Shown here: positions 1 to 64,000 of the stretch, piece by piece
How positions within the stretch are numbered: the first letter of the stretch is position 1
Layout of the letters: each line of letters starts with the position of its first letter
Assembly (NCBI GenBank): GCA_017465565.1
Contig: JAFTWA010000034.1
Span: forward strand, 1-64,000
Direction: 5' to 3'
Length of the DNA stretch: 64,000 nt
From: Tyzzerella sp.
GTDB lineage: Bacteria; Bacillota; Clostridia; Lachnospirales; Lachnospiraceae
Made by a program: the position numbers and the translations under genes
The notes under the pieces: generated by a model
Seen by the model: the letters and a program-made list of their open reading frames with translations, nothing else
Told to the model about the DNA's origin: nothing
Databases searched by the model: none

Positions 1-190
1 AAAAAAGGTGTTTTTCATCCGTATAACAATGAAAATATTGTATAAAGAAAATATTATAGAAGCTTTGTAAGGTTATTTCCCAAAATCATTATGATTTCTA
101 ACTCCTACCGTTTGCAGAACACCCGCTTCTGTGATTTTCTTCATAATGAAAATTTAAGAAATTCTTTTGTAACATTTTTGTCACATCTTT

Positions 191-219
191 TTGACATTGA
201 TTATGTCGTATGTTAGAAT
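191..219 (+). promoter_or_regulatory. Promoter of the TPR/ATPase gene
   Basis: A consensus -35 TTGACA (191-196) and -10 TAGAAT (214-219) are separated by 17 bp and sit about 50 bp before the first gene. The upstream 190 bases are AT-rich and show no gene or convincing RNA structure. Confidence 0.7.
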
Positions 220-269
220 AAAACAAATACGAACTTTTTTAATATGCGTATATTTATGAGGTGAAAACA

Positions 270-2570
270 GTGGATAAACACGAATATCGTTTGAAAACAG
301 AACAGATGCTCCAATATGCAGGCAAAAAATCATATAAAGAAGCAATGGATATTGCGGACAGCATCGATTGGAAAAAGGTGAAGAATACATCTGTGCTTTG
401 TGCAGTGAGCGAGATTTACGAAGCAAATGGTGAATATGAGAAGGGCAGAGATATTCTGTTAATGGCTTACGAACGTTCATCAGACAGCAGAAAGATTATT
501 TACCGCTTGGGTACTCTTGCTTTAAAAATGGATGATGTAAAAGAGGCGATGGAATGCTACAAAGAATTCGTTGAGGTAGCACCAAAGGACCCAAATAAAT
601 TCATTTTGAAGTACAAAATCTTAAGAGCGAAAAAAGCGTCTTTAGAAGAACAGATTGAGACTCTGGAAGAATTTAAGAAAGCAGAATATGTAGAAAAATG
701 GGCATTTGAGCTTGCAAAACGCTATCAGGAAGCGGGCATGATCTCAGAATGTCTGGAGGAATGTGACGATTTAATTCTCTGGTTCAGCGAAGGTAAATTT
801 ATTCGCAAGGCAATGGAATTAAAGATGCAGTATAAACCACTTACTCCGCTGCAGAGAGAGAAATATGAGAATCTCAAAGGTTTTACTGCTCCAAAACAAC
901 AGCCTGCGACGGAAGAGGTTGCGGAAGAACTTGTGGCAGAGGTGCCAGTGGCAGCACAGCCGGTTGCAGAGGCAGTTGTTGCAGAAGAGCCTGTGGCAGA
1001 GGAACCAGCAGAGACAGAACCGGTAGTTGAAGAACCTATAGCAGAGGAACCAGTGGCAGCACAGCCAACTGTTGAAGAGGCTGCTGACGAGCCAGCAGTG
1101 GAAGAAGCAAAACCTTCACTCAGCATCGAAGAGATGGTGCTTGACTGGCAGGAGCAGCAAAAAGAAAATGCCCAAATGATTCAGGCAGAGCTTGAAAGGG
1201 TGGAAGCGGAAAAGGCTGCACAGCAGGAAGAACAGGCAGAAGCTGTAGAAGAAAGCCAGGAATCAATCCTTCCGGATGATATCCGCAAGTTAATGGAGGA
1301 ATTGGAAGCTGAGTCGGCAGATATTGAAGCTCAGAAAACAAGAACTGTAGAAGAAATTGAAGCGGAAACGGAGCCAGAAGAAGTTCCTTTTGGTGAGGAA
1401 GATAATAGACCGTTGTTACAAAAGGTAGTGGAACAGCTTGCTGCATTAGATGTGAAGATTGATATGCCAGGCAAAGAGAACGAAGAGCCAGTACAGGAAG
1501 TTCAGGTTCCAGAGGATGAAGAACCTATTTTTGAGCAAGAAAGCTTTGAAAAGGCTATGTCAGAAGCAATTGAAAAGATTGACCTCATGGAAGAATCCGA
1601 AGGAATTAAGCTTGGAGACACTCAATCCGTTGCTCTTTCTGCCAAAGCATTGGCGAGCGCTGCAAAAGTGGAAGTGCCACAGGAAGATGTTGCAGAAGTG
1701 GTTACGCCAGCTGTGACAGCACCAGAATATAAGAGTGTAGGACAGGACACAGGATTTATTGTACAAGGAAAATACGATCTGGAAGCACAGAGCGAGATTG
1801 GTCTCAGGGCAGGACTTACAGAGGAACAAAAGAAATTGTTCTCATACTTCGTTCCAGTTCATGGAATGAGCGAGCAGCTTGTACAGGTTCTTCAAAATGA
1901 TAAGAAATGTAAAGCGAGATACGGAACATCAAGAATCGGTAATATTTTGATTATTGGTAGAAAGGGTTCTGGAAAGACAGTTCTCGCAGTTGACCTTGTG
2001 AAAGCAATTCAAAAGGCAAGAAAAATGAAGCAGGGAAAGGTTGCGATTGTAACAGCCGCTTCATTAAATAAAAAAGATGTTGCAGAAATCATAGAAAAGC
2101 TTCATGGCGGGGCAATCATTATCGAAGCAGCATCAAAATTGAATCGCAGAACCGTTGAAGATTTATGCGAAGCAATGGAAGGCCAGACAGGTGAGCTTCT
2201 TGTGGTATTGGAAGATGAGAGAAAACCACTTGCGAAGCTGCTTGATGTTTATCCAAATTTCGCAAAGAAATTTACTTCACAGATTGAGCTTCCTGTATTT
2301 ATCAACGATGAGCTTGTAACATTTGGACAAACCTATGCAAAAGAAAATGGCTACAAGATTGATGAAATGGGAATCCTTGCACTTTACAGCCGCATCGACA
2401 TGTTACAAAGAGAAGAAAAAGTTGTAACTGTTGCAGATGTAAAAGAGGTTGTAGATGAAGCCATTGAAAATGCAAACAGAGCAAGTGTGAAGAAGTTCAT
2501 GAAGAAGGTATTAGGTAAAAATAAAGACGATTCAGAGCGTGTTATTTTGACAGAAGACGATTTTAAATAA
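270..2570 (+). CDS. TPR-repeat protein with a C-terminal P-loop ATPase domain
   Basis: This protein of about 766 residues has three parts. Residues 1-200 are helical and TPR-like. Residues about 210-450 are an acidic, low-complexity linker rich in Val, Ala, Glu and Pro (repeated EEPVAEEP-type units). The last 250 residues hold a P-loop ATPase with Walker A GRKGSGKT at about 563-570 and a Walker-B-like LLVVLEDE near 643-650. GTG at 270 is preferred over GTG at 261, because the GAGGTG Shine-Dalgarno (257-262) is correctly spaced only for 270. There is no signal peptide or membrane segment, so it should be cytoplasmic. The ATPase resembles AAA proteins of unknown partner. A hairpin follows before trmB. 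Domain layout is well supported; the biological role is unknown. Confidence 0.85.
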   Translation: MDKHEYRLKTEQMLQYAGKKSYKEAMDIADSIDWKKVKNTSVLCAVSEIYEANGEYEKGRDILLMAYERSSDSRKIIYRLGTLALKMDDVKEAMECYKEFVEVAPKDPNKFILKYKILRAKKASLEEQIETLEEFKKAEYVEKWAFELAKRYQEAGMISECLEECDDLILWFSEGKFIRKAMELKMQYKPLTPLQREKYENLKGFTAPKQQPATEEVAEELVAEVPVAAQPVAEAVVAEEPVAEEPAETEPVVEEPIAEEPVAAQPTVEEAADEPAVEEAKPSLSIEEMVLDWQEQQKENAQMIQAELERVEAEKAAQQEEQAEAVEESQESILPDDIRKLMEELEAESADIEAQKTRTVEEIEAETEPEEVPFGEEDNRPLLQKVVEQLAALDVKIDMPGKENEEPVQEVQVPEDEEPIFEQESFEKAMSEAIEKIDLMEESEGIKLGDTQSVALSAKALASAAKVEVPQEDVAEVVTPAVTAPEYKSVGQDTGFIVQGKYDLEAQSEIGLRAGLTEEQKKLFSYFVPVHGMSEQLVQVLQNDKKCKARYGTSRIGNILIIGRKGSGKTVLAVDLVKAIQKARKMKQGKVAIVTAASLNKKDVAEIIEKLHGGAIIIEAASKLNRRTVEDLCEAMEGQTGELLVVLEDERKPLAKLLDVYPNFAKKFTSQIELPVFINDELVTFGQTYAKENGYKIDEMGILALYSRIDMLQREEKVVTVADVKEVVDEAIENANRASVKKFMKKVLGKNKDDSERVILTEDDFK

Positions 2571-2578
2571 GAAAAGAG

Positions 2579-2607
2579 AAAGGAAGTCTCGTATGGGGAC
2601 TTCCTTT
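2579..2607 (+). terminator. Hairpin between the TPR/ATPase gene and trmB
   Basis: Ten-base perfect arms AAAGGAAGTC and GACTTCCTTT flank a 9-base loop, just after the stop codon. The T tract is short, so it may be a leaky terminator or an RNA-processing site. Confidence 0.6.
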
Positions 2608-2631
2608 CGCATGAAATGAGGCAGAGAAAAT

Positions 2632-3282
2632 ATGAGATTAAGAAATATACCAGGTGCAGACGACGTGATTCAAGCGCATCCGATTGCAATCAAAAATGAA
2701 AAAGAGCAGAGAGGAAAATGGAATACGATTTTCGGAAATGACAATCCAATTCATATAGAGATTGGAATGGGAAAAGGCCAGTTCCTCCTGACACTTGCAA
2801 AGCAGAATCCAGATATCAACTATATTGGAATCGAACGTTATTCAGCGGTGCTTCTGCGGGCGTTAGAAAAGTTTGATACAGAAGAATATTGTGAGCTTAA
2901 AAATATTCGATTTATTTGTATGAATGCGCTTGAACTTTCGGAGGTATTTGCATATGGAGAGGTGAAGAAGATTTATCTAAACTTCTCGGACCCATGGCCA
3001 AAGGCAAGACATGCGCGAAGAAGACTTACATCCACACAATTTTTTGCCCAATATGATAAGGTTCTTGTGGACGCAGGCGTGGTTGAATTCAAGACTGACA
3101 ACCGCCCGCTTTTCGAATTTTCATTAGAGCAGGTGGAAGAGGCAGGCTGGAAACTGCTGGCCCACACATTTGATTTGCATCATGACGAGGAAATGAATGC
3201 AGGAAATGTCATGACAGAGTATGAAGAAAAATTTTCAAGTATGGGAAATCCAATTCATAAATTGATTGCAACCAGGAAATAA
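2632..3282 (+). CDS. trmB: tRNA (guanine-N7-)-methyltransferase
   Basis: TrmB makes m7G46 in tRNA using S-adenosylmethionine. The 216-residue length is normal for the monomeric bacterial family. The SAM-binding strand and glycine-rich loop are visible (IEIGMGKGQF, about residues 43-52), followed by IGIERY. The family signature NFSDPWPKARHARRRL is near residues 117-132. The protein starts MRLRNIPGAD, the usual N terminus of this family in clostridia. It lies 61 bp after the TPR/ATPase gene, separated by a hairpin. The assignment is firm. Confidence 0.96.
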   Translation: MRLRNIPGADDVIQAHPIAIKNEKEQRGKWNTIFGNDNPIHIEIGMGKGQFLLTLAKQNPDINYIGIERYSAVLLRALEKFDTEEYCELKNIRFICMNALELSEVFAYGEVKKIYLNFSDPWPKARHARRRLTSTQFFAQYDKVLVDAGVVEFKTDNRPLFEFSLEQVEEAGWKLLAHTFDLHHDEEMNAGNVMTEYEEKFSSMGNPIHKLIATRK

Positions 3283-3333
3283 TCTTTAAGAGGAGCATAT
3301 TTTAAATAATAAGAAGATAAAGGATGTGTGCAG

Positions 3334-3456
3334 ATGAAGCGCAGACGTAATTTGTTTTATGCTCATAAGGGTTATCGACGTGCCATGAAGAAATTTCGGA
3401 AATCATTTTTTGAGGTGTTTGAAATTCTAAACAAGCCTTGTGGAAAAAAGTGTTGA
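3334..3456 (+). CDS. Possible 40-residue basic peptide
   Basis: A short open frame of 40 codons starts with ATG 14 bases after an AAAGGATG ribosome-binding-like site. The product is rich in Arg, Lys and Phe (begins MKRRRNLFYA) and ends with Cys-Gly-Lys-Lys-Cys. It sits alone in the 350-base gap between trmB and the YitT gene. Nothing about its function is recognised, and it could be a chance frame. The rest of the gap holds an AT-rich stretch and a terminator at 3563-3588. Confidence 0.3.
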   Translation: MKRRRNLFYAHKGYRRAMKKFRKSFFEVFEILNKPCGKKC

Positions 3457-3562
3457 TTTTCAAACTGTAAAGTGTTAAATTATATTTAACAGATAATTGA
3501 AAAGGAACCGATTGATATGTTTTGGAAAAATCATGTGATGTTTCAAAATGAAGATAGAATTT

Positions 3563-3588
3563 AAGCAAGTCGTTTGACTTGCTTTTTT
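3563..3588 (+). terminator. Rho-independent terminator
   Basis: Arms AAGCAAGTC and GACTTGCTT with loop GTTT are followed by a run of T. It ends the trmB region transcript. Confidence 0.85.
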
Positions 3589-3634
3589 AATGCTCTTTAG
3601 TGTGGTAAATCGGTAGCAAGAGAAAGGTGATTCG

Positions 3635-4534
3635 ATGAAAGCGAAGTATAAGGAAGAACTAAAAAATATTTTTAATCCTAAGAAACTTTTCATGGTAATC
3701 TTGGGGAATACCATTTATAGCTTAGGAGTTGTAGCGTTTATTTTGCCCTTGGGCCTGATTACGGGAGGAACAACGGGACTCGGCTTGATTGCCAATCACT
3801 ATTTTAATATTCCAATTGAAGTGTTTGCAGCAATATTTAATGTGCTGATGTTTGTAATAGCCTGGTTCACACTCGGCACCTCTTTTGCATTTACAACTAT
3901 GATAAGTACATTCTATTATCCAACTATTCTGGCTGTGCTTCAGAAAGTGGAGGCGCTAAAAACACTTACAACAGATTTAATGCTTGCAACAATCTGTGCA
4001 GGGCTACTGATTGGGTTTGGTATTGGAATTGTTATTCGTGCAGGTGCTTCTACAGGGGGTGTGGATATTCCACCACTTGTTTTAAATAAGAAACTTGGAA
4101 TTCCGATTTCGGTCGGTCTATATGCATGTGATTTTGCGATTTTGATTGGACAGATGTTTTTCCGTGACCACGAAAGAACGCTATATGGAATTTTACTGGT
4201 TCTTGTTTATACAGTTGTAATGGACAAGGTACTGTTAAGTGGTAAGAGCAAGGTCGAAGTGAAAATTATTAGTAAATATCATGAACAAATTAATAAGGCA
4301 ATTCAAGAGAAAGTGGATCGAGGCACTACCTTCTTAAAAATTGAAACAGGATATCTTCGAGAAGATACAAAAGCGCTTATGACCGTGGTTTCCAATCGTG
4401 AGCTGCCGAAACTCAATCAAATTGTAATGGATATTGATCCCAAGGCATTCATGGTGATTAATGAAGCGAAGGAAGTAATGGGGCAAGGATTTACAACACA
4501 TAAGAATCATGTTGCTCCAAATGAAAAAAAATAA
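3635..4534 (+). CDS. YitT family membrane protein with C-terminal DUF2179 domain
   Basis: This is a 299-residue integral membrane protein. About five or six hydrophobic segments fill residues 15-200, including a glycine/threonine-rich LITGGTTGLGLI stretch. A soluble C-terminal domain of about 80 residues follows (KVEVKIISKYHEQINKAIQE onward), as in YitT/DUF2179 proteins. The family is common in Firmicutes and its substrate is not established. AAAGG precedes the ATG with normal spacing. It is monocistronic, between a terminator upstream and the tRNA-Lys promoter downstream. Confidence 0.9.
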   Translation: MKAKYKEELKNIFNPKKLFMVILGNTIYSLGVVAFILPLGLITGGTTGLGLIANHYFNIPIEVFAAIFNVLMFVIAWFTLGTSFAFTTMISTFYYPTILAVLQKVEALKTLTTDLMLATICAGLLIGFGIGIVIRAGASTGGVDIPPLVLNKKLGIPISVGLYACDFAILIGQMFFRDHERTLYGILLVLVYTVVMDKVLLSGKSKVEVKIISKYHEQINKAIQEKVDRGTTFLKIETGYLREDTKALMTVVSNRELPKLNQIVMDIDPKAFMVINEAKEVMGQGFTTHKNHVAPNEKK

Positions 4535-4542
4535 AAAAGTAC

Positions 4543-4571
4543 TTGCATTTTGTCCCAAGGCGTTATATAAT
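4543..4571 (+). promoter_or_regulatory. Promoter of tRNA-Lys
   Basis: TTGCAT (4543-4548) and TATAAT (4566-4571) with a 17-bp spacer place initiation about 15 bases before the mature tRNA 5' end. Confidence 0.7.
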
Positions 4572-4594
4572 AAACCTTGCGTTATGAAATGCAC

Positions 4595-4667
4595 GCGCGA
4601 TTAGCTCAGTTGGTAGAGCACCTGACTCTTAATCAGGGTGTCCAGGGTTCGAGCCCCTGATCGCGCA
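4595..4667 (+). tRNA. tRNA-Lys (anticodon CTT)
   Basis: A 73-base cloverleaf is visible. The acceptor arms are GCGCGAT (4595-4601) and ATCGCGC (4660-4666). The D arm contains TAGCTCAGTTGGTAGAGCA. The anticodon stem CCTGA/TCAGG encloses the loop CTCTTAA with anticodon CTT, and the T arm holds GGTTCGA. CCA is not encoded. The last 43 bases are repeated exactly at 7591-7633, so this tRNA gene is the integration site of the adjoining element, and the gene is left intact. Confidence 0.97.
4625..4667 (+). repeat. attL (3' part of tRNA-Lys)
   Basis: These 43 bases run from the anticodon loop to the tRNA 3' end and match attR at 7591-7633 without a mismatch. This is the usual geometry for tyrosine-recombinase integration into a tRNA gene. 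Confidence 0.93.
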
Positions 4668-4669
4668 CT

Positions 4670-4703
4670 AGCCTTGAAATCATTGGATTTTAGGGCTTTT
4701 TTT
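4670..4703 (+). terminator. Terminator just inside the element, serving tRNA-Lys
   Basis: Arms AGCCTTGAAATC and GATTTTAGGGCT (paired with G-U wobbles) enclose ATTG and are followed by seven T. It is element DNA, yet it closely resembles the chromosomal terminator displaced to 7636-7670, so the interrupted tRNA keeps a terminator. Confidence 0.8.
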
Positions 4704-4730
4704 ATGCCCATTTTATGACTACTTTTTTCG

Positions 4731-5621
4731 TCAAGAAATGAGCACTTTATCTAGGTGTGATATTGATGTTTTTGTCGCTATAATTTGCTGTGCAAAGTGT
4801 AAATAGCGTTGCGTTGTTTCTACGTCCTCATGCCCCATGAGAAGCATAAGAGCGTATATGTCAACCTTGCCATGTTGTTCATATTGATTGATACAGTAGT
4901 TAGTAGCAAAGTTGTGACGTAGTTTGTGTGATGAAAACGGAAATGGTAATTGTATAGCAATCTTGCGCATGAAGAGTTTCACTGCATTAGTTGTTAGAGA
5001 ATCCCCATGACGTGCAACAAGGAAATACTCTGATTGATACGGACACAAATTATTATACAGTGTCATATAGTGTTTTGTAATTTTGCCGAATGGTACAACT
5101 CGTTCTTTGTTACCTTTTCCACATATCTTCATAGTGCATGATTGAAAATTAATCTCTGCACGAAGTAGGGTGCAAACCTCGTTTTGTCTTAGTCCTGAAT
5201 CGAGCATCAGAGCAATTATGCAACAATTTCGAACACGTAGCCATTCTTCCTCGGCATGTACCATGTTGAATATCTGCACAATTTCATCATCCGTGTATAT
5301 ATGCAACACTTTCTTTGGTGTTTTTGGTACTTTGATTTTATCAGCCTGAACACAAATCTCATATTCTTCCTCAATCCATTTCAGAAAGATTTTGATATGT
5401 CGAATGTATGTTGATACCGTAGCACGCGATAACGTACGTTTTAGGAGCGTATTTATATAACCATTGACCAAGTCACGATTCAGAGCAGAAATATTCAAAT
5501 CTGAGCCAATATGAGCCACAAACGGCTTAATAAACGACACATAGCAATCGATAGACTTTTCAGCCAATCCCTGAATCTGTCGAGAGAATATGAAGTTGTC
5601 AAAAGCAAGTTGTAGCGTCAT
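4731..5621 (-). CDS. Tyrosine recombinase (integrase)
   Basis: This 296-residue phage-type integrase should recombine the attL/attR sites in tRNA-Lys. It has an N-terminal SAM-like core-binding domain (about 1-95) and a catalytic domain. The catalytic set is complete: Arg145 in SGLRQNE, a Lys in the KGNKERVVPF hairpin, His232-x-x-Arg235 in SHKLRHNFAT, His264 in LMGHED, and Tyr273 in QRYLHF. The start has a GAAAGGA ribosome site, and the gene lies 12 bp after rep, so the two are probably one transcript. It lies next to attL and reads toward the tRNA. Closest in shape to XerC/XerD-like and small-element integrases. Confidence 0.93.
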   Translation of the reverse strand: MTLQLAFDNFIFSRQIQGLAEKSIDCYVSFIKPFVAHIGSDLNISALNRDLVNGYINTLLKRTLSRATVSTYIRHIKIFLKWIEEEYEICVQADKIKVPKTPKKVLHIYTDDEIVQIFNMVHAEEEWLRVRNCCIIALMLDSGLRQNEVCTLLRAEINFQSCTMKICGKGNKERVVPFGKITKHYMTLYNNLCPYQSEYFLVARHGDSLTTNAVKLFMRKIAIQLPFPFSSHKLRHNFATNYCINQYEQHGKVDIYALMLLMGHEDVETTQRYLHFAQQIIATKTSISHLDKVLIS

Positions 5622-5633
5622 ATCTTATCCTTT

Positions 5634-6395
5634 CTAGAGCAATTTCAAATACTCTGTGTAATCGTCTTTATCTAAATCAAAGGTCTTTATTTTGCAATAG
5701 CCTTCAGGGTGTTCATAATCCCAATCACAAAGCAGTTCGGCACGACCTCGATATAATTCTTCAGCACTTTGCAAGCCTTTAGATGCATAGTATAAATGGC
5801 ATCCTAACTCTTTCACATTCTTATCCATTTCTTTCGTGATGTACTTTGTGATGTAACTAGAAACACGGTCTTTATCTTTCACAACACCAAGACTAATATA
5901 TCCAAATCGTTGCTCATAGGCTTTCCAACCTAGATACCCATTATCGTTTATGTACAAATCAGATTCAGTCAGACCTTGAAACAATCCGTGCATATGCCAT
6001 GCTCCGTCTTTGTGTAGTTCAGGAATGAGTATATATTTGACCTTTTTATCAGCATCACGTCTACGGTTGAAGTTGTGTAGAAATTCCGATAAATCACGAT
6101 AATACACTTTCAAATCATAGCGATTATATTTTTCCTGATTGATAGTCAATGTGACGAAATAACTCCATGGATTGCATAAAGCAAGTTCATTTATGCGAGT
6201 TTTAGCACGTACGATATTGTTAGACAATTTCTCGGTATTTACAGTATTCTTTTTTGAATATTCAATCAGTTTGTCCTCTTCCAAACCTGATACACGACAA
6301 GCCGAGAGATTCACGACTTTTAATCTAGAATCACCGAGTTGTTTAACAATTGTTATATCTTCTTGGTAGAGAAAATGTTGTCCTAGGCTACCCAT
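5634..6395 (-). CDS. rep: HUH-endonuclease replication initiation protein (microvirus Rep-like)
   Basis: This 253-residue protein should nick a double-strand origin and start rolling-circle replication. Three Rep motifs are visible in order. Motif I is FVTLT at about 80-84. The HUH motif is WHMHG at 133-137 (His134, His136). The tyrosine motif YITKYITKEM follows, with Tyr181, Lys184 and Tyr185. The last pattern is typical of Microviridae and related small-phage or plasmid Reps, rather than of conjugative relaxases. A GAGGTG site precedes the ATG. Just downstream on the same strand is int. No capsid gene accompanies it, so a plasmid-like or satellite identity fits better than a complete phage. 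Confidence 0.88.
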   Translation of the reverse strand: MGSLGQHFLYQEDITIVKQLGDSRLKVVNLSACRVSGLEEDKLIEYSKKNTVNTEKLSNNIVRAKTRINELALCNPWSYFVTLTINQEKYNRYDLKVYYRDLSEFLHNFNRRRDADKKVKYILIPELHKDGAWHMHGLFQGLTESDLYINDNGYLGWKAYEQRFGYISLGVVKDKDRVSSYITKYITKEMDKNVKELGCHLYYASKGLQSAEELYRGRAELLCDWDYEHPEGYCKIKTFDLDKDDYTEYLKLL

Positions 6396-6699
6396 TCAAT
6401 GCACCTCATAATCTACAAGTTAGCAAGTTTGTCCCGAAAAATGATACTATGTCAAGTATAGGAGAACCTCTAGTCTATTGAGTGTGAGAAGTGCTCTCCC
6501 CAGTGGGGAGAGCCACTATCCCCACCACACACCAACTACACACCAGCATATCGAAACCACCATGTTACATGGGTAATCAAAGCACGCGTCATTATTTGTT
6601 GGCTAATCTAGTCTTTCTTCGCGCAGCTTAATTTGTTGGCTACATTAGTCGGTGTATTAGTAGTCATGCTCGCCCAAAGGGCACCCGAGCATAAGCAAG
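6396..6699. other. Intergenic region with candidate replication origin
   Basis: No gene is seen in these 304 bases. They hold a 9-bp perfect inverted repeat, GCTCTCCCC/GGGGAGAGC (6493-6501 and 6505-6513, loop AGT), in a C-rich surround. They also hold two 12-bp direct repeats ATTTGTTGGCTA at 6594-6605 and 6631-6642, each followed by a similar TAGTC sequence. A Rep-binding or nicking role is inferred from the position directly upstream of rep; the hairpin could instead end the leftward 77-aa gene transcript. Confidence 0.5.
6493..6513 (-). repeat. Strong GC-rich inverted repeat upstream of rep
   Basis: Perfect 9-bp arms with a 3-base loop, in an otherwise AT-rich element. It has no T tract on the plus strand. 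Either a double-strand-origin hairpin or a terminator is possible. Confidence 0.6.
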
Positions 6700-6933
6700 T
6701 TATTTGTTGCTAAAAAGCGTAGCATAACGGCTTACAATTTCATCACATAAAGCATCTTCAAACCATTCGAGGAACTCTGCAAAAAAGAATGCACAATCAT
6801 AATCACCGAGTGATTCCTTAAGTTTCCTAAAAGTCTGATATTGCAATGCAAGTTCTTGATATTCCATATTTTGCAAATACTGTTTGAATCGTTCGCCATG
6901 GATTTGTACCCATGAAATATTAGTTGTTACCAT
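6700..6933 (-). CDS. 77-residue element protein of unknown function
   Basis: A longer frame begins at 7080, but the ATG at 6933 has a good AAAGGAGTG ribosome site 6-7 bases upstream. The upstream extension looks like translated regulatory DNA, so 6933 is chosen. The product (MVTTNISWVQIHGERFKQYL at its start) is helical, aromatic-rich and acidic at its C terminus, with no known motif, signal or membrane segment. It is the first gene of the leftward set and divergent from the HTH regulator. It could be a replication accessory or control protein; this is a guess from position only. Confidence 0.6.
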   Translation of the reverse strand: MVTTNISWVQIHGERFKQYLQNMEYQELALQYQTFRKLKESLGDYDCAFFFAEFLEWFEDALCDEIVSRYATLFSNK

Positions 6934-6950
6934 AAAATCACTCCTTTTGT

Positions 6951-6973
6951 TTGTTCTATTGATTGTAGAACAA
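6951..6973. promoter_or_regulatory. Palindrome between the divergent element genes
   Basis: Arms TTGTTCTA and TAGAACAA are perfect reverse complements around TTGATTG. The palindrome lies about 18 bp upstream of the leftward 77-aa gene, a natural operator position for the element's HTH regulator. Confidence 0.45.
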
Positions 6974-7122
6974 TTGTTGAATTTGTTGTTGCAATATGTC
7001 ACGAAAACGTATATAATTGAATATGTCAAATATGGTTGGCGTTCGCATACCATATCGCAGATATAGTATAACATTGTCAATTAGGTGTGTCAACACCAAC
7101 TTGATTGGAAAGGTAGGATTTT

Positions 7123-7524
7123 ATGCTGAATTATACAAAATTATGGTTATTACTTGAAAGCAGAGGAATGAAACGCACAGATTTAAAACAAATCATGTCT
7201 GCCAATACTTTAGCGAAACTAGGCAAAAATGAAATTGTGTCAAGTGCAGTCATTGAGAAAATATGTGGTTTTCTGAATTGTCAGCCAGGAGATATAATGG
7301 AGTACATCAGCGAAGAGCAAATGAGAACGACGGCGGAACAATTAGACAATCTAAATAAAGTCCTTATGCAACAATTACAAGCACAAGGCATTACAGAAGA
7401 ACAGTTCGCAACTATGATGTCACAACTGATGCCAGAAATGGTCAAAAATATCTATCATGGCGAAAAAACTATGGCAGAGATATATGACAAAGTCATTGAG
7501 GATAATTTGCCTAAATCAGAGTAA
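7123..7524 (+). CDS. HTH (Cro/CI-type) regulator of the integrated element
   Basis: This 133-residue protein has an N-terminal compact helix-turn-helix of the short Cro/CI type found in YozG-like regulators. Visible pieces are LESRGMKRTDLKQIMSANTL, then TLAKLGKNEIVSSAVIEKIC and FLNCQPGDIMEYI. The C-terminal half is a helical, Gln/Met-rich tail, possibly a dimerisation segment. It is transcribed away from the other element genes and is followed by its own terminator. It probably keeps the leftward genes quiet in the integrated state; this is inference from gene order. AAAGG precedes the ATG. Confidence 0.85.
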   Translation: MLNYTKLWLLLESRGMKRTDLKQIMSANTLAKLGKNEIVSSAVIEKICGFLNCQPGDIMEYISEEQMRTTAEQLDNLNKVLMQQLQAQGITEEQFATMMSQLMPEMVKNIYHGEKTMAEIYDKVIEDNLPKSE

Positions 7525-7530
7525 AAAAAT

Positions 7531-7567
7531 AGTACCTAAAAGCATATAGCCGATAGGTACTTTTTTT
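7531..7567 (+). terminator. Terminator after the element HTH gene
   Basis: Arms AGTACCTA and TAGGTACT flank a 15-base loop and are followed by seven T. Confidence 0.8.
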
Positions 7568-7590
7568 GTTGTTCCTCATAATGCGTTTTA

Positions 7591-7633
7591 ACTCTTAATC
7601 AGGGTGTCCAGGGTTCGAGCCCCTGATCGCGCA
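7591..7633 (+). repeat. attR (duplicate of the tRNA-Lys 3' part)
   Basis: An exact 43-base copy of 4625-4667. It contains no 5' tRNA half, so it is not a functional tRNA gene. Confidence 0.93.
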
Positions 7634-7635
7634 TA

Positions 7636-7670
7636 AGCGTTGGAATCGAAAGATTTCAACGCTTTTTTTT
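7636..7670 (+). terminator. Displaced original terminator of tRNA-Lys
   Basis: Perfect 11-12 bp arms AGCGTTGGAATC and GATTTCAACGCT with loop GAAA are followed by eight T, immediately after attR. Before integration this would have ended the tRNA transcript. Confidence 0.85.
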
Positions 7671-7757
7671 GTAACTAAAACCTAATTGATTTCTTGACTT
7701 TTACATATGATATATTAATAATAAAATTATAGAACAAAGTGGGGAGTGAATTAGCCT

Positions 7758-8945
7758 ATGAAGAAATATAAAAGAATTTTTACAATCGTCCTAGATTCTC
7801 TTGGAGTTGGTGAAATGCCAGACTCGCACGAATACGGTGATACAGGAGCTAATACGTTAGGACATATTGCGGAACATACGAAAGATTTTAAAATTCCTAA
7901 TTTACAAAAGCTTGGAATTGCAAACTTATGTGACCTGAAAAATGTTGCACCAGTAGATAGTCCACTTGGGAAGTATGCGAAACTTAAGGAAGTGAGCATA
8001 GGCAAGGATACCATGACAGGACATTGGGAGATGATGGGTATTTACACCGATAAACCTTTCAAGACATTTACAGAAAACGGTTTTCCGGAGGAACTTATTG
8101 CTGAGCTATCCAAAAGAACTGGGCGTACGATTATTGGAAATAAGAGTGCCAGCGGAACCGAGATTTTGGAAGAACTAGGAGAGAAAGAGATTAACAAAGG
8201 TCACTTGATTGTATATACCTCAGCCGATTCGGTACTTCAGATTTGCGGAAATGAAGAAACCATGGGGCTTGAGACTCTCTATCATTATTGTGAGATTGCA
8301 AGAGAGCTGACGATGAAGGATGAGTGGAAGGTTGGCCGCGTTATTGCAAGACCATATGTAGGTAAAAAGAAGGGCGAGTTTAAGCGTACGCCAAACCGTC
8401 ACGATTATGCAGTGAAGCCGAGTGGTGATACAGTTTTAAATGCACTTCAGGATGCGGGTTATGATGTGATTTCGATTGGCAAGATTTATGATATATTTGC
8501 AGGTGAGGGTTTGACAGAGTCGAACAAATCAAAGTCTTCTGTTCATGGTATGGAGCAGACGATTGAAAAGGCGAAGGAAGATTTTACAGGGCTTTGTTTT
8601 ACGAATCTGGTTGATTTTGACGCGCTCTGGGGCCACAGAAGAGACGTGGCAGGCTATGCAGAGGAAATCGAAAAGTTTGATGTGAATCTGGGTGAGCTTA
8701 TGGCGCACATAAAAGAAGATGATTTGTTGATTCTGACAGCAGACCATGGGAATGACCCGGTGCATCACGGAACTGACCATACAAGAGAAAAGGTTCCATT
8801 TATTGCATGGTCACCATCCATGAATGAAGGCGGCGCGTTAGACGAACAAGAAACCTTTGCGGTTGTTGGCGCAACGATTGCGGAGAATTTCGGAGTGGAA
8901 ATGCCAGAGGGATGCATCGGAACGTCGCTATTAGAAGAACTTTAG
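7758..8945 (+). CDS. deoB: Phosphopentomutase
   Basis: DeoB interconverts (deoxy)ribose 1-phosphate and 5-phosphate in nucleoside salvage and breakdown. The 395-residue length is standard. Alkaline-phosphatase-superfamily motifs are visible: the N-terminal metal site [12 protein letters not shown], the phosphorylated threonine region [12 protein letters not shown] near residue 80, [10 protein letters not shown], and the late metal site [19 protein letters not shown]. It is followed 13 bp later by deoC, which consumes its product. GTGGGGAGTG serves as ribosome site. It is the first chromosomal gene after the integrated element. Confidence 0.97.
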
Positions 8946-8958
8946 GAGGAAGTATAGA

Positions 8959-9627
8959 ATGAACAAACAGGAGATTTTGAGCAAAGTTGACCATACACTT
9001 TTGAAACAGACAGCTACATGGGAGCAAATCAAGGTGATTTGTGATGAGGGTGTTGAGAATCAGACGGCTTCTGTGTGTATACCGCCTTGCTATGTGAAGC
9101 GTGCGAAGGAATACGTGCAGGGGAAGGCTGCGGTTTGTACGGTTATCGGCTTTCCAAATGGAAATATGACGACTGCATCCAAAGTGTTTGAGACAGAAGA
9201 TGCGGTGAAAAATGGTGCAGATGAAATTGATATGGTAATCAACGTTGGAGATGTAAAAGCTGGGGATTATGACAAGGTGCTTGTGGAAATCAAAGCAATA
9301 AAAGAAGCATGCTGTGGAAAACTTCTGAAAGTTATTATCGAAACCTGCCTTCTGACAGAGGAAGAAAAAATCAAGATGTGTGAAGTGGTAAGTGAATCGG
9401 GAGCAGATTATATTAAGACTTCAACGGGATTTTCTACAGGAGGGGCAACATTTGCAGATGTAAAGCTTATGAGAGAGCATGTTGCAAGTCATGTTAAGGT
9501 GAAAGCGGCTGGTGGAATCAGCTCGGTAGCGGATGCAGAAGAATTTATTGCCCTTGGAGCAGAGCGTCTCGGTACCAGCAGATTGATTCCGCTACTCAAG
9601 AATGTTGATTGTGGAAGTGGATATTAA
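8959..9627 (+). CDS. deoC: Deoxyribose-phosphate aldolase
   Basis: DeoC splits 2-deoxyribose 5-phosphate into glyceraldehyde 3-phosphate and acetaldehyde through a Schiff base. The 222-residue TIM-barrel length is normal for Firmicutes. Visible motifs are [40 protein letters not shown] and VKVKAAGGI, the last holding the Schiff-base lysine. A GGAGGA site precedes the ATG. It forms a two-gene operon with deoB. Confidence 0.97.
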
Positions 9628-9681
9628 AATATAAAGGTTTCATTAAGTTTTCTAAAAATCACACAAAAATCACAAGTAGTA

Positions 9682-9690
9682 TGCTATAAT
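9682..9690 (+). promoter_or_regulatory. Extended -10 promoter of the DUF5685-like gene
   Basis: TGCTATAAT (TGn plus a consensus TATAAT) lies about 33 bases before the ATG at 9723. No good -35 is present, as is usual for extended -10 promoters. Confidence 0.6.
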
Positions 9691-9722
9691 GAGCGCAATT
9701 CGGTGTGGAAAGGAAGCAGAAC

Positions 9723-10559
9723 ATGTTTGGTTATGTATTGGCTCATAAGCCAGAACTGAAGATGAGAGAATTTTATAAATACAAGGCATACTACTGTGGG
9801 CTGTGTAAGGTTTTGAGAGAAAAATATGGTTTTCTGGGGCAGATTACACTTACCTATGACATGACATTTCTTGTAATCCTACTGACTTCCCTTTACGAGA
9901 GTGAGACGAAGCGGGAAGAACACCGATGCGTGGTGCATCCTGTGAAAAAGCAGAAGATGCTGTATAATGAGATTACCGAATATGCGGCAGATATGAATAT
10001 TATTTTGACATATTATAAGCTTTTGGATGACTGGAAGGATGAGAAGAGTAAGTTGAGTCTCACAGGACTTCATGCGCTTCGAAAGACCTTTTTAGAATTA
10101 AAAGAGAAGTATCCTGAAAAATGCGAAGTGATCCGTAAGTGCCTTGTTCTTCTGCAGAAATGTGAGGAGCGCGGGGAAGAAAGTGTTGATGTGACCTCCC
10201 GCTATTTTGGAAAATTAATGGCAGAGCTGTTTGTTTACAAGCAGGATATGTGGGAGAAGCCGCTACGCAGAATGGGATTTTATCTTGGAAAATTTATTTA
10301 TATCATGGATGCCTATGACGACGTGGACGAAGATATTAAGCAGGATAATTACAATGCATTGATTCCAATGTATATCGAGGAAAATTTCGATGAAAAATGC
10401 AGGGAGATGATGAATTATGTCCTTGCAGAATGTACGCGTGAATTCGAAAAATTGCCATGTGTGGAGGATGCGGAGATTTTAAGAAACATTCTTTACGCTG
10501 GTGTCTGGGATAAATACGATAAGAAACAGTTAGAGAAAAATAATGAAAAGGAAGAGTGA
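9723..10559 (+). CDS. DUF5685-type protein of unknown function
   Basis: The frame is open from GTG 9705, but ATG 9723 has AAAGGAAG six bases upstream and begins [17 protein letters not shown], the characteristic start of this family; it is chosen (278 residues). A YYCGLC motif lies at 24-29. The rest is mostly helical and acidic, with DAYDDVDED-like aspartate clusters around residues 195-205 that recall metal-binding helical bundles. There is no signal peptide. The next gene, encoding a J-domain protein, overlaps its stop region, and this pairing suggests a shared task. Family recognition is from memory of the N terminus; function is not known. Confidence 0.8.
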
Positions 10560-10561
10560 TT

Positions 10562-11191
10562 ATGGCAAGAAATCCATATGAGGTGTTAGGGGTACCTCAG
10601 AATGCGAGTAATGATGAAATCAAGAAAGCATATAGACAATTAAGTAAAAAATACCATCCAGATTCTTATGTGAATAATCCGCTCGCAGATTTGGCAGAAG
10701 AAAAGTTTAAGGAAGTTCAGGCGGCTTATGATGAGATTATGAAGCAGCGCCAGAACGGAGGTTATTCTGGCGGCTACTCATATTCTGGTGGAGGCCAGCA
10801 AAGTTATAGCTCTGGAAGCAGCCAGGAGACGGCAGAGCTTCAGGCAGCGCGCAATTATATTAATGCGAGAAGATTCCGGGAGGCTTTAAATGTCCTTGCG
10901 AACATTGGAAACCGCAGTGCCATGTGGTATTACTACAGTGCGATTGCCAATATGGGAATTGGAAATAATCTTGTTGCGGTAGACCATGCAAAGCAGGCGG
11001 CTGCGATGGAACCGAATAATATGGAATATGTGAACTTTGCTAATCAGATGCAGTTCAGAGGACAGCATTATCAGAATACAGGTTACGGCTATGGACGTCA
11101 GTCTTATGGAACAGGTAATCTTTGTTGTGATTTGTGGTGCCTTGATACGATGTGTGAATGTATGGGAGGCGATTTGTGCGCATGCATGTAA
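10562..11191 (+). CDS. J-domain (DnaJ-like) protein with Cys-rich tail
   Basis: The product has about 209 residues. The N-terminal J domain (residues 3-65) has the HPD motif at 32-34 (KKYHPDSY), which stimulates DnaK ATPase. A Gly/Ser/Tyr-rich linker and a TPR-like helical segment (about 95-155) follow. The C terminus carries seven cysteines in about 22 residues ([19 protein letters not shown]...). Zinc fingers of true DnaJ are absent, so it is a class C co-chaperone. It follows the DUF5685 gene with 2 bp between stop and ATG. A metal-binding or membrane-anchoring role for the tail is speculation. Confidence 0.9.
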
Positions 11192-11712
11192 GTGCAAAAA
11201 AAATAGCAGTGGCAGGACTTCTCGCTGCGTTTACTGTTGTCATGTTGATACTTAGTTCCACAATTGAAACGAGCAGCTTGTTTTTTATTGCAGCCGCATC
11301 GTTCTGTGTTGGAATTGCAATCCGCGAATGGGGTGTGGGCTTTGGTTTTGGCTTTTTAGCTGCCAGTGTAGTTTTGAACTTCTTGCTGGCACCGAACAAA
11401 TTATATTGCATCACATTTGCAGGAATGGGAATCTATTTGGTTCTCTCAGAATGGCTCTGGGAAAAGATTGCATCGATGGAAGCAATGAATGGCCGGGTCA
11501 TGAAGCTTTGGATTGGAAAGTATGTGATTTTCAATCTAATATATATTCCAGTACTATGCTTCATACCATCTTTGATATTTACGAAAGAGGTTACAGGAGT
11601 GCTTGCAGTTGTATTCTGGGGAGCCGGACAGATTGCGCTCTGGGTATATGACAAGGCATACCTGTATTTCCAGGGATGTATCTGGGGGAAGTTAAGAGGA
11701 AAATTATTATAA
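11182..11712 (+). CDS. Integral membrane protein of unknown function
   Basis: ATG 11182 is used because GGAGGCG lies ten bases upstream; it overlaps the J-domain gene by 10 bp. The 176-residue product has about five hydrophobic segments (residues 8-27, 30-50, 55-75, 100-125 and 130-155). It resembles small substrate-specific components or DUF-type membrane proteins, but no signature residue was recognised. The overlap places it in the same operon as the DUF5685 and J-domain genes. A terminator follows at once. Confidence 0.8.
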
Positions 11713-11740
11713 TAAGGAAGACACACTTCCTTATTTTTCT
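11711..11740 (+). terminator. Rho-independent terminator
   Basis: Perfect 10-bp arms AATAAGGAAG and CTTCCTTATT with loop ACACA and a T-rich tail. The left arm includes the last bases of the membrane protein gene's stop codon. Confidence 0.88.
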
Positions 11741-11830
11741 ATCTAAAAAGAAACTTTTAAATTTCTATAGCAAATAAATAGTAACATATGATATGATGTT
11801 AGTAGCATTACAAAAAGGAAATGGACAGTT

Positions 11831-12445
11831 ATGATTAGAACATGGTTGGGAGACGTTACATCGCTATTAGAAGAAGAACAGTACCGGGCATATTATCATA
11901 CTGTTCCTGCCTATCGGAAGGAGAAAGCGGATAAGCTTCGTTTTCAGAAAGACCGGGCGCTAAGCATTGGAGCATGGGTACTCTTTGAAAGGATGCGGAA
12001 GGCATATAATTTGAGTTCAGAGGTGTCTTTCAATCTGTCGCATTCAGGTACATTTGTGCTTTGCTCTGTGGAGGACAGTGGCGATTGTTCGGTGAAGGTA
12101 GGCTGTGACTTAGAACAAGTGAAACGAGAAGAAAGACTGGATGTGGCCAGAAGGTTTTTCTGCGGGGAAGAATATAAATCTATTTTAGAAAATAAGGTAA
12201 GCTTTTATCGCTGCTGGGTTTTGAAAGAAAGCTTTATGAAAGCAACCAGACTGGGAATGAAGCTTGGCATGAATGAGTTTGAAATTGGATTCGGGACAGG
12301 CGTGCCAGTGCTTAAAAGCAAACCAGAGAAAATAGAAGGGCAATTTTATTTTAAGGAATATGAATGGGGAGAATTGCCTTACAGAATCGCAGTGTGCGCA
12401 AGCAGAGATGATTTTGCAGAGGCACTGCAAGTGATAAAGTTATAA
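11831..12445 (+). CDS. Sfp-type 4'-phosphopantetheinyl transferase
   Basis: The enzyme transfers the phosphopantetheine arm of CoA to carrier proteins. The 204-residue, two-lobed length fits the Sfp/Gsp type, not the short AcpS type. Signature residues are visible: FNLSHSGTFVLC, the Mg-binding GCDLEQVK, and WVLKESFMKATRLGMKLG, which matches the W..KES..K..G.G family pattern. No polyketide, peptide synthetase or acyl-carrier gene is nearby, so its substrate may be encoded elsewhere. AAAAGGAAATGG provides a modest ribosome site. Confidence 0.9.
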   Translation: MIRTWLGDVTSLLEEEQYRAYYHTVPAYRKEKADKLRFQKDRALSIGAWVLFERMRKAYNLSSEVSFNLSHSGTFVLCSVEDSGDCSVKVGCDLEQVKREERLDVARRFFCGEEYKSILENKVSFYRCWVLKESFMKATRLGMKLGMNEFEIGFGTGVPVLKSKPEKIEGQFYFKEYEWGELPYRIAVCASRDDFAEALQVIKL

Positions 12446-12466
12446 AGATACAAGGGGAAAGAAGTC

Positions 12467-13294
12467 ATGGAAAGCAGACAGAGATGGGAACAGATTAGGC
12501 GTAATGAACATAGAAGAAAAAAAGCAAAGCAAAGGCTCTTGATTGCCAGTGCGTTCGTTCTGGTAGTAGGGATTATTTTTGGCAGCATTTTGGGAGGTGC
12601 TATTGGCAAAGGTCCTCTAAAAAAAGAGGTGAAGGCTCTTACGGAAAAGCTGCAAGAGGCGGAAAAGGCGGCAGTGGAGACAGCCAAGCAGAGTGAGAAG
12701 CATGAAAATTTAGAAGATGCAGAGCTTCCGTGGAATCTTGTGCTTGTAAATAAATGGAATGAAATGGAAGAGGGGTACGTCCCAGAACTGACGGAAGTGG
12801 CAGAGGGATATGAGGTGGATTCCCGCATTGCAGATGCGGTAAAGGAAATGCTTTCAGACGCTAAGGAAGCCGGATTAAATCCAATTATTTGCTCAGCGTA
12901 CCGTTCTTTAGATAAGCAGGAAGAACTTTTCGATGATAATATGAAAGAAAAAGTCCGCAACGGTATGGGATATTATGATGCGTATATGGAAGCTTCAACG
13001 ATGGTAGCAGTTCCTGGAACAAGTGAGCACGCTTTGGGTCTTGCAGTTGATATCGTTTCTATCGACAACCAGATGCTGGATGAGAGTCAGGAGGAAACTG
13101 CAGAAGCAAAATGGCTTATTGAAAATTGTCATAAATATGGATTTATCCTGCGATATCCAAATGGTACAACAGACATTACAGGTATTATCTATGAGCCTTG
13201 GCATTATCGTTATGTGGGTGTTGAAATTGCTACAGAGATAACAGAACTTGGTGTTACGTTTGAAGAATATTTGGAAGAGCATTATGAACCATAA
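12467..13294 (+). CDS. D-alanyl-D-alanine carboxypeptidase, M15B/VanY family
   Basis: The 275-residue protein has a basic N terminus followed by one membrane segment (about residues 25-48), so it is a membrane-anchored extracellular enzyme. A coiled-coil stretch (50-80) comes next, then the zinc peptidase domain. Metal and catalytic motifs are CSAYRSLDKQEELF, GTSEHALGLAVDI (His and Asp ligands) and EPWHYRYVG (third His). It trims terminal D-Ala from peptidoglycan stems. No vancomycin-resistance genes are present, so a housekeeping wall role is likely. Confidence 0.93.
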   Translation: MESRQRWEQIRRNEHRRKKAKQRLLIASAFVLVVGIIFGSILGGAIGKGPLKKEVKALTEKLQEAEKAAVETAKQSEKHENLEDAELPWNLVLVNKWNEMEEGYVPELTEVAEGYEVDSRIADAVKEMLSDAKEAGLNPIICSAYRSLDKQEELFDDNMKEKVRNGMGYYDAYMEASTMVAVPGTSEHALGLAVDIVSIDNQMLDESQEETAEAKWLIENCHKYGFILRYPNGTTDITGIIYEPWHYRYVGVEIATEITELGVTFEEYLEEHYEP

Positions 13295-13312
13295 GGGAGG
13301 AACCGGTGTATG

Positions 13313-14023
13313 ATGAATTTGACATTTGGAGAACAAGTGAAAATTATTTTGAGTCGTAAGGGGATGACAATCAAAGAATTGGCTGAGCAGATGGAAAAGT
13401 ATACTGGAAAAAGTATGTCCAGACAGAATATGACTCAGCGTCTGCACCGGGATAATTTCCAGGAGCAGGACATGCGTCTCATTGCGAAGATTCTTGGATG
13501 TCAATTTCAATTGAGTATCATGGAAGAGACAGAAATGAACGTTCTCGAAAATTCAACTGATCAAAAGGAAATACAAGTGGCACCAGTGCAAGAAGAACTT
13601 CATTCACACGAACGTGAAATTACAGTAGAAGAGCTTGTAGCTATGACTGAAGAAGTAGAGGAAACGGTAGAGGAAGAAAAGGTGATTCCGGATATGGCTT
13701 CTGTACGGCGAAGGGACGAAGAAAGAGAAATGCTTCGCAAGGGAATTAAAGGTTTCTTTAAAAAGAGTGGTCCTTCTTCAGAAAATGGAGAGAAGCAGGA
13801 AGCAGAGACAGTGGAAATTGTCGGTGACATTAATCCGTATACAGGAAAAGAATATCAGAGCAATAGTGTACGTATGCATCCAAAACGCATTGGATATGTA
13901 CAGGTATACGATCAGGAACAACACAAATGGACAGACATGACAGAGTGGGCATTCCTTGGATATCAGGAGCGTAAGAAACATCTTCTTGGAAAAGACTATG
14001 TGCCGCCGATTTATTTAGATTAA
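13313..14023 (+). CDS. HTH (XRE-like) domain protein
   Basis: The product is about 236 residues. The first 65 form a Cro/CI-type HTH (TFGEQVKIILSRKGMTIKEL, then MTQRLHRDNFQEQDMRLIAK). The middle is acidic and coiled. The C-terminal part carries KEYQSNSVRMHPKRIGYVQV and a WTDMTEWAFLGYQERKKH stretch of no known function. It lies directly before dgt and may be co-transcribed with it. ATG 13313 follows GGAGGAACC; an ATG three bases upstream is also possible. Confidence 0.82.
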   Translation: MNLTFGEQVKIILSRKGMTIKELAEQMEKYTGKSMSRQNMTQRLHRDNFQEQDMRLIAKILGCQFQLSIMEETEMNVLENSTDQKEIQVAPVQEELHSHEREITVEELVAMTEEVEETVEEEKVIPDMASVRRRDEEREMLRKGIKGFFKKSGPSSENGEKQEAETVEIVGDINPYTGKEYQSNSVRMHPKRIGYVQVYDQEQHKWTDMTEWAFLGYQERKKHLLGKDYVPPIYLD

Positions 14024-14041
14024 ATGGTTAAGGGAAATATT

Positions 14042-15451
14042 ATGAATTGGAATCAATTATTATCAACGAAGCGTAACCGCGAAGTGGCGGGAAGTGGACA
14101 GCCTTCTGCAGATTTACGCAGCGAATTTGAAAAAGATTATCATCGCATTATCGGAAGTGCATCTTTTCGAAGACTTCAGGATAAGACACAGGTATTTCCA
14201 TTAGATAAGAGTGACTTTATTCGGACAAGACTCACGCATTCCTTAGAAGTCTCTTCTTTTGGAAAATCATTAGGACAGAATATTGGAGAATATCTTCTTA
14301 CTTATAAAAAAGACCCTGAGTTTACATGGAAACGCAAAGAAGAGATTTGCAGCATCCTGCAATGTGCTGGGCTGATTCATGATATTGGAAATCCACCGTT
14401 TGGTCATTTTGGAGAATGTGCAATCAGGGAGTGGTTTAAGCGCAATATTCCGATAATGACATTTAAAGGTGAGACAGTAGAAAATATTTTGACAGAGCAG
14501 ATGAAGCAGGACTTCTATCATTTTGAAGGCAATGCACAGGCGCTTCGCCTCGTGACGAAACTTCACTATTTAGTGGATGAGCATGGAATGAATCTCACAT
14601 ATGCACTTCTAAATACAATTGTAAAATATCCAGTGACTTCAGTTGGAATTGATAAAAAAACTGGCAATATTAAAGATAAGAAAATGGGATATTATTATGC
14701 TGACCAGGAAATCTACGAAGCGATTGCAAAAGAGACTGGAGCAGAGGGGAAACGTCATCCACTTACTTTCATCTTAGAGGCGGCAGACGATATCGCGTAT
14801 AAGACAGCAGATATTGAGGATGCCTATGTGAAAGGCTTTATTTCCTTCCATCAGTTAAAGGAAGAACTTCGTGTGCTTGAAGAAAAAGAACCTAATAATG
14901 CATTTAAGCCGCTGGAAAAGCTGGAACGTAAATACCAGAGTGGATTGAAACGCGGAGTAAAGAATCCAGAAGAGTATGCCGTAAAGAATTGGATTATACA
15001 GGTGCAGGGATTCTTAATTAACTGCGCAACTTACGGGTTTACATCAAATTACGAGGCAATCATGGCGGGTACATACGGCAAAGACATTTTCCATGGAACC
15101 TATGGACAAGGATTGATGCATTTACTTGGAGATATGGCGTATCGTAGAGTGTTCATAACACCTGCTATTTATAAAATGGAAGTGGCAGAGTCTGTGATTC
15201 TGGATTTCTTGATGGATAAATTTGTGAAAGCAGTTCTCTACTATGATACAGATGTGGAACTGGACGAGATTGATAAACGGGTGATGACGTTTATTTCGGA
15301 GAATTACAAAAGTGCATATCATTATCATGCGGAAGGGAAGTCGGAGGAAGAAAAGTTGTACTTAAGACTTTTACTTGTGACGGATTACATCTGTGGCATG
15401 ACGGATAGTTATGCGAAGAGATTGTATCAAGAGATGAATGCGGTGGTGTAA
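14042..15451 (+). CDS. dgt: Deoxyguanosinetriphosphate triphosphohydrolase-like HD protein
   Basis: dGTPase-type enzymes release tripolyphosphate from dNTPs and help set nucleotide pools. ATG 14042 is chosen because AAGGGA lies just upstream and the typical start WNQLLS follows; the frame itself extends to 14024. The 469-residue length fits. HD-domain metal residues are visible: RLTHSLEVS, then GLIHDIGNPPFGHFGE, and a later LEAADDIAYKTADIEDA motif. A terminator follows. Confidence 0.93.
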   Translation: MNWNQLLSTKRNREVAGSGQPSADLRSEFEKDYHRIIGSASFRRLQDKTQVFPLDKSDFIRTRLTHSLEVSSFGKSLGQNIGEYLLTYKKDPEFTWKRKEEICSILQCAGLIHDIGNPPFGHFGECAIREWFKRNIPIMTFKGETVENILTEQMKQDFYHFEGNAQALRLVTKLHYLVDEHGMNLTYALLNTIVKYPVTSVGIDKKTGNIKDKKMGYYYADQEIYEAIAKETGAEGKRHPLTFILEAADDIAYKTADIEDAYVKGFISFHQLKEELRVLEEKEPNNAFKPLEKLERKYQSGLKRGVKNPEEYAVKNWIIQVQGFLINCATYGFTSNYEAIMAGTYGKDIFHGTYGQGLMHLLGDMAYRRVFITPAIYKMEVAESVILDFLMDKFVKAVLYYDTDVELDEIDKRVMTFISENYKSAYHYHAEGKSEEEKLYLRLLLVTDYICGMTDSYAKRLYQEMNAVV

Positions 15452-15478
15452 AATAACAAAATCTAATCAATAAAGTGG

Positions 15479-15514
15479 AGAGGTTTTGGGCTAGGTGTCT
15501 GAAACCTCTTTTTA
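15479..15514 (+). terminator. Terminator after dgt
   Basis: Arms AGAGGTTT and AAACCTCT around a 15-base loop, followed by a run of T. Confidence 0.82.
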
Positions 15515-15659
15515 TTTCTATTTTACTAATTTTGGGGAAATAGTATATTTTAAATCTGCTTTTTGGGGATTTATTGTAATGTATCTTTGATATAAACTAT
15601 AACTATAAAAAAAGAATAAGTAGTGCTAAAATATTATTCATAAAGAAAGGAATGATGTT

Positions 15660-16679
15660 ATGTTTACAACAAGAGAAAATAATACTGAAGCACCTGAACA
15701 AGAAGTTGTTCAAGAAACAATTAAAAAAACGAAGAAACCAAAAAGATTTAAAAAACCAGAATTGGGAAAGAACAAAAACATAATTCTGGGAGTAGTCCTC
15801 GGACTTTTTATTGTGGTTACAGCTTTCCAAACTACATATACCATTCAGGAAGACGAATACGCTGTGGTTCAGACATTTGGCTCTGTACAAGTGGTTGAAA
15901 CGCCAGGTTTCAAATTCAAAATTCCTTACATTCAGAAAGTGTACAAGGTAAGTAAGGCTTCAAAGCAGTTTGCGGTGGGCTATGATTTGGAAACAAACCA
16001 GTCGATTTATAAGGAATCCTTTATGATTACAAGTGATTATAACTTTGTAAATGTGGATTTCTATTTCGAATATCAGATTACAGACCCAGTGAAATATTTC
16101 TACGCTTCAGAAGAGCCTGAAGTGATTGTAAAGAATCTGGCCCAAAGCTATATTCGTGATACAGTAGGCAGCCATGGGGTCGATGAGGTTTTAACAACAG
16201 GAAAATATGAAATTCAGACAGAAATCAAGACAAAACTTCAAGAACGTTTAGAGCTTGAAGACATTGGTATCCAAGTGACAAATGCTGTTATTCAGGATGC
16301 GGAGGTTCCTACAACAGAAGTTGCACAGGCGTTTAAGAATGTAGAAGATGCAAAACAAGGAATGGAAACTGCAATTAACAATGCAAATGCAGATGCAAAT
16401 ACAAGAATTCCAGCAGCAAATGCAGAGGCTGATAAGATCATTAAGGATGCAAATGCACAGAAGGAAGCTTTGATTGCGGAAGCCCAAGGTCAGGTTGCAC
16501 GTTTTAATTCTTTGTATGCAGAATATGTGAAATTCCCGTTAATTACGAAAGAAAGAATGTTTTATGAGGCAATGGAAGAAGTACTTCCAGGTATGAACAT
16601 CTACATTACAGATGGCGCTACACAGACTTTGCTCCCGCTAGACTCTTTTAGTACAATTAATACGAACGGAGGAGAATAA
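15660..16679 (+). CDS. hflK: HflK-type SPFH membrane protein
   Basis: HflK and HflC form a membrane complex that modulates the FtsH protease. This 339-residue protein has a basic N-terminal tail, one transmembrane segment at about 41-58, and an SPFH/band-7 domain (QEDEYAVVQTFGSVQVVETP onward). It ends in a coiled-coil rich in Ala, Asn and Asp (about 235-290), with repeated NANADANT-like units. It is followed after 2 bp by hflC. The ATG follows AAAGGAATG. Confidence 0.92.
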   Translation: MFTTRENNTEAPEQEVVQETIKKTKKPKRFKKPELGKNKNIILGVVLGLFIVVTAFQTTYTIQEDEYAVVQTFGSVQVVETPGFKFKIPYIQKVYKVSKASKQFAVGYDLETNQSIYKESFMITSDYNFVNVDFYFEYQITDPVKYFYASEEPEVIVKNLAQSYIRDTVGSHGVDEVLTTGKYEIQTEIKTKLQERLELEDIGIQVTNAVIQDAEVPTTEVAQAFKNVEDAKQGMETAINNANADANTRIPAANAEADKIIKDANAQKEALIAEAQGQVARFNSLYAEYVKFPLITKERMFYEAMEEVLPGMNIYITDGATQTLLPLDSFSTINTNGGE

Positions 16680-16681
16680 TC

Positions 16682-17551
16682 ATGAAGAAGAAAATTGTTA
16701 TTATACCAGTTATAATTATCGCGATTGTTTTAGTGTTATCAGCAATTGTTGTTACAAAACCGGGTGAATATAAAGTAATCAAGCAGTTTGGTAAAATTGT
16801 TCGCGTAGAAGAAAATGATGGTTCTTCTTACGGTTTGAGTTTTAAAGTTCCATTTGTTCAATCAGAAACAACAATTAGCTCAAAAGTGACATTGAGTGAC
16901 TTGCCAGCAAGTGATGTTATGACTTCTGATAAGAAATCTATGATTTCTGACTGTTTCGTGCTTTGGAGAATTGAAGATCCTGTGAAATTTATTCAGAAGC
17001 TGAGTGGTTCGCAGCAAAATGCAGAATCTCGTATCAGTTCCAACGTATACAATGCGCTGAAGAACGTTATCAGTAGTTTGACTCAGGAGGAAGTTATCTC
17101 AGGCAGAGATGGAGAACTTGCAGAACAATTGACAAAGTCTTTGGGAACAAATCTTGAGACTTATGGTATCAAGGTAGAAAAAATAGAGACTAAAATGTTG
17201 GATTTACCTGATGAAAATAAAGAAGCTGTTTATAATCGTATGATTTCTGAAAGAAATAATATTGCTGCATCTTACACAGCACAGGGTGAACAGCAGGCAC
17301 AGGAAATCAAGAACGATACAAATGAAAAGGTGACAGTTCTTTTAGCTCAAGCGCAAAAGGAAGCGGATACGATTGTTGCAGCAGGCGAAGCTGAGTATAT
17401 GAAAATTTTAAGCGATGCTTACAATGATTCAAGCAAAGCAGATTTCTATAGTTTCGTAAGACAGCTGGATGCAGTGAAAGCAACATTGAAAGATGGAGAA
17501 AACACGATTGTGTTAGATAAAGATTCTCCAATTGCAGAGATTTTCTATTAG
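16682..17551 (+). CDS. hflC: HflC-type SPFH membrane protein
   Basis: Partner of the preceding hflK. It has 289 residues, with an N-terminal membrane segment (about 5-25), a band-7 domain (KPGEYKVIKQFGKIVRVEEN) and a C-terminal helix rich in Ala, Gln and Glu. GGAGAAT overlaps the end of hflK as ribosome site. The two genes form a closed two-gene operon, ended by a perfect hairpin. Confidence 0.93.
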   Translation: MKKKIVIIPVIIIAIVLVLSAIVVTKPGEYKVIKQFGKIVRVEENDGSSYGLSFKVPFVQSETTISSKVTLSDLPASDVMTSDKKSMISDCFVLWRIEDPVKFIQKLSGSQQNAESRISSNVYNALKNVISSLTQEEVISGRDGELAEQLTKSLGTNLETYGIKVEKIETKMLDLPDENKEAVYNRMISERNNIAASYTAQGEQQAQEIKNDTNEKVTVLLAQAQKEADTIVAAGEAEYMKILSDAYNDSSKADFYSFVRQLDAVKATLKDGENTIVLDKDSPIAEIFY

Positions 17552-17559
17552 AAATCGGG

Positions 17560-17587
17560 ATGGGGTACAAGTTGGCTTGTACCCCAT
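17560..17587 (+). terminator. Hairpin after hflC
   Basis: Perfect 12-bp arms ATGGGGTACAAG and CTTGTACCCCAT with loop TTGG, nine bases after the hflC stop. The T tract is poor, so it may be a Rho-assisted terminator or a 3' stabiliser. Confidence 0.65.
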
Positions 17588-17692
17588 TAATATGTGTATG
17601 TTTAGTATTCGGTTATGATTTTTTGTTCTTTTTCTTGACTTCTGAGAATAAAGTAAGGTATATGGACAAGAATTTGGTAAAGGAGAGTATAG

Positions 17693-18358
17693 ATGGGTCA
17701 GAATACACAATATTTGTATGAGTATCAAAATGGAAAAAGAGTTCGTAACCTTGGCTTTATGAAGATAGAACAGCAAATGGATAAATGTATGATTCAAATT
17801 TACGCGAAAGATATTGATGAGGTGAAAGGGATTGTTTTTCAAACATCGGATAATAGGCGGTATGTTGGTGGATGGGAGCCAGAACTCTATGACATCGCAG
17901 AAAAGCCGACAGTTGAGAAAATCCAGAAACCACAGGTAGAAACGAAAATTTCAGAGCCGAGAGCGGAAGAAAACATCCAAGAAACCCAAATGGAGTTGCC
18001 AATTGAAGAAAAACCAATAATGGAGGCGGAGGAATATATTCAACCCCGAAATGTCACATTTGAAAAAATCCAACGACAGGAACTCTCGCGTCTTCCTCGA
18101 AAGGACTGGCGTCTTGCCAATAACAGTTTCCTTTTGCATGGTTTTTATAATTATCACCATTTACTGTATATAGAAGATGATGGAGAAGTATGGATTGGTG
18201 TCCCAGGAATCTATCATGAGAAGGAGAAGATGGCAGCAAATGCATTTGGTTTTACCGACTTTCGAAGACTGGCAGATGTAACTGTTGAATTAAATGAGAA
18301 TGAAAAAAATACATATGAAGACTTTGGATATTGGTGTCGACAGATTAAACTTTCTTAA
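17693..18358 (+). CDS. Uncharacterised protein with a DUF6128-like C-terminal domain
   Basis: This 221-residue protein has a short N-terminal strand-rich domain (about 1-65: YLYEYQNGKRVRNLGFMKIE). A charged Glu/Pro/Lys-rich linker (70-125) follows. The C-terminal domain has RLPRKDWRLANNSFLLHGFY and IGVPGIYHEKEKMAANAFGF, a pattern I associate with the DUF6128 family of Lachnospiraceae. No signal peptide or membrane segment is seen. GGAGAG precedes the ATG. Function is unknown; the family name is from memory. Confidence 0.78.
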   Translation: MGQNTQYLYEYQNGKRVRNLGFMKIEQQMDKCMIQIYAKDIDEVKGIVFQTSDNRRYVGGWEPELYDIAEKPTVEKIQKPQVETKISEPRAEENIQETQMELPIEEKPIMEAEEYIQPRNVTFEKIQRQELSRLPRKDWRLANNSFLLHGFYNYHHLLYIEDDGEVWIGVPGIYHEKEKMAANAFGFTDFRRLADVTVELNENEKNTYEDFGYWCRQIKLS

Positions 18359-18419
18359 GTATAATTCTTATGTAGTAGGAGAATTTCTCCAAAACATTAA
18401 AGGATGCGGTGAACATAAG

Positions 18420-18887
18420 ATGTTAAGTCAAGATGAAAAATATATGAAAGAAGCCATCCGCCAGGCGAAGAAAGCCTATGCGCTGGGAGAAGTGCCAATC
18501 GGATGTGTGATTGTATACGAAGGAAAGATTATCGGCAGGGGTTACAACCGCCGGACAATTGATAAGAATGTCATTGCCCATGCAGAGATGCAGGCAATCC
18601 GTAAGGCCTGCAAGAAAATGGGGGACTGGCGTCTGGAGGATTGTACCATGTATGTGACGCTGGAACCATGTCAGATGTGTTCTGGTGCCATCGTGCAGTC
18701 GCGCATGAAAAAAGTGGTAATCGGATGTATGAATCCGAAAGCCGGATGTGCCGGTTCTATCTTAAATCTGCTTCAAATGGAAGAGTTTAATCATCAGGCA
18801 GAATTGGAAATTGGCGTGCTTGAGGAAGAATGCAGCAGTCTGATGAAAAATTTCTTTAAAGAATTAAGAGAGAAAAAACGTCAATAG
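18420..18887 (+). CDS. tadA: tRNA-specific adenosine(34) deaminase
   Basis: TadA converts A34 to inosine in tRNA-Arg(ACG). The frame is open from 18294, but ATG 18420 gives the normal 155-residue length and start (MLSQDEKYMKEAIRQAKKAY); the upstream part overlaps the previous gene. Zinc and catalytic residues are clear: AHAEMQAI (His and catalytic Glu) and PCQMCSGAI (two Cys). A GGTGA site lies seven bases before the ATG. It ends just before the SRP RNA promoter. Confidence 0.95.
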   Translation: MLSQDEKYMKEAIRQAKKAYALGEVPIGCVIVYEGKIIGRGYNRRTIDKNVIAHAEMQAIRKACKKMGDWRLEDCTMYVTLEPCQMCSGAIVQSRMKKVVIGCMNPKAGCAGSILNLLQMEEFNHQAELEIGVLEEECSSLMKNFFKELREKKRQ

Positions 18888-18889
18888 CA

Positions 18890-18919
18890 TTGACATTTTT
18901 ATAAAAGTGATAGTATAAT
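18890..18919 (+). promoter_or_regulatory. Promoter of SRP RNA
   Basis: TTGACA (18890-18895) and TATAAT (18914-18919), both consensus, with an 18-bp spacer. The -35 begins three bases after the tadA stop. Confidence 0.85.
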
Positions 18920-18925
18920 AAATAA

Positions 18926-19190
18926 CCGTGCAGCCGGGGCGTTAGCGGTGCCTTGTACCTACAATCCGCTATAGTAGGGGTGATGTTGCATGGAGGGCTC
19001 TTGTCTGTGGGGCTGCCCTCTGCAAGTGGCGTAGATGTTTGGGTCTCACGCGACGGAAATCTATGAACCGTGTCAGGTCGGGAACGAAGCAGCACTAAGT
19101 AGAACCTTCCGGGTGCCGTGAGGGTGCCTGGGCTGAGTTAACTACAGAGGTAACGTCCATGGGCGGAGTTCGAAATGCAACGCACGTAAA
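18926..19190 (+). ncRNA. ffs: Signal recognition particle RNA, large type
   Basis: About 265 bases form the scaffold for Ffh in co-translational membrane targeting. The 5' Alu domain is recognisable (GGCGTTAGCGGTGCCTTGTA, then CAATCCGCTATAGTAGGGG). The helix 8 signature GTCAGGTCGGGAACGAAGCA holds the symmetric and asymmetric loops and a GGAA tetraloop at 19081-19084; the closing pair is G-C instead of the more usual C-G. The 3' strand returns to the Alu stem. The large Alu-containing form is typical of Firmicutes. Exact ends are estimated from the promoter and terminator. Confidence 0.93.
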
Positions 19191-19205
19191 AGAGAAAGAG
19201 TTAAG

Positions 19206-19262
19206 AAAAGGGTGTTATTGCATTACTAGTTGAGAAACTGATGATACAATAGCACCTTTTTT
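19206..19262 (+). terminator. Terminator after SRP RNA
   Basis: Outer arms AAGGGTGTTATTG and ACAATAGCACCTT enclose a smaller nested stem (ACTAGTT/AACTGAT), followed by six T. Confidence 0.8.
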
Positions 19263-19277
19263 GAAGTGGGGTATGAC

Positions 19278-20996
19278 ATGAAGGTTGTTCTGACAGCAAT
19301 TAATGCAAAATACATACATTCCAATCTGGCAGTATACAGTCTCAGAGCATATGCAAAAGAGTACAAAGAGCAGATTGAAATCGCAGAATATACAATCAAC
19401 CAGCAGCTGGATGATATTCTGATGGATTTATATAAGAAAAAACCGGATATTCTGTGTTTCTCATGTTATATCTGGAACCTGACATATGTAGAGGATTTGA
19501 TTCGTGAGATTAAGAAGATTTTTCCAGAGCTTCCTATTTGGGTAGGCGGACCGGAGGTTACTTACGATGCGGGGGATGTGCTTCAAAGACTCCCGGAAGT
19601 GACAGGTGTTATGTTCGGGGAAGGTGAAGAGACTTTCTTAGAACTTATGCAGTATTATCACGAACAAGACAAGACGCTAGAAGATATCAAAGGGATTGCA
19701 TATCGTGGTGGGCAGGGTGAGATTTGTCAGAACGAGTGGAGGAAGACCATTGATCTTAGTACAGTGCCTTTTGTTTATCATGATATGGAGGATTTCAAAA
19801 ATAAGATTATTTATTATGAAACAAGCCGTGGATGTCCATTTTCGTGCAGCTACTGTTTGTCTTCCGTGGATAAATGTCTTCGTTTCCGCAATTTAGAGTT
19901 GGTAAAGAAGGAATTGCAGTTTTTCATTGATGAAGAAGTGCCCCAGGTCAAATTTGTTGACCGTACATTCAACTGCAATCACAAGCACGCGATGGAAATC
20001 TGGACATACTTGATGGAGCATGACAAAGGAACTACTAATTTCCATTTTGAAGTGGCGGCGGATTTATTAAATGAAGAAGAAATTTGTCTGATTGAAAAAA
20101 TGCGTCCGGGACTGATTCAGCTGGAAATCGGTGTGCAGTCGACAAATCCAGAAACCATTAAAGAGATACGAAGAACCATGAAGTTCTCAGAAGTTGCAAG
20201 AATTGTGCAGCGAATTAATAAGAATCAAAATGTCCATCAGCATCTGGATTTGATTGCCGGACTTCCTTATGAAGGGATGGAAAGCTTAAAAAAATCCTTT
20301 GATGATGTGTATCGCTTGTATCCAGAGCAATTGCAGCTCGGTTTTCTAAAGGTGCTGAAGGGTTCTTATATGGAAGAACAAAAAGAAGTGTATGGACTTG
20401 TCTATAAAAGCAAGCCGCCATATGAAGTTCTTTACACGAACTGGCTGTCCTATGATGAAATGCTGCAGCTCAAAATGGTGGAAGAGATGGTGGAAGTGTA
20501 TTACAATAGTGGCCAGTTCGCTTATACACTTAAGAAACTGGAGCAGGAATTCGACTCCCCATTCGAGCTGTATTTCCAATTGGGAAAGCATTATGAGAAT
20601 CATGCGCTTCATATGATGAGCCATTCGCGCATTACCAGATACGAGATTTTGTTGGATTTCATCGAGAGTCTGGACACGAGAGAGGAGGCTCTTTATCGGG
20701 AACTTCTGACCTTCGATTTGTATTTGCGTGAAAATGTAAAAAATCGTCCAGCATTTGCGGGTGAGGCAAGCGTTTCAAAGGAAATTTTAAATGCATTTTA
20801 TGAGAAAGAAGCAGAAGCTCATCAGTACCTGAAGGGGTATGAAAAGTATGACAAGCGCCAGCTTCGAAAGATGACACACATTGAGGAGTTCCATTATGAT
20901 GTGATGGGCACATATGGGGAAAAGAACCAGTTGATATTATTTGATTATGAAAATCGAAGCAGGCTGACGCACCAGGCGTCTGTATTTTGTATATAA
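19278..20996 (+). CDS. B12-binding-domain radical SAM protein
   Basis: ATG 19278 is chosen over GTG 19266 for the GTGGGGT site and the family-typical start MKVVLTAINAKYIHSNLAVY; 572 residues. The N-terminal 1-150 form a cobalamin-binding Rossmann-like domain (PDILCFSCYIWN, WVGGPEVTYDA). The radical SAM core has the cluster motif CPFSCSYC with Cys186, Cys190 and Cys193. A C-terminal region of about 170 residues resembles DUF4080. It should be an oxygen-sensitive enzyme acting by an adenosyl radical. The B12 His is not obvious, so cobalamin binding is uncertain. Substrate unknown. Confidence 0.9.
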   Translation: MKVVLTAINAKYIHSNLAVYSLRAYAKEYKEQIEIAEYTINQQLDDILMDLYKKKPDILCFSCYIWNLTYVEDLIREIKKIFPELPIWVGGPEVTYDAGDVLQRLPEVTGVMFGEGEETFLELMQYYHEQDKTLEDIKGIAYRGGQGEICQNEWRKTIDLSTVPFVYHDMEDFKNKIIYYETSRGCPFSCSYCLSSVDKCLRFRNLELVKKELQFFIDEEVPQVKFVDRTFNCNHKHAMEIWTYLMEHDKGTTNFHFEVAADLLNEEEICLIEKMRPGLIQLEIGVQSTNPETIKEIRRTMKFSEVARIVQRINKNQNVHQHLDLIAGLPYEGMESLKKSFDDVYRLYPEQLQLGFLKVLKGSYMEEQKEVYGLVYKSKPPYEVLYTNWLSYDEMLQLKMVEEMVEVYYNSGQFAYTLKKLEQEFDSPFELYFQLGKHYENHALHMMSHSRITRYEILLDFIESLDTREEALYRELLTFDLYLRENVKNRPAFAGEASVSKEILNAFYEKEAEAHQYLKGYEKYDKRQLRKMTHIEEFHYDVMGTYGEKNQLILFDYENRSRLTHQASVFCI

Positions 20997-21063
20997 GGAA
21001 CTTGCAAAAAAACATAGAAGAGTATACAATTAAAAGATAAATTATTTTTAAGAAGGTGACAAA

Positions 21064-21159
21064 ATGAGAAATAAAAATGTAAAGAGAATCACAGCTGTTA
21101 TTATCTTAGTGATTATCGTAGCAATGGTTGCAACATCGGTTTTACCATATTTGGTATAG
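21064..21159 (+). CDS. 31-residue single-pass membrane peptide
   Basis: A short frame follows the strong site AAGAAGGTG. The product has a basic head (MRNKNVKRIT), one hydrophobic helix (AVIILVIIVAMVATSVL) and ends PYLV. It has the look of a conserved small membrane protein of clostridia, placed between the radical SAM gene and the AIR-synthase-like gene. It could be an assembly or regulatory peptide; there is no evidence for a specific partner. Confidence 0.6.
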   Translation: MRNKNVKRITAVIILVIIVAMVATSVLPYLV

Positions 21160-21184
21160 TGAGAGTCACAGAGCAGGGGATTTT

Positions 21185-22177
21185 ATGAAGATAGGCAAAG
21201 TATCGCAGACCGTATTAAAGCGTTCTATTTTAAAACCATTACAATTTCATAGAGAAGAGGCGATGTTTACACCTTCCGTGGAAGAAATGTGTTATGGCAT
21301 AGAGCGCAAAGCGGACGAGAATTTTATCTCGGCGAGCGCCGTGCTGTATGGCGATGAGAAGGATTTGGGTGTCTTTGCCCTGGCACAAGTGGTAAACGAC
21401 CTTGCCAGCCGCGGCGCCAAAGCGCTAGGAGCAAGTATTCATATTATGCTGCCGCCATATGCGTACGAGTCGAGACTGAGGACCATGGTGGAGTATGCAG
21501 AACGAGCCGGAAGCGCGCACGCTGTTCAGATTCTGTGTGCGAAGGCAGAGGTGAGCCCTGTCGTGAGCAAGGCGATTGTTTACGTGAATGGTGTGGGCAA
21601 ATTAAAGAAAGGTGAACTTCTTCAGAGCTCGAATGGAAAACCAGGTCAGGATATTGTTTTACTAAAATGGATTGGTTTGGAAGGGACATTCCGTGTAATG
21701 CGGGAAAAGGAAGAAGAACTTGCAAAACGTTTCGTACCAACATTTTTGAATCAGATTAAAAGTCTGGAGCCAGAAATATTTTCAGAAAAAGAGATGAAAG
21801 CAGCAAAGGAATTTGGCGTATCGGCGATGCACCAAATTACAAGCGGCGGTATTCTGGCGGCACTATGGGAAATGTCCGAGGCCTCAGGTGTTGGGATAGA
21901 AGTGGATTTGAAAAAGATGACAATCAAGCAGGAAACCGTAGAGGTATGTGAATATTGTCATTTAAATCCTTATCAGTTAACGAGTGCAGGAAGTATTCTC
22001 ATTATGACAGACCGCGGTGAAGAGCTTGTGGCAAAATATGAGGAAATGGGCGTGCAGGCTTCACTCCTTGGAAAGACTACGGCTGACGCAGCCCGCGTAA
22101 TTCTGGGCGGGGAAGAGAAGAGATTCTTAGAGAGACCTGCGGCGGATGAGCTTATTAAGATTTATGAACATAATTAG
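21185..22177 (+). CDS. AIR synthase (PurM)/HypE-like protein
   Basis: ATG 21185 follows AGGGGATTTT and gives 330 residues; the open frame extends upstream over the small peptide gene. The fold is PurM-like. An N-terminal domain holds SASAVLYGDEKDLGVFALAQ and VVNDLASRGAKALGASIHIM, and a C-terminal ATP-grasp-like domain holds HQITSGGILAALWEMSEASG. Family members include HypE, ThiL and SelD. No hydrogenase or purine gene is nearby, so the reaction is not known. It sits upstream of an Lrp regulator and an aminotransferase with small gaps, probably as an operon. Confidence 0.85.
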   Translation: MKIGKVSQTVLKRSILKPLQFHREEAMFTPSVEEMCYGIERKADENFISASAVLYGDEKDLGVFALAQVVNDLASRGAKALGASIHIMLPPYAYESRLRTMVEYAERAGSAHAVQILCAKAEVSPVVSKAIVYVNGVGKLKKGELLQSSNGKPGQDIVLLKWIGLEGTFRVMREKEEELAKRFVPTFLNQIKSLEPEIFSEKEMKAAKEFGVSAMHQITSGGILAALWEMSEASGVGIEVDLKKMTIKQETVEVCEYCHLNPYQLTSAGSILIMTDRGEELVAKYEEMGVQASLLGKTTADAARVILGGEEKRFLERPAADELIKIYEHN

Positions 22178-22186
22178 GAGGGAATT

Positions 22187-22669
22187 ATGAGAAAACAGAT
22201 TTTAAAATATATCGAAAAGAAAAGCAAAGTTGACTTAGGCGAATTAGCAGTTTTACTTGGAACAGATGAAGTGACTGTTGCAAATGAAATTGCAGCTATG
22301 GAAAATGAAAAGATTATTTGTGGTTACCATACACTCATTGATTGGGATAAAGCAGGTGTAGAATCTGTGTCAGCTCTTATCGAAGTGCGTGTAACACCTC
22401 AGAGAAACCAAGGCTTTGACAGAATTGCAGAGCGTATTTACAACTACCCGGAAGTAAATGCAGTATATTTGATTTCGGGCGGCTATGACTTGCTTGTAAC
22501 CTTGGAAGGAAAGACCTTGAAGGAAATCTCTCTTTTTGTATCAGAGAAGCTTTCTCCAATTGAAGCAGTTGTTGGTACAGCAACACATTTCATTATGAAG
22601 AAGTACAAAGACCATGGAACAATCTTAGTGAAGAAATCTGGCTCAGAAAGGATGTTGGTGACACCATAA
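22187..22669 (+). CDS. Lrp/AsnC family transcriptional regulator
   Basis: This 160-residue protein has an N-terminal winged HTH (ILKYIEKKSKVDLGELAVLL, then VTVANEIAAMENEKIICGYH) and a C-terminal RAM/ligand-binding domain (SALIEVRVTP, VYLISGGYDLLVTLEG). Such regulators sense amino acids. The next gene, an aminotransferase, overlaps the stop by 1 base (TAATG), so the regulator is co-expressed with, and probably controls, that enzyme. Confidence 0.93.
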   Translation: MRKQILKYIEKKSKVDLGELAVLLGTDEVTVANEIAAMENEKIICGYHTLIDWDKAGVESVSALIEVRVTPQRNQGFDRIAERIYNYPEVNAVYLISGGYDLLVTLEGKTLKEISLFVSEKLSPIEAVVGTATHFIMKKYKDHGTILVKKSGSERMLVTP

Positions 22670-23838
22670 TGAGAAATCCATTATCACAAAAAGTAACGAG
22701 CATTGCACCATCAGGAATTCGTAAGTTCTTTGATGTGGTTAGCGAAATGCCAGACGCTATTTCTCTGGGAGTTGGGGAACCGGATTTTGATACACCATGG
22801 CGTATCCGTGAAGAAGGTATCTACTCTTTGGAAAGAGGAAAGACATTCTATACATCGAATGCTGGTTTAAAGGAATTAAAAATTGAAATTTGCAAATACT
22901 TGGATAGAAAAGTAAACGTGCAGTATGATTACAATAGTGAAGTAATCGTGACTGTCGGAGGCAGCGAAGGTATTGATATTGCACTTCGTGCAATGCTTGA
23001 TCCAGGAGATGAAGTTTTGATTCCACAGCCAAGCTACGTTTCTTATCTGCCATGTACTGTGCTGGCAGACGGAGTACCTGTTCCAATTCCTCTTCAGGAA
23101 AAGAACGAATTTAAATTAACAGCAGAAGAGCTGGAAGCGGCAATTACACCAAAAACAAAAATCTTAGTAATGCCATTTCCAAATAACCCTACTGGTTCGA
23201 TTATGACAAGAGAAGATTTAGAGCCAGTTGTGGAAGTAGTTAAGAAGCATGATTTATTTGTTATTTCCGATGAAATTTATTCTGAGCTTACATATGGAGA
23301 AAAACACGTTTCTATTGCAAGCTTTGAAGGAATGAAAGAAAGAACAATCTTAATCAATGGTTTTTCAAAAGGCTTTGCCATGACAGGCTGGAGACTTGGC
23401 TATGCCTGCGGACCAAAGGAAATCATTTCGCAGATGGTGAAGATTCACCAGTATGCAATTATGTGTGCACCTACGAACAGCCAGTATGCAGCAGTAGAAG
23501 CGCTTCGTAACTGTGACGAGGAAGTGCAGGAAATGGTGGAAGCATATAACCAGAGAAGACGTTTCCTGGTGCATGAGTTTAAACGCATGGGTCTGAAATG
23601 TTTTGAACCATTTGGAGCATTTTACATATTCCCAAGTATTCAGGAGTTTGGTATGACTTCGGAAGAATTTGCGACACGCTTCTTACAGGAAGAAAAGGTT
23701 GCAGTTGTTCCGGGCAGCGCATTTGGAGACTGCGGAGAGGGATTTCTTCGTATTTCTTATGCATATTCGATTGAAGATTTGAAGGTGGCACTTGAGCGCT
23801 TTGAAAGATTTATCATGCGCCTTCGAAGCGAAAAATAG
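22669..23838 (+). CDS. Class I/II PLP-dependent aminotransferase
   Basis: The 389-residue, fold-type I enzyme transfers amino groups with PLP. Visible motifs are GVGEPDFDTPW, PFPNNPTGS, the PLP-binding ISDEIYSELTYG, the Schiff-base Lys234 in NGFSKGFAMTGWRLGY, and the Arg-containing FLRISYAYS. It resembles the aspartate/aromatic subgroup often called PatA/AspC-like. It overlaps the Lrp gene by one base and is followed 11 bp later by trmL. Confidence 0.95.
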   Translation: MRNPLSQKVTSIAPSGIRKFFDVVSEMPDAISLGVGEPDFDTPWRIREEGIYSLERGKTFYTSNAGLKELKIEICKYLDRKVNVQYDYNSEVIVTVGGSEGIDIALRAMLDPGDEVLIPQPSYVSYLPCTVLADGVPVPIPLQEKNEFKLTAEELEAAITPKTKILVMPFPNNPTGSIMTREDLEPVVEVVKKHDLFVISDEIYSELTYGEKHVSIASFEGMKERTILINGFSKGFAMTGWRLGYACGPKEIISQMVKIHQYAIMCAPTNSQYAAVEALRNCDEEVQEMVEAYNQRRRFLVHEFKRMGLKCFEPFGAFYIFPSIQEFGMTSEEFATRFLQEEKVAVVPGSAFGDCGEGFLRISYAYSIEDLKVALERFERFIMRLRSEK

Positions 23839-23849
23839 AGGAAAGAAAC

Positions 23850-24344
23850 ATGTTAAATATTGTATTATTTGAGCCGGAGATTCCGGCAAATACAGGAAAT
23901 ATAGGAAGAACCTGTGTGGCCACAAATACGAGATTACACCTCATTGAGCCACTGGGATTCCGCTTAAATGAGAAGTCGCTGAAGCGTGCCGGGATGGATT
24001 ATTGGCAGGATTTGGACGTCACAACTTATATCGACTTTGATGATTTTATGACAAAGAATCCTGATGCCAAGATTTATATGGCAACTACAAAAGCGCCAAA
24101 TGTGTATACGGATGTGAAGTACGAGCCAGACTGTTATGTTATGTTTGGAAAGGAAAGTGCAGGTATACCAGAGGAGATTTTGGTGCATCATAAAGAAAAT
24201 AGTATTCGTATTCCGATGGTGGGCGACATCCGCTCACTGAATCTGGGCAATTCTGTAGCGATTGTGTTGTATGAAGCGCTCAGACAAAATGGATTTGAGA
24301 ACATGACAAAAGAGGGGCATCTACATCGCTTAGAGTGGGATTAA
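23850..24344 (+). CDS. trmL: tRNA (cytidine/uridine(34)-2'-O-)-methyltransferase
   Basis: TrmL methylates the wobble ribose of tRNA-Leu species. The 164-residue SPOUT protein has the family motifs NIVLFEPEIPANTGNIGRTC, FGKESAGIP and the knot region IPMVGDIRSLNLGNSVAIV. An AGAGGAAAG site precedes the ATG. The stop is followed by CCCTCTTTTT, which can pair with AAAGAGGGG inside the 3' end of the gene, so a terminator may overlap the coding end. Confidence 0.95.
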   Translation: MLNIVLFEPEIPANTGNIGRTCVATNTRLHLIEPLGFRLNEKSLKRAGMDYWQDLDVTTYIDFDDFMTKNPDAKIYMATTKAPNVYTDVKYEPDCYVMFGKESAGIPEEILVHHKENSIRIPMVGDIRSLNLGNSVAIVLYEALRQNGFENMTKEGHLHRLEWD

Positions 24345-24435
24345 TGTCCCTCTTTTTGTTCTCTTTTGATGGTAAAAATTTAACAAAGTTGTCAGAATTA
24401 TCAAGCGGATTTGGTCAAAAAATTAGTAAAATCGC

Positions 24436-24464
24436 TAGACAGAAATGATTGAATATTGTAAGAT
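24436..24464 (+). promoter_or_regulatory. Candidate promoter of the ATP synthase operon
   Basis: TAGACA (24436-24441) and TAAGAT (24459-24464), spacer 17 bp, 37 bases upstream of the first gene. The match is moderate. Confidence 0.4.
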
Positions 24465-24500
24465 TAAAACGAGGTTTTAGAACGGAGCAGTAGTCTGATT

Positions 24501-24737
24501 ATGAAGCATAACAAAATTATTTTCAACACATTGGCACTAATTTCACAGCTTGGAATCAGCATTATTGTTCCTATTTTATTATGTACCTTTGCGGGAGTTT
24601 TTTTGGAAGAGAGATATTCAATCTCCATTACCGTTCCGCTGATTATATTAGGAGTCCTGGCGGGTGGACGCAATGCTTACTACCTCCTGCGCCAAGCGAA
24701 TAAGGACTCTGGGGATAAGGAAGATGAAGAAAGATAA
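24501..24737 (+). CDS. atpZ: AtpZ/AtpI-type ATP synthase assembly protein
   Basis: This 78-residue protein has two membrane helices (about residues 8-30 and 38-60) and a charged C-terminal tail. The segment IILGVLAGGRNAYYLLRQ matches the second helix of AtpZ-like proteins, which often head atp operons. They are thought to help c-ring assembly or Mg/Ca transport. It overlaps the next gene by 14 bases. Confidence 0.8.
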   Translation: MKHNKIIFNTLALISQLGISIIVPILLCTFAGVFLEERYSISITVPLIILGVLAGGRNAYYLLRQANKDSGDKEDEER

Positions 24738-25113
24738 TACATTGATAGAAATGCTTGTGGGAATAATTATTTGGGGCCTTATGGTACAGATTGTGCTTTT
24801 GATTGGCTTCAAAAATTATTTATATAATGCGATTGGGTTGTGGTGTGGAATAGCAGTCGCGGCCGGTATGGCAATTCATATGAAACGTTCCATTGAGGAT
24901 GTGCTGGACTTTGGTGCACAGTTTGCTGAAAAAAATTATCGGGCAGACGCAGCAAAGCGTATGGGGATGGCTGCACTGGTAATAGGGGTTGTTTTTTACC
25001 TCGGTGTGGGAAATCCACTGACTGTACTGGCAGGGATATTTTCGTTGAAAATATCGGCTTATTCACAGCCGTATATGCATAAACTTTTTCAAAAATTTCA
25101 AAAATCTAAGTAA
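24724..25113 (+). CDS. ATP synthase subunit I-like membrane protein
   Basis: ATG 24724 gives 129 residues (the open frame starts at 24664 inside atpZ). Four hydrophobic segments are seen (about 8-27, 33-52, 78-95 and 98-112). Size, topology and place between atpZ and atpB match subunit I/AtpI proteins, which are poorly conserved in sequence. Its role in c-ring assembly is inferred from position. Confidence 0.7.
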   Translation: MKKDNTLIEMLVGIIIWGLMVQIVLLIGFKNYLYNAIGLWCGIAVAAGMAIHMKRSIEDVLDFGAQFAEKNYRADAAKRMGMAALVIGVVFYLGVGNPLTVLAGIFSLKISAYSQPYMHKLFQKFQKSK

Positions 25114-25127
25114 AGGAGGTTGAACAT

Positions 25128-25847
25128 GTGGGTGGAGTCTTAGGAATTGTCGCCGCAAAGGATCCGGATTTCATGATTAAAAGCTTGCTAAAACTGAATG
25201 TGTTAGGACAAGAAGTGTATCTCACAACGACACACGTCAGCTTATTAATCATTTGTACATTCCTGATTGTTTTTGCAGTGATAGTAAGATCGAAACTGAA
25301 AGACACAGATGGAAAGCCGGGGGCTTTGCAGAATGTGGCAGAATTGATTGTCGAGATGCTGGACGGAATGGTTAGTAGTTCCATGGGCAAAAAAGGGAAT
25401 CCATACAGAAATTATATGGGGACATTATTTATATTCCTTTTGATTAGCAATCTTTCGGGATTGTTGGGCTTAAGACCACCGACGGCGGACTATGGTGTTA
25501 CATTGGGCTTGGGTCTGATTACGTTCTTTATCGTGCAGACGAACAACATCCGCTACAATAAGCTGGGAGCGTTTACAGATTTGTTCAAACCATTGCCGTT
25601 TCTGTTTCCGATTAACTTCATCGGGGAAATTGCGACACCAATCTCATTGTCACTGCGTTTGTTTGGTAACGTATTGGCAGGAACAGTTATTATGGCTTTA
25701 ATATATGGATTGCTTTCAAGCATAGCATTCTTATGGCCAGGTGTACTGCATGTATATTTTGATATTTTTTCAGGAGCAATTCAGGCGTACGTATTCTGTA
25801 TGCTGACAATGGTATTTGTAGGAAATAAAATACCGGACAAAGAATAA
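25128..25847 (+). CDS. atpB: F0F1 ATP synthase subunit a
   Basis: Subunit a forms the ion half-channels of F0. The 239-residue protein has five or six helices. The essential Arg lies in SLSLRLFGNVLAG near residue 180, and late helices carry FDIFSGAIQAYVFCMLTMVF. The start is GTG 25128, preceded by AAAGGAGGT. An ATG two bases earlier is in another frame and ends after five codons, so it is not the gene start. Confidence 0.95.
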   Translation: MGGVLGIVAAKDPDFMIKSLLKLNVLGQEVYLTTTHVSLLIICTFLIVFAVIVRSKLKDTDGKPGALQNVAELIVEMLDGMVSSSMGKKGNPYRNYMGTLFIFLLISNLSGLLGLRPPTADYGVTLGLGLITFFIVQTNNIRYNKLGAFTDLFKPLPFLFPINFIGEIATPISLSLRLFGNVLAGTVIMALIYGLLSSIAFLWPGVLHVYFDIFSGAIQAYVFCMLTMVFVGNKIPDKE

Positions 25848-25860
25848 AATTATAATTTAG

Positions 25861-26139
<279 letters not shown>

Positions 26140-26181
26140 GATAAATTTATCATAAATTATTGAAAGGAAGGAGGCCAAGCC

Positions 26182-26697
26182 TTGGAGCGTTTATTTACAC
26201 TTGATGCGCAGCTGCTTTTTGATACAGTCGTTCTTGCGCTCAGTATGCTGGTGTTATTTACACTTCTCTCATATCTGTTGTTCAACCCTGTGAGAGACAT
26301 GCTGGAAAAGCGCAGGCAACGTATCGTGGATGACCAGGAGACTGCGAAACGTGAGAAAGAAGAGGCTATCTGCTACAAAGCTGAGTATGAAAAGAAACTC
26401 AAAGAAGTAGATAAAGAAGCACAGGAAATCTTGAGTGCAGCCCGCAAGAAAGCGCTGCAGAACGAAGCAAAGATTGTTGCTGAGGCTAAAGAAGAGGCAG
26501 CCCGTATTATCGCTCGTGCTAATGCAGAGATTGAATTGGAAAAGAAACGTGCATTAGACGATATGAAACAGGAAATGATTACAATCGCATCTATGATGGC
26601 GCAAAAAGTAGTAGCGGCATCAATTGATACGAAGGTTCAAGAAAGTTTAATTGATGAAACATTAAAAGAAATGGGTGAGGGTACATGGCTAAGTTAG
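26182..26697 (+). CDS. atpF: F0F1 ATP synthase subunit b
   Basis: The 171-residue peripheral stalk protein has one N-terminal membrane helix (about 12-34) and then a long, highly charged coiled coil (KRRQRIVDDQETAKREKEEA). The only in-frame start is TTG 26182, preceded by GGAAGGAGG at good spacing. It overlaps atpH by 13 bases. Confidence 0.94.
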   Translation: MERLFTLDAQLLFDTVVLALSMLVLFTLLSYLLFNPVRDMLEKRRQRIVDDQETAKREKEEAICYKAEYEKKLKEVDKEAQEILSAARKKALQNEAKIVAEAKEEAARIIARANAEIELEKKRALDDMKQEMITIASMMAQKVVAASIDTKVQESLIDETLKEMGEGTWLS

Positions 26698-27230
26698 TTT
26701 CAAAAACATATGGGGATGCATTATTTGCAGTCGCTTTAGAAGAGAACCGTATGGATGAATTTTTTGAAGCAGTGAAGGTCGTGGCGGATATCTTACGTAC
26801 GAACGAGGATTTCAGCAAATTAATGAATCATCCAAAGATTATAAAAGAAGACAAGGTAAAAGTTGTCGAAGAGACATTTGGCGGAAAGATTCCAAAAGAA
26901 ATTGTTGGCATGATGGCTCTTATGATTACAAAGGGCCGTGCAAACGAAATGTTGTCTGTATTTGACTATTTTACCCAGCTTGTCAAAGAAGAAAAGAAAA
27001 TCGGAAGTGCCAGAGTCACCACAGCAACTCCTCTAAGTGCAGCGCAAAAAGAGAAGGTGGAACAAAAATTACTGGATACCACAAAGTACGAAAGCTTTGA
27101 AATGGACTATTCGGTAGATGAATCGTTAATCGGTGGCATGGTAATCCGAATCGGTGACCGCATTGTGGACAGCAGTATTAAGACAAAATTATATGAACTG
27201 TCACGCGAACTCCGAAATGTGCAAATATAA
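26685..27230 (+). CDS. atpH: F0F1 ATP synthase subunit delta
   Basis: Delta joins the b stalk to the top of F1. The 181-residue length is usual. The N-terminal helical domain begins VSKTYGDALFAVALEENRMD, and the C-terminal motif VDESLIGGMVIRIGDRIVDS is clear. Translation is coupled to atpF by the overlap. Confidence 0.95.
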   Translation: MAKLVSKTYGDALFAVALEENRMDEFFEAVKVVADILRTNEDFSKLMNHPKIIKEDKVKVVEETFGGKIPKEIVGMMALMITKGRANEMLSVFDYFTQLVKEEKKIGSARVTTATPLSAAQKEKVEQKLLDTTKYESFEMDYSVDESLIGGMVIRIGDRIVDSSIKTKLYELSRELRNVQI

Positions 27231-28772
<1,542 letters not shown>

Positions 28773-28784
28773 AGGTGAATTATC

Positions 28785-29657
28785 ATGGCATCAATGAGAG
28801 AGATTAAAAGACGCCGCGGAAGTATTCAGAGTACGCAGCAGATTACAAAAGCCATGAAACTTGTTGCTACTGTAAAATTACAAAAAGCAAGACAACGTGC
28901 AGAAAATTCAAAACCGTATTTTCAGTATATGTACAAAACGGTCACATCTATGCTTGCCAAAGCAGGGACCGTGGACCATCCGTATTTGAAAGGCGGAAGC
29001 TCTGACAGGGTTGGAATTGTTGTTATCACATCAAACAGAGGGCTTGCAGGCGGGTACAACTCGAATATCGCCAAATTAGTTCAGGCAAGCGGATATGCGA
29101 AAGAAAATGTCCGTCTCTATACTGTGGGTAAAAAGGGGACAGACATGCTTTCGAGAAAGGGCTACGAAGTGGCTGAAAACTATCCGGATGTGATTGAAGA
29201 ACCGACTTTTGAAGATGCAAGAAAGCTTTCAGAAAGATTGCTTCAGGATTTCACAAACGGTGAAATTGGAGAAATCTATGTTGCATATACCGAATTTAAA
29301 AATACAGTAGTTCATATTCCAAAGATGGTAAAACTCCTTCCGATAGATGCAGATGAAGTGCAGGAAGAGACTTCCCAGGCAAACGATATGGACAAGCTGA
29401 CACTTATGAATTTTGAACCAAGTGAAGAAGAAGCAATTGGGCTTCTTGTTCCAAAATATGTAACAAGCATTTTATATGGTGCTTTTGTAGAAGCAGTTGC
29501 AAGTGAAAATGGCGCGCGTATGCAGGCGATGGATTCCGCAACGAATAATGCAGAAGAAATCATTAATGATTTGGAATTGAAATACAATAGAGCCCGTCAG
29601 GGAGCTATTACACAAGAATTAACAGAAATTATAGCCGGAGCGGATGCTATCGGATAA
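28785..29657 (+). CDS. atpG: F0F1 ATP synthase subunit gamma
   Basis: The 290-residue rotor shaft. N-terminal MASMREIKRRRGSIQSTQQI and C-terminal ATNNAEEIINDLELKYNRAR are the conserved helices that enter the alpha3-beta3 hexamer. The middle Rossmann-like domain includes VVITSNRGLAGGYNSNI. Close spacing with atpA and atpD. Confidence 0.97.
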   Translation: MASMREIKRRRGSIQSTQQITKAMKLVATVKLQKARQRAENSKPYFQYMYKTVTSMLAKAGTVDHPYLKGGSSDRVGIVVITSNRGLAGGYNSNIAKLVQASGYAKENVRLYTVGKKGTDMLSRKGYEVAENYPDVIEEPTFEDARKLSERLLQDFTNGEIGEIYVAYTEFKNTVVHIPKMVKLLPIDADEVQEETSQANDMDKLTLMNFEPSEEEAIGLLVPKYVTSILYGAFVEAVASENGARMQAMDSATNNAEEIINDLELKYNRARQGAITQELTEIIAGADAIG

Positions 29658-31061
<1,404 letters not shown>

Positions 31062-31072
31062 AGGTGGCGAGT

Positions 31073-31477
31073 ATGGCAGATAATAATATGTTTGAACTCA
31101 AAATTATAGAACCAGACGGCATGTTCTTTGAGGGAGAAGGAGAATTCTTGGAATTTACTTCTGTAGAAGGCCAGATGGGTGTATATAAGAACCATATTCC
31201 ACTGACTACCATTCTGGAACCATGCGTGGTGAGGATTCACGCAAATGGAGAAGTGAAGAAAGCAGCAGTTATGGGCGGATTTATTGAAATCCAAAAGGAA
31301 CGCATTACCATTTTGGCAGAAGATGCTAACTGGCCAGAAGAAATTGATGTGGAACGTGCGAAGGCGGCAAAACAGCGCGCCGAAGAGCGTTTGAGAAAAA
31401 AAGAGGCTGGTCTAAATGTAGTGCGTGCGGAAGCGGCGCTTAAGAGAGCGATGGCACGTATTAGTGCAGCGAAATAA
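31073..31477 (+). CDS. atpC: F0F1 ATP synthase subunit epsilon
   Basis: The 134-residue regulatory subunit has an N-terminal beta sandwich (FEFTSVEGQMGVYKNHIPLT-like segment) and C-terminal helices with an Ala/Arg-rich hairpin. ATG 31073 is chosen because GAGGTGG lies six bases upstream; a GTG nine bases earlier overlaps that site. It is the last gene of the operon and is followed by a terminator. Confidence 0.95.
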   Translation: MADNNMFELKIIEPDGMFFEGEGEFLEFTSVEGQMGVYKNHIPLTTILEPCVVRIHANGEVKKAAVMGGFIEIQKERITILAEDANWPEEIDVERAKAAKQRAEERLRKKEAGLNVVRAEAALKRAMARISAAK

Positions 31478-31494
31478 AGGAATAAAGAAATAAA

Positions 31495-31528
31495 AAATGC
31501 CAGCGGGGTAATCCTGCTGGCATTTATT
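31495..31528 (+). terminator. Terminator of the ATP synthase operon
   Basis: Perfect 10-bp arms AAATGCCAGC and GCTGGCATTT around an 11-base loop, with a short T-rich tail. Confidence 0.88.
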
Positions 31529-31607
31529 GTGGAAAAACGGAAAAAACAATGGTAATATAAGCATATCAGGTCAAATAAAGAAGGAGTTTGTTTAGAAGGG
31601 GGATAAA

Positions 31608-32249
31608 ATGAAGAAGATAATATTAATAGCCGCTGATGTGCTCAGTGTACTGCTAGTGCTTTTCATCACAGTACTTTTGCTTAAATATTTTCTTCCATCA
31701 GGGTCATGGATAAATCAGGTAGAAGGGGATAGCATGTGGCCTACGTTACATGATTCGCAGATTGTTTTTTCGGAGAAGCTTGACAATGTGACTCGGGGCG
31801 ATGTGGTGATAGCAAATATACCGAAGACTGTGATAGAAAATAATTATGAATATCAAGGTGGTGTTTTGATAAAGAGAGTCATCGGGGTTCCAGGAGATGA
31901 AATACGAATTACACAGGATGGAATATTTGTGAACCAGGAACTTCTGATGGAAGATTATGTGACGGAGGAAAATAAGGGCTATACATATAAAGAAAATGGA
32001 TATATGGAATTAACCTTGGAAGCAGATGAGTATTTTCTCGTTGGAGATAATAGAAAAGTATCCATGGATTCTCGAAGGTTTGGACCAGTGAAGGCAGAAG
32101 ATATGTTATATAAACAATTAGAAACACCGACAAGGAATTTCTATATTAAGATTGTCATACTGGTGTTGTTGTTCATTGTGGCTGCAGGAATGTATTTGGG
32201 ATTTGAAATTATTATGAAAAAGTGGGTGAAACGCTATGACAATCATTGA
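31608..32249 (+). CDS. lepB: Signal peptidase I
   Basis: This membrane serine protease removes signal peptides. It has 213 residues: an N-terminal membrane helix (about 4-28), catalytic Ser42 in EGDSMWPTL, catalytic Lys89 in LIKRVIGVPGDEI, and the box VGDNRKVSMDSRRFGPV. A second hydrophobic helix near 178-200 is an unusual C-terminal extension for a Gram-positive enzyme. It overlaps the next gene (CARF nuclease) by 14 bp, so the two are translationally linked. It may be an accessory paralogue and not the main LepB. Confidence 0.92.
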   Translation: MKKIILIAADVLSVLLVLFITVLLLKYFLPSGSWINQVEGDSMWPTLHDSQIVFSEKLDNVTRGDVVIANIPKTVIENNYEYQGGVLIKRVIGVPGDEIRITQDGIFVNQELLMEDYVTEENKGYTYKENGYMELTLEADEYFLVGDNRKVSMDSRRFGPVKAEDMLYKQLETPTRNFYIKIVILVLLFIVAAGMYLGFEIIMKKWVKRYDNH

Positions 32250-33462
32250 GAGTTTTGAAAAAGCTCCAATTGAAAATATGATTAGTGTCCTGACGAGCAA
32301 GGCTCGTAAGGTTATTTTCCTTGGGGAATTATCTCAAATGAAAAATGCTGTCGAAGTCTACGAAAAATTCTTAAAAGAGAAGGGCATCGAAACGGAGATT
32401 GTCCTGAGAGGTATTCAAAAGAATAATCTGCCTAACATCTTAGGAACACTCACAGAGATTGTTGAAACAGAAGAGGACTGTATTCTTGATGCTACAGGTG
32501 GAGAAGACTTGGTGCTCTTGGCATTTGGTATAATTTATGAACGTTATAAGGGTAAGAAGGCATTGAAAATGCAGCGTTTCAATATCAACACGGGGCGCAT
32601 TATAGACTGCGATTGTGATGATGAAGTGACTTTCGAGGGAAGTTTCTCGCTGGATGTGAAGGAACTTATTTCTCTCTATGGTGGAATTGTTGTGCCAGAG
32701 CAGCCACAGCCGATGATGCAGAATGCTATGGAAGAGGTGGACAAGCTCTGGGAACTTGCCAGAACGAACAGCGCGGGATGGAACACATCCATTTCCTTCT
32801 TGAAAGAATTTGAGCGCAAGGGAAGAACTCAAAGTTCACTGCTTGAGATGGACTTGGATTTTCGAAAAGCGAAGGAAATGATTAAGGATTATGACGCAAA
32901 GTATAAAGTCGTAACAAAGCTTTTAGAAGAATTTAAGAAGGAAGGCTTCGTACGAGACTTGAGGATAAATCGAGACCTGATTTCCTATAGATACAAAAAT
33001 GCCTTTGCAAAACGCTGCCTGACAAAAGCAGGGGATGCTTTGGAAATGAAAGCGTACTGTGAGGCGTTGCATCTTGCGCACAATGGCAAACAATATTTTA
33101 ACGATTGCTATGTGGGTGTGACCATCGATTGGGATGGGGTTATTCATCCAATGGAAGAGAACTGGAAGGATACCACCAATGAAATTGACTTAATGTTGAT
33201 GAGAGGTCTGATTCCAATTTTTATTTCCTGTAAGCATGGAGAAATCGGGGAAGAAGAATTGTACAAGCTGAATACGGTAGCCACACGTTTTGGAGGAAAG
33301 TATGCGAGAAAGATGCTGATTGCAACAAAGCTAGAAAAGAAATCGGTTGCGTCTATGAATTCTTATATGCAGAGAGCAAAGGATATGGGGATTATTCTGG
33401 TGCCAAATGCAGGGGAGCTGACAAAGAAAGAATGGAAGGAAAGGCTGAAACGTATTGTGTAG
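32236..33462 (+). CDS. CARF-domain PD-(D/E)xK nuclease (DUF1887, Card1/Can2-like)
   Basis: This 408-residue protein matches the layout of Card1/Can2, nucleases switched on by cyclic oligoadenylate from type III CRISPR systems. Residues 1-150 are a Rossmann-like CARF domain with the ligand-loop ILDATGGEDLVLL (Thr87-Gly-Gly). The middle is helical. The nuclease domain includes GDALEMKAYCEAL (candidate Glu270) and then TNEIDLMLMRGLIPIFISCK, with Asp318 and Cys332-Lys333 as the PD-(D/E)xK core. No cas gene or CRISPR array is in the window. It overlaps lepB and is followed by a small unknown gene. Family assignment is from motif order; activity and ligand are inferred. Confidence 0.8.
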   Translation: MTIIESFEKAPIENMISVLTSKARKVIFLGELSQMKNAVEVYEKFLKEKGIETEIVLRGIQKNNLPNILGTLTEIVETEEDCILDATGGEDLVLLAFGIIYERYKGKKALKMQRFNINTGRIIDCDCDDEVTFEGSFSLDVKELISLYGGIVVPEQPQPMMQNAMEEVDKLWELARTNSAGWNTSISFLKEFERKGRTQSSLLEMDLDFRKAKEMIKDYDAKYKVVTKLLEEFKKEGFVRDLRINRDLISYRYKNAFAKRCLTKAGDALEMKAYCEALHLAHNGKQYFNDCYVGVTIDWDGVIHPMEENWKDTTNEIDLMLMRGLIPIFISCKHGEIGEEELYKLNTVATRFGGKYARKMLIATKLEKKSVASMNSYMQRAKDMGIILVPNAGELTKKEWKERLKRIV

Positions 33463-33483
33463 TCTGAAAGGGAGTGTGTGGAT

Positions 33484-33783
33484 ATGAGAGGACAGGTAAA
33501 AGAAAGACTGCTGGAAGCATATGCTTATTTTGGAGAGAGTGCTCCTGAGAAGGTAGAACATCTGCTGGATGAGGCATTATATTATCTGGACAATGACAGA
33601 GAAAGGTATCTGGATATTATTGAAGAGTATGAGCATTACAAAAAAGTGCCAGTTGATGGGGAACTGAATGAGTCAACACCATATGCATTTATCTGTGAGC
33701 ATACGGGTAATGTTCAGGGACATGTCTACGAGATCGTAAATATAGAAGATATTGAGGATGATCTCATGTGTGAATATTTTTAA
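33484..33783 (+). CDS. Small acidic protein of unknown function
   Basis: ATG 33484 lies nine bases after AAAGGGAG and gives 99 residues; the frame also opens at GTG 33478. The protein is helical in its first half (KERLLEAYAYFGESAPEKVE) and very acidic, ending DIEDDLMCEYF. It starts 21 bp after the CARF nuclease gene, so the two are likely in one transcript. No family is recognised. A partner or inhibitor role for the nuclease is possible but unsupported. Confidence 0.7.
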   Translation: MRGQVKERLLEAYAYFGESAPEKVEHLLDEALYYLDNDRERYLDIIEEYEHYKKVPVDGELNESTPYAFICEHTGNVQGHVYEIVNIEDIEDDLMCEYF

Positions 33784-33789
33784 AATATA

Positions 33790-33815
33790 AAAACCATCGT
33801 TTTGATGGTTTTTTC
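33790..33815 (+). terminator. Palindrome/terminator after the small acidic gene
   Basis: Arms AAAACCATC and GATGGTTTT with loop GTTTT are followed by T residues. The same arms recur in the operator at 33823-33843, so this hairpin may double as a regulator binding site. Confidence 0.7.
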
Positions 33816-33817
33816 TA

Positions 33818-33846
33818 TTTACAAACCATTAAAATGATGGTTTAAT
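33818..33846 (+). promoter_or_regulatory. Promoter of the XRE/HipA-like operon
   Basis: TTTACA (33818-33823) and TTTAAT (33841-33846) with 17 bp between. The spacer is almost wholly filled by a 21-bp palindrome. Confidence 0.55.
33823..33843. promoter_or_regulatory. Operator-like palindrome, second copy
   Basis: Arms AAACCAT and ATGGTTT around seven bases. The first copy, with the same outer 7-bp arms, is 33791-33811. Their centres are 32 bp apart, about three helical turns, so both would face the same side of the DNA. Confidence 0.6.
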
Positions 33847-33894
33847 AAGGGTGAGAGTTGTTGTATAGAGTAAAAGCAGGAAGGAAAGAGGATT

Positions 33895-34443
33895 ATGAAT
33901 GAAAAATTATTTGTAACACCAGAATATATAACTGCTAAAGAAATAAAATATGTCAGAGCACAATTAGGTCTTACTCAAAAGGAATTTGCTATGTTGCTCA
34001 ATTGCTCAAAGGTTACAGTTGAAAGGTGGGAGACGTCCAAAGACGTTATCACTGGACCAATATGTTTACTGATTAGAATGCTCGAGAAGTATTCCAATTA
34101 TGCGTTGAGTTTAAGAGTACCAAAGAGGGAGACTCCAATAAGACTATGGTATATGCATAATCAAAATGTATGTACAATTATAGATGTGAACGAGATGAAA
34201 AGGGAAATTAAGATTACGAATTATACGGACCATCTCATGTTTCGAGCATTTGGAGTGGAAGAGAATCCGGATTTTGAGATGTATGAAGAGTTTTTGGAAT
34301 CAAGATGCTTCCCAAGAACCAGAGACAAGATGAAACTGGTTTTGAAGGATTTGGATTTGCCATTTTATGACCCTTTTATGATTATAGAAAAAACGGAAGG
34401 AAGAATGGCGGAGGATGATTTTTGGATTCGAATAGAGAGGTAG
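33895..34443 (+). CDS. XRE-family HTH regulator paired with a HipA-like kinase
   Basis: The product has 182 residues. Residues about 15-65 form a Cro/CI-type HTH (YVRAQLGLTQKEFAMLLNCS, then KVTVERWETSKDVITGP). The C-terminal 100 residues are a separate domain with strands (IRLWYMHNQNVCTIIDV) and a conserved-looking helical end (ESRCFPRTRDKMKLVLKDLD, then EKTEGRMAEDDFWIRIE). The kinase gene follows 4 bp after the stop, as in HipB-HipA operons. Two palindromes in the promoter suggest self-repression. The extra domain is not part of ordinary HipB and its role is unknown. Confidence 0.85.
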   Translation: MNEKLFVTPEYITAKEIKYVRAQLGLTQKEFAMLLNCSKVTVERWETSKDVITGPICLLIRMLEKYSNYALSLRVPKRETPIRLWYMHNQNVCTIIDVNEMKREIKITNYTDHLMFRAFGVEENPDFEMYEEFLESRCFPRTRDKMKLVLKDLDLPFYDPFMIIEKTEGRMAEDDFWIRIER

Positions 34444-34447
34444 CTGG

Positions 34448-35254
34448 ATGATAGAGTTATTTGAACAGGATATTAGGCAGAATGATAGACAGTCTTCAAA
34501 GGGAAATCAGTCGAAATGGGAGAATACTGGAGTTTGGTACAAAGCAGACTATACTGGCTATGAGGGATTGGCAGAGTATGTAATTTCCCATCTTTTGAAG
34601 AAATCGACACTCAGAGAAAATGAGTTTGTCTTGTATGATTTGGAAAAGATGAAATACAAGAACAACATATACACGGGGGTAAAAAGTCAGTCTTTTCTGG
34701 AAGAGGGATGGCAGCTTATCACGATTGAAAGATTATTCAAAAACTATTTTGGGGAAAGTCTTTATAAATCAATATATTCTATTGCTGAACATAAAAACAG
34801 ACTTCTTTTTTTAGTAAGCCAGGTGGAAAGAATAACAGGACTTGAGGATTTTGGGATGTATTTGAACAAGCTTTTCACTATAGATGCATTTTTCTTGAAT
34901 GAGGATAGACATACACACAATATTGCTGTGTTAATGAGTGAAAAAGGAGAATTCGCGTATTGTCCTATTTTTGATAATGGAGCTGGGCTACTGGCGGATA
35001 CTACCATGGATTATCCGCTGGAAGGGGATGTCTATGAACTTATCAGGCAGCCACAGGCTAAAACTATATGTAGCGATTTTGATGAACAACTTGACATCTC
35101 AGAAGAATTGTATGGGGTGAATATGAAGTTTTCGTTTACGGAAAAAGATGTATGGGAGTTATTAGATGGCGTTACCGAGTATTCTGAGAAAGAGAAAAGA
35201 AGAGTAGGGACGATTGTCTGTGCACAGATTAGAAAGTATAGATATTTGTTTTAA
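34448..35254 (+). CDS. HipA-like Ser/Thr kinase (toxin-like)
   Basis: This 268-residue protein carries the catalytic core of the HipA fold. A possible ATP-binding Lys32 lies in WYKADYTGYEGLAEYV. The catalytic loop is NEDRHTHN (Asp153, Asn158), and FDNGAG holds the metal-binding Asp176. It lacks the long N-terminal subdomain of E. coli HipA, so it is a short form, nearer in layout to HipT or CtkA-like kinases. HipA toxins phosphorylate translation factors such as GltX or tRNA synthetases; the target here is unknown. It is the second gene of the XRE operon. Confidence 0.82.
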   Translation: MIELFEQDIRQNDRQSSKGNQSKWENTGVWYKADYTGYEGLAEYVISHLLKKSTLRENEFVLYDLEKMKYKNNIYTGVKSQSFLEEGWQLITIERLFKNYFGESLYKSIYSIAEHKNRLLFLVSQVERITGLEDFGMYLNKLFTIDAFFLNEDRHTHNIAVLMSEKGEFAYCPIFDNGAGLLADTTMDYPLEGDVYELIRQPQAKTICSDFDEQLDISEELYGVNMKFSFTEKDVWELLDGVTEYSEKEKRRVGTIVCAQIRKYRYLF

Positions 35255-35596
35255 AACTCGATTTATCATATGCATAAAATATGTTGACAAGAATGAAATA
35301 TAAAGTTGAGATGGAAAACCTATTGGAGAAAAAGGAGAAAAGCAGCTAAAGCTAAAACCGACCTGCTTAGTGGAGACTTCCGTTATTTTTGGGCTGTTGA
35401 GGAGAATAGATGAAAAACGGCAAGGGACATATCGTAATTAACAAATCAAAAATTCAAAATTTTATTTCAAAAACCAATTTCCCCAATTCACAATAATCAA
35501 AAATGAATGAACCTTGACAATTGAATATGGCTTTACATTAAAATAAAAACCCTCTATAATATAAATAGGTGATTTATATGCAGGAGGTAGAAAGGT
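35255..35596. other. 342-base gap without a clear gene
   Basis: No supported gene. The region is AT-rich, with a central GC-richer patch (about 35360-35400: GACCTGCTTAGTGGAGACTT) that differs in base content and may be a remnant of something lost. The right end holds the promoter at 35532-35560 for the small gene that follows. Confidence 0.5.
35532..35560 (+). promoter_or_regulatory. Promoter of the 57-aa gene
   Basis: TTTACA (35532-35537), 17-bp spacer, TATAAT (35555-35560). A TTGACA at 35514 is too far from the -10 to be its partner. Confidence 0.7.
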
Positions 35597-35770
35597 ATGT
35601 TGAGTTTGAACGAAAAGGAAATACTTGAAAGATTAATTGATCAATATACTGACTTGCAACGAATTAAAAAGTCAGACAACCCAGAAAAAGAAGTTGATTA
35701 TCAACTGAAAGTTATAAAAGCAAAATTAGAATCTTTTGGTAAGATTACAAGTGACTTAGAAATGGATTAG
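35597..35770 (+). CDS. 57-residue helical protein of unknown function
   Basis: A short gene with its own promoter, a GGAGG/AAAGG ribosome-site region and a terminator-like hairpin after it. The product (starts MLSLNEKEILERLIDQYTDL) is charged and predicted to be a helical hairpin, somewhat like Spo0E-type or small phage proteins, but no signature is visible. It lies between the kinase operon and the following conserved gene. Confidence 0.7.
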   Translation: MLSLNEKEILERLIDQYTDLQRIKKSDNPEKEVDYQLKVIKAKLESFGKITSDLEMD

Positions 35771-35801
35771 AGAGTAATTTGAATTGAATAATTGATGCGA
35801 T

Positions 35802-35832
35802 AAAACCACTTGACTGAGTGGTTTTAGTTTTA
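35802..35832 (+). terminator. Terminator after the 57-aa gene
   Basis: Arms AAAACCACT and AGTGGTTTT around TGACTG, followed by a T-rich stretch. Confidence 0.75.
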
Positions 35833-35879
35833 TAGAGTGATGTGCAATTTTTGGCTGGAAATTCACAAAAACATGCTTT

Positions 35880-36332
35880 GTGACATATTCTGTATCAGAG
35901 AAATATAGATTGGAAGTGTTGGCTGTGAATGAGCGTTTACCATATTACATGGCATACCCAATGCCACTACAATATGATGATGAGCGAATTGAACGACGCG
36001 ATTTTGAGTATATGAAAAGCATGTATCCTATGACAGTAAAGCGGATTTTACCTTATGTAGAAGCAGAATGTGACCGTATGTCATATGCGGGAAGTGTGAT
36101 TTATGACGAATATCCGGATCAACTGCAAATTCATATGATGTGCAACCGTGTTTATGAGCAGGTGAAGGATATAGAGTCGCAGGATGATACAGAGATGGAG
36201 ATGCAGCAGTATCGCAGGGATGACAGAGACGACAGGGATAATCGGCTGAGGGATTTGGTACAGATACTAATTTTCCAGGAGTTGTTCCGCCGGAGAAACC
36301 GACATAGGAGAGACAGAAGAAGATTTTACTAA
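35880..36332 (+). CDS. Uncharacterised protein with Arg/Asp-rich tail
   Basis: The frame gives 150 residues from GTG 35880, but no clear ribosome site is present; a start at GTG 35925 (VNERLPYYMAYPMPLQYDDE) is also possible. The middle has a conserved-looking pattern (FEYMKSMYPMTVKRILPYVE, then CDRMSYAGSVIYDEYPDQLQ). The C terminus is strongly charged, with alternating Arg and Asp, ending RRNRHRRDRRRFY. It resembles a hypothetical family of clostridia with possible spore association; that is from memory and weak. Confidence 0.7.
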   Translation: MTYSVSEKYRLEVLAVNERLPYYMAYPMPLQYDDERIERRDFEYMKSMYPMTVKRILPYVEAECDRMSYAGSVIYDEYPDQLQIHMMCNRVYEQVKDIESQDDTEMEMQQYRRDDRDDRDNRLRDLVQILIFQELFRRRNRHRRDRRRFY

Positions 36333-36353
36333 CATAAATGGAAAGGAATACAG

Positions 36354-36851
36354 ATGAGAAACATTATTTTTATAGGAATGCCTGCATCGGGCAAAAGTAC
36401 AATAGGAGTAGTAGTTGCCAAAAGACTTGGCTATGATTTTGTGGACACAGACTTATTGATTCAAAAGCAAGAAAAGAAATTACTAAAAGAGATTATTGCA
36501 GAAGTGGGAAATGAAGGCTTTCTTGCAATCGAGAATCAGGTGAATCGTGACTTGAATGTGGAAAATGCAGTGATTTCACCAGGGGGAAGCGTTGTGTATT
36601 GCGAAGAAGCAATGCAGCATTTTAAGGAAATTGGAAGTGTCGTATATTTGCAGACATCCTTTGAACAGATTAATAAAAGAATTTCAAATGCAAAAAATCG
36701 CGGTGTTGTATTAAAAGAAGGTCAGACATTGCGTGACTTATATGAAGAAAGAGTAAAATTATTTGAAAAATATGCAGATTACACGGTTTCGGAAGAAGGA
36801 TGCAGTCTGGAAGAGACCATTGATAAGGTGCTAAATTTGTTCCATGAATAG
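36354..36851 (+). CDS. Shikimate kinase-like protein
   Basis: This 165-residue P-loop kinase has GMPASGKST at residues 8-16, DTD at 31-33 (the shikimate-binding Asp pattern), a lid Arg in NRGVVL (Arg116) and Arg133 in ERVKLFEKYAD. Two hallmark features are changed. The substrate-binding Arg of the FR..E motif is Leu57 (GFLAIE), and the GGG motif is GGS (77-79). It may therefore act on another small substrate. The gene is not next to other aromatic-pathway genes, although murA, a relative of AroA, is downstream. Confidence 0.8.
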   Translation: MRNIIFIGMPASGKSTIGVVVAKRLGYDFVDTDLLIQKQEKKLLKEIIAEVGNEGFLAIENQVNRDLNVENAVISPGGSVVYCEEAMQHFKEIGSVVYLQTSFEQINKRISNAKNRGVVLKEGQTLRDLYEERVKLFEKYADYTVSEEGCSLEETIDKVLNLFHE

Positions 36852-36875
36852 GAGGTTACAAACCTCCTATTTTGT
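36848..36875 (+). terminator. Terminator overlapping the kinase stop codon
   Basis: Arms AATAGGAGGTT and AACCTCCTATT with loop ACA; the stop TAG is inside the left arm. A short T run follows. Confidence 0.8.
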
Positions 36876-36903
36876 TTAATATGAAATACAATAAAGAAAA
36901 TCT

Positions 36904-36931
36904 TTTACAAAAGCACATTTTATGTTATAAT
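36904..36931 (+). promoter_or_regulatory. Promoter of murA
   Basis: TTTACA (36904-36909), 16-bp spacer, TATAAT (36926-36931) preceded by TGT, an extended -10. It lies about 87 bases before the ATG, leaving a leader of roughly 80 bases. Confidence 0.7.
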
Positions 36932-37017
36932 CTTATGGTAACCTAACAATAATAGGGTTATTAGAATTAAAAATAGTAATTAATAGATTTTAAAACATAG
37001 ACCGACAGAGGTGTAGA

Positions 37018-38310
37018 ATGGAACAATATATTATTAAGGGTGGCACACCACTCGTGGGAGAGGTTGAAATTGGTGGCGCAAAAAATGCAGCACTTGCGAT
37101 TCTTGCAGCTGCGATTATGACTGATGAGACAGTTTTAATTGATAACTTACCAGATGTAAATGATATTAACGTATTGTTAGAAGCAATGAGTGGAATCGGT
37201 GCTTCTATTCAACGTATAGATAGACACACCGTTCGTATTAATGGAGCTGGTGTTGGCGATTTTAGTATTGAATATGATTATATTAAGAAGATTCGTGCTT
37301 CCTACTATTTATTAGGTGCATTGCTTGGAAAATACCGTAGGGCAGAAGTTGCACTTCCTGGTGGATGTGATATTGGAAGCCGTCCGATTGACCAGCATTT
37401 AAAAGGATTCCGTGCACTTGGTGCAGAAGTGGAAATCGAACGTGGAAAGATTGTTGCGGAGGCAGAGGAGCTTAGAGGAACACATCTATATTTTGACGTT
37501 GTAAGTGTTGGGGCAACCATTAATGTTATGATGGCTGCGGCGATGGCAGAAGGAACTACCATTTTGGAAAACGTGGCAAAAGAACCACACGTAGTAGACG
37601 TTGCCAACTTCCTGAACAGCATGGGTGCCAATATCAAGGGCGCTGGTACAGATGTTATTAAGATTAAAGGAGTTCAAAGACTCCACAAGACAGAATATTC
37701 GATTATTCCAGACCAGATTGAAGCGGGAACATTTATGTTTGCAGCGGCAGCTACAAAAGGTGATGTAACAGTTATGAATGTGATTCCAAAGCACTTGGAA
37801 GCTACTGTTGCAAAGCTTGTGGAAATTGGATGCGAAGTGGAAGAATTTGATGATGCAGTTCGTGTTGTTGCAAAGAAGAGACTGAAGAGTACTCATGTAA
37901 AGACACTGCCATATCCTGGATATCCTACTGATATGCAGCCACAGATTGGAGTGACGTTAGCACTTTGCGAAGGAACAAGTGTGATTACAGAAAGTATTTT
38001 TGAAAATCGTTTTAAATATTTAGATGAGCTTGCACGTATGGGAGCTGTTGTAAGAGTGGAAGGCAACTCTGCAATTATTGAAGGTGTTGAGGCGTTGTCA
38101 CCTGCGAGAGTAAGTGCTCCAGACCTTAGAGCGGGAGCGGCACTTGTAATTGCTGGTCTTGCAACAGAAGGAATCTCAATTATTGATGATATTGTGTATA
38201 TTCAGCGCGGTTACGAGAGATTTGAAGAAAAGCTTCGCAGTCTTGGCGGTGTAATTGAGCGTGTTGCAAGTGAAAAGGAAATACAAAAGTTTAAATTAAA
38301 AGTCAGCTAA
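37018..38310 (+). CDS. murA: UDP-N-acetylglucosamine 1-carboxyvinyltransferase
   Basis: MurA adds enolpyruvate to UDP-GlcNAc, the first committed step of peptidoglycan synthesis. The 430-residue length is standard. Visible features are the start IIKGGTPLVGEVEIGGAKNA, the active-site loop LPGGCDIGSRPIDQHLKGF with the catalytic Cys that fosfomycin attacks, and the late motif RAGAALVIAGLATEG. GAGGTG lies upstream. It has its own promoter and terminator. Confidence 0.97.
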   Translation: MEQYIIKGGTPLVGEVEIGGAKNAALAILAAAIMTDETVLIDNLPDVNDINVLLEAMSGIGASIQRIDRHTVRINGAGVGDFSIEYDYIKKIRASYYLLGALLGKYRRAEVALPGGCDIGSRPIDQHLKGFRALGAEVEIERGKIVAEAEELRGTHLYFDVVSVGATINVMMAAAMAEGTTILENVAKEPHVVDVANFLNSMGANIKGAGTDVIKIKGVQRLHKTEYSIIPDQIEAGTFMFAAAATKGDVTVMNVIPKHLEATVAKLVEIGCEVEEFDDAVRVVAKKRLKSTHVKTLPYPGYPTDMQPQIGVTLALCEGTSVITESIFENRFKYLDELARMGAVVRVEGNSAIIEGVEALSPARVSAPDLRAGAALVIAGLATEGISIIDDIVYIQRGYERFEEKLRSLGGVIERVASEKEIQKFKLKVS

Positions 38311-38320
38311 ATAACAGAAC

Positions 38321-38353
38321 AGGTGGGTGCGTTTTTATGTACCCACTTTTTTA
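38321..38353 (+). terminator. Terminator after murA
   Basis: AGGTGGGT pairs with ACCCACTT across a loop of 12 bases; six T follow. Confidence 0.75.
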
Positions 38354-38388
38354 AAATAAGAGACTGAAGTTTGAAAAGGAGAATGGGC

Positions 38389-39663
38389 ATGCATAAACTT
38401 ACCGAACTGATTAAAAATGATATGAGACCTGCACTTGGCGTTACAGAGCCGGGGGCTATTGCTTATGCCGTGTCTATGGCAAAGAAGCACACAGAAGGTG
38501 AAGTGGCAGAGGTTCTTGTGGCTTTGAACTCTGGAATGTATAAGAATGCGTTCACCTGTGGAATTCCAAATTCAAACGAAGTCGGCAATGTTTTCTCGGC
38601 TGCTTTAGGTGTTGTGGCGGGAAATCCAGACAAAGGCCTGGAGTCTCTGGAGGCGGTCACAGAAGAAGATAATGTGAGAGCCCAGAAGCTTGTGCATGCG
38701 GGGAAAATAAAAGTGGAACTGGACCATATCGGTTCGGAGATTACGATTGACGCGACTGTGAAAACGGTGAAAGATGAATGTACCGTAAGAATTGCAGGCG
38801 GGCACACCGACATTTACCAGATTGTGAAAAATGGGGAAGTGATGTTTGAAAAAGAAAGAAAAGCGGCGTCCCAGGAAGAGCAGGAGGCTGTTATACATAA
38901 ATATTCTTTTGCGGAATTGCTTTCTTATGCAGATGAGGTGGACGTGGAAGAAATCGGATTTATCCGAGATGCATTTGTTATGAATATGGAGCTTTTGAAT
39001 GAGGGCCTTAAATCGGATAAAACTACATTTGGTCCATTATTAAAGAAGAATAACGGTGACAAGCTATTTTCAGAGGATGATTTGAAGACAGCCCAGCTTT
39101 TATGTAATGGTGCAATCGAGGCAAGAGTTCTTGGCCTTGGCAGACCGGCAATGAGTATTACAGGAAGTGGTGCACATGGAATCATTGCAACGCTGCCGCT
39201 TTACGCATATCAGCAGCTTCATCAGGAAGAGGTGTCAGAGGCGATGCTCTTAAAAGCAACAGCGCTGAGCTATCTGATTACCATGTATATCAAAGAATAT
39301 TCCGGAAAGCTTTCTGCGTTCTGTGGATGTGGAATTGCAGCAGGAACAGGAATGGCCTGTGGTCTTTGTTATATGAAAGGCGGCAAAGTGGAAGAGATGA
39401 GCCGCGTAATCTGTAATATGGCTTCCGGTCTTACGGGGATGATTTGCGATGGTGGAAATCAGGGCTGTACGATGAAGGGAATCGTAGCGGTTGACGCGGC
39501 GTTTCGCGCGGTAGATATGGCGGTGGCAGGTGTTTCGATTGATGCAGTTCATGGAATTAACGGAAGGACGCCGGAGGAGACGATGAGAAATATGGGACGA
39601 ATTGCGTCTCCGGGAATGACAGCGACGGAAAAGACGATTGTGGAAATTATGCAGGAGAAATAG
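38389..39663 (+). CDS. L-cysteine desulfidase-type protein (UPF0597/CyuA family)
   Basis: Family members contain a [4Fe-4S] cluster and break down L-cysteine to pyruvate, ammonia and sulfide; relatives are L-serine dehydratases. ATG 38389 has AAAAGGAGA seven bases upstream; 424 residues. Typical segments are ALGVTEPGAIAYAVSMAKKH, the Cys-rich CGCGIAAGTGMACGLCYM, and CDGGNQGCTMKGIVAVDAAF near the end. Only 3 bp separate it from the sortase gene. Confidence 0.92.
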   Translation: MHKLTELIKNDMRPALGVTEPGAIAYAVSMAKKHTEGEVAEVLVALNSGMYKNAFTCGIPNSNEVGNVFSAALGVVAGNPDKGLESLEAVTEEDNVRAQKLVHAGKIKVELDHIGSEITIDATVKTVKDECTVRIAGGHTDIYQIVKNGEVMFEKERKAASQEEQEAVIHKYSFAELLSYADEVDVEEIGFIRDAFVMNMELLNEGLKSDKTTFGPLLKKNNGDKLFSEDDLKTAQLLCNGAIEARVLGLGRPAMSITGSGAHGIIATLPLYAYQQLHQEEVSEAMLLKATALSYLITMYIKEYSGKLSAFCGCGIAAGTGMACGLCYMKGGKVEEMSRVICNMASGLTGMICDGGNQGCTMKGIVAVDAAFRAVDMAVAGVSIDAVHGINGRTPEETMRNMGRIASPGMTATEKTIVEIMQEK

Positions 39664-39666
39664 AAA

Positions 39667-40497
39667 ATGAGTGAGACGGTAAAAAGAAAACATCATCGTG
39701 GCAGAAGAAAGAAAAGAGGGAAAAGCAATGTGGTAAGCAATATTATTTTGGTAATTGCAATCGCTGTTTTCTTATTTTCGGGCTACAAATTAATTTCTAT
39801 CTTTTCAGAATATAATAAGGGCGAAACGGAATATGAAGATTTGCAGGATGTTGTAATTTCATATCAGCCAAAGGAAGAGACGACAGATTCTGAAGCTTCT
39901 GAGGAAGAATTGGTATTTGAGGTGGATTTTGAAAAATTATTGTCTATCAATTCAGAAGCAGTGGCGTGGATTCGTTTCGACAATCCTTCGCAGATTAGTT
40001 ATCCAGTTGTAAAGGCAAGTGATAATGATAAATATCTGAAGACAACCTTTGAGGGGAAAAAGAATTCTGCGGGGGCACTCTTCATGGATTATCAGAACGC
40101 AGGCGACTTTACGGATGAAAATACGTTTATATATGGGCATAATATGAAGAATGGCTCTATGTTTGGACGCTTAAGAAACTACAAAAACAGCTCTTTCTGT
40201 AAGGAGAATCCGTATTTCTACATATATCTGCCTGATGGAAGAGAGGTTCAGTATCAGGTGTTTGCAGCGTGTGTTGTAAAGGATACTTCTGAAACTTATG
40301 ATAAATTTTATAATAATGCGGAGGAGTTCCAGAATTATATTAAATATGTTCGTGGCTGTGCACTTTATTCTACCGATGTGGAAGTGACAGCAGAGTCGCA
40401 GATTGTCAGCCTTTCGACCTGTACCAATGTGTCTGATGATGAGAGACTCGTAATTCATGGAGTGAAAGTAAGTGAGCAGAAACCGGAGGAACAATAA
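39667..40497 (+). CDS. srtB: Class B sortase
   Basis: This membrane-anchored transpeptidase attaches surface proteins or pilin-like proteins. It has 276 residues, with a basic N terminus (KRKHHRGRRKKRGKS), one membrane helix (about 20-40) and the SrtB core. Catalytic residues are His in FIYGHNMKNGSMF, Cys in SLSTCTN and Arg in DERLVIHG. No obvious LPXTG or NPQTN substrate gene is adjacent, so it may be a housekeeping enzyme. Confidence 0.94.
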   Translation: MSETVKRKHHRGRRKKRGKSNVVSNIILVIAIAVFLFSGYKLISIFSEYNKGETEYEDLQDVVISYQPKEETTDSEASEEELVFEVDFEKLLSINSEAVAWIRFDNPSQISYPVVKASDNDKYLKTTFEGKKNSAGALFMDYQNAGDFTDENTFIYGHNMKNGSMFGRLRNYKNSSFCKENPYFYIYLPDGREVQYQVFAACVVKDTSETYDKFYNNAEEFQNYIKYVRGCALYSTDVEVTAESQIVSLSTCTNVSDDERLVIHGVKVSEQKPEEQ

Positions 40498-40498
40498 C

Positions 40499-40690
40499 AT
40501 GGCGATAGTTTACGAAGTGGGCGATGTTGTAAAGATGAAAAAGAAGCATCCATGCGGCAGTTTTGAATGGGGAATTCTCCGTGTCGGAGCGGATTTCCGA
40601 ATGAAATGTCTGGGGTGCGGACACCAGATTATGATAGCCCGAAAACTGGTAGAAAAGAATACAAAAGAATTGAAAAAAGGCTTGAAATAG
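40499..40690 (+). CDS. DUF951 family protein
   Basis: ATG 40499 gives the 63-residue length usual for the family. It has the expected sequence course: VGDVVKMKKKHPCGSFEW, then FRMKCLGCGHQIMIARK with a C-x-x-C pair. GGAGGAA lies upstream inside the sortase gene end. In many Firmicutes this gene precedes rpsF. The role is unknown; a small nucleic-acid-binding fold is likely. Confidence 0.92.
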   Translation: MAIVYEVGDVVKMKKKHPCGSFEWGILRVGADFRMKCLGCGHQIMIARKLVEKNTKELKKGLK

Positions 40691-40710
40691 CCACAAGAAT
40701 ATGTTATCAT
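40682..40710 (+). promoter_or_regulatory. Candidate promoter of rpsF-ssb-rpsR
   Basis: TTGAAA (40682-40687), 17-bp spacer, TATCAT (40705-40710) preceded by TGT (extended -10). The -35 lies in the last codons of the DUF951 gene. Confidence 0.5.
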
Positions 40711-40733
40711 ATCAAATTGTGATATATTATTTT

Positions 40734-40775
40734 ATTCCTTGTTCCCGATTTCGGGTCGGGGGCCAGAGACCATAA
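40734..40775 (+). promoter_or_regulatory. Candidate S6:S18 autoregulatory leader of rpsF
   Basis: The rpsF 5' leader contains TTCCCGATTTCGGGTCGGG, able to form CCCGA/TCGGG stems with an unpaired CCG-type segment, then GGCCAGAGACC before the AAGGAGG site. Leaders bound by the S6:S18 complex in many bacteria carry a CCG bulge at this place. The match is by eye and not folded. Confidence 0.4.
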
Positions 40776-40790
40776 GGAGGTGCAAGAGAC

Positions 40791-41078
40791 ATGGCAAAAT
40801 ATGAATTAGCAGTTGTTGTCAATGCAAAAATCGAAGACGACGCTAGAGCAGCAGTTATCGAAAAAGTACAAAACTATGTAACTCGTTTCGGTGGCCAAAT
40901 TTCTGACGTTGATGAATGGGGTAAGAGAAAATTAGCTTACGAAATTCAAAAGATGAGAGAAGGATACTACTACTTCATCCACTTCGAAGCTGATACTACA
41001 GCTCCAGCTGAAATCGAAGCTAGACTTCGTATCATGGAAAACGTAATCAGATATTTATGTGTTAGACAAGATGCATAA
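40791..41078 (+). CDS. rpsF: Ribosomal protein bS6
   Basis: The 95-residue 30S platform protein, partner of S18. Start MAKYELAVVVNAKIEDDARA and core EWGKRKLAYEIQKMREGYYY are characteristic. First gene of the conserved rpsF-ssb-rpsR operon, with a strong AAGGAGG site. Confidence 0.98.
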   Translation: MAKYELAVVVNAKIEDDARAAVIEKVQNYVTRFGGQISDVDEWGKRKLAYEIQKMREGYYYFIHFEADTTAPAEIEARLRIMENVIRYLCVRQDA

Positions 41079-41095
41079 GAGAAAAGAGGAATCGT

Positions 41096-41536
41096 ATGAA
41101 TAAAGTAATTTTAATGGGACGTTTAACAAGAGATCCTGAAGTTAGATATTCGCAAGGTGAAACAGCAACAGCAGTTGCCCGTTATTCATTAGCAGTAAAC
41201 CGTCGTTTCAAACGTGCGGGAGAACCAGATGCAGACTTTTTCAACTGTGTTGCATTTGGAAGAGCAGCAGAATTTGCTGAAAGATATTTACGTCAAGGTA
41301 CAAAGATTGTCATTGCAGGACGTCTTCAAACAGGTAGCTATACTAATAGAGATGGTGTTCGTGTTAATACAATCGATATCATTGTGGAAGAACAAGATTT
41401 CGCAGAAAGCAAAGCAGCAAGCGGAGCATCTAACAACAGTTATCAGGCAAGTCCTGCCCCATCACCAAGCGCAGATATTGGAGATGGCTTCATGAACATT
41501 CCAGACGGAATCGATGAAGAATTACCATTCAGCTAA
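41096..41536 (+). CDS. ssb: Single-stranded DNA-binding protein
   Basis: The 146-residue OB-fold protein protects single strands in replication and repair. It starts MNKVILMGRLTRDPEVRYSQ, then FFNCVAFGRAAEFAERYLRQ. A Ser/Ala/Pro linker leads to the acidic tip DEELPFS, a variant of the usual DDDLPF, which recruits partner proteins. Its place between rpsF and rpsR confirms it is the main chromosomal copy. Confidence 0.98.
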   Translation: MNKVILMGRLTRDPEVRYSQGETATAVARYSLAVNRRFKRAGEPDADFFNCVAFGRAAEFAERYLRQGTKIVIAGRLQTGSYTNRDGVRVNTIDIIVEEQDFAESKAASGASNNSYQASPAPSPSADIGDGFMNIPDGIDEELPFS

Positions 41537-41598
41537 ACGATTGATTGTGTAGTAAAAAGAACGCGTTGTTCGGAGAAATAATATAGGAGGTATTGACA

Positions 41599-41862
41599 AT
41601 GGCTTTTGATAAAACAAACAAAGCTGATTCTCCAATGAAGAGAAGAGGCGGACGTAGAAGAAAAAAAGTTTGTGTATTCTGTGGTAAAGAAAATAACCAA
41701 ATCGATTACAAAGATGTGGCTAAATTAAGAAAATATGTTTCTGAAAGAGGAAAAATCCTTCCAAGAAGAATCACAGGAAACTGTGCAAAACATCAAAGAG
41801 CTCTTACAGTAGCAATCAAGAGAGCAAGACATATCGCTTTGATGCCATACGTACAAGATTAA
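41599..41862 (+). CDS. rpsR: Ribosomal protein bS18
   Basis: 87 residues from ATG 41599, which follows ATAGGAGG; an upstream TTG in frame is not needed. Contains [20 protein letters not shown] and the core [20 protein letters not shown]. The Cys-x-x-Cys plus later Cys marks the zinc-type form. A terminator follows. Confidence 0.98.
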
Positions 41863-41873
41863 TTAAAATGATA

Positions 41874-41905
41874 AAAACCTGTCGCGAATGCGGCAGGTTT
41901 TTTTG
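41874..41905 (+). terminator. Terminator after rpsR
   Basis: Arms AAACCTGTCGC and GCGGCAGGTTT (one wobble) with loop GAAT, followed by seven T. Confidence 0.9.
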
Positions 41906-41918
41906 TGTCTGGCTTGCA

Positions 41919-41947
41919 TTGATTTTTGATTCGTTCTGTAATATAAT
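41919..41947 (+). promoter_or_regulatory. Promoter of the nucleotidyltransferase gene
   Basis: TTGATT (41919-41924), 17-bp spacer, TATAAT (41942-41947). Confidence 0.65.
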
Positions 41948-41990
41948 AAATTAGTATAGTGCGTTCAAAGACAATACGGAGGGAAAGACG

Positions 41991-42911
41991 ATGAAAAAAC
42001 CAGTATTAGTAATTATGGCTGCAGGCATGGGAAGCCGTTATGGCGGATTGAAACAAATTGATCCGGTAGATGAGCAAGGACATATTATTATGGATTTTTC
42101 CATCTATGATGCCAAAAGAGCAGGATTTGAAAAGGTTGTATTTATTATAAAAAAAGAAAATGAGACTGATTTTAAAGAAGCCATTGGAAATCGCGTGGAA
42201 AAAGTAATGAAAGTGGAATATGTATTCCAGGACTTACATAATATTCCAGAGGAGTACCAAGTTCCGGAGGGGCGTGTAAAACCATGGGGAACAGCTCATG
42301 CGGTGCTCAGTGCAATCGATGTGATTGATGGACCTTTTGTGGTAATCAATGCTGATGATTATTATGGAAAAGATGCATTTGAGAAAATTTATGATTTCCT
42401 TACAACTCATGAAGATGATGATAAATACCGTTATGCAATGGTGGGTTACCAGCTTAAGAATACATTGACAGACAATGGATATGTATCGCGCGGAGTATGT
42501 ACACTTGACGAAAATAATTATTTAGTGAAAGTAGTGGAGCGCACGCGTATTGAGAAAAAGGGTGACGCAGCTGCATACACAGAGGATAACGGAGAAACAT
42601 GGGCTGAGTTGCCAGTGGATTCGGTAGTGTCGATGAATATGTGGGGATTTTCAGCAAGCTTTTTACAGGAAATCAAAGCAGGATTTTCAGCATTTTTAGA
42701 AGAGGGATTAAAAGCCAATCCGATGAAATGCGAGTATTATTTACCAACAGTTGTTACGAATCTGTTATTAGCAGACCGTGCAACAGTGTCAGTTTTAACA
42801 TCAAAAGACAAGTGGTATGGAATCACGTATAAAGAGGACAAACCACAGGTTGTGGCAGCAATAAAGAATTTGAAAGATAATGGTTTATACCCAGAAAAAT
42901 TATGGGATTAG
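41991..42911 (+). CDS. Sugar-phosphate nucleotidyltransferase family protein
   Basis: The 306-residue protein has the nucleotidyltransferase start [20 protein letters not shown], a G-x-G-x-R-type loop that binds NTP. The metal-binding [15 protein letters not shown] is near residue 120, and [11 protein letters not shown] is also present. It probably couples a sugar 1-phosphate to UTP or a similar nucleotide. galE follows 25 bp later, which points to UDP-sugar metabolism. It is not the classical GalU by length or motif, so the sugar is uncertain. Confidence 0.85.
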
Positions 42912-42936
42912 TACAGGACTAGAGGAGGATAAGAAT

Positions 42937-43953
42937 ATGGCAATTTTAGTAACAGGTGGAGCAGGATATATTGGAAGTCATACATGTATTGAACTTATTA
43001 ATGCAGGTTATGATGTTGTAGTAGTAGATAATTTATGCAATTCAAGCAAGGAATCTCTGAAAAGAGTGGAAAAAATTGTTGGAAAAGAAATTAAATTTTA
43101 TGAAGCAGACATTCGCGATGCACAGGCTATGAAGAATGTTTTTGACAATGAAGAAATCGATGCAGTTATTCATTTCGCAGGACTCAAGGCTGTAGGTGAA
43201 TCTGTAGCAAAACCATTAGAATATTACGATAATAATATTAACGGTACTTTGGTGTTATGCAATGCTATGCGAAACGCAGGTGTTAAGAATATTATTTTCA
43301 GTTCATCAGCAACTGTATATGGTGACCCAGCGTTTATTCCAATTACAGAAGAATGTCCAAAGGGACAGTGTACGAATCCATATGGCTGGACAAAATCTAT
43401 GTTAGAACAGATTTTGACAGATTTCCACACTGCAGACCCAGAATGGAACGTGGTATTACTCCGTTACTTTAATCCAGTTGGAGCTCATAAGAGCGGTACA
43501 ATTGGAGAGGATCCAAAGGGAATCCCTAACAACTTAATGCCATATATTACACAAGTGGCAGTTGGAAAACGTGAGTTCCTTGGCGTATTTGGTGACGATT
43601 ACGATACACCAGACGGAACAGGTGTCCGTGACTATATTCATGTTGTGGACCTTGCAGACGGACATGTGAAGGCACTGAAGAAGATTGAAGAAAAAGCTGG
43701 TGTTTGCGTGTATAACCTTGGTACAGGAAATGGATATTCAGTACTCGATATGGTAAAAGCATTCAGTAAAGCCTGTGGCCATGACCTTCCATACAAAATT
43801 ATGGATAGAAGACCTGGCGATATCGCAGCATGTTATGCTGATCCTGCAAAAGCAAAAGCTGAATTAGGATGGGAAGCAAAACGCGGTTTGGCTGAAATGT
43901 GTGAAGATTCTTGGAGATGGCAATCAAGCAATCCAAATGGATATGGGGAATAA
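42937..43953 (+). CDS. galE: UDP-glucose 4-epimerase
   Basis: GalE interconverts UDP-glucose and UDP-galactose. ATG 42937 follows GAGGAGG and gives the normal 338 residues (the frame is open from 42880). NAD-binding GGAGYIGSH is at residues 7-15. The catalytic pair appears as [10 protein letters not shown] and [10 protein letters not shown] (Tyr-x-x-x-Lys with Trp-Thr between). The C-terminal [15 protein letters not shown] is typical. It lies directly before gdpP with a 1-bp gap. Confidence 0.97.
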
Positions 43954-43954
43954 T

Positions 43955-46003
43955 ATGAAAAATGATGTGAAACTTAAGGGACAATTGAGATTATATATGC
44001 AATGGCCGGCAATCATGGGCATTTTGCTGCTCGCTATGAATATCTGGATTTTTATGATTGATAAAAAAGCAGGACTCATAATGGGTGTTTTTGTGCTGAT
44101 TTATATAGTGGCGGTTGCCTTTATGTATTTTCACAGTAAATCAATGATATTGACTGATTTAGAGGATTTTACAAGTCAGTACGGCTCATTGCAGAATGTT
44201 TTTCTCAAAGATTTGACCATTCCGTATGCAATCATGATGGATGATGGCAGAATTATATGGTTCAATGACGATTTTCAGAAAATCTTTGGAGAAAAAAAAG
44301 TTGTTGATAAATATTTAAGTAATTTTATACAGGACCTGAATAGAAGTGTTTTCCCAAAAGCAGACGGCGAAAAAGCAGTGCTTGAGGTTACATACGAAGG
44401 AAAGGTATTTAATGCAGTACTTTCCAGAGTGTCGGTGAAACATTTAAATGATACAGAGCGTATTTTGGGCCTGCCAAAAGGGAAAGAATATTTTGTGACA
44501 CTTACATTAGAAGATGTGACAGAATTACAGCGGTATATTTTGGAGAGTGAGGGCCAAAAGCTGGTATCTGGATTAATCTACATCGACAATTACGACGAAG
44601 TTATGGAAAGTGTTGAAGAAGTGAGACAGTCTCTCCTTGTTGCCCTGATTGACCGAAAAGTCAACCAATATATGGCGGTTTATGACGGACTCGTAAGAAA
44701 GATGGAAAAGGATAAGTACTTTTTCGTTGTTAAGAAGCAGTGCTTTAAAGAGATGGAGAAGAAGAAATTCTCTATTTTGGAAGAAGCAAAAAATGTAAAT
44801 ATTGGAAATACTATGCCGGTCACATTAAGTATCGGTATGGGATTTTCGTCTGAGACATATGCGCAGAGTTATCAGGACGCGCGTGTGGCGATTGACCTTG
44901 CCTTGGCACGTGGTGGTGACCAGGCAGTTATAAAGCATGGAAAAGATATTACTTACTATGGTGGTAAGAGAGAGCAGACATCGAAGAATACAAGAGTGAA
45001 GGCCCGCGTGAAAGCAGAGGCACTTCGAGAATTTATTATGTCAAAAGACCAGGTTATCGTTATGGGACACCGTATCGCAGATGTGGACTCTTTTGGTGCG
45101 GCTGTCGGAATTTATCGTGCGGCACAGACTATGCAGAAGAAAGCGCATATTGTTCTCAATGACATTACGTCATCTGTGCGCCCATTTTATGAAGCATTTT
45201 GTGAGAGTGCACAATATCCAGACGATATGTTTATAAAATCAGCGGATGTCCATGACTATGTGACAGAAAACTCCATGGTGGTGGTGGTGGATACAAACCG
45301 CCCAGAGCTTACGGAGTGTCCGGAATTATTAAAAATGGCAAAGACAATCGTTGTGTTTGACCACCATAGACAAGGTAAGGATAATATTGAGAATACGGTG
45401 TTATCTTATATTGAACCTTATGCGTCGTCAGCATGTGAAATGGTTGCTGAGATGCTGCAATATTTTGCGGACCATATTAGGATTACAAATATGGAAGCAA
45501 ACAGTATGTATGCAGGTATTATGATTGATACGAATAACTTTATGAACCGTACTGGTGTAAGAACCTTTGAAGCGGCTGCTTTTCTCAGAAGAAATGGTGC
45601 AGACGTGACTTACGTAAGAAAAATATTCCGGGATGATTTGGAATGGTATCGTGAAAAATCAAAGATTGTCAGCAATGCGGAAATTTTCCTCAACGAATAC
45701 GCAATCGCTGTGTGTGACAACGAGGAACTGGAAAGTCCAACGATTATTGGTGCGCAGGCAGCCAATGAACTGTTAAATATCAAAGGTATTAAAGCATCCT
45801 TTGTTTTGACAGAGTATTATGGAAAGATTTATGTGAGTGCGAGAGCAATCGACGAGGTGAATGTCCAGATTATTATGGAACGCCTTGGCGGCGGCGGACA
45901 TATTAACACTGCAGGTACACAATTCCAGCATACCAATATGGAAGAAGCAATCAAGGAGATTAAGAACACAATTAATACGATGATTGTGGAAGGAGATATT
46001 TAG
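43955..46003 (+). CDS. gdpP: Cyclic-di-AMP phosphodiesterase GdpP-type
   Basis: ATG 43955 gives 682 residues. Two N-terminal membrane helices (about 17-55) lead to a degenerate PAS domain, a degenerate GGDEF-like domain (about 170-330) and the DHH/DHHA1 phosphodiesterase. The DHH motifs are visible: [37 protein letters not shown] and the final [15 protein letters not shown]. It breaks down c-di-AMP and so affects wall stress and osmolyte uptake. It is followed after 1 bp by rplI, the usual order. Confidence 0.95.
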
Positions 46004-46004
46004 G

Positions 46005-46451
46005 ATGAAAGTAATTTTATTAGAAGATGTAAAAGCTCTTGGCAAAAAAGGTGAAATCGTAAACGTGAATGACGGGTATGCAAGAAACTTTATTTTGCCT
46101 AAGAAATTGGGATTAGAAGCTACAAGCAAAAACTTAAATGATTTAAAATTGAAAAAAGCAAATGAAGAGAAAGTAGCTCAGGAGCAATTGGAAGAAGCAC
46201 AGGCACTTGGAAAGAAAATCGAGGCCGGTAAATTGGAGCTTTCAATCAAAGTTGGCGAAGGCGGAAGAACATTCGGCTCTGTTTCAAGCAAAGAAATTGC
46301 AATTGCAGTAAAAGAGCAAATGGGATACGATATTGATAAAAAGAAAATTCAGCTTAAAGATGCTATTAAAGCATTGGGAACACATACAGTGCCAGTGAAA
46401 TTGCATGCAAAAGTAACAGCAGAATTGAAAGTAATTGTAACGGAAGCATAG
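46005..46451 (+). CDS. rplI: Ribosomal protein bL9
   Basis: 148 residues from ATG 46005, with a GGAGATATTTAGG site inside the gdpP end. The N-terminal domain ([32 protein letters not shown]) and long connecting helix are standard. It lies between gdpP and dnaB, a widely conserved order in Firmicutes. Confidence 0.97.
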
Positions 46452-46463
46452 GAGGCTAAAACT

Positions 46464-47801
46464 ATGGATGAAGCACTCATTAAACGAGTACTGCCACATA
46501 GTATAGAAGCAGAACAGGCAGTTGTCGGTTCTATGTTAATGGACCGTGACGCGATTCTGACCTCTTCTGAAATCATAAGTGGACAAGATTTTTATCAAAC
46601 AGCATATGGTGTGATTTTCGAGGCTATTGTAGAAATCTACAATGAGGGAAAACCGGTTGATTTGATTACGCTTCAAAGCCGTCTGAGGGAAAAGGATGTG
46701 CCGGCGGAAATCAGCAGTCTCGAGTTCGTGCGCGATTTGGTAACAGCAGTGCCAACTTCTGCAAACGTAAAGTATTATGCAGAGATTGTTGCGGAGAAGG
46801 CGATGCTTCGTCGTCTCATCAAGCTCAATGAAGAAATTGAAAATATGTGTTACCTCGGAAAAGAGCCGATGGAAGCAATTTTGGAAACAACGGAAAAGAA
46901 AGTTTTTGAGTTGGTTCAGAAAAGAAATACAGGAGATTTTGTTCCAATCAAGCAGGTTGTACTCAACGCGCTGGACAAAATTGAGGCAGCTTCTAAAAAT
47001 GCGGGAAGCGTAACGGGAATTCCAACAGGATTTTTGGATTTGGATTACAAGACAGCAGGACTTCAGCCATCGGACTTAATTCTTGTGGCAGCGAGACCTT
47101 CTATGGGTAAAACAGCGTTTGTATTAAATATTGCGCAGCATGTTGCGTTTAAGGCAGACAAAGCAGTAGCCATTTTCAGTCTGGAAATGTCAAAAGAACA
47201 GCTTGTAAACCGTATGTTCTCCCTGGAGTCTCAGGTGGATGCACAGTCTCTCCGTACGGGTAACCTGAAGGATGCGGATTGGGAGAAGCTAATCGAAGGA
47301 GCAGGTATTATCGGCCGTTCGAAACTGATTATTGATGATACTCCTGGTATCTCTATTTCGGAATTGCGTTCAAAATGCCGTAAATTCAAACTGGAACATG
47401 GTTTGGATCTTATTATCATCGACTATCTGCAGCTGATGACTGGTCGTGTGGGTGGCAGAAGTGAATCCAGACAACAGGAAATCTCAGAGATTTCAAGAGC
47501 ATTAAAAGGGGTTGCGAGGGAGCTTAATGTTCCGGTTATTGCACTTTCACAGCTTAGCCGTGCAGTAGAGCAGCGACCTGACCACAGACCGATGCTTTCT
47601 GACCTTCGTGAATCGGGGGCAATCGAGCAGGATGCCGACGTGGTAATGTTTATTTATCGTGATGATTATTACAATAAAGACACAGAATTGAAAAATGTGG
47701 CAGAGATTATTATTGCAAAACAGAGAAATGGTGCTATTGGAACGATTAATCTGACATGGCTGCCACAGTATACAAAGTTTGCAAATTATTTAAAAGAGTA
47801 A
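46464..47801 (+). CDS. dnaB: Replicative DNA helicase
   Basis: The 445-residue hexameric 5'-3' helicase. N-terminal domain PHSIEAEQAVVGSMLMDRDA, then the RecA-like motor with Walker A AARPSMGKTAFVLNIAQH, Walker B LIIIDYLQLMTG and the late SDLRESGAIEQDADVVMFIY. GGAGG precedes the ATG. No intein insertion is seen. Confidence 0.97.
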   Translation: MDEALIKRVLPHSIEAEQAVVGSMLMDRDAILTSSEIISGQDFYQTAYGVIFEAIVEIYNEGKPVDLITLQSRLREKDVPAEISSLEFVRDLVTAVPTSANVKYYAEIVAEKAMLRRLIKLNEEIENMCYLGKEPMEAILETTEKKVFELVQKRNTGDFVPIKQVVLNALDKIEAASKNAGSVTGIPTGFLDLDYKTAGLQPSDLILVAARPSMGKTAFVLNIAQHVAFKADKAVAIFSLEMSKEQLVNRMFSLESQVDAQSLRTGNLKDADWEKLIEGAGIIGRSKLIIDDTPGISISELRSKCRKFKLEHGLDLIIIDYLQLMTGRVGGRSESRQQEISEISRALKGVARELNVPVIALSQLSRAVEQRPDHRPMLSDLRESGAIEQDADVVMFIYRDDYYNKDTELKNVAEIIIAKQRNGAIGTINLTWLPQYTKFANYLKE

Positions 47802-47805
47802 TTAG

Positions 47806-47846
47806 AAAAGGGAATGTTGCCAGGAAGCAGCATTCCCTTGCTTTTT
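47806..47846. terminator. Bidirectional terminator between dnaB and the merR-type gene
   Basis: AAGGGAATGTTGC pairs with GCAGCATTCCCTT (one mismatch) around a short loop; T runs lie on the plus side and A residues on the other side, so it can serve both converging genes. Confidence 0.8.
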
Positions 47847-47875
47847 CGAACCCAACATTTGTTTGGGAGTCGTTT

Positions 47876-48403
47876 TTATGCCTCGAATATTCTTCGAAGG
47901 GTTTTCAGTGGTGCTGAGCGTGCAGATTCTTTGCGGTAAGATTGCTGCTGGCGGATAAGAGCGTCCAGTTTTTTGTAGCGGTCTTCCTCCTGACGTTCAT
48001 TTGCCTGGAACAAAAATCCCATTTCTTTTATCACTGCCTGTGTGATAGAATCCTGCAAAACCTTATTATTTTCCAACAATGCCAGTTGGATTTCAGATAA
48101 TTCTTCTACTTGTGGGTTAGTCTCTTCTTTTTCTTCGAAAGGAGTTTTCTTTTGTGCTCTGCGCTGCGCTCTTACTTGCAGCATATCAGGAATTAGTTCT
48201 TTCAGCTCTTTTAGTTGTAAGCCTTGTTCTTTGAGTTCCTTGATACAGTTAAACAACCGTACATCTTCTTCTGTATAGTATCGATGTCCCATTTCTGTGC
48301 GTCCAATGGTAAGTTCTAACTCTTCTTCCCAATATCTCAGGACGTGAGTTTCAACATTCACTCGTTTGGCAGCTTCAGAAATCATAAAGTGAACTTCGCC
48401 CAT
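47876..48403 (-). CDS. MerR-family transcriptional regulator
   Basis: The start CAT at 48401-48403 has AGGGGGAT upstream and gives 175 residues. The N-terminal winged HTH reads FMISEAAKRVNVETHVLRYW, then GHRYYTEEDVRLFNCIKELK. The C-terminal half is a charged coiled coil (about 80-160) without metal-binding Cys, so the inducer is not a thiophilic metal. Convergent with dnaB. Its target genes are unknown. Confidence 0.9.
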   Translation of the reverse strand: MGEVHFMISEAAKRVNVETHVLRYWEEELELTIGRTEMGHRYYTEEDVRLFNCIKELKEQGLQLKELKELIPDMLQVRAQRRAQKKTPFEEKEETNPQVEELSEIQLALLENNKVLQDSITQAVIKEMGFLFQANERQEEDRYKKLDALIRQQQSYRKESARSAPLKTLRRIFEA

Positions 48404-48501
48404 ACAAAATCCCCCTATCATTTATTGCGATATTTATGTACACATACATCATAACATAAGTTTGTCCTATTATTACAAAAAATCAATCATCAAAGTTCGA
48501 C

Positions 48502-48533
48502 AAAAAAGGATATTGCTTTTGCAACATCCTTTT
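48502..48533 (-). terminator. Terminator of the binding-lipoprotein gene
   Basis: On the minus strand, AAAAGGATGTTGC pairs with GCAATATCCTTTT around AAAA and runs into T residues. Confidence 0.8.
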
Positions 48534-48543
48534 GTAATCCTAT

Positions 48544-49722
48544 TTAATACAACATTTGTTTAATCGATGCAGTATCCATATTATCCTTGGTTACCCATGT
48601 ATACCCAGTGTCTACAACCGATTCATTACCCAGGTCAAGTGCGGCTCTGGCAGCAGCAACTACAGTTGCGTATCCCATACCATATGGATTTTGTAAAACA
48701 AGTCCTTCTACAACGCCGTCCTCAAGGAGCTTTAACTGTTCTTCCCCTCCATCAAATCCAACAATTTTCAAATCAGTCTCCTCAGAAGAAGTAACTACAT
48801 CAGCTACTAACTGTGTAGTATCTAAGTTGGTAGTGTAAATACCTTTGAGATTTGGGTTCTTTTCCAAAATATATTGAATTACATCTTCTTGAGAGATAGA
48901 TGCAGGATCCATTTGCTCTTCGCCCTCAGCAAGACCAAGATTTTTCTCGTTGGCAATGGTCTCTGCCATTGTACTAAGCTGGTCCATGTGATAGGTAGCT
49001 ACAACCGATATCTCTGGAAACTGTGCGGCCAAAGTATCTGTAAATCCTTGTAAGCGCTCACTTGCTGTCATAGAAACGGAATCCTGGACAATGATAGCAA
49101 TTTCACCAGCTCCATCAAGTGCATGTGCAAGCTTGGAAGCGGCAGTAGAAGCGGCTTCCAGATTATTCGTAGAAATATGTGATGCCACATTCTGATAATC
49201 GCTTCCTGAGTCGAAAGTAATAATTGGAATACTGTCTTCAGCAGCTAAATCAAATTGTAATGCGCAGGCACTTGTATCGATGGCTGCAATCCCAATTGCA
49301 ATTGGGTAGCGGGAAAGCTCTTCCCCTAAGATATTAATCTGTTCATTCACATCATCGCGAATGTCAGGTGCGTTATAAACAAGCTTAATCTGGTCGTCAC
49401 CTTTGTAACCAAGCATCTTATTGATATCTGCCACGGCTTGTTTTGCACCGGCCTCAACTTCGCTCCAGAAGCTGTCATCCGCATATCTTCCAATAATTGA
49501 AATGTATGATCCTGGTTCCAGTTTCAAGTCAGCAATATTGCTGTAAGCACTTGGTGTGATTACATTTAACTTGCTTTGATTCTCATTCTCCTCTTTATTT
49601 TTATCAGAGTTGTCTATATTATTCTTTGGAGTATCCCCGCCTTGGGACTGTGTTGGTGCACAGGAGCACAGCATAAGAGAAAAGCAAAGAATAATTGCGG
49701 TAAATGATAACAATTTTTTCAT
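48544..49722 (-). CDS. Sugar-type ABC transporter substrate-binding lipoprotein
   Basis: ATG 49722 follows GGAGGAATA; 392 residues. The signal peptide ends in the lipobox LCSC (Cys21), and an Asn/Lys/Glu-rich linker follows. The remainder is a type I periplasmic binding fold of the ribose/LacI kind (DLKLEPGSYISIIGRYADDS, FDLAAEDSIPIITFDSGSDY, LKIVGFDGGEEQLKLLEDGV). It therefore binds a sugar or similar ligand outside the membrane. No ATPase or permease gene is next to it. It lies divergent from pflB. Confidence 0.9.
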   Translation of the reverse strand: MKKLLSFTAIILCFSLMLCSCAPTQSQGGDTPKNNIDNSDKNKEENENQSKLNVITPSAYSNIADLKLEPGSYISIIGRYADDSFWSEVEAGAKQAVADINKMLGYKGDDQIKLVYNAPDIRDDVNEQINILGEELSRYPIAIGIAAIDTSACALQFDLAAEDSIPIITFDSGSDYQNVASHISTNNLEAASTAASKLAHALDGAGEIAIIVQDSVSMTASERLQGFTDTLAAQFPEISVVATYHMDQLSTMAETIANEKNLGLAEGEEQMDPASISQEDVIQYILEKNPNLKGIYTTNLDTTQLVADVVTSSEETDLKIVGFDGGEEQLKLLEDGVVEGLVLQNPYGMGYATVVAAARAALDLGNESVVDTGYTWVTKDNMDTASIKQMLY

Positions 49723-49882
49723 AATTATTCCTCCACTATAATTCAAAAAAATGTGTCTTATAATACTATACAACAAAATAAGAAAAAAAGTTTGAATATT
49801 TTCTTAAATTTTACAAAAAAATAAAACGATAAGAATAGCGGCAAAGAATGTATACTGTATTCCAAAAAGAACAATTTATCTA

Positions 49883-49911
49883 TTGCGTTAAATTTTTGAC
49901 TAAGTTATAAT
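49883..49911 (+). promoter_or_regulatory. Promoter of the pfl operon
   Basis: TTGCGT (49883-49888), 17-bp spacer, TATAAT (49906-49911), leaving a leader of about 50 bases before the GGAGGAAG site. The remaining gap upstream is AT-rich, without a gene. Confidence 0.6.
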
Positions 49912-49967
49912 AAAATAGTCGGAAACAAAAATATATTATAAATACTTTAATTTTAGGAGGAAGTACC

Positions 49968-52079
49968 ATGGAAAGAAAATGGCATGCGAACTGGGAGGGA
50001 TTTAACCCAGGGCGTTGGAACCGTACATCTGTTAATGTACGTAACTTTATTCAAGAAAACTACACACCATATGAAGGTGATGATTCGTTCTTAGCAGGAC
50101 CAACAGAAGCTACAACAAAACTTTGGGCCCAGGTTATGGAATTATCTAAACAAGAACGTGAGGCAGGTGGTGTTTTAGATATGGATACAAAGATTGTATC
50201 TGGTATCACTTCACACGGACCTGGATATCTTAACAAAGATTTAGAAACAATCGTTGGTTTCCAGACAGACAAGCCATTCAAACGTTCATTACAACCATAT
50301 GGCGGTATCCGTATGGCACAAAACGCTTGTGAGCAAAACGGATATGAAGTTGATCCAGAAGTTGTAAAAATCTTTACAGAATATAGAAAAACACACAACC
50401 AAGGTGTATTTGATGCATACACACCAGAAATGAGAGCAGCAAGAAAATCTGGTATTATTACAGGTCTTCCAGATGCATACGGACGTGGACGTATTATCGG
50501 TGACTACCGTCGTGTTGCTTTATATGGTACAGATAAATTAATTGAAGATAAAAAACAACAGCTTGCTACTTCATTAGTAAGAATGACAAGTGAAAACATT
50601 CGTCTTCGTGAAGAATTATCAGAACAAATCCGTGCGCTTGGTGAATTAAAGAAATTAGGTGATATCTACGGATTCGATATCTCTCAACCAGCTGCGAACG
50701 CAAAAGAAGCTATCCAATGGACATACTTTGGATATCTTGCAGCAGTAAAAGAACAAAACGGTGCAGCTATGTCTCTTGGACGTACTTCTACATTCCTTGA
50801 TATCTATATCAAACGTGACTTAGACAGAGGATTAATCACAGAAGAACAAGCTCAAGAATACATTGACCATTTCGTAATGAAATTACGTCTTGTAAAATTT
50901 GCCCGTACACCAGAATACAACGCATTATTCTCAGGTGACCCTACATGGGTAACAGAGTCAATCGGTGGTGTTGGTATTGATGGACGTCCATTAGTAACAC
51001 AGACATCATTCCGTTTCTTACACACATTAGATAACCTTGGAACAGCTCCAGAACCAAACTTAACAGTTCTCTGGTCAACAAGACTTCCAAAGGCTTTCAA
51101 AGAATACTGTGCTAAGATGTCAATTAAATCATCTTCAATCCAATACGAAAATGATGATTTAATGCGTGCAACTCACGGTGATGACTACGCAATCGCATGT
51201 TGTGTATCTTCAATGAGAGTTGGTAAAGAAATGCAGTTCTTCGGAGCTCGTGCAAACCTTGCAAAATGTTTATTATACGCTATCAACGGTGGTGTGGATG
51301 AAAAATCTAAAGTTCAAGTAGGACCAAAATACCGTGCAGTTGAAGGCGATGTCCTTGATTTCGATGATGTATGGGAAAAATTCGATGCAATGATGGAATG
51401 GTTAGCATCACTCTATGTAAACACATTGAATATCATCCACTACATGCATGACAAATATTGCTACGAAAAAATCCAGATGGCTCTTCACGACAGAGAAGTA
51501 AAACGTTACTTTGCAACAGGTATCGCTGGTCTTTCAGTAGTAGCTGACTCATTAAGTGCAATTAAATTTGCAAAAGTAAAACCAGTTCGTGACGAAGATG
51601 GTTTAGTTGTAGATTACGAAGTAGAAGGTGACTTCCCTAAATATGGTAACGATGATGATGATGTAGACGAATTAGCAGTATTAGTTGTTCGTACATTTAT
51701 GGACAAGATTCGTAAACACCACACATACCGTAAGGGAGTTCCAACAATGTCCATCTTGACAATTACTTCAAACGTAGTATACGGTAAGAAGACAGGTAAC
51801 ACACCTGATGGAAGAAAATTGGGAGAACCATTGGCGCCAGGTGCTAACCCAATGCACAGACGTGATACTCACGGAGCATTAGCTTCACTTGCTTCTGTTG
51901 CTAAGATTCCATTTAGACATGCACAGGATGGTATTTCAAACACATTCTCAATCATCCCAGGTGCTCTTGGTAAAGAAGACCAAGTCTTCGCTGGAGATTT
52001 AGACCTTGACAGAATCGCAGGAGAATGCCCAACATGTGCTGATATTCCAAACATTATGGACAGTATTGATAACGAATAA
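49968..52079 (+). CDS. pflB: Pyruvate formate-lyase barrel subunit (no glycyl-radical domain)
   Basis: Pyruvate formate-lyase cleaves pyruvate with CoA to acetyl-CoA and formate. This 703-residue protein covers the ten-stranded barrel and has the catalytic pair Cys411-Cys412 in [10 protein letters not shown] full PflB of about 750 residues ends in a domain with RVSGYAV; here the frame stops after SIDNE before that domain. The radical domain is the separate next gene, 13 bp away, with a strong ribosome site. The codons (GCA, CTT, CGT, GGT) look like those of highly expressed genes. Function must need both proteins. Confidence 0.95.
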
Positions 52080-52092
52080 GGAGGAATTAAAC

Positions 52093-52335
52093 ATGGCAGT
52101 AAATCAACAACAAATTGACAACTTAGTTAATATGTTAGACGGTTACGTAGAACAAGGTGGACATCACCTCAACGTAAACGTATTTACAAGAGAGACATTA
52201 TTAGATGCTCAAAAACATCCAGAAAACTACCCACAATTAACAGTACGTGTTTCTGGATACGCAGTAAACTTCATCAAACTTACAAAAGAACAACAGGATG
52301 ATGTAATTTCACGTACATTCCACGAAGGAATGTAA
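52093..52335 (+). CDS. Stand-alone glycyl-radical domain of pyruvate formate-lyase (GrcA-like)
   Basis: This 80-residue protein is the missing C-terminal piece of the PFL above. It ends with the radical loop [17 protein letters not shown], whose Gly55 should carry the radical, and FHEGM. E. coli GrcA (YfiD) is a comparable domain that repairs a damaged PFL, but here the main enzyme has no copy of its own. AAGGAGG is placed well before the ATG, so this is a designed gene and not a frameshift product. A terminator follows. Confidence 0.93.
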
Positions 52336-52361
52336 ACTGCAAAGTTTATATAGTTTTTTTG

Positions 52362-52395
52362 ACGGGAGATGGATTTTTTTCATCTCCCGTTTTAT
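52362..52395 (+). terminator. Terminator between the split PFL genes and the activase
   Basis: Perfect arms ACGGGAGATG and CATCTCCCGT with a T-rich loop and a TTTTA tail. The activase gene follows only 23 bp later, so some read-through is likely. Confidence 0.85.
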
Positions 52396-52417
52396 ACTAT
52401 ATGAGAGGTGATAATTT

Positions 52418-53176
52418 ATGACAAAAGGTTATATTCATTCAATAGAGACTTGTGGTACGGTAGACGGTCCGGGACTCCGCTATGTAATTTTTTTACAGGG
52501 CTGTCCTATGCGATGCCAGTATTGCCACAATCCAGATACATGGGAGCCAGGAAAGGGCGATCAGATGACCGTGGAAGAGGTGCTGAAAAGCTTTTATCAT
52601 AATACAGCATTTTATAAGACTGGTGGTGTAACTGTAACTGGTGGAGAGCCAATGATGCAGATGGATTTTCTGATAGAGTTATTTACGGAACTGCATGAAG
52701 GTGGATTTCATACTTGCATCGATTCCTCTGGAGTTATGTTCCGTCCTGAGAATAAAGAGTTTATGGAGAAAATGGAGAGGCTGGCAGCAGTGACGGATTT
52801 GGTGATGCTCGATATTAAGCACATCGATGAGGAAAAACACAAAGTGCTGACTGCTCATTCCAATAAAAATATTTTGGCATTTGCCAAGTATCTGGACAAA
52901 AAAGGGATTCCAATCTGGATTCGCCATGTTGTGGTGCCGGGAATAACTTTGTATAAGGAATATTTAGAGCGTCTTGGAGAGTTCATGGCTACATTGAATA
53001 ATGTAAAGGCATTGGATGTGCTTCCGTATCATTCAATGGGGAAAGTGAAGTATGAGAATCTTGGCATGGATTATGTGCTGAAGGATACGAGAGAAGCAAC
53101 GAAGCAGGAAGCGGTTGCTGCGAAAAATATTATTTTGGGGGCATATAAGAAAGCACGGGAGAAAATAAAAAAATAA
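52418..53176 (+). CDS. pflA: Pyruvate formate-lyase activating enzyme
   Basis: This radical SAM enzyme puts the glycyl radical on PFL. The 252-residue protein has the cluster motif CPMRCQYCHNPDTW (C-x3-C-x2-C) near residue 30 and the SAM-binding GGVTVTGGEPMMQ. The start HSIETCGTVDGPGLRYVIFL is characteristic of PflA. Its place directly after the split PFL implies that it activates the small domain protein. Confidence 0.96.
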   Translation: MTKGYIHSIETCGTVDGPGLRYVIFLQGCPMRCQYCHNPDTWEPGKGDQMTVEEVLKSFYHNTAFYKTGGVTVTGGEPMMQMDFLIELFTELHEGGFHTCIDSSGVMFRPENKEFMEKMERLAAVTDLVMLDIKHIDEEKHKVLTAHSNKNILAFAKYLDKKGIPIWIRHVVVPGITLYKEYLERLGEFMATLNNVKALDVLPYHSMGKVKYENLGMDYVLKDTREATKQEAVAAKNIILGAYKKAREKIKK

Positions 53177-53189
53177 TAAATTGATTTAC

Positions 53190-53240
53190 TAAAAGGCGAA
53201 TGCTATAATTGATTCAACATCAAAAGCATTCGCTTTTCAT
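53190..53240 (+). terminator. Terminator after pflA
   Basis: AAAGGCGAATGC pairs with GCATTCGCTTTT across a 24-base interval. A short T-rich tail follows. Confidence 0.65.
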
Positions 53241-53304
53241 TTCTAAATTCAATCTGGCATATCGCCGAGTTATCCAAATTATTTAAATTATTAAGAAGAG
53301 GAGC

Positions 53305-53843
53305 GTGAAGAAATACGTGAAAAATGACGAAGAAAGAAATGTAAATATTGTTATTGATACAAATGGGAATAAGATTGTTATAATTCATGACACAATATTT
53401 CGAAACAAAACATAGGTTGGGATGATGTTGAGAAATATCTGGAACGGTATATTGGTGAGTTTTATACAATCGCAGAAGATAGCGAAAAGATATATATTGG
53501 AACTGATTTGCCAGATGAATATGCAAAGTCAAAGTATACAGCAAGTTTAAAGGGTGGATTAGCTAAAACAAAAGCAAATGCTGCACAAGCAATTCCAGAA
53601 CTTATTGAGATTTCTGTGAATCCAACTTATATGGTAAACCATGAAAAGAAACATGATAAAGATGCTAAGTTCGGTTGGTACAGATATGATTCGCGATTTG
53701 CAATGGCTATATATAATCGTGAAGGGGATGTAGAGAAATATAATGTTTTCAAAGTGAGGATGATTATTAGGCATGATGAGAACGGAAAGAAATATCTTTA
53801 TGATATTATTAACATAAAAAAAGAATCGGAGTACCCCGCCTAG
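53305..53843 (+). pseudogene. Frameshifted gene, possible BECR-type nuclease-domain fragment
   Basis: Two frames continue one protein. The first (GTG 53305 to the stop at 53413-53415) reads NIVIDTNGNKIVIIHDTIF. The second carries on from about 53403 with QNIGWDDVEKYLERYIGEFY and then LPDEYAKSKYTASLKGGLAK and AKFGWYRYDSRFAMAIYNRE to 53843. A one-base loss in the A-rich stretch near 53400 explains the break. The second part resembles a domain common in phage and mobile-element proteins of gut clostridia, possibly of the Barnase-EndoU-Colicin-RelE-like group; this is recalled and not certain. It may be a decayed gene or a sequencing error. Confidence 0.6.
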
Positions 53844-53934
53844 ACAATCGTCATACGGTAAAAACCCGGATCCTTTTTGGCTATTATAAACGAAATCTTT
53901 CTCAATGGCAAGCAATTTTTCGGAATTAAATGTA

Positions 53935-53985
53935 TCTAATACAAAACATGAAAATGGCTTGTATATTTTTGTGTTTTGTATTAGA
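53935..53985. repeat. 14-bp perfect inverted repeat upstream of ferredoxin
   Basis: TCTAATACAAAACA (53935-53948) and TGTTTTGTATTAGA (53972-53985) are exact reverse complements, 23 bases apart. It lies about 57 bases before the ferredoxin start in the 198-base gap. No T tract follows. It may be an operator, an RNA structure or the trace of a small mobile element. Confidence 0.6.
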
Positions 53986-54041
53986 ATTAATAAAAGGTCA
54001 GGTATGTGATATCTGACAAAAGCAAAAAGGAGGATACATAT

Positions 54042-54212
54042 ATGGCACACGTAATTAGTGATGAATGCGTAAGCTGTGGATCATGCGCAGCAGAATGTCC
54101 AGTAGGAGCTATCGCTGAAGGAGCAGCACACTACGAAATCGACGCAGATGCTTGCTTAGATTGTGGAGCATGTGCAGCACAATGTCCAGTAGGAGCTATC
54201 TCAGCTGAATAA
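54042..54212 (+). CDS. 2[4Fe-4S] ferredoxin
   Basis: This 56-residue electron carrier is of the clostridial type. Two cluster motifs CVSCGSCAAECPVGAI and CLDCGACAAQCPVGAI bind two [4Fe-4S] clusters. ATG 54042 follows AAGGAGG. Such proteins serve hydrogenase, Rnf and pyruvate:ferredoxin oxidoreductase. The gene is monocistronic, with a terminator right after it, and probably strongly expressed. Confidence 0.97.
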   Translation: MAHVISDECVSCGSCAAECPVGAIAEGAAHYEIDADACLDCGACAAQCPVGAISAE

Positions 54213-54228
54213 TGTATTAGTACAATAA

Positions 54229-54258
54229 AAAAGAATCTCGCGAGAGATTCTTTTTTTG
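54229..54258 (+). terminator. Terminator after ferredoxin
   Basis: AAAGAATCTC and GAGATTCTTT form near-perfect arms around CGCGA, followed by seven T. It lies between the ferredoxin and the opposing AraC gene. Confidence 0.9.
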
Positions 54259-54273
54259 TGCAAAAACTAAGAA

Positions 54274-55179
54274 TCAGATTTCTTGATTTTCCAAAAGTAT
54301 TTTGCGGTATTTGGAAGGTGCCATTCCTACAATTGAATTAAAAGCTCGAATAAACGTGGTCAGATTTCCAAATCCCGCTTGAAAACAGACTTCGCTTAAT
54401 GGGATGCCCTGTGCAATCAGCGTTTGGCTATAGGCAATTCTTCGTATCTTAATATAATCTGCTACAGTAGTGTTGAAATACTGCTTAAACAGACGTGAAA
54501 CATATTCCCGACTGTAAAAGAAATGTGCGGCAACCTCGGCAACGGAGTCGATTTCCTGAAAATGTTGATCTAGATAGAGTTTTATTTCAGAGACATTTTT
54601 AGGTAGATGCTGCTTACCCTTATGCAATCTGAACTTTTCTTTGTTAAAAAGATAAAAAATTTGTATGATATATGCCAGCGCGAGTGATTGATCAAGCTGG
54701 CTTTCTCTATTTTTCAACGATTCGTCTAATCTATTTAAAAGTGAAATTAACTCATTTCGGTCTTTTTTGTCAAACGCTGTTAGCAGATATTTCTCTTGAT
54801 TTTCATTAAGAAAACTTGTCAAAGCATTACATCCAAAAGAATCAAAAGCGTCTGGATAGAGATAAAATACATGGCGCTTGTAACAGGTAGCTTCTCCATT
54901 AATCATGGACATATGTAACTTTCTAGGTGGAATCAGAATAATATCGCCGTAATGCACAGGATAGATTTCTGATTCACAAATGTAATGTATGTCGCCCTCT
55001 ACAAAGATTACTAATTCGTAGTAGTCATGATAATGCATTCGGGCTGGATAAGTCTGACGGTTATAGTCAGTGCTGCGATAGGAATAAAACAGCGAATCAT
55101 TGATGTGGTTATCACGCCAATTTATAATTTCAGGCTTCGCCGAATTCTTTACATTCAAGTAATGTGGCAGTAGTTTCAT
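54274..55179 (-). CDS. AraC family transcriptional regulator
   Basis: This 301-residue regulator has an N-terminal cupin ligand domain (about 45-110: YHDYYELVIFVEGDIHYICE). Its C-terminal double HTH spans about 200-295 and reads SVAEVAAHFFYSREYVSRLF, then ISLSEVCFQAGFGNLTTFIR-like residues. GGAGGATGAG precedes the ATG. It is divergent from the operon starting at 55313, which it likely activates in response to a sugar-like ligand. Confidence 0.93.
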   Translation of the reverse strand: MKLLPHYLNVKNSAKPEIINWRDNHINDSLFYSYRSTDYNRQTYPARMHYHDYYELVIFVEGDIHYICESEIYPVHYGDIILIPPRKLHMSMINGEATCYKRHVFYLYPDAFDSFGCNALTSFLNENQEKYLLTAFDKKDRNELISLLNRLDESLKNRESQLDQSLALAYIIQIFYLFNKEKFRLHKGKQHLPKNVSEIKLYLDQHFQEIDSVAEVAAHFFYSREYVSRLFKQYFNTTVADYIKIRRIAYSQTLIAQGIPLSEVCFQAGFGNLTTFIRAFNSIVGMAPSKYRKILLENQEI

Positions 55180-55199
55180 ATCTCATCCTCCATAATTTC

Positions 55200-55213
55200 T
55201 GTGATGTGTCACA
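55200..55213. promoter_or_regulatory. Palindrome TGTGATGTGTCACA in the divergent intergenic region
   Basis: Arms TGTGA and TCACA with a 4-base centre. It overlaps the region just upstream of the AraC gene. It resembles a catabolite operator (cre) except at the central CG. Binding factor unknown. Confidence 0.4.
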
Positions 55214-55263
55214 AAATGTAAAAATAAACTCACAATGGTACAAGATTTTCAAAATATGATGTT

Positions 55264-55269
55264 TATAAT
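55264..55269 (+). promoter_or_regulatory. -10 element of the GDPD-led operon
   Basis: TATAAT with no recognisable -35 at the right distance (CAAGAT is there instead), which suits a promoter that needs an activator such as the divergent AraC protein. Confidence 0.5.
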
Positions 55270-55312
55270 ATATTATAGAACAACAAAAATCATTTGACAA
55301 GGAGGAAGAAGA

Positions 55313-56065
55313 ATGAAGTCATTGTTTGATAGGCCAGCAAACCTACGGTATGTCAGTCATCGAGGCTTTCAACCTATGGCTCCGGCTAATTCGTTGCCGG
55401 GTTTTGCATATGCAGGTTTTCTGCATCAGTGGGCAATTGAAACAGACGTAAGACTCACGAAAGACGGGGTCATTGTGTGTTGTCATGATGATGTGGTAGA
55501 CACTACATATAACGGCAGTGGCAAAATTGAGGAAATGACATGGAAGGAAATTTCTGATTTGCATATGAACAAGGGAAATCGTTTAGCCTGCTTTTCAGAG
55601 GAGCAGATGAGGATGCCATTGTTTATGGAGTATTTGGCTATTTGCAAGAAGTATGGAAGCATCCCTTTTATAGAACTTAAAACGGATGATGCGGAAAGAG
55701 TGATTTATGCAGTTCAAAAGGCGGGATTTGAAGACACAGATGTGGTAATGAGTTCCATTTCTTTAGAAAGGCTTGTGGAGACGCGTAGGTTTACGAAGGA
55801 AATGTTTATTCACTGGATATTTGCGGAGGAAGAATGCTTGGAGACTTTGGCTGGTTTAGGGAATGCAGGATTGTCATGGAATATTCCAGATGCTTTTTCA
55901 TGCCCAGAAGAAAAAATTGCACTGCCACATGAAGCAGGATTGAAGGTTTGTCTGCGAGCTGCTGACAGCGTTAAAACAGTTCAGCATATGCTGGAGCTGG
56001 GACTTGATTATTTGCCGACTAATTGCATGCATCTTCCGCTTGATAAGGAAAAGGGGGTGAATTAG
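55313..56065 (+). CDS. Glycerophosphodiester phosphodiesterase family protein
   Basis: GDPD enzymes split glycerophosphodiesters to glycerol 3-phosphate and an alcohol. This 250-residue TIM-barrel protein has the family motifs VSHRGFQPMAPANSLPGF (His-Arg), AIETDVRLTKDGVIVCCHDD (Glu, Asp and His metal/catalytic residues) and PFIELKTDDAER. No signal peptide is seen, so it acts inside the cell. First gene of the AraC-linked operon; the HAD gene starts 1 bp after its stop. The true substrate may be another phosphodiester. Confidence 0.92.
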   Translation: MKSLFDRPANLRYVSHRGFQPMAPANSLPGFAYAGFLHQWAIETDVRLTKDGVIVCCHDDVVDTTYNGSGKIEEMTWKEISDLHMNKGNRLACFSEEQMRMPLFMEYLAICKKYGSIPFIELKTDDAERVIYAVQKAGFEDTDVVMSSISLERLVETRRFTKEMFIHWIFAEEECLETLAGLGNAGLSWNIPDAFSCPEEKIALPHEAGLKVCLRAADSVKTVQHMLELGLDYLPTNCMHLPLDKEKGVN

Positions 56066-56066
56066 C

Positions 56067-56753
56067 TTGAAGTACCATACTATATTTTTTGATATTGATT
56101 ATTGTTTGCTGGATACACCCACATCTGAAAGACGTATTATTCGTGAATTGTATGCTCAACAGGGACAGCAGGTTACGGATGAGGTCGGTGACACTTATCG
56201 TGAGATAAATCGAAAACTCTGGGTGTATTTGGACAGAGGAGAAATTACTCGCGAAAAGCTCTATGTTATGCGTTTTGAGAAATTATTCTCCATTTATCCT
56301 TTTCACAAATCAGCCGAAGAGGTGGCACCGTGGTTTTTGGAACAGTTAGCTCATGCGTACGATGCGCAGGAAGGGGCAGCTCATCTGCTAGAAAGGTTAA
56401 AACAAAGTGGTGCAAGAATTTTTACAGCATCCAACGGGATTGGGGAAGTGATGAATGGTCGTGTAGAAAATGCAGGACTCTCTAAATATCTGACAGGAAA
56501 ATTTGCAGCGGATGAGGTAGGAGCAATGAAACCATCACCTGCATATTTTGATTATATTTTCCGTCACAGTGGAGAAACGGACCTTTCGCGAACGCTTATG
56601 GTGGGAGACAATCCTGTAACGGATGTCAATGGTGCTGTGGATTATGGTATGACGGGAGCACTTTTTGGTGCACGCTGGCAAGAACCGTCCAAAGCGACTT
56701 ATATGGCAGCAACTATGAAGGAATTAGAGCAACAGCTCTTTGCAGATAATTAA
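56067..56753 (+). CDS. HAD family phosphatase (YjjG-like)
   Basis: The 228-residue protein begins with HAD motif I FFDIDYCLLDT. Motif II is FTASNGIG, and the later motif MKPSPAYFDYIF with MVGDNPVTDVNGA holds the motif III Lys and the motif IV acids. The overall pattern is YjjG/YfnB-like, acting on nucleotides or sugar phosphates. The start is TTG 56067, with AAGGGGGTG at good spacing inside the end of the GDPD gene; no ATG fits. Operon member. Confidence 0.9.
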   Translation: MKYHTIFFDIDYCLLDTPTSERRIIRELYAQQGQQVTDEVGDTYREINRKLWVYLDRGEITREKLYVMRFEKLFSIYPFHKSAEEVAPWFLEQLAHAYDAQEGAAHLLERLKQSGARIFTASNGIGEVMNGRVENAGLSKYLTGKFAADEVGAMKPSPAYFDYIFRHSGETDLSRTLMVGDNPVTDVNGAVDYGMTGALFGARWQEPSKATYMAATMKELEQQLFADN

Positions 56754-56764
56754 GGAGGAAGACA

Positions 56765-58582
56765 ATGAAAAATGTTTTAAATACAAAAACACATGATGTT
56801 GATGTCTGTGTAATCGGTGGAGGAATTAGCGGTATGTTTACTGCTATTTCCGCGGCTCGCCATGGTGCAAAAGTTGTATTGATGCACGACCGTCCTGTAC
56901 TTGGCGGAAATGCAAGTAGTGAAATTCGTATGTGGATTGTTGGTGCGGGAACCCGTGTACGTGATTTACAGGAAACAGGTATTATGGAAGAATTACAGTT
57001 GGAGAACATGTACCGCAATCCACGTCGTAATTTTACTACATGGGATGCACTGTTATATGAGATGGTGCGCTTCGAAGAAAATATTGAACTTATTTTAAAC
57101 TGTACTTGCTGTGATGCGGTGAGTGAGAATGGGCATATTGAGAGCATAAAAGGCTTTCAACTAACTACATATACATGGCATGAAGTTCATGCGAAAATTT
57201 TTGTGGACAATTCAGGTGATAGTATTTTGGCTCCATTTACCGGTGCTGAGTATAAAGTGGGCCGCGAGGCAAAAAGTGAATATAATGAAGAATTTGGCGT
57301 GGAAGTTGCAGATAAACGTACCATGGGTATGAGCGTTTTACTGCAATGCCGTGAAACAGATCATCCAATTTCATATACACCGCCTGCGTGGGCTTATGAT
57401 TTTCCGGATGATGATGCTATGAATAACAAGCCACATAATCTGTATGCAGTTAATACCAATTTCTACTGGATAGAATTGGGTGGAATGCAAAATAGTATTG
57501 ATGATACAGAGGAAATACGTGACGAACTCTTAAAAATTGCATTTGGTGTGTGGGATCATATCAAAAACCATGGAGACCATGGTGCAGAAAATTGGGATTT
57601 AGAATGGGTAGGTTTTTTGCCAGGTAAGAGAGAAAGCCGCCGTTATGTTGGAGATTATGTATTGACTCAGCATGATGTGGAAAACTGTACCCCGTTCTCC
57701 GATGTTGTAGCATATGGTGGTTGGCAGATTGATAATCATCTTCCAGGTGGTTTTCATATGGATGCTACAGGTGGTGTGCATGTACAAAGAAGCAGACTAA
57801 GTGAACCATATCCGATTCCTTATCGCTGTCTTTACTCTCGCAACATCGACAATTTAATGTTTGCTGGACGTAATATCAGTGCTTCTCACGTCGCATTTGG
57901 TTCTACTCGTGTTATGGGTACAGTTGGTGTTATGGGACAGGCAGTTGGTACAGCAGCAGCAATTGCTGTGAAGTATGGTTTATCACCTCGGGAAGTAGGC
58001 GAGCAGAAGATTGCTGAAATTCAGGATGCATTGATGGAAGATGACTGTTTCTTGCCAGGGCTTCGTCGTAAGATTTCGCCATTGGCGCAGTCTGCAACAC
58101 TTACCTGTGATTATGGTGATTGTTCTGCACTTTTGAACGGTCTTGACCGCCGTATTTGGGGCAATGACAATGGTTATTTTGGAAAAACAAATAAAGCAAT
58201 TACCTATACTTTCGAACAACCTGTTCATGTAGAAGGTTTCCGTTTGGTATTAGATAGTGATTTGAATCGAGAGTTTATTGAGGGAAATCCGAATGGCGTT
58301 CATACGACATCTGTTATGTTTTATCCTATGAGCTACAACAATACTACATTTGGCTTCCCAAAATGTTTGATTAAACATTATAAGATAGAGGCCCAGGATG
58401 AAAATGGCAACTGGAATGTAGTATATGAAACAGAAGATAATCACCAACGTTTTATAAAACAAAAATTGGATATTACGGCTAAAGCTGTGCGTTTTATTCC
58501 ACTGAGTACTTATGCTAGTGAAACAAGAATAACAGATTATGGAAGTTCTGTTGCACATTTATTCAATTTCGAAGTGTATTAG
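56765..58582 (+). CDS. FAD-dependent oxidoreductase with C-terminal sandwich domain
   Basis: The 605-residue protein starts with a dinucleotide-binding motif VCVIGGGISGMFTAISAARH and then MHDRPVLGGNASSEIRMW, typical of the PF12831 FAD_oxidored family. NSGDSILAPFTGAEYKVGRE and FAGRNISASHVAFGSTRVMG are further FAD contacts. Residues about 470-605 form a beta-rich domain (TYTFEQPVHVEGFRLVLDSD, AVRFIPLSTYASE) like a discoidin or carbohydrate-binding module. The family is often found in carbohydrate clusters, with unknown substrate. GGAGGAAG precedes the ATG. Confidence 0.88.
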   Translation: MKNVLNTKTHDVDVCVIGGGISGMFTAISAARHGAKVVLMHDRPVLGGNASSEIRMWIVGAGTRVRDLQETGIMEELQLENMYRNPRRNFTTWDALLYEMVRFEENIELILNCTCCDAVSENGHIESIKGFQLTTYTWHEVHAKIFVDNSGDSILAPFTGAEYKVGREAKSEYNEEFGVEVADKRTMGMSVLLQCRETDHPISYTPPAWAYDFPDDDAMNNKPHNLYAVNTNFYWIELGGMQNSIDDTEEIRDELLKIAFGVWDHIKNHGDHGAENWDLEWVGFLPGKRESRRYVGDYVLTQHDVENCTPFSDVVAYGGWQIDNHLPGGFHMDATGGVHVQRSRLSEPYPIPYRCLYSRNIDNLMFAGRNISASHVAFGSTRVMGTVGVMGQAVGTAAAIAVKYGLSPREVGEQKIAEIQDALMEDDCFLPGLRRKISPLAQSATLTCDYGDCSALLNGLDRRIWGNDNGYFGKTNKAITYTFEQPVHVEGFRLVLDSDLNREFIEGNPNGVHTTSVMFYPMSYNNTTFGFPKCLIKHYKIEAQDENGNWNVVYETEDNHQRFIKQKLDITAKAVRFIPLSTYASETRITDYGSSVAHLFNFEVY

Positions 58583-58663
58583 AGGCTGGGTTTTCCAGTA
58601 ATTGGTTGTGGATAATTTAGAGGTGCTTATTAAAATGAAAGTAAACATAAGGAGGAAGAAAGC

Positions 58664-59731
58664 ATGGGACAAATTGAATTAAAAAACATAGGCAAGACAT
58701 TTGGTCAAACAACTGTCTTGGAAAACTTGGACTTAACTATTAAAGATGGCGAGTTTGCCGTTTTAGTAGGTGCGTCGGGATGTGGTAAAACAACTTTACT
58801 GCGTGTTATTGCGGGAATTGGTCCTGCAACTTCAGGAGAACTTTATATTGATGGTGAGGAAGTAAGTGACTTAGAACCAGGTAAACGCGGCATTGCTATG
58901 GTATTCCAGAACTACGCAATTTATCCAAATATGACTGTAAAAGGAAATATTGAGTTTGGATTGAAAAACAATAAAGTACCAAAAGCAGAAAGAGAACGAC
59001 TTATTGCAGAAGTGGCAGAAAGTGTTGGATTGACAGAATATTTAAAACGTAAACCAAACCAGTTGTCTGGTGGACAAAGACAGAGAGTTGCCCTTGCACG
59101 TGCGATGGTTAAAAAACCAAAAGTATTTTTAATGGATGAACCGTTATCAAATCTGGATGCAAAGCTTCGTGTACAGATGAGAAGTGAACTGATTGAATTA
59201 CATAAAAAATTAAAAACGACATTCGTGTATGTAACACATGACCAGACGGAAGCAATGAGTATGGCAGATACTATTATTTTGATGAATAAAGGTGTTATCC
59301 AGCAACAGGCATCACCAGAGGTTATCTATAATGACCCAAATAACATTTTCACGGCACAGTTTATTGGTACGCCACCTATGAATATTTTGAAAATGAGCAA
59401 TGGCTGTTATCTTGGATATCGCCCTGAAAAAGTAGTGCTTACTGCGGAAGAAAATGAAGTAGAGGCGGTTTATAAGAAGAAAGTTCAGATTATTACACGT
59501 GAAATGCTTGGCTCTGAAACATTGTATAAAGTGCGATATGAAGGAGAGAAAGAAGAAGCAAATACATTTATGGTAAAAAGTGTCGAAGATACTTTTGGTG
59601 AAGATGAGCATGTATGGCTGAATGTTGCATTAGAAAATCTTTACTTCTTTGATAAAGGAGAAATGCGTATTCGTGAAAACGATAACGCAGAAGATTATGC
59701 AGCATGTGTGGAATGCCTGAAAGGGGAATAA
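58664..59731 (+). CDS. ABC transporter ATP-binding protein (UgpC/MsmK type)
   Basis: The 355-residue ATPase of a carbohydrate-type importer. Walker A GASGCGKTTLLRV, the signature LSGGQRQRVALARAM, Walker B VFLMDEPLSNLDAKLR and the switch His in YVTHDQTEAMS are all present. A C-terminal TOBE-like domain of about 120 residues follows. It is 3 bp before the first permease. MsmK-type ATPases often serve several importers; here one is coded with its own permeases. Confidence 0.96.
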   Translation: MGQIELKNIGKTFGQTTVLENLDLTIKDGEFAVLVGASGCGKTTLLRVIAGIGPATSGELYIDGEEVSDLEPGKRGIAMVFQNYAIYPNMTVKGNIEFGLKNNKVPKAERERLIAEVAESVGLTEYLKRKPNQLSGGQRQRVALARAMVKKPKVFLMDEPLSNLDAKLRVQMRSELIELHKKLKTTFVYVTHDQTEAMSMADTIILMNKGVIQQQASPEVIYNDPNNIFTAQFIGTPPMNILKMSNGCYLGYRPEKVVLTAEENEVEAVYKKKVQIITREMLGSETLYKVRYEGEKEEANTFMVKSVEDTFGEDEHVWLNVALENLYFFDKGEMRIRENDNAEDYAACVECLKGE

Positions 59732-59733
59732 GC

Positions 59734-60648
59734 ATGGAACAGAAAAAAGTAGACAAACCTAAGAAAGTGCGCACGAAACGTTCGCTTTCAACAAAACTTA
59801 CGCCGTATGCATACACGATGCCAGCAATCATTTTATTCCTGGTGTTTACGGTATATCCAATGATTAATATGATTCGGTTGAGTTTTTATGAGTGGAATGG
59901 TCTTACAGAAGAGAAATTTGTGGGACTTCAAAATTATAATTATTTATTTAACCTTCAGGTTGACTTTAAAATTGCGTTGCAGAACACGTTGGTTTACACG
60001 GTCAGTGTGGTGTTTTTCTTACTTTTGTTTGCACTGATATTTGCAGTGTGGTTGCAGAAAGATTCGAAAATTAATGCGATGGTTCAGAGGCTTATGTTTT
60101 TCCCACATCTGTGTTCGATGCTTGCAATTTCAACCGTGTTTTCGTGGTTGATGGATGAGGAAGGTCTCTTTAATGCGGTACTCTCATTCTTTGATTTGCC
60201 AGGTCTTCGCTGGCTGAATGATTCGACTACAGCGATGATGTCAATTGTTATTATTGCCGTATGGAAAGGTATGGGATATCATGCATTGATTTTGCTTTCT
60301 TCATTGAAGAGTATTCCAACAGAAATTTATGAAGCAGCAGCGTTAGACAATACGCCGCCGGTTCGTAAATTCTTCCGCATTACAATACCTTTGTTATCAC
60401 CACAGTTATTTTTCATGTTGATTAACATTACACTTAGTTCTTTCAAAGTGTTTGAATCCATTCGAGTATTGACAAAGGGTGGACCTGGAAAATCAACAAT
60501 CGTACTAGTTTACTATATTTATGAGTATGCTCAGTCAAATCTGAAATATGGTGTAGCAGCAGCTGCGGGCGTTGTACTATTGATTTTCCTTGCAATTCTC
60601 ACGGTAATTTATTTCAGATTAATCAACAGACGCGTGCATTATCAATAG
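59734..60648 (+). CDS. ABC sugar transporter permease (MalF/UgpA type)
   Basis: 304 residues from ATG 59734. A basic N-terminal tail is followed by six membrane helices. The EAA loop YEAAALDNTPPVRKFFRITI contacts the ATPase. It pairs with the next gene. Confidence 0.94.
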   Translation: MEQKKVDKPKKVRTKRSLSTKLTPYAYTMPAIILFLVFTVYPMINMIRLSFYEWNGLTEEKFVGLQNYNYLFNLQVDFKIALQNTLVYTVSVVFFLLLFALIFAVWLQKDSKINAMVQRLMFFPHLCSMLAISTVFSWLMDEEGLFNAVLSFFDLPGLRWLNDSTTAMMSIVIIAVWKGMGYHALILLSSLKSIPTEIYEAAALDNTPPVRKFFRITIPLLSPQLFFMLINITLSSFKVFESIRVLTKGGPGKSTIVLVYYIYEYAQSNLKYGVAAAAGVVLLIFLAILTVIYFRLINRRVHYQ

Positions 60649-60658
60649 GAGGGACGAA

Positions 60659-61513
60659 ATGTTAGGATTGACAAAAAAGCAAAGAAGAAATATAAAACGG
60701 ACTTCGCTCAATATCCTGGAGTGGATTTTTAAGCTGGCTGTATGCGTGATGTTCCTGTTCCCGTTTTATTGGATGGTAATAACGTCGTTTAAACCATATT
60801 TGGAGACCTTACAGTTTCCACCAACTTTATGGCCAGAAACTTTTACATTGAGTGGTTATTTTACTGTTTTTGAAGAACTGGAGGTTTTGCGATATATCAA
60901 AAATACTTTGATTGTCACTGGGTCAGTTATTGTACTTCAGTTTTTAGTAAATATTCCGGCAGCATATGCATTTGCAAAATGGGAGTACAAGGGAAAAGGA
61001 ATGATGTGGGCAATTGTTTTGGCTACATTTATGATTCCTGGACAGCTTACATTCATGACCATTTACTATATGTTTGCAGATTGGGGAATTTTAAATTCAC
61101 TTTTACCACAGATTTTACCGACAATTGCAAGCGCTTTTTCGATATTTATGCTCAGGCAGAATTTTAAACAGATTTCAGATGAAGTGGTGGAGGCAGCCAG
61201 ATTAGACAATGCATCTGAATGGAAAATTTTATGGAGAGTCATGGTTCCGATGGCAAAATCAACTGTAATTACAACTGTTTTATTCAGTTTCATTGGTCAC
61301 TGGAATGCATACTTCTGGCCATTAGTAATGACAAGAAACGAAGAATTGAAACCAATTACATTGGCAATCGACCGTTTAAAGAGTTTGGAACAGGGAATGA
61401 ATTACACAGACATTATGGCAGGAAACGTAATTTTGGTTTTACCAGTTGTAATTTTATTCTTACTGGCAAGCAAGAAGATTATTCAGGCAATGGCTTACCG
61501 CGGTATGAAATAG
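60659..61513 (+). CDS. ABC sugar transporter permease (MalG/UgpE type)
   Basis: This 284-residue protein has six membrane helices. The EAA motif reads VVEAARLDNASEWKILWRVM. It ends MAYRGMK as many MalG-type permeases do. GGAGG overlaps the space after the previous stop. Together with the ATPase it forms an importer core; no extracellular binding protein gene is in the operon up to the window end. Confidence 0.94.
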   Translation: MLGLTKKQRRNIKRTSLNILEWIFKLAVCVMFLFPFYWMVITSFKPYLETLQFPPTLWPETFTLSGYFTVFEELEVLRYIKNTLIVTGSVIVLQFLVNIPAAYAFAKWEYKGKGMMWAIVLATFMIPGQLTFMTIYYMFADWGILNSLLPQILPTIASAFSIFMLRQNFKQISDEVVEAARLDNASEWKILWRVMVPMAKSTVITTVLFSFIGHWNAYFWPLVMTRNEELKPITLAIDRLKSLEQGMNYTDIMAGNVILVLPVVILFLLASKKIIQAMAYRGMK

Positions 61514-61525
61514 GAGGAAAGCGTT

Positions 61526-62440
61526 ATGGCAGAAGATATGTCACGTTTATTGAGATTAAACAAGCCGGAAGGTCCAGTGGATGTAGTAATAGATACAGAT
61601 TGCTATAACGAAGTCGATGACCAGTTCGCCTTATCATACCTTGTGAGAAGCGAGGATGAGTTGCACTTAAAGGCAATCTACGCAGCACCATTCTATAACA
61701 AAAGGGTTCAGTCATCGAAAGAAGGAATGGAGCGCAGTTACCAGGAAATCTTTCATGTGTTGACGTTGCTTGAAAGAGAAGATTTGAAGTCTAAGATATA
61801 TAAGGGAAGTGAGTGTTACTTGAGTGATGAGAACACGCCTGTATATTCGGATGCTGCAAAGCATTTGGCAGAGTTGGCAATGAATTATACAGAAGAAAGG
61901 CCACTATATGTGATTGCAATTGCAGCAATCACGAACGTGGCATCGGCACTTCTGATGAAGCCAGAGATAGCAAGTCGTATTGTGGTAGTATGGCTTGGTG
62001 GTCATTCCTTTGAATGGCCAAACAATCGTGAGTTTAACTGTTATCAGGATGTGGCTGGTGTGAGAGCAGTGTTTAATAGCGATGCGGCTGTAGTTTTGTT
62101 GCCTTGTATGGGTGTTGTTTCAGCATTTACAACAACAAAATACGAAATGGAGCATTGGTTGAAAGGAAAGAATCAGTTATGCGACTATCTGTGTGAAGCA
62201 GCAGAAAAAGTAATGGAGGAGCATAACCGTGGGCAATACTGGAGCAAGGCAATCTGGGATGTCTGTGCAGTTGCATGGCTTTTGAAAGGCAATTTTATGG
62301 CAGATAGACTGGAGCATGCACCGATTGCTGAGTATGATGACCGCTGGGCATTCGATAAAAAACGTCCATTTATCCGTTATGTTTATCATATTTTCAGGGA
62401 TCGTCTGATGGAGGATTTATTTACGAAATTGGCGAAATAG
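61526..62440 (+). CDS. Nucleoside hydrolase-like protein
   Basis: This 304-residue protein belongs to the inosine-uridine nucleoside hydrolase fold. The N-terminal calcium-binding motif is VVIDTDCYNEVDDQFALSYL, a variant of the usual DTDPGxDDxxA. Later pieces are IAIAAITNVASALLMKPEIA and VVWLGGHSFEWP. It may hydrolyse nucleosides or other N- or O-glycosides. GGAGGAAAG precedes the ATG. Confidence 0.88.
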   Translation: MAEDMSRLLRLNKPEGPVDVVIDTDCYNEVDDQFALSYLVRSEDELHLKAIYAAPFYNKRVQSSKEGMERSYQEIFHVLTLLEREDLKSKIYKGSECYLSDENTPVYSDAAKHLAELAMNYTEERPLYVIAIAAITNVASALLMKPEIASRIVVVWLGGHSFEWPNNREFNCYQDVAGVRAVFNSDAAVVLLPCMGVVSAFTTTKYEMEHWLKGKNQLCDYLCEAAEKVMEEHNRGQYWSKAIWDVCAVAWLLKGNFMADRLEHAPIAEYDDRWAFDKKRPFIRYVYHIFRDRLMEDLFTKLAK

Positions 62441-62453
62441 AGAGGTGAGCGCG

Positions 62454-63200
62454 ATGAAATATTTATTAGATTCTCATACGCACACGATCATGAGCGGTCA
62501 TGCGTACAATACCATGCAGGAGATGGCTCTGGCAGCGAAGTCTCTAGGACTTCAGGCAATTGCCATTACAGACCATGCGCCTACCGTTCCGGGAATCTGT
62601 ACCATGGGGTACTTTACAAATTTCAATGTTGTGGACCGTTTTATGTATGGAATTGAATTGTTGCTGGGAGTTGAACTTAACATTGTCGATTATGAGGGCA
62701 AGGTTGATTTGCCATCTTCTAAATTAAAAAAGATTGACGTAGGTATTGCTAGCATTCATCCCAATGTGGGGAATGGAGAAAAATATCCCGCCTATAGGCC
62801 AGGCGATATAAAAGAGAATACAAGAGCGTACCTTGGTGCAATGGAGAATCCAGATGTAGATATTATCGGTCACCCAGATGACTCTAAAGTACCAGTTGAC
62901 TATGAAGCTTTGGTAAAAGGAGCGCGTGATAACCATGTGCTTCTAGAATTAAATGCTTCATCCTTAGACCCGTTCAATGTGAGAGGAAAAGGTGGAGCGG
63001 CCGATAACATGAAAAAAATGCTTCGGCTTTGTGAACGATACGGAACTCACGTTATTGTAAACAGCGATGCACATTGTGCGTGTGCCATTGCAAAATTTGA
63101 CAAGATTAATGAAATTTTGCAGGAAGTACATTTCCCAGAGGAACTGGTTGTAAATAGAGATTTGAACCTGTATAAGAGCTTTTTACATCGTTTTAATTAG
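62454..63200 (+). CDS. PHP-domain phosphatase (YcdX-like)
   Basis: ATG 62454 with AGAGGTGAG upstream gives 248 residues. The PHP metal motifs are DSHTHTIMSGHAYNTMQEMA, AITDHAPTVPG, the later GIASIHPN, and NSDAHCACAIAKFDKI near the C terminus. YcdX-like proteins are trinuclear zinc phosphatases. It starts 13 bp after the nucleoside hydrolase gene. Its partner substrate could be the phosphorylated product of this operon. Confidence 0.92.
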   Translation: MKYLLDSHTHTIMSGHAYNTMQEMALAAKSLGLQAIAITDHAPTVPGICTMGYFTNFNVVDRFMYGIELLLGVELNIVDYEGKVDLPSSKLKKIDVGIASIHPNVGNGEKYPAYRPGDIKENTRAYLGAMENPDVDIIGHPDDSKVPVDYEALVKGARDNHVLLELNASSLDPFNVRGKGGAADNMKKMLRLCERYGTHVIVNSDAHCACAIAKFDKINEILQEVHFPEELVVNRDLNLYKSFLHRFN

Positions 63201-63237
63201 TAAATGAAAGATTATCAAGTTCAAGGAGGAGAAGAAA

Positions 63238-64000
63238 ATGAAAAAGAAATTACTTTTTCTTATTGCTTTAGCTGCATTAGTTAGTATAGTCAGCGTGGCA
63301 TGTGGAATGTCAGGAAATAGTGAGGCCAACTCAGCAGTTATTGTCATTGGAGAAGAAGAAAATCAGGACTTGGCTGAGACACTTCAGGCTGCAATGGGAA
63401 AATCAGTTAAGATTGTAAATGATACTGAAGAAACTGATGTAGCTACTGAAATATTGATTGGTAAGACAAACAGAGAACAATCAATAGCAGATAGCCAAGG
63501 TGTTCGAGAAGGAGACGGATGGGTAAAATTTCATGATGGCTGTATTGTAATTCAAGGTGATACTACAGAAAAATTGGAAAGTGCAGTGAATTACTTTGTG
63601 GAGAATTATGTGCCTGCATGGAAAGATGGAGAGGAATTTCCAGTGGAATACAGTAAAAGCTACTGTGAATTTGGCTCGTATGCTCTTCAAACATTAACAT
63701 TTGATGGAATAGAAATTTATGAATACAGCATTGTTACAAAGGATGGAGCAGAAACCGAAGATGCAGTGATGATTCAGCAGCATATCGAGGCAATGTCTAC
63801 ATATAAACTTCCGATTATTTCCTCGACGGATCTAAAAGAAGGACAGAAGGCTATTGTTTTTGGAAGCAGTGAAGCTAGAAACGCTGCGGAAAAATGTCAG
63901 CAATTGGGTGAAAAAGAATTCTTGATTGAAGCAGAAGAAGATACATTGTATTTATGTGCGTGGGATGCAGCTGAAGAATATATTTTGTCGCATATGTTTT
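63238..64000 (+). CDS. Lipoprotein with tandem repeat domains, truncated by the window end
   Basis: The frame opens at ATG 63238 after a strong AAGGAGG site and is still open at the last base; 254 codons are visible. The signal peptide ends VSVACG, a lipobox with Cys22. Two similar alpha/beta units follow. The first is TEILIGKTNREQSIADSQGV, then CIVIQGDTTEKLESAVNYFV. The second is KAIVFGSSEARNAAEKCQQL, then LYLCAWDAAEEYILSHMF. Units of this sort are found at the N termini of some surface glycoside-active proteins. It is not a classical ABC binding protein. Operon continuation is likely. Confidence 0.8.
   Translation, partial: MKKKLLFLIALAALVSIVSVACGMSGNSEANSAVIVIGEEENQDLAETLQAAMGKSVKIVNDTEETDVATEILIGKTNREQSIADSQGVREGDGWVKFHDGCIVIQGDTTEKLESAVNYFVENYVPAWKDGEEFPVEYSKSYCEFGSYALQTLTFDGIEIYEYSIVTKDGAETEDAVMIQQHIEAMSTYKLPIISSTDLKEGQKAIVFGSSEARNAAEKCQQLGEKEFLIEAEEDTLYLCAWDAAEEYILSHMF

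What the first reader, a model, noticed from the sequence alone, without database searches (positions are those of the whole stretch)
4625..7633. A 2,966-bp integrated element made of tyrosine recombinase plus microvirus-type HUH Rep
Exact 43-bp att repeats in tRNA-Lys bound only four genes: int, rep, a 77-aa protein and an HTH regulator. The Rep has FVTLT, HMH and YITKYITK motifs like Microviridae replication proteins, but no capsid gene is present. Known integrated microviruses carry capsid genes and usually rely on host Xer recombinases. A unit this small with its own integrase looks like a satellite or a minimal rolling-circle integrative element. Known: HUH Reps and tRNA integration. Inferred: excision, circular replication and dependence on a helper phage or plasmid.
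Basis: partly seen in the sequence, partly recalled or inferred. Interest (0 to 1): 0.85.

Follow-up and report, generated by a model that had tools for sequence, protein, structure and literature searches.

The report
Tiny integrating replicon with filamentous-phage parts
A 3-kilobase DNA element sits inside a lysine tRNA gene of a Clostridia bacterium and carries an integrase, a rolling-circle replication protein and two small genes; it belongs to a recurring coat-less group whose replication and integration proteins resemble those of filamentous phages rather than microviruses.

Summary
In detail: an exact 43-bp repeat (4625-4667, 7591-7633) in tRNA-Lys bounds a 2,966-bp unit with int, rep, a 77-aa gene and an HTH gene. 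A same-genus genome has the tRNA without the element. 'Microvirus-type' is not supported: the best phage matches of Rep are annotated inoviruses (E 6e-36); microvirus matches are weak (best listed 2e-4). I found nine such int-rep units of 2.6-4.5 kb; in seven an intact tRNA-Lys carries the exact repeat; none has the inovirus assembly ATPase pI. Eight of nine integrases form one clade (100/100) beside inovirus-type integrases. A site before rep, core TACTTGAC, occurs in 8 of 9 elements, 22 of 36 pI-bearing loci, 3 of 4 small plasmids and 0 of 3 microviruses; shuffles 0.4%. I read it as the origin. Best explanation: a self-integrating rolling-circle replicon built from the kinds of Rep and Int that Clostridia inoviruses carry. 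No inovirus was found with both the same Rep clade and the same Int clade. Whether an inovirus packages it is open: no pI in the own draft genome or in 6 of 8 other hosts. Excision and replication are inferred.

The parts
4595..4668 (+). tRNA-Lys(CTT); its 3' part 4625-4667 is one att copy
   Evidence: ARAGORN; repeat
7591..7633 (+). second att copy, exact 43-bp repeat of the tRNA-Lys 3' part
4731..5621 (-). int: tyrosine recombinase, 296 aa
   Evidence: PF00589 5.9e-27; R145, K169, H232, R235, H264, Y273 invariant in 8 Ints, window included (their catalytic role is recalled)
5634..6395 (-). rep: HUH rolling-circle initiator with two tyrosines (Y181-xx-K-Y185), 253 aa, 12 nt before int on the same strand
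   Evidence: PF23343 8.8e-14, phrog_3419 3.8e-16, invariant motifs, spacing
6441..6458 (-). TACTTGACATAGTATCAT, predicted double-strand origin / nick site
6493..6513 (.). G+C-rich hairpin with 9-bp arms, upstream of the predicted origin
   Evidence: no comparable hairpin in L073 or L074
6585..6650 (.). imperfect 29-nt direct repeat (76%), possible iterons
   Evidence: weak
6700..6933 (-). 77-aa protein of unknown function, upstream of rep
   Evidence: no hit in Pfam, PHROGs or NCBIfam; no homologue at E<=5 among small ORFs of the loci searched
6951..6973 (.). inverted repeat TTGTTCTA-7-TAGAACAA between the divergent genes, possible operator
   Evidence: function inferred
7065..7093 (-). promoter-like TTGACA-17-TATACT (11 of 12) facing the 77-aa/rep/int genes
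   Evidence: the number of promoter-like sites (13) is no more than in shuffles (12.3)
7123..7524 (+). HTH_26 (Cro/C1-type) regulator, 133 aa, divergent from rep-int
   Evidence: PF13443 3e-13

Best explanation
A site-specific integrative rolling-circle replicon with no recognised virion genes. Shown from sequence: the unit is bounded by exact att repeats in tRNA-Lys; a same-genus genome has the tRNA without it; the gene pair rep-int in this order, in tRNA-Lys, recurs in a coat-less group across genera; its Rep and its Int each have their nearest viral relatives in inoviruses. Inferred: the HTH protein represses the 77-aa/rep/int genes; when repression lifts, Int recombines the two att copies to release a 2,966-bp circle; Rep nicks at TACTTG^ACATA (position by recalled analogy with phiX174 and pC194) and drives rolling-circle replication; the circle reintegrates into tRNA-Lys and restores the tRNA. 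How it reaches new cells is not known.
For: att repeats and gene set. In G554 tRNA-Lys is followed directly by the right-flank gene; the window flanks joined without the element align through the junction (1,516 columns, 71.5%; about 134 nt lie left of the junction, the rest right). Nine int-rep elements: 8 of the 49 loci of the genome-contig scan plus the window; 4 of 200 same-family genomes, own included. Exact repeats of 43-98 bp (332 in L079) at distances 2,607-4,462 in eight of nine. No pI hit at E<=1e-5 in the nine. Int clade of eight 100/100. Element G+C below its flanks in 8 of 8 measured. Origin core in 8 of 9 elements, sense strand only, shuffles 0.4%; the exact 18-mer occurs in 3 of 397 family genomes, own included, all three inside these elements, reversed-pattern control 0, and in 1 of 391 class genomes, the own. 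One Rep match in the own genome.
Against: No read data, so excision, circle and replication are unobserved. Most relatives are MAG contigs. L074 (3,211-bp contig, 18-bp identical ends, one att) fits a circle, but its MAG shows no other copy of that att, so an assembly break is possible. In G554 only about 134 nt left of the junction match, so the left gene there is different. The stem around the origin core is weak in most elements. L087 has an element Int but a Rep of another clade and no TACTTGAC core. No pI-bearing locus was found that joins an element-clade Rep to an element-clade Int: L061, L062 and L066 have close Ints but Reps of another clade, L064, L065, L067 and L068 gave no hit to the HUH Rep model, Dulem virus 51 has a Rep_trans Rep, and the pI loci nearest in Rep gave no Int of this type in the stretch held.
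Confidence: 0.8

Rival explanations
1. Inovirus satellite: the circle is packaged as ssDNA by a helper filamentous phage, as RS1 is by CTXphi. Compatible with the best explanation; it adds the transfer route.
For: Rep and origin core shared with inoviruses; one pI-bearing contig (L083) has the exact 18-mer before its rep; inoviruses with rep directly followed by a related int exist (L061, L062, L066; circular Dulem virus 51); L065, a pI-bearing contig, ends in sequence that I read as tRNA-Lys (ARAGORN called none), and its Int groups with that of element L079 (92/95); no transfer gene of another kind was recognised.
Against: No pI in the own genome or in six of the eight other element hosts; G559 has one clear and two weak hits, G558 one weak hit. 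The G559 inovirus, cut by the contig end, shows no Rep of this family and no TACTTGAC in the 9.4 kb read. No packaging signal was identified. No inovirus with both the same Rep clade and Int clade was found.
Confidence: 0.32
2. Autonomous integrative plasmid with no phage helper, spread by transformation, vesicles or passive mobilisation.
For: Reps of 1.4-1.5-kb staphylococcal plasmids are relatives (28.6-35.2% in the rows seen) and in three plasmids examined the origin core sits in a strong hairpin loop; integrated HUH-Rep plasmids without virion genes are known (PMC6668415, passages and one section).
Against: No relaxase or other transfer gene was recognised in the four proteins; presence across genera needs some vehicle.
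Confidence: 0.4
3. Decayed inovirus prophage that lost its morphogenesis genes.
For: Rep and Int resemble those of inoviruses.
Against: Rep and Int frames are open in all nine; eight Ints form one clade with no pI in any member; the repeats are exact. Loss may lie at the root of the lineage. One clade of all nine Ints is rejected (AU p 0.0016; the test was chosen after the quick tree had shown the split), so coat-less forms probably arose at least twice.
Confidence: 0.08
4. Microvirus-derived element.
For: Shared HUH superfamily and YxxKY motif; Microviridae appear among weak hits. The tree does not reject the microvirus branch joining next to the window Rep (AU p 0.318).
Against: E-values of 2e-4 or worse among the listed rows against 6e-36 for inoviruses; 0 of 3 microviruses have the origin core.
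Confidence: 0.03

Closest known systems
Integrase-bearing inoviruses of Clostridia type (IMG/VR L061, L062, L066; Dulem virus 51, PP511381)
   Same: rep directly followed by a same-type tyrosine integrase (31.5-35% to the window Int); L061 has 29-bp end repeats that read like a tRNA part (my reading; ARAGORN called none)
   Different: They carry pI and other genes and are about 5-8 kb (L066 is a partial contig); their Reps are of another HUH clade, or Rep_trans in Dulem virus 51
Gut inoviruses with a related Rep (bajarodino virus 5; Dulem viruses 69 and 74; L026, L057, L082)
   Same: Nearest viral Reps; TACTTGAC core before rep in L026, L057, L082 and L123
   Different: Carry pI; no integrase of this type found in the stretch held
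RS1 satellite of CTXphi
   Same: About 2.7 kb, HUH Rep, divergent repressor, no virion genes (anatomy recalled); satellite status stated in PMC11389934 (passage)
   Different: RS1 uses host XerCD (recalled); this has its own integrase and a tRNA-Lys site; no helper is known here
pCRESS and other integrated HUH-Rep plasmids (PMC6668415)
   Same: Site-specifically integrated, att repeats, Rep, no viral structural genes (passages and section 7)
   Different: pCRESS Reps have nuclease plus helicase domains; in this 253-aa Rep only the HUH nuclease domain is recognised
1.4-1.5-kb cryptic staphylococcal RCR plasmids (pAvY-B2, pSALNC1.4-1)
   Same: Related Rep and TACTTGACATA origin core
   Different: Extrachromosomal, one annotated gene, no integrase
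Autonomous plasmid as an inovirus satellite (Schmid et al. 2024; title seen only in a reference list; not held)
   Same: By its title, a precedent for a plasmid moved by an inovirus
   Different: Not read; no comparison made

Membership tests
Inoviridae | Morphogenesis ATPase pI | tested here: not met
   0 of 9 elements hit at E<=1e-5 by a 15-row pI model; no such family in the 4 window proteins
Inoviridae | Rolling-circle Rep of a type found in inoviruses | tested here: met
Microviridae | Major capsid protein | tested here: not met
   no capsid family at E<=0.001 among the four proteins
Phage satellite (RS1-like) | Resident or co-occurring helper | tested here: inconclusive
   pI at E<=1e-3 in 2 of 9 element hosts (G559 clear, G558 weak), none in the own draft genome
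Phage satellite (RS1-like) | Packaging dependent on a helper | not testable with these tools
   needs phage preparations
Integrated HUH-Rep plasmid | Rep plus att repeats, no virion genes | tested here: met
pCRESS group | Rep with HUH nuclease and superfamily 3 helicase | tested here: not met
   only an HUH-type domain passes its cut-off in the 253 aa
Integrative mobilizable or conjugative element | Relaxase or type IV secretion genes | tested here: not met
   none among the four proteins; Rep itself acting as a relaxase was not tested

The most novel reading that the evidence does not exclude
A long-lived lineage of tRNA-Lys-integrating satellites of filamentous phages in Gram-positive Clostridia, each with its own tyrosine integrase: an RS1-like way of life that arose at least twice from inovirus-type parts and shares an origin with some inoviruses, so that a helper's Rep or packaging machine can act on it.
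Probability: 0.27. Interest if true: 0.8.

Novelty: new variant of a known kind. Interest (0 to 1): 0.62.

Why it matters
It shows a very small self-integrating replicon (2.6-3.7 kb in eight of the nine) and links coat-less plasmids with filamentous phages through related Rep and Int proteins and a shared predicted origin. It gives a concrete system for asking whether ssDNA phages of Gram-positive gut bacteria have satellites, and which way genes moved between plasmids and inoviruses. A search that starts from pI, as in the large inovirus survey (PMC6813254, passages), would not pick it up.

Tried and rejected
Microvirus origin: disfavoured on similarity and origin, though the tree alone does not exclude it. 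Resident helper in the own genome: none with PF05707 or the pI alignment. Shared origin between element L079 and the inovirus in the same genome: not found. Viral contigs: the single Rep gave nothing; the Rep alignment gave 4 loci; two Int alignments gave the same 12, none in the eight-Int clade; the exact 18-mer hit three contigs, in ORFs with no Rep, Int or pI hit, counted as chance. L074 as proof of a circle: its att occurs once in its MAG, inside the contig itself, so the test did not decide. A partner for the 77-aa protein: none; small proteins of L016 and L087 match each other weakly (E 0.005). Solved structures: only weak matches of Rep to Replication-associated proteins (best E 0.0069). 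All nine Ints as one clade: rejected. Eight Reps as one clade: neither rejected nor shown (p 0.296).

Rows dropped before counts: loci that duplicate others (for example L075, L076, L078) and loci fetched for other ends; then 7 loci and 3 ORFs from the Rep set and 12 further distant loci from the first Rep tree. The careful Rep tree used 41 chosen rows. The careful Int tree used 21 of 42 rows; among those left out is L027, pI-bearing with a long branch (2.21), which had joined the eight element Ints in the quick tree (support 90).

Literature: ten searches. By titles and abstract starts in the listings, none is on this lineage; the library holds only open-licence papers, so this is no proof that it is unpublished. 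Read as passages only: PMC6813254, PMC11389934; passages and section 7: PMC6668415.
Full report
What is there. The repeat is exact over 43 bp and lies in tRNA-Lys(CTT); the spacing is 2,966 bp. Between the copies are int and rep on the minus strand, 12 nt apart, then a 77-aa ORF, and a divergent HTH gene. The gene to the left is a 299-aa ORF; the gene to the right, a 395-aa ORF, I take for deoB (recalled). In the genus sample the right flank matches 8 of the 9 other genomes, two of them only over 120-146 bp. In G554 tRNA-Lys is followed after about 76 nt by this gene; the window flanks joined without the element align to it in one piece of 1,516 columns at 71.5%, about 134 nt of it left of the junction. 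G551 also has tRNA-Lys without the element, with both flank genes but rearranged.

Not a single case. The window Rep matches 13 of 200 same-family genomes, own included, and 13 of 392 in the order sample (the samples overlap). Four of the 200 (G000, G098, G181, G117) have an Int of this kind beside rep and att repeats. A scan of GTDB species genomes gave 49 Rep loci; eight are int-rep units of this kind, three of them with the contig lengths and repeats of G098, G181 and G117. With the window there are nine: window 2,966 bp; L073 2,607; L014 3,093; L015 2,933; L016 3,488; L077 2,870; L079 4,462; L087 3,667; and L074, a 3,211-bp contig. In seven an intact tRNA-Lys is called at the exact repeat; in L015 the repeat reads as the tRNA 3' part but the contig stops; L074 has one att and 18-bp identical ends. 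The repeat of L079 is long (332 bp), with further matching stretches beside it that lie in the int gene, so a tandem remnant is likely.

Relatives. tblastn in phage records: 46 records at E<=0.01, best an annotated inovirus (33.9%, 6e-36), microviruses from 2e-4 (40 of 46 rows seen; taxonomy read for the seven records). In plasmids: 42 records, 28 of them Staphylococcus, many 1.4-1.5 kb (40 of 42 rows seen). In the 71-row tree, 8 of 9 element Reps lie in a set of 15 rows with 5 pI-bearing loci (SH-aLRT 97); the three microvirus Reps stand apart on long branches. In the careful 41-row tree the window groups with L073, L074, L014 and L015 (92/95); deeper order is weak, and joining the window to the microviruses is not rejected (p 0.318). 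For Int, eight elements form a clade of 100/100 among inovirus-type Ints; L079's Int pairs with that of L065 (92/95), and one clade of all nine is rejected (p 0.0016, test chosen). The group called INO includes three rows (L063, L028, L029) with no pI hit in the stretch held, and L027, which had joined the eight, was left out. The pairing matters: loci with pI and a close Int have a Rep of another HUH clade (L061, L062, L066), no hit to the HUH Rep model (L064, L065, L067, L068) or a Rep_trans Rep (Dulem virus 51); loci with pI and a close Rep showed no Int of this type. The order rep-then-int is shared, the exact pair is not.

Origin. A search of stretches upstream of rep for shared words turned up TACTTGACATAGTATCAT. 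It is exact in five elements and in pI-bearing L083; 1 mismatch in L017 and L081 (the latter on the other strand), 2 in L057, 3 in L016 and L077, 4 in L079 and several others; shuffles reach 3-5 mismatches, so the 4-mismatch cases do not count alone. The core TACTTGAC in the 300 nt before the Rep domain, sense strand: elements 8 of 9, pI loci 22 of 36, other loci 5 of 31, plasmids 3 of 4, microviruses 0 of 3 (one plasmid and one microvirus had under 100 nt there); antisense 1 in all; shuffled rate 0.0039. The motif was found in the element sequences, so their count is no independent test; the pI loci, the plasmids and the genome scans come closer to one. In 9 of 38 cases the core lies in a hairpin loop better than flank shuffles (p<=0.05): three plasmids, L020, L077 and four pI loci; the window's own stem is weak (4 bp, p 0.14). 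A hairpin with 9-bp arms lies upstream (6493-6513).

Helper. The pI alignment model found no match in the own genome nor in G098, G181, G117, G556, G557 and G560; G559 had one clear pI and two weak hits, G558 one weak hit; two genomes whose pI is in the model served as positive controls. Most of these are drafts or MAGs.

Judgement. The unit is a real, recurrent, coat-less integrative replicon by its anatomy. Its kinship with filamentous phages is supported for Int by the tree and for Rep by similarity and origin; the direction of descent is not established. Whether it is a satellite is the open and interesting question.

Noticed in passing
L085:5572-7580; L097:4765-8964; L102:7739-7766; L107:7664-7691; L084:5549-5576: Five of 17 Rep-bearing loci scanned have a perfect 11-6-11 palindrome (for example ATTATACAAAA-TTGATA-TTTTGTATAAT); in L085, L107, L102 and L084 it lies within about 130 nt of a Xer-type recombinase gene. 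In L085 two 37-bp repeats bound 1,957 bp in which rep is the only gene that my three models recognise; in L097 the repeats are 4,129 bp apart. This looks like use of a dif-like site.
   Followed up: partly
L017:3531-9569: A 6.0-kb unit between 28-bp repeats at tRNA-Met with a related Rep, a HerA/FtsK-like ATPase (PF01935 4.2e-6) and a 437-aa integrase.
   Followed up: partly
L079:3628-4953: The element of Yanshouia hominis carries a NERD-domain protein (PF08378 1.6e-23) as apparent cargo.
   Followed up: no
L020:493-4672: A rep-bearing unit of about 4.2 kb between 22-bp repeats at tRNA-Leu, with TACTTGACAT in the loop of an 8-bp hairpin; a second, short Rep-like ORF lies outside it at 175-522.
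   Followed up: partly
L014:2664-2918 and L015:5711-5956: Two elements have related 84- and 81-aa proteins and no hit to the HTH model; the one tested (L014) has no Pfam match at E<=0.01.
   Followed up: no
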